Shown here in pieces: positions 1 to 7,379 of a stretch of 7,379 nt of DNA. This DNA is from a bacterium (GTDB lineage Bacteria; CSSED10-310; JAJRTK01): the NCBI GenBank assembly GCA_024278345.1, contig JAJRTK010000386.1:1-7379 (forward strand). The letters are read 5' to 3'. The notes under the pieces were generated by a model. That model did no database searches. It was not told where the DNA came from and saw nothing but the letters and a program-made list of their open reading frames with translations. Position numbers and translations under genes: made by a program. The number at the start of each line of letters is the position of its first letter. Position 1 is the first letter of the stretch.

Positions 1-76
1 GGAGGCTCTGCCTCCGGACCTCCGCTGGGAGCGCCGCTCCCAGACCCACGCCAGGGAGCCAGCTCCCTGGACCCAC
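1..76. repeat. Array of three tandem perfect hairpins
   Basis: Three perfect inverted repeats follow each other. The first has arms 1-6 and 10-15 (GGAGGC/GCCTCC, 3-base loop). The second has arms 25-32 and 36-43 (CTGGGAGC/GCTCCCAG, 3-base loop). The third has arms 51-59 and 62-70 (CCAGGGAGC/GCTCCCTGG, 2-base loop). Each is followed by a similar linker: GGACCTCCG, ACCCACG and ACCCAC. Stem sequences differ between units but stay fully complementary, which suggests that structure rather than sequence is kept. No T-run directly follows the third stem, so a classical terminator is not obvious. GC-rich bacterial genomes often carry dispersed intergenic palindromes of this style (REP-like elements), and that is my reading. 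The array may continue to the left of the window. Confidence 0.75.
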
Positions 77-83
77 ATCTTTG

Positions 84-198
84 TGCGCTGCGCGCTTTTT
101 TCGGGTGGCCGGTACCATGACCGAGGCCCCCCTTGCAACTTGCGATCACCGGGATCCCTATCCATTTTTGCGCCGCGCGCTTTTATCGGGTGGCCGGG
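84..198. repeat. Imperfect 30-base direct repeat, two copies
   Basis: Positions 84-113 and 169-198 match at 27 of 30 bases, offset by 85 bases. Each copy holds a GCGC-rich palindromic core followed by a T-run (TTTTTT in the first, TTTTAT in the second) and then a shared CGGGTGGCCGG tail. The GCGC core plus T-run looks like a weak rho-independent terminator, but the stem is only about 4 base pairs, so I call it a repeat and not a terminator. The copies are separated by 55 bases without recognisable content. Confidence 0.6.
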
Positions 199-464
199 TG
201 CGAGCGACAGCGAGAGCTGCCGAAGGCACCACCGATGACCACCCCCGTTTTGGGAATAGAGCCTTGTGTTGCTCTGGAAAAGGTTCTCCAACCGGTGAAA
301 TGATCCGACGAGGACTGCCCATGGCCTTGGGTCACTGGTGCGGCTTGGCGAGAGCTGGAAATGGCGGTTTCTTGCCCTTTCCGGGGGTGGATCTTGCGCC
401 GGACGCGGGCGGCTGCCAAGCGGCCGGAGCGGAACGCAACCCGAAGAAAAACGGCTTTGGGGCT
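199..464. other. Non-coding stretch without recognisable gene
   Basis: Open frames cross this stretch on both strands, but their translations are rich in Arg, Gly and Pro, match no family I recognise, and mutually overlap. The frame of the downstream prenyltransferase is open back to an ATG at 338, but its product before residue 103 does not resemble a UbiA protein. A modest hairpin is possible at 357-382 (GGAAA and GGC paired with GCC and TTTCC, one internal mismatch, 8-base loop). I see nothing else. Confidence 0.5.
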
Positions 465-493
465 TTGAAAACGGAAGGTCCGCAAGCTATAAG
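465..493 (+). promoter_or_regulatory. Sigma70-like promoter of the prenyltransferase-glgC operon
   Basis: A -35 box TTGAAA (465-470) and a -10 box TATAAG (488-493) are separated by exactly 17 bases. Each box matches the consensus at five of six positions. Transcription would start near 500, giving a leader of about 145 bases before the ATG at 644. The promoter lies inside the open upstream extension of the prenyltransferase frame, which argues that the extension from 338 is not translated as part of that protein. A separate TTGACA at 545-550 has no matching -10 box at a suitable distance. Confidence 0.5.
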
Positions 494-565
494 GAATGGC
501 AAAGTGCAGTGTGGGCGCGGAGCTTGTTGGAGTCCTTGTCCCAGTTGACAAACGAGAATCGGGCG

Positions 566-588
566 GCGGCCCCAAGGAGGGAGGCCGC
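566..588 (+). promoter_or_regulatory. Leader hairpin presenting a Shine-Dalgarno-like loop
   Basis: Arms GCGGCC (566-571) and GGCCGC (583-588) form a perfect 6-base-pair stem whose 11-base loop contains AAGGAGGGA (574-582). This is the strongest ribosome-binding-like sequence in the leader, yet no ATG, GTG or TTG in any frame lies 4-14 bases downstream. It may be a regulatory or ribosome-standby element, or may be chance in GC-rich sequence. Confidence 0.35.
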
Positions 589-643
589 TCTTTCCACGAA
601 AGCCAAGGTTTTGAGTCAGATTGCGGAGAGCCTTCCCGGGAGT

Positions 644-1660
644 ATGTCGGCGGGCGTCAAGCCCGTGAGGTGGATGGATCGATTGCGTGTCTACGTGCGC
701 CTGACGCGTCCGTTTACGCTTTTGCCCCCTACCGTGGGAGTCTTGTCGGGGGCGGTAACGGCATTTGGATCTGCTGCGAACCCTGATCCGGAGGTGCGTC
801 TGACGTTGGCCGTGCTGATGACGGTTCTACTTGGCTCGGCCTGTGCGGCGCTCCTGAATGCGGCGTCGAACGTGATCAACCAGGTGACGGACCTGGAGAT
901 TGATCGAATCAATAAGCCGGAAAGGCCCCTACCGCGCGGGAAGATTTCCGTGACGGAAGCGAGTTGGCTGTCGGCGGTTCTTTACGCGTTGGCTCTGATT
1001 CCTACGTGGCTGGTTGTGGTCTATCCCTACGAGAGTTTCGCCTCGAAGCTGATGGCTCCGCTGGCCAAGCACGAGTGCATTCTGATTTACTTCCTTGGAA
1101 TGCTCTTCACGTTCATCTACTCGGTGCCAGCTCTGGGCCGGACGAAGGCTCGAGGTTTTTTGGCAAACATGACGATAGCCATCCCTCGCGGCTGTCTGTT
1201 GAAGGTTGCCGGCTGGTCGATGGTGGCGAGCATTGTCAATTTGGAGCCCTGGTATATTGGGTCAATTTTTCTTCTTTTCATCATCGGGGCATCGAGTACA
1301 AAGGATTTCAGCGATATCGAAGGAGACCGGGCGGGAGGGTGCAGAACGCTTCCAGTGCTCTACGGGCCGAAGGTAGCTGCCTGGATCAGTGCGCCCTTTT
1401 TCGTCTTCCCCTGGCTGTTGATTCCGCTAGGTACAAGCCTGAGTGACCCCTGGCATCCTGGTCGGACCATTCTGACTGGACATGCACAGCTTCTGGAAGT
1501 TTTGAGTGTCCTGCTGGTAATTTGGGGATTCTACGTGTCATGGCTCATGCTTCGGCGTCCCGAAGATCTGGCGAAGACTGAGAACCATCCTTCGTGGGTC
1601 CACATGTATTTGATGATGCTGACGGCGCAGATCGGATTCGCCTTGGCCTACACTTTCTGA
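644..1660 (+). CDS. UbiA-family membrane prenyltransferase
   Basis: Members of this family transfer a polyprenyl group from its diphosphate onto an aromatic ring or other acceptor within the membrane, in quinone, tocopherol, chlorophyll, haem or archaeal-type lipid synthesis. The predicted 338-residue protein has both Asp-rich Mg-diphosphate motifs: N79-Q-V-T-D83-L-E-I-D87, followed by RINKPERPLPRG, and K-D-F-S-D224-I-E-G-D228, followed by R-A-G-G. About eight or nine hydrophobic segments are visible (near 24-42, 53-78, 108-128, 145-164, 204-218, 246-263, 281-303 and 318-337). The NKPxRPLxxG signature is closer to the chlorophyll, homogentisate and geranylgeranylglyceryl-phosphate branches than to MqnP-like or coenzyme-Q enzymes, but I cannot fix the acceptor. 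The start is uncertain: ATG 644 has GGAGAG (625-630) 13 bases upstream, and ATG 674 is an alternative with GAGG 3 bases upstream. The next gene begins 11 bases after the stop, so this is likely the first gene of a four-gene operon. Confidence 0.88.
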   Translation: MSAGVKPVRWMDRLRVYVRLTRPFTLLPPTVGVLSGAVTAFGSAANPDPEVRLTLAVLMTVLLGSACAALLNAASNVINQVTDLEIDRINKPERPLPRGKISVTEASWLSAVLYALALIPTWLVVVYPYESFASKLMAPLAKHECILIYFLGMLFTFIYSVPALGRTKARGFLANMTIAIPRGCLLKVAGWSMVASIVNLEPWYIGSIFLLFIIGASSTKDFSDIEGDRAGGCRTLPVLYGPKVAAWISAPFFVFPWLLIPLGTSLSDPWHPGRTILTGHAQLLEVLSVLLVIWGFYVSWLMLRRPEDLAKTENHPSWVHMYLMMLTAQIGFALAYTF

Positions 1661-1661
1661 C

Positions 1662-1667
1662 AGGAGG
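1662..1667 (+). promoter_or_regulatory. Ribosome binding site of the ssnA-like gene
   Basis: AGGAGG lies 4 bases before ATG 1672, directly after the prenyltransferase stop codon. It decides the start, because the same frame is open further upstream to an ATG at 1594 inside the preceding gene. Confidence 0.75.
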
Positions 1668-1671
1668 CGCA

Positions 1672-3036
1672 ATGGATGGCCTGAAGCCGGTGGAAAGGGG
1701 AAGAGCGGCTGCGGAAGAAACGCTTTGCATCGTCGATACGACGGCCATCGTCGTTGGGGATAGGGGAGATCCCAAGGTCTGGCGGGGCTCGCTTTCGGTG
1801 GTGGAGGGCCGGGTCCGCTTCGGTGGCGATTCGAGGCGGTTGGGGCACGGTGTTCGGCGGATCGACGGCAAAGGACTGGTGGTGCTGCCGGGTTGGGTCA
1901 ACGGGCATACACACCTTTACAGCGCCTTGGCTCGGGGGCTCCTCACAGGCGGCGCGCCGCCTGTGAGCTTTCTGGAGATCCTGGAAGGTCTCTGGTGGAA
2001 GCTGGACCGGGCGCTGGAGAGGGACGCGGTTCGCCTGAGCGGTCTGGTGGGGTCGCTGGAGGCGCTACATTCGGGTTGCACGCTGCTTTTCGATCACCAT
2101 TCGAGCCCCACCTGCATCGAAGGGAGCCTTGATCTTCTGGCTGAAGCGGCTCTCAAAGTTGGATTGCGGGGCTCGTTCTGTTACGAGGTGAGTGACCGCG
2201 ACGGGCCGGCAGCGGCGGAAGCGGGAATCGCGGAAAACTTGAGGTTTGCCGAAGCCTCCTCGAAAGATACCAGGCTGCTGCCAATGTTCGGTCTCCACGC
2301 GTCGTTCACTCTTTCGGATCGGACTCTTCACCGGTGCGTGGAAGCGGCGGCGGATGCTGGCGTAGGGTGCCAGATCCACGCCGCGGAGGATCAGGCGGAT
2401 CAAGAGGATTGCACCGAAAAGCATGGTTGTCGCGTGGTGGAGCGTCTGGAGCGTGCTGGAGTGCTTGGCAGGCGAGCTCTGCTCGCTCACGGGGTACACC
2501 TGGCGCCACGGGAATTGGACTTGCTGGCCAGAAGCGGGACGGTACTTGTCCACAATCCTCGGTCAAACATGAACAATGGTGTGGGAGCGGCGGTGCTAAA
2601 ACGGTTGGGTGAACGTGGTGTCGCGGTCTGCTTGGGAACGGATGGCATGAGTGGGCACGTGGGGGAAGAACTGGTGGTGGGTGGACTGCTGCAGCGCCAC
2701 CAGCGGGCTCGATCTTACGCCGGCTACGGGGAGATCATGGAAGCGATTTGGGCGGGGAACCACGAGCTGGCCCGGCGTGTGGTTCCGGAGTGGCGAGGCC
2801 TTGCGGAAGGAGCAGAGGCGGATCTTGTGTTGCTCCGATATGATTCTCCCACGCCGTTGGAAAGCTACAACGTCGTTGGGCATCTGATGTTTGGTCTTGC
2901 CGCCGCGCCTGTCCACAGTGTGCTCGTAGGTGGTAAATTGGTCCTCGACGAGGGTGTGGCAACAGGAGTCAACGAGCGGGAAATCCGCGCCGAAGCGCGA
3001 GAGACAGCCGCTAGGTTGTGGAGTCGAATCAAGTGA
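1672..3036 (+). CDS. ssnA: SsnA-like metal-dependent aminohydrolase
   Basis: This 454-residue protein belongs to the cytosine-deaminase/TRZ-ATZ branch of the amidohydrolase superfamily: a small beta-sandwich made from both termini plus a metal-binding barrel. Expected metal ligands are all present: H79-T-H81 in GHTHLYSALARG, H236 in QIHAAED, H273 in LAHGVHL and D324 in LGTDGM. SsnA-type signatures run throughout: LWWKLDRAL (108-115), DHHSSP (141-146), GLHASFTLSD (207-216), HNPRSNMNN (294-302) and YDSPTPLESYNVVGH (390-404). The E. coli protein of about 440 residues lies in a purine/selenium-linked catabolic region, and its exact substrate is unsettled. A hydrolytic deaminase on a nucleobase-like compound is the family expectation. 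Aminodeoxyfutalosine deaminase is a related alternative, but the motifs favour SsnA. The stop overlaps the next start (GTGA, 3033-3036). A perfect 26-base palindrome lies within residues 91-99. Confidence 0.88.
   Translation: MDGLKPVERGRAAAEETLCIVDTTAIVVGDRGDPKVWRGSLSVVEGRVRFGGDSRRLGHGVRRIDGKGLVVLPGWVNGHTHLYSALARGLLTGGAPPVSFLEILEGLWWKLDRALERDAVRLSGLVGSLEALHSGCTLLFDHHSSPTCIEGSLDLLAEAALKVGLRGSFCYEVSDRDGPAAAEAGIAENLRFAEASSKDTRLLPMFGLHASFTLSDRTLHRCVEAAADAGVGCQIHAAEDQADQEDCTEKHGCRVVERLERAGVLGRRALLAHGVHLAPRELDLLARSGTVLVHNPRSNMNNGVGAAVLKRLGERGVAVCLGTDGMSGHVGEELVVGGLLQRHQRARSYAGYGEIMEAIWAGNHELARRVVPEWRGLAEGAEADLVLLRYDSPTPLESYNVVGHLMFGLAAAPVHSVLVGGKLVLDEGVATGVNEREIRAEARETAARLWSRIK
1942..1967. repeat. 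Perfect 26-base palindrome inside ssnA-like gene
   Basis: The 13-base half-site CTCACAGGCGGCG is followed immediately by its exact reverse complement, with no spacer. The centre is GGCGCGCC. It encodes about residues 91-99, a loop just after the metal-binding HTHLYSALARG motif that differs from E. coli SsnA. No T-run follows, so it is not a typical terminator. It could form a very stable mRNA hairpin, bind a dimeric protein, or be a relic of a small inserted palindromic element. Confidence 0.9.
3020..3023 (+). promoter_or_regulatory. Ribosome binding site of the GlgC-like gene
   Basis: GGAG sits 9 bases before GTG 3033, which overlaps the TGA of the ssnA-like gene. This spacing favours GTG 3033 over the in-frame GTG at 3018, which has no comparable site. 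Confidence 0.5.
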
Positions 3037-4325
3037 GAAAAAACCGTTCGCCGAAAGTCATGGGTATGGTGTTGGCTGGTGGCACCGTTCCCGGCCTTGA
3101 AGTCTTGTCCAAGCAACGCACAAAGGCGGCAGTTCCGTTTGGCGGAGCCTATCGGATCATCGATTTCGCACTGACGAACCTGGCCTACGCTGATGTGACC
3201 GAAGTGGGGGTGTTAACGCAACACCGCCCGGAATCGCTGATGAACCACCTGGGAAACGGTCATCCTTGGGGGATGATCGGGCTCAACCGGTGCTTGAGGC
3301 GATTACCGCCCTTCACAGGGGCGTCCGATAGCCGCTGGTATCGGGGAAATGCCGATGCGGTAGCACAAAACCTGGATTTCATCGCATCAAGGGACCCCGA
3401 GCATGTACTGGTGGTTTCAGGCGACCATGTCTACCGCATGGACTATACCGAAGTCTTGGAACGTCACGTTGAGAGTGGTGCCGCGGTAACTCTTGCGGTC
3501 CTCCCCGTGCCGAAGCTGACCTATCCGAGCCGTTTTGGCTTGGCGACGGTGGAAGAGGGGTGGGTGACATCCTATCGGGAAAAGCCGGAGGCCCCATGCG
3601 GGGGTCTTGTCTGTTTGAGCGTCTATCTTTTTAGAAAGGACGCTCTTTTTCGGGTATTGCAGGCGTCAAATAGTCGAGCCGTGGTCGATTTCGGCCGCGA
3701 CGTACTTCCGGATCTCGTGGCCCAAAAGCGAGTGGCGGCCTATGTTTTCGGCGGCCCGTGGCTCTACCTTGGCGACCTCCAATCATATTGGCAGGCACAC
3801 ATGGACTTGCTGGGACCAGCGACAAAGCTGGTTTTGGACCGCTGGAACATCCTGACGAACCTCGATGATCGGAGCGTTTCAGTGAGTCCACCGCCCTTTG
3901 TGGGAAGCGAAGGCCAATTGGATAACAGCATGATCGGTCCTGGCTGCATCGTGGAAGGGGAGGTCCACGACTCGGTGCTCTTCCCCGGCTGCCGCGTGCA
4001 TCCCGGGGCCATCGTCCGCTCATCGGTGCTGATGCATGGGACGGTGGTGGGTCCTCGGTCGCGCCTTCATACGGTGATCACGGATAAGGACGTCACCATA
4101 GGAGAGGGCGTGACAGCGGGAGTCCCCGCGGAACCTGCCGATTGGGAGACGGCTTCCAGACTTCCGACGACCATGGGAAAAAACTGTCATATCCCGTCCG
4201 GTATCCAGATTGGAGCCGGAGCAATCTTCTACCCCGGGGTCGGGGAGCGAGAGCTCACGGACCTCTGGATCCCACCCCACACCACCCTCCAGCCGAAGGT
4301 TGAAGATCGATGGCTTCAAGACTAA
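3033..4325 (+). CDS. Degenerate GlgC paralogue, probable regulatory subunit
   Basis: The product of about 430 residues has the two-domain layout of ADP-glucose pyrophosphorylase: a nucleotidyltransferase domain (about 10-260) and a C-terminal left-handed beta-helix with hexapeptide-like repeats (about 285-400). Kept features include KAAVPFGG with K31, YRIIDF (40-45), SGDHVYRMDY with D131, REKP with K184, and DFGRD (219-223). Lost features matter: the loop after LAGG reads T-V-P-G-L-E where active enzymes have xGTRL, so its glycine and triphosphate-contacting arginine are gone. The motif WRDVGT reads W-L-Y-L-G-D, with Y245 replacing the second metal-binding aspartate (D276 in E. coli GlgC). 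SMGIY has also become CLSVY. I infer a catalytically dead or weak partner of the GlgC encoded directly downstream, as in GlgC/GlgD of Firmicutes or plant large subunits. It could instead have taken on a separate sugar-binding role. It overlaps ssnA by 4 bases and the next gene by 16. Confidence 0.85.
   Translation: MRKNRSPKVMGMVLAGGTVPGLEVLSKQRTKAAVPFGGAYRIIDFALTNLAYADVTEVGVLTQHRPESLMNHLGNGHPWGMIGLNRCLRRLPPFTGASDSRWYRGNADAVAQNLDFIASRDPEHVLVVSGDHVYRMDYTEVLERHVESGAAVTLAVLPVPKLTYPSRFGLATVEEGWVTSYREKPEAPCGGLVCLSVYLFRKDALFRVLQASNSRAVVDFGRDVLPDLVAQKRVAAYVFGGPWLYLGDLQSYWQAHMDLLGPATKLVLDRWNILTNLDDRSVSVSPPPFVGSEGQLDNSMIGPGCIVEGEVHDSVLFPGCRVHPGAIVRSSVLMHGTVVGPRSRLHTVITDKDVTIGEGVTAGVPAEPADWETASRLPTTMGKNCHIPSGIQIGAGAIFYPGVGERELTDLWIPPHTTLQPKVEDRWLQD
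4296..4299 (+). promoter_or_regulatory. Ribosome binding site of glgC
   Basis: AAGG lies 10 bases before ATG 4310, inside the final codons of the preceding gene. It is weak, which fits translational coupling across the 16-base overlap. Confidence 0.4.
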
Positions 4326-5575
4326 CGACCGCCCTCATTTTGGCGGGGGGACAAGGGACGCGCCTCAACGTCTTGTCGAAACAGCGCGCCAAACCTGGCG
4401 TGCCCTTTGGAGGAACCTATCGGATCATCGATTTCGTGCTGTCGAACCTGATGCATTCCCGGATCGAGCAGGTGGGTCTGCTGACGCAGTATCGGCCGGG
4501 CTCTCTGCTGGAGCATGTCAGCGGGCCGGAATGGTGGGATTTCGTGGGTCGCAGCCGGGTCCTCGACATCCTGCCGCCTCACACGGGCCGAGTGGGGTCG
4601 GACTGGTATCGGGCTACTGCTGACGCAGTGTATCAGAACATCGCCTGGCTGAGGCGAACGAAGGCCAAAGACTGCTTGATCCTCTCTGGGGACCACATCT
4701 ACAGCATGGACTACCGGGATCTTGTGGGTTTTCACAGATCGACGAAAGCGGATGTGACTCTTACGGTGAAGCGAATGCCCTCTTCGGTGCTCAACCAGTT
4801 CGGGATCGTGCTCACTCACGGCGACGGTGAGGTCTACGGCTTCGAAGAAAAGCCTCAGAAGCCGCGCTCGGATCTGGCATCGCTGGGGATTTACGTTTTC
4901 CAGACCGAAGTGCTCATCGAAGCCCTGCTTGCGGATGTGAAGCGGGCGAATTCGAGCCACGACTTCGGGAAGGACGTCATCCCGGCGCTCATCCCGTCGA
5001 AGCGGGTCATGGCCTATCCGTTCGAAGGGTACTGGCGAGATGTGGGAACCATCGAAGCCTTCTGGGAAGCCAACATGGACCTCTGTCGTGGGCTCCCTGA
5101 GTGCGACCTCACGAAGTGGAAGATCGCGACAAACTGGCACCAGCAAATTGGAACGCGACCGCCGGCGCGAGCGCTTCCGGGATCGGTGATCAAGACTTCT
5201 CTTTTGTCAGCGGGAAGCCGTGTTGCCGGGACGGTTCAGCGCTCAATCCTCTCTCCGGGAGTGGTGGTGGAAGAGGGGGCTGTGGTGGAGGACAGTATTC
5301 TGATGCAGGACATCCACGTGGGAGCAGGAACTGAAATCCGCTTCACCATCGTCGATAAGAATGTCAAAATCGGAGAAGGCGCCTCCATCGGCGGCGACAA
5401 GAAGAGCACCCCGCCGAATCGCGATTACCCTCACCACCTTTACTCGGGGCTCACGCTCATCGGCAAGGGAGCCAAAATTCCTTCTGGATGCCGGATCGGT
5501 CAAAACTGCTTGGTGGCGGACGGCGTCGATCTCAAGTCCGATGAGCTGCCATCGGGCCAAAGTGCTCTCCGCTGA
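4310..5575 (+). CDS. glgC: Glucose-1-phosphate adenylyltransferase (ADP-glucose pyrophosphorylase)
   Basis: It makes ADP-glucose and pyrophosphate from glucose 1-phosphate and ATP, the committed step of bacterial glycogen synthesis in the cytosol. The 421-residue product has the full set of motifs: LAGGQGTRL (11-19) with R18, RAKPGVPFGG with K28, YRIIDF (37-42), SGDHIYSMDY with catalytic D128, FEEKP with K181 for glucose 1-phosphate, SLGIYVF (191-197), HDFGKD (217-222) and YWRDVGT with metal-binding D244. A left-handed beta-helix domain follows from about 290. One departure is WYRATADAV (99-107), where the usual residue before TADAV is glycine. The gene follows the degenerate paralogue with a 16-base overlap, and the two share a 21-base identity (3148-3168 and 4416-4436) over the YRIIDF motif, in keeping with an old duplication. 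Its last 25 codons overlap the convergent permease gene. No other glycogen genes lie in the window. Confidence 0.95.
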   Translation: MASRLTTALILAGGQGTRLNVLSKQRAKPGVPFGGTYRIIDFVLSNLMHSRIEQVGLLTQYRPGSLLEHVSGPEWWDFVGRSRVLDILPPHTGRVGSDWYRATADAVYQNIAWLRRTKAKDCLILSGDHIYSMDYRDLVGFHRSTKADVTLTVKRMPSSVLNQFGIVLTHGDGEVYGFEEKPQKPRSDLASLGIYVFQTEVLIEALLADVKRANSSHDFGKDVIPALIPSKRVMAYPFEGYWRDVGTIEAFWEANMDLCRGLPECDLTKWKIATNWHQQIGTRPPARALPGSVIKTSLLSAGSRVAGTVQRSILSPGVVVEEGAVVEDSILMQDIHVGAGTEIRFTIVDKNVKIGEGASIGGDKKSTPPNRDYPHHLYSGLTLIGKGAKIPSGCRIGQNCLVADGVDLKSDELPSGQSALR

Positions 5576-6441
5576 CCTGGGCGAGCCCGCTGCGCTCCTC
5601 CCACGAGAACAAGTGCCCCAAGAGCGACGGCGAAAGGCAGAGAACGCACCAGCTCTTGGGAGAACCGTGCGGCCCCAAGGCTCGGGAGTTCCATGATCCA
5701 CCCAAGAAGAACACTGCCGGCCAGGATTCTCCAAACGCGGCCACCACTGAAGGCAACGATGGCCAGGGCCACAAATCCACGGCCTTCGCCCATTCCCGTC
5801 ACAAACGGCTTGCCCTGAGCCAAGGTCATTTGGGTGCCTGCCATGGCAACCAGAAGACCGCCAAGGAGGAGGAGAATGATCTGTACCCGCTTTGGATTGG
5901 CTCCGGCGGCCAAGGCCGCCTTGGGGTTTTGCCCCACGGCCTCCAGCACAAGCCCAAACCGGGAGAGGCGTAGCAGCCCCCAAGCAATGGCAGCCAGGAT
6001 CAAAGCGATCAGTCCTGAAGCCGCCAGGACCTCGCCCTTTCCAAGGAAATGGAGGGCGCTCGTCCCAATGGAAGAGGAACCTGTGGGCAGATTGGGTGAG
6101 AGGCTCTTCACGCCGTAAACCAGTTGGAGCAGAGCCCCCGTTGCACCCAGGCCGATGAGATCAACGGCAATTCCGGCGGCGAACGGATCGGCCTTTTGCA
6201 TGACGACAAAATAGGCAAAGAGGGAAACCAGCAGGCCCACGCAGAGAACAGAGCAGGCGAGTCCGCCCAAAAAGCTGCCCGAAGCGGCTGCTCCCGCCAC
6301 GGCGCAAAAACAACCTACAGCCAGAAGCCCTTCCAACCCAAGGTTGATGATACCCACACGCTCGGACATCATCTCCGCCAGACCAAGAAACACCAGCGGC
6401 AATCCACCCCACAACAGACTTTCAAGAACAACGAAATCCAT
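5500..6441 (-). CDS. ABC importer permease, YufQ/BmpA-type (nucleoside or sugar)
   Basis: This 313-residue membrane protein belongs to the branched-chain amino acid/ribose-type permease superfamily, in the branch serving BmpA-like lipoprotein transporters of nucleosides or simple sugars. Diagnostic stretches are RVGIINLGLEGLLAVG (28-43), the cytoplasmic coupling loop RFGLVLEAVGQNPKAALAAGA (161-181) and GEGRGFVALAIVAFSGG (218-234). Hydrophobic segments fill most of the chain, and a polar tail of about 30 residues follows the last one near 281. The start at 6441 is chosen for an excellent Shine-Dalgarno site; the frame continues upstream to 6549 without permease character. It follows the other permease gene by 55 bases in the same direction, and such permeases normally pair as a heterodimer. 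The polar tail is encoded where the gene overlaps the 3' end of glgC by 76 bases. Substrate cannot be told from sequence. Confidence 0.9.
   Translation of the reverse strand: MDFVVLESLLWGGLPLVFLGLAEMMSERVGIINLGLEGLLAVGCFCAVAGAAASGSFLGGLACSVLCVGLLVSLFAYFVVMQKADPFAAGIAVDLIGLGATGALLQLVYGVKSLSPNLPTGSSSIGTSALHFLGKGEVLAASGLIALILAAIAWGLLRLSRFGLVLEAVGQNPKAALAAGANPKRVQIILLLLGGLLVAMAGTQMTLAQGKPFVTGMGEGRGFVALAIVAFSGGRVWRILAGSVLLGWIMELPSLGAARFSQELVRSLPFAVALGALVLVGGAQRARPGQRRALWPDGSSSDLRSTPSATKQF
5617..5660. repeat. Inverted repeat near the convergent gene ends
   Basis: CCCAAGAGC (5617-5625) and GCTCTTGGG (5652-5660) are perfect 9-base arms around a 26-base loop, about 40 bases past the glgC stop and inside the permease coding sequence. 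Neither strand has a T-run after it, so its use as a terminator is doubtful. Confidence 0.4.
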
Positions 6442-6447
6442 ATCGTT

Positions 6448-6452
6448 CCTCC
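6448..6452 (-). promoter_or_regulatory. Ribosome binding site of the distal permease gene
   Basis: On the minus strand GGAGG stands 6 bases before ATG 6441, an ideal arrangement. It sets the start of the permease against the longer open frame that reaches 6549. Confidence 0.8.
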
Positions 6453-6496
6453 ACTCAAGCCAAGCCGCCCGCTCAAGGCAGGCAAAGCAGCTATCC

Positions 6497-7379
6497 TCAG
6501 AAGAGAGCACGAGCCCTTCCCGCCGAAGAAGGGTTGGAGGCGCCACCACCCCTTCGCCTCGGGCATGACAAGAGCAAGAGAAGCCCCGCCAAAAGAATCA
6601 CTAGACCGGTCCCCGTCCCCGGGAATCCGTCGCCTGCCACCCACAACGCTCCAAGGAAGGTGGAAGAAAACAGGATTCCCACGGGATGAGACATTCCCGC
6701 GAGAGCCACAGCCACGGCGAAGCAATCCAGCACCACTGGAGCGTCGGTAAGCTGGTGGGCCGACCCCGCAAGCAGAATCACTCCGCCTCCCAGGCCCGCG
6801 ACGGCTCCCCCCATGGCCAGGGCCAGAGTTTGCCGGCTTCCCACGGGAATTCCCAAGAAATAAGCAACTTTCGGGGAAAGTTCCGCGGTTCTCAACTCCA
6901 GCCCGAAGAGAGTCTGGAACAACAGAACATAGACCGCCAAGAGAACCACACAAGCGATACCCAATCCGACGCCCGGGGCGATCTTTCCGCTCTGAAACGT
7001 CGGTACTCCCAACGCCATCCAGACGATGAGGCTACAGAGCGCCGTGGAAAGAACCTCGGGAATGCGGCGCCGCCCTCTCAGCCAGCCTGCCAGGAAGCCT
7101 GCGAGTCCTCCCGCCAAGAAGCCAGCCGTCAAGGCGGTGCAAACGGCTCCAATCCCATCAGAAAAGAAGGGGGGCCACCTCATCGCCCAAGCTCCGGCCA
7201 AGGCGCCGAGGATCAATTGCCCTCCGGACCCCAGATTCCACAACCCGGCTCGCAAGGAGAGCGCCACGGCCAATCCCGAAAAAAGCAACGGCAGGGAGCG
7301 AAGAACGACCGCCTGGATAAAGAGCGACACCTTTTGGGGGAGGCCCAGGGCCCCTAACCAGGCGTCCCACGCCTCTGGA
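6497..7379 (-). CDS. ABC importer permease, YufP-type, partial (5' end outside window)
   Basis: This is the partner permease of the BmpA-type importer. About 293 residues are visible and mostly hydrophobic. Family stretches include RSLPLLFSGLAVALSLRAGL, then W-N-L-G-S-G-G-Q-L-I-L-G-A, and the coupling loop FGLELRTAELSPKVAYFLGI with the following glycine-rich AGLGGG. A GTG at 7330 could be read as the start, but the frame stays open to the window edge, and the residues before it (PEAWDAWLGALGLPQK) resemble the conserved segment that precedes the first core helices in this family, so the gene is cut by the edge. In the NIGAEGQL-type motif a glycine replaces the usual glutamate. By family gene order, an ATPase and a BmpA-like binding lipoprotein would be expected beyond the right edge; neither is visible here. 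Confidence 0.85.
   Translation of the reverse strand, partial: PEAWDAWLGALGLPQKVSLFIQAVVLRSLPLLFSGLAVALSLRAGLWNLGSGGQLILGALAGAWAMRWPPFFSDGIGAVCTALTAGFLAGGLAGFLAGWLRGRRRIPEVLSTALCSLIVWMALGVPTFQSGKIAPGVGLGIACVVLLAVYVLLFQTLFGLELRTAELSPKVAYFLGIPVGSRQTLALAMGGAVAGLGGGVILLAGSAHQLTDAPVVLDCFAVAVALAGMSHPVGILFSSTFLGALWVAGDGFPGTGTGLVILLAGLLLLLSCPRRRGGGASNPSSAGRARALF

Follow-up and report, generated by a model that had tools for sequence, protein, structure and literature searches.

Sequence comparisons indicate that a conserved family of degenerate ADP-glucose pyrophosphorylase (AGPase) partners exists outside the Firmicutes and plants and that it spans several phyla. AGPase controls the flux into bacterial glycogen. 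The member described here, named D-prime, is probably a GlgC paralogue without catalytic activity, acting as the modulatory second subunit of a heteromeric AGPase, judging by analogy with known systems. A helper-subunit role is probable because the pair of one broken and one intact protein recurs in many distantly related bacteria.

The D-prime gene lies in a complete contig of 7379 bases (the window) from a draft genome of 6.06 Mb in 550 contigs. The gene order on the plus strand is a UbiA prenyltransferase, an amidohydrolase near the SsnA family, D-prime and a canonical glgC, the product of which is the only canonical GlgC found in the assembly (Table 1). The GTG start of D-prime is preceded by GGAG about 8 bases 5' of it and overlaps the stop of the amidohydrolase gene in the tetranucleotide GTGA (3033–3036); an in-frame GTG at 3018 is also possible as the start. 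Because of the gene spacing, the amidohydrolase, D-prime and glgC have the appearance of one transcription unit and may be transcribed together. The amidohydrolase (1594–3036), start-stop coupled to D-prime, scored 440 bits, just below the NF005540 cut-off of 444. Two BPD_transp_2 permease genes of the nucleoside/vitamin ABC transporter type occupy positions 5500–7379 on the minus strand, convergent with the glgC genes, and the frame of the first ends within the 3' end of glgC (5500 versus 5575). The reading frames and their overlap, as given in an earlier note made from the sequence of this DNA, were reproduced.

Table 1. Positions in the window of the paired genes and of the altered active-site codons.
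Feature	Coordinates	Strand	Details or basis
Degenerate GlgC homologue, named D-prime	3033..4325	+	430 aa, GTG start, stop at 4325
Canonical GlgC, downstream gene	4310..5575	+	421 aa; GGQGTRL, GDHIY, EEKP, YWRDVGT
D-prime/glgC overlap of 16 bases, possible translational coupling	4310..4325	+	sequence
Codons for TVPGL in place of the nucleotide-binding/catalytic loop xGTRL	3084..3098	+	translation, alignment
Codon TAC for Tyr245, at the position of the E. coli GlgC Mg-binding Asp276	3765..3767	+	sequence, alignment

Both proteins belong to the ADP-glucose pyrophosphorylase family, with an NTP_transferase and a hexapeptide domain (Pfam), and the best PDB match of each is the AGPase of E. coli (E 1.5e-56 for D-prime and 2.4e-71 for the downstream GlgC). 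The nucleotidyl transferase and left-handed beta-helix domains of the AGPase superfamily were found in D-prime with Pfam, phmmer and Foldseek. The top Foldseek matches of its AlphaFold model were all AGPases; this model, of low confidence (pLDDT 64) and built from a shallow alignment, confirms the fold only. Against the curated NCBI models TIGR02091 (GlgC, cut-off 424.9 bits) and TIGR02092 (GlgD, cut-off 236.6 bits), D-prime scored 300 and 192 bits, below both cut-offs. The downstream GlgC scored 394 bits with TIGR02091, just below the cut-off, yet it has the residues expected of an active GlgC (GxGxR with the catalytic Arg, Asp142 and Asp276), of which D-prime keeps only Asp142. D-prime shares 34–41% identity with GlgCs of Chloroflexota and 38–40% with the neighbouring canonical GlgC, and the contig search for homologues matched canonical Chloroflexota GlgCs only.

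Residues are numbered hereafter as in E. coli GlgC, by alignment. Arg32 of AGPase has been described as critical for catalysis, and Asp142 and Asp276 chelate Mg2+ (PMC5474683). In D-prime, the loop G28-R-G-T-R32-L is replaced by G-T-V-P-G-L (within GGTVPGL), and WLYLGD stands where GlgC has WRDVGT, with Tyr245 at the position of Asp276 and Leu at that of Arg275. D-prime is therefore without the critical Arg32 and one of the two Mg2+-chelating Asp residues. The residues that contact glucose-1-phosphate (Glc-1P) have been reported as E194, S212, Y216, D239, W274 and D276 (PMC4890535). D-prime retains the counterparts of Lys42 (K31), Asp142 (D131), Glu194 (E183), Lys195 (K184) and Trp274 (W243) as well as those of Tyr216, Asp239 and Phe240; the pocket is imperfect, since Ser212 is replaced by Cys and Thr117 by Asn. 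In the downstream protein, every aligned motif has the canonical form. The alignment thus agrees with the earlier note, which had described an upstream protein with K31, D131, K184 and the Glc-1P side kept, TVPGL in the loop and Y245 for the metal Asp, followed by a canonical partner. Regions near Gln67 and Trp106 have been reported to trigger activation in the Agrobacterium tumefaciens enzyme (PMC10461462), and by alignment the Gln74 and Trp113 regions of D-prime appear to correspond to them.

Relatives of D-prime were picked from genome searches by Trp274-Tyr276, which gave a set of 44 proteins (the Tyr276 set). Loop Gly30 is kept in 2/44 and Arg32 in 1/44 of them. Among 137 representative homologues, 82 have both G30 and R32, and all 82 of those also have D142, K195 and D276; the joint loss of the loop and Asp276 exceeds chance. 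Several other positions are kept in the Tyr276 set, namely E194, K195, W274 and W113/Y114 (44/44 each), Q74 (43/44), S212 (41/44) and Y216 (40/44); Asp239 is usually replaced. The conserved Gln74 and Trp113 regions are compatible with a role of the degenerate family in allosteric signalling. The replacement residues are themselves conserved, including V30 (35/44), D31 (31/44), E32 (33/44), T214 (35/44) and R278 (34/44), the commonest forms being G-R-V-D-E-L in the loop and W-[GA]-Y-x-R-T downstream.

Between closely related genomes, dN/dS is 0.04–0.22 for the degenerate gene and 0.09–0.19 for the canonical partner, a range that leaves out the L091/L097 pair, where a neighbouring gene was mispicked and the value is an artefact. 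Mean pairwise identity over 37 loci is similar for the two genes (0.50 degenerate and 0.52 canonical). The degenerate gene is under purifying selection, and the replacement residues are maintained too. Because these residues are conserved and dN/dS stays at these low values, the gene is not a pseudogene. The loss of active-site residues could be read as the mark of a recent duplicate that is decaying without function; such an origin is scarcely credible for D-prime, and at the level of the family it is refuted by the intact frames, the dN/dS range and the conserved replacements, with conservation running deep over several phyla. That the replacement motif is conserved, commonly as GRVDEL together with W[GA]YxRT, suggests a new positive role for the family. 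With the Glc-1P-side residues kept, that role might be catalysis of a different reaction, or binding of sugar phosphate as an independent sensor outside any GlgC complex. We consider this very unlikely, as the loop has lost its Arg and the metal site one Asp, both reported as critical for catalysis (PMC5474683), and the steady association with GlgC, always in one order, speaks for a joint complex.

That pairing was followed across genomes. The degenerate gene comes first and the canonical gene second in 37/37 adjacent pairs; separation of the two in relatives had been named in the earlier note as what would count against a working pair, and the pair survives. Among the eight genomes from the phylum of the window, the tandem pair is present in G000, G001, G002 and G006; in G007 the canonical gene is accompanied by a related frame that runs off the contig. 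The only GlgC of G003 and G004 is a different, cyanobacterial-like one, and no GlgC match was found in G005, which is 60% complete. In a second phylum, that of G052, matches at E <= 1e-60 occur in 45/82 genomes, and most of these have two copies side by side. Extending the scan to 386 genomes added carriers beyond these two phyla (G246, G382 and G508) as well as unlinked cases (G245, G507, G381, G290, G425, G019 and G308). A canonical GlgC is still present in the genomes of the unlinked cases G245, G381, G290, G425, G019 and G308. Tight coupling is thus not universal, since at least six relatives have both genes unlinked. Asp142 is replaced by Glu (AEH/GEN/GEH) in the unlinked members L154 (G245), L131 (G507), L159 (G381), L067 (G019) and L168 (G308), in which both metal Asp residues are therefore changed. 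A search of GlgC-annotated genes in a plasmid collection gave a Chlorohelix match without a tandem partner, and no description of degenerate/canonical pairs outside Firmicutes and plants was found in the open-licence literature.

Other degenerate paralogues were also seen. L169, L172, L173, L174, L175, L176, L177, L178 and L185 have degenerate loops (e.g., AGGDSPAL, AGGRSHPL and AGGKSSPQ) with Asp276 kept, are paired with canonical GlgC in other lineages in variable gene order, and branch apart from the Tyr276 set; they are possibly additional independent cases. A still more degenerate protein, L082:2697-4037 (G113), with IAFSRGEAL, YFGHAR and no EKP, adjoins a canonical GlgC.

The large subunit of plant and algal AGPase is a modulatory paralogue of the catalytic subunit in a heterotetramer, and the role of D-prime may be likened to it. 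Unlike D-prime, the plant large subunit 9xuk_B has both GxGTRL and the Asp of WxD. Maximum-likelihood (ML) trees were built from alignments stripped of the loop and active-site columns. Forcing D-prime together with the plant large subunit was rejected (p-AU 7.4e-7), which rules out shared ancestry of the two. In the ML trees, the degenerate proteins fall among GlgCs from the same set of genomes, and the clade joining the Tyr276 set to those canonical GlgCs has support of 100/99 and 94/98 in two of the trees. The Tyr276 set as a whole is recovered as one weakly supported clade (79/61 and 75/74 in these two trees), in line with a single old duplication.

Firmicute GlgD is an inactive protein that modulates GlgC, the two forming GlgC/GlgD heterotetramers with changed kinetics, and this partner has been described as particular to Firmicutes and missing from Actinobacteria and Proteobacteria (PMC9093745). 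D-prime, also a degenerate GlgC paralogue adjoining a canonical GlgC, could be a divergent true GlgD, from the ancient duplication seen in Firmicutes, spread to or retained in other phyla. We hold this to be unlikely, although a common clade of the Tyr276 set with GlgD, at a cost of 25 and 12 log-likelihood units, stops short of rejection (p-AU 0.093 and 0.124) and real GlgDs elsewhere in the sample, such as that of G057 (326 bits), also lie 5' of GlgC. Six D-prime members tested, that of the window and five relatives (182–235 bits), all fall below the GlgD cut-off, and the GlgC model gives each a higher score. GlgD of the Firmicute type sits on a far, long branch and never groups with the Tyr276 set in the ML trees. 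D-prime has other replacement residues and keeps the GDH, EKP and WYRG motifs that are mostly lost in GlgD; its gene precedes glgC, whereas GlgC usually comes first in the sampled GlgC-GlgD pairs (from the phylum of G059, taken as Firmicutes). The reverse of that usual order was seen for GlgD-like proteins 5' of GlgC at L066:9465-10595, L180:2139-3257 and L182:4605-5726; the L066 protein, when tested, was above the TIGR02092 cut-off. An origin separate from GlgD is favoured, not proven. The proposal in the earlier note of an independent case thus holds as regards the plant subunit and agrees with every ML tree as regards GlgD, from which independence is not formally established by the AU values.

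Under the favoured reading of a modulatory subunit, the downstream canonical GlgC would carry out the chemistry (ATP + Glc-1P -> ADP-Glc + PPi), and D-prime would join it, most likely in a heterotetramer, by analogy with GlgC/GlgD. Compared with canonical bacterial GlgC (TIGR02091), D-prime has the same fold, domain order and Glc-1P-side residues and lacks the GxGTR loop and Asp276. Its Glc-1P-side pocket is kept, as are the loops through which known enzymes relay allosteric signals; like GlgD and the plant large subunits, it would adjust stability, the affinity for substrate or the response to effectors. The inactivity of D-prime, the formation of a hetero-oligomer and the modulatory role are all inferred; equal production of both proteins and sugar-phosphate sensing by D-prime, also put forward in the earlier note, may occur. 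The genome of the window encodes a glycogen synthase and a protein with an alpha-amylase C-terminal domain and the length of a branching enzyme, which it may be. In G006, a glycogen synthase gene lies upstream of the pair, separated from it by radical SAM and family 2 glycosyltransferase genes. As a tentative and rather speculative extension, an AGPase with a dead subunit may have arisen at least one more time outside Firmicutes and become standard in several little-studied phyla, with the Glc-1P pocket serving as an allosteric sugar-phosphate sensor.

If dead partners prove to form a separate, widespread family, pairs of a catalytic and a modulatory subunit would have evolved repeatedly within this one enzyme, as in plants. 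Many genes likely named glgC in the carrier phyla would then encode no active enzyme.
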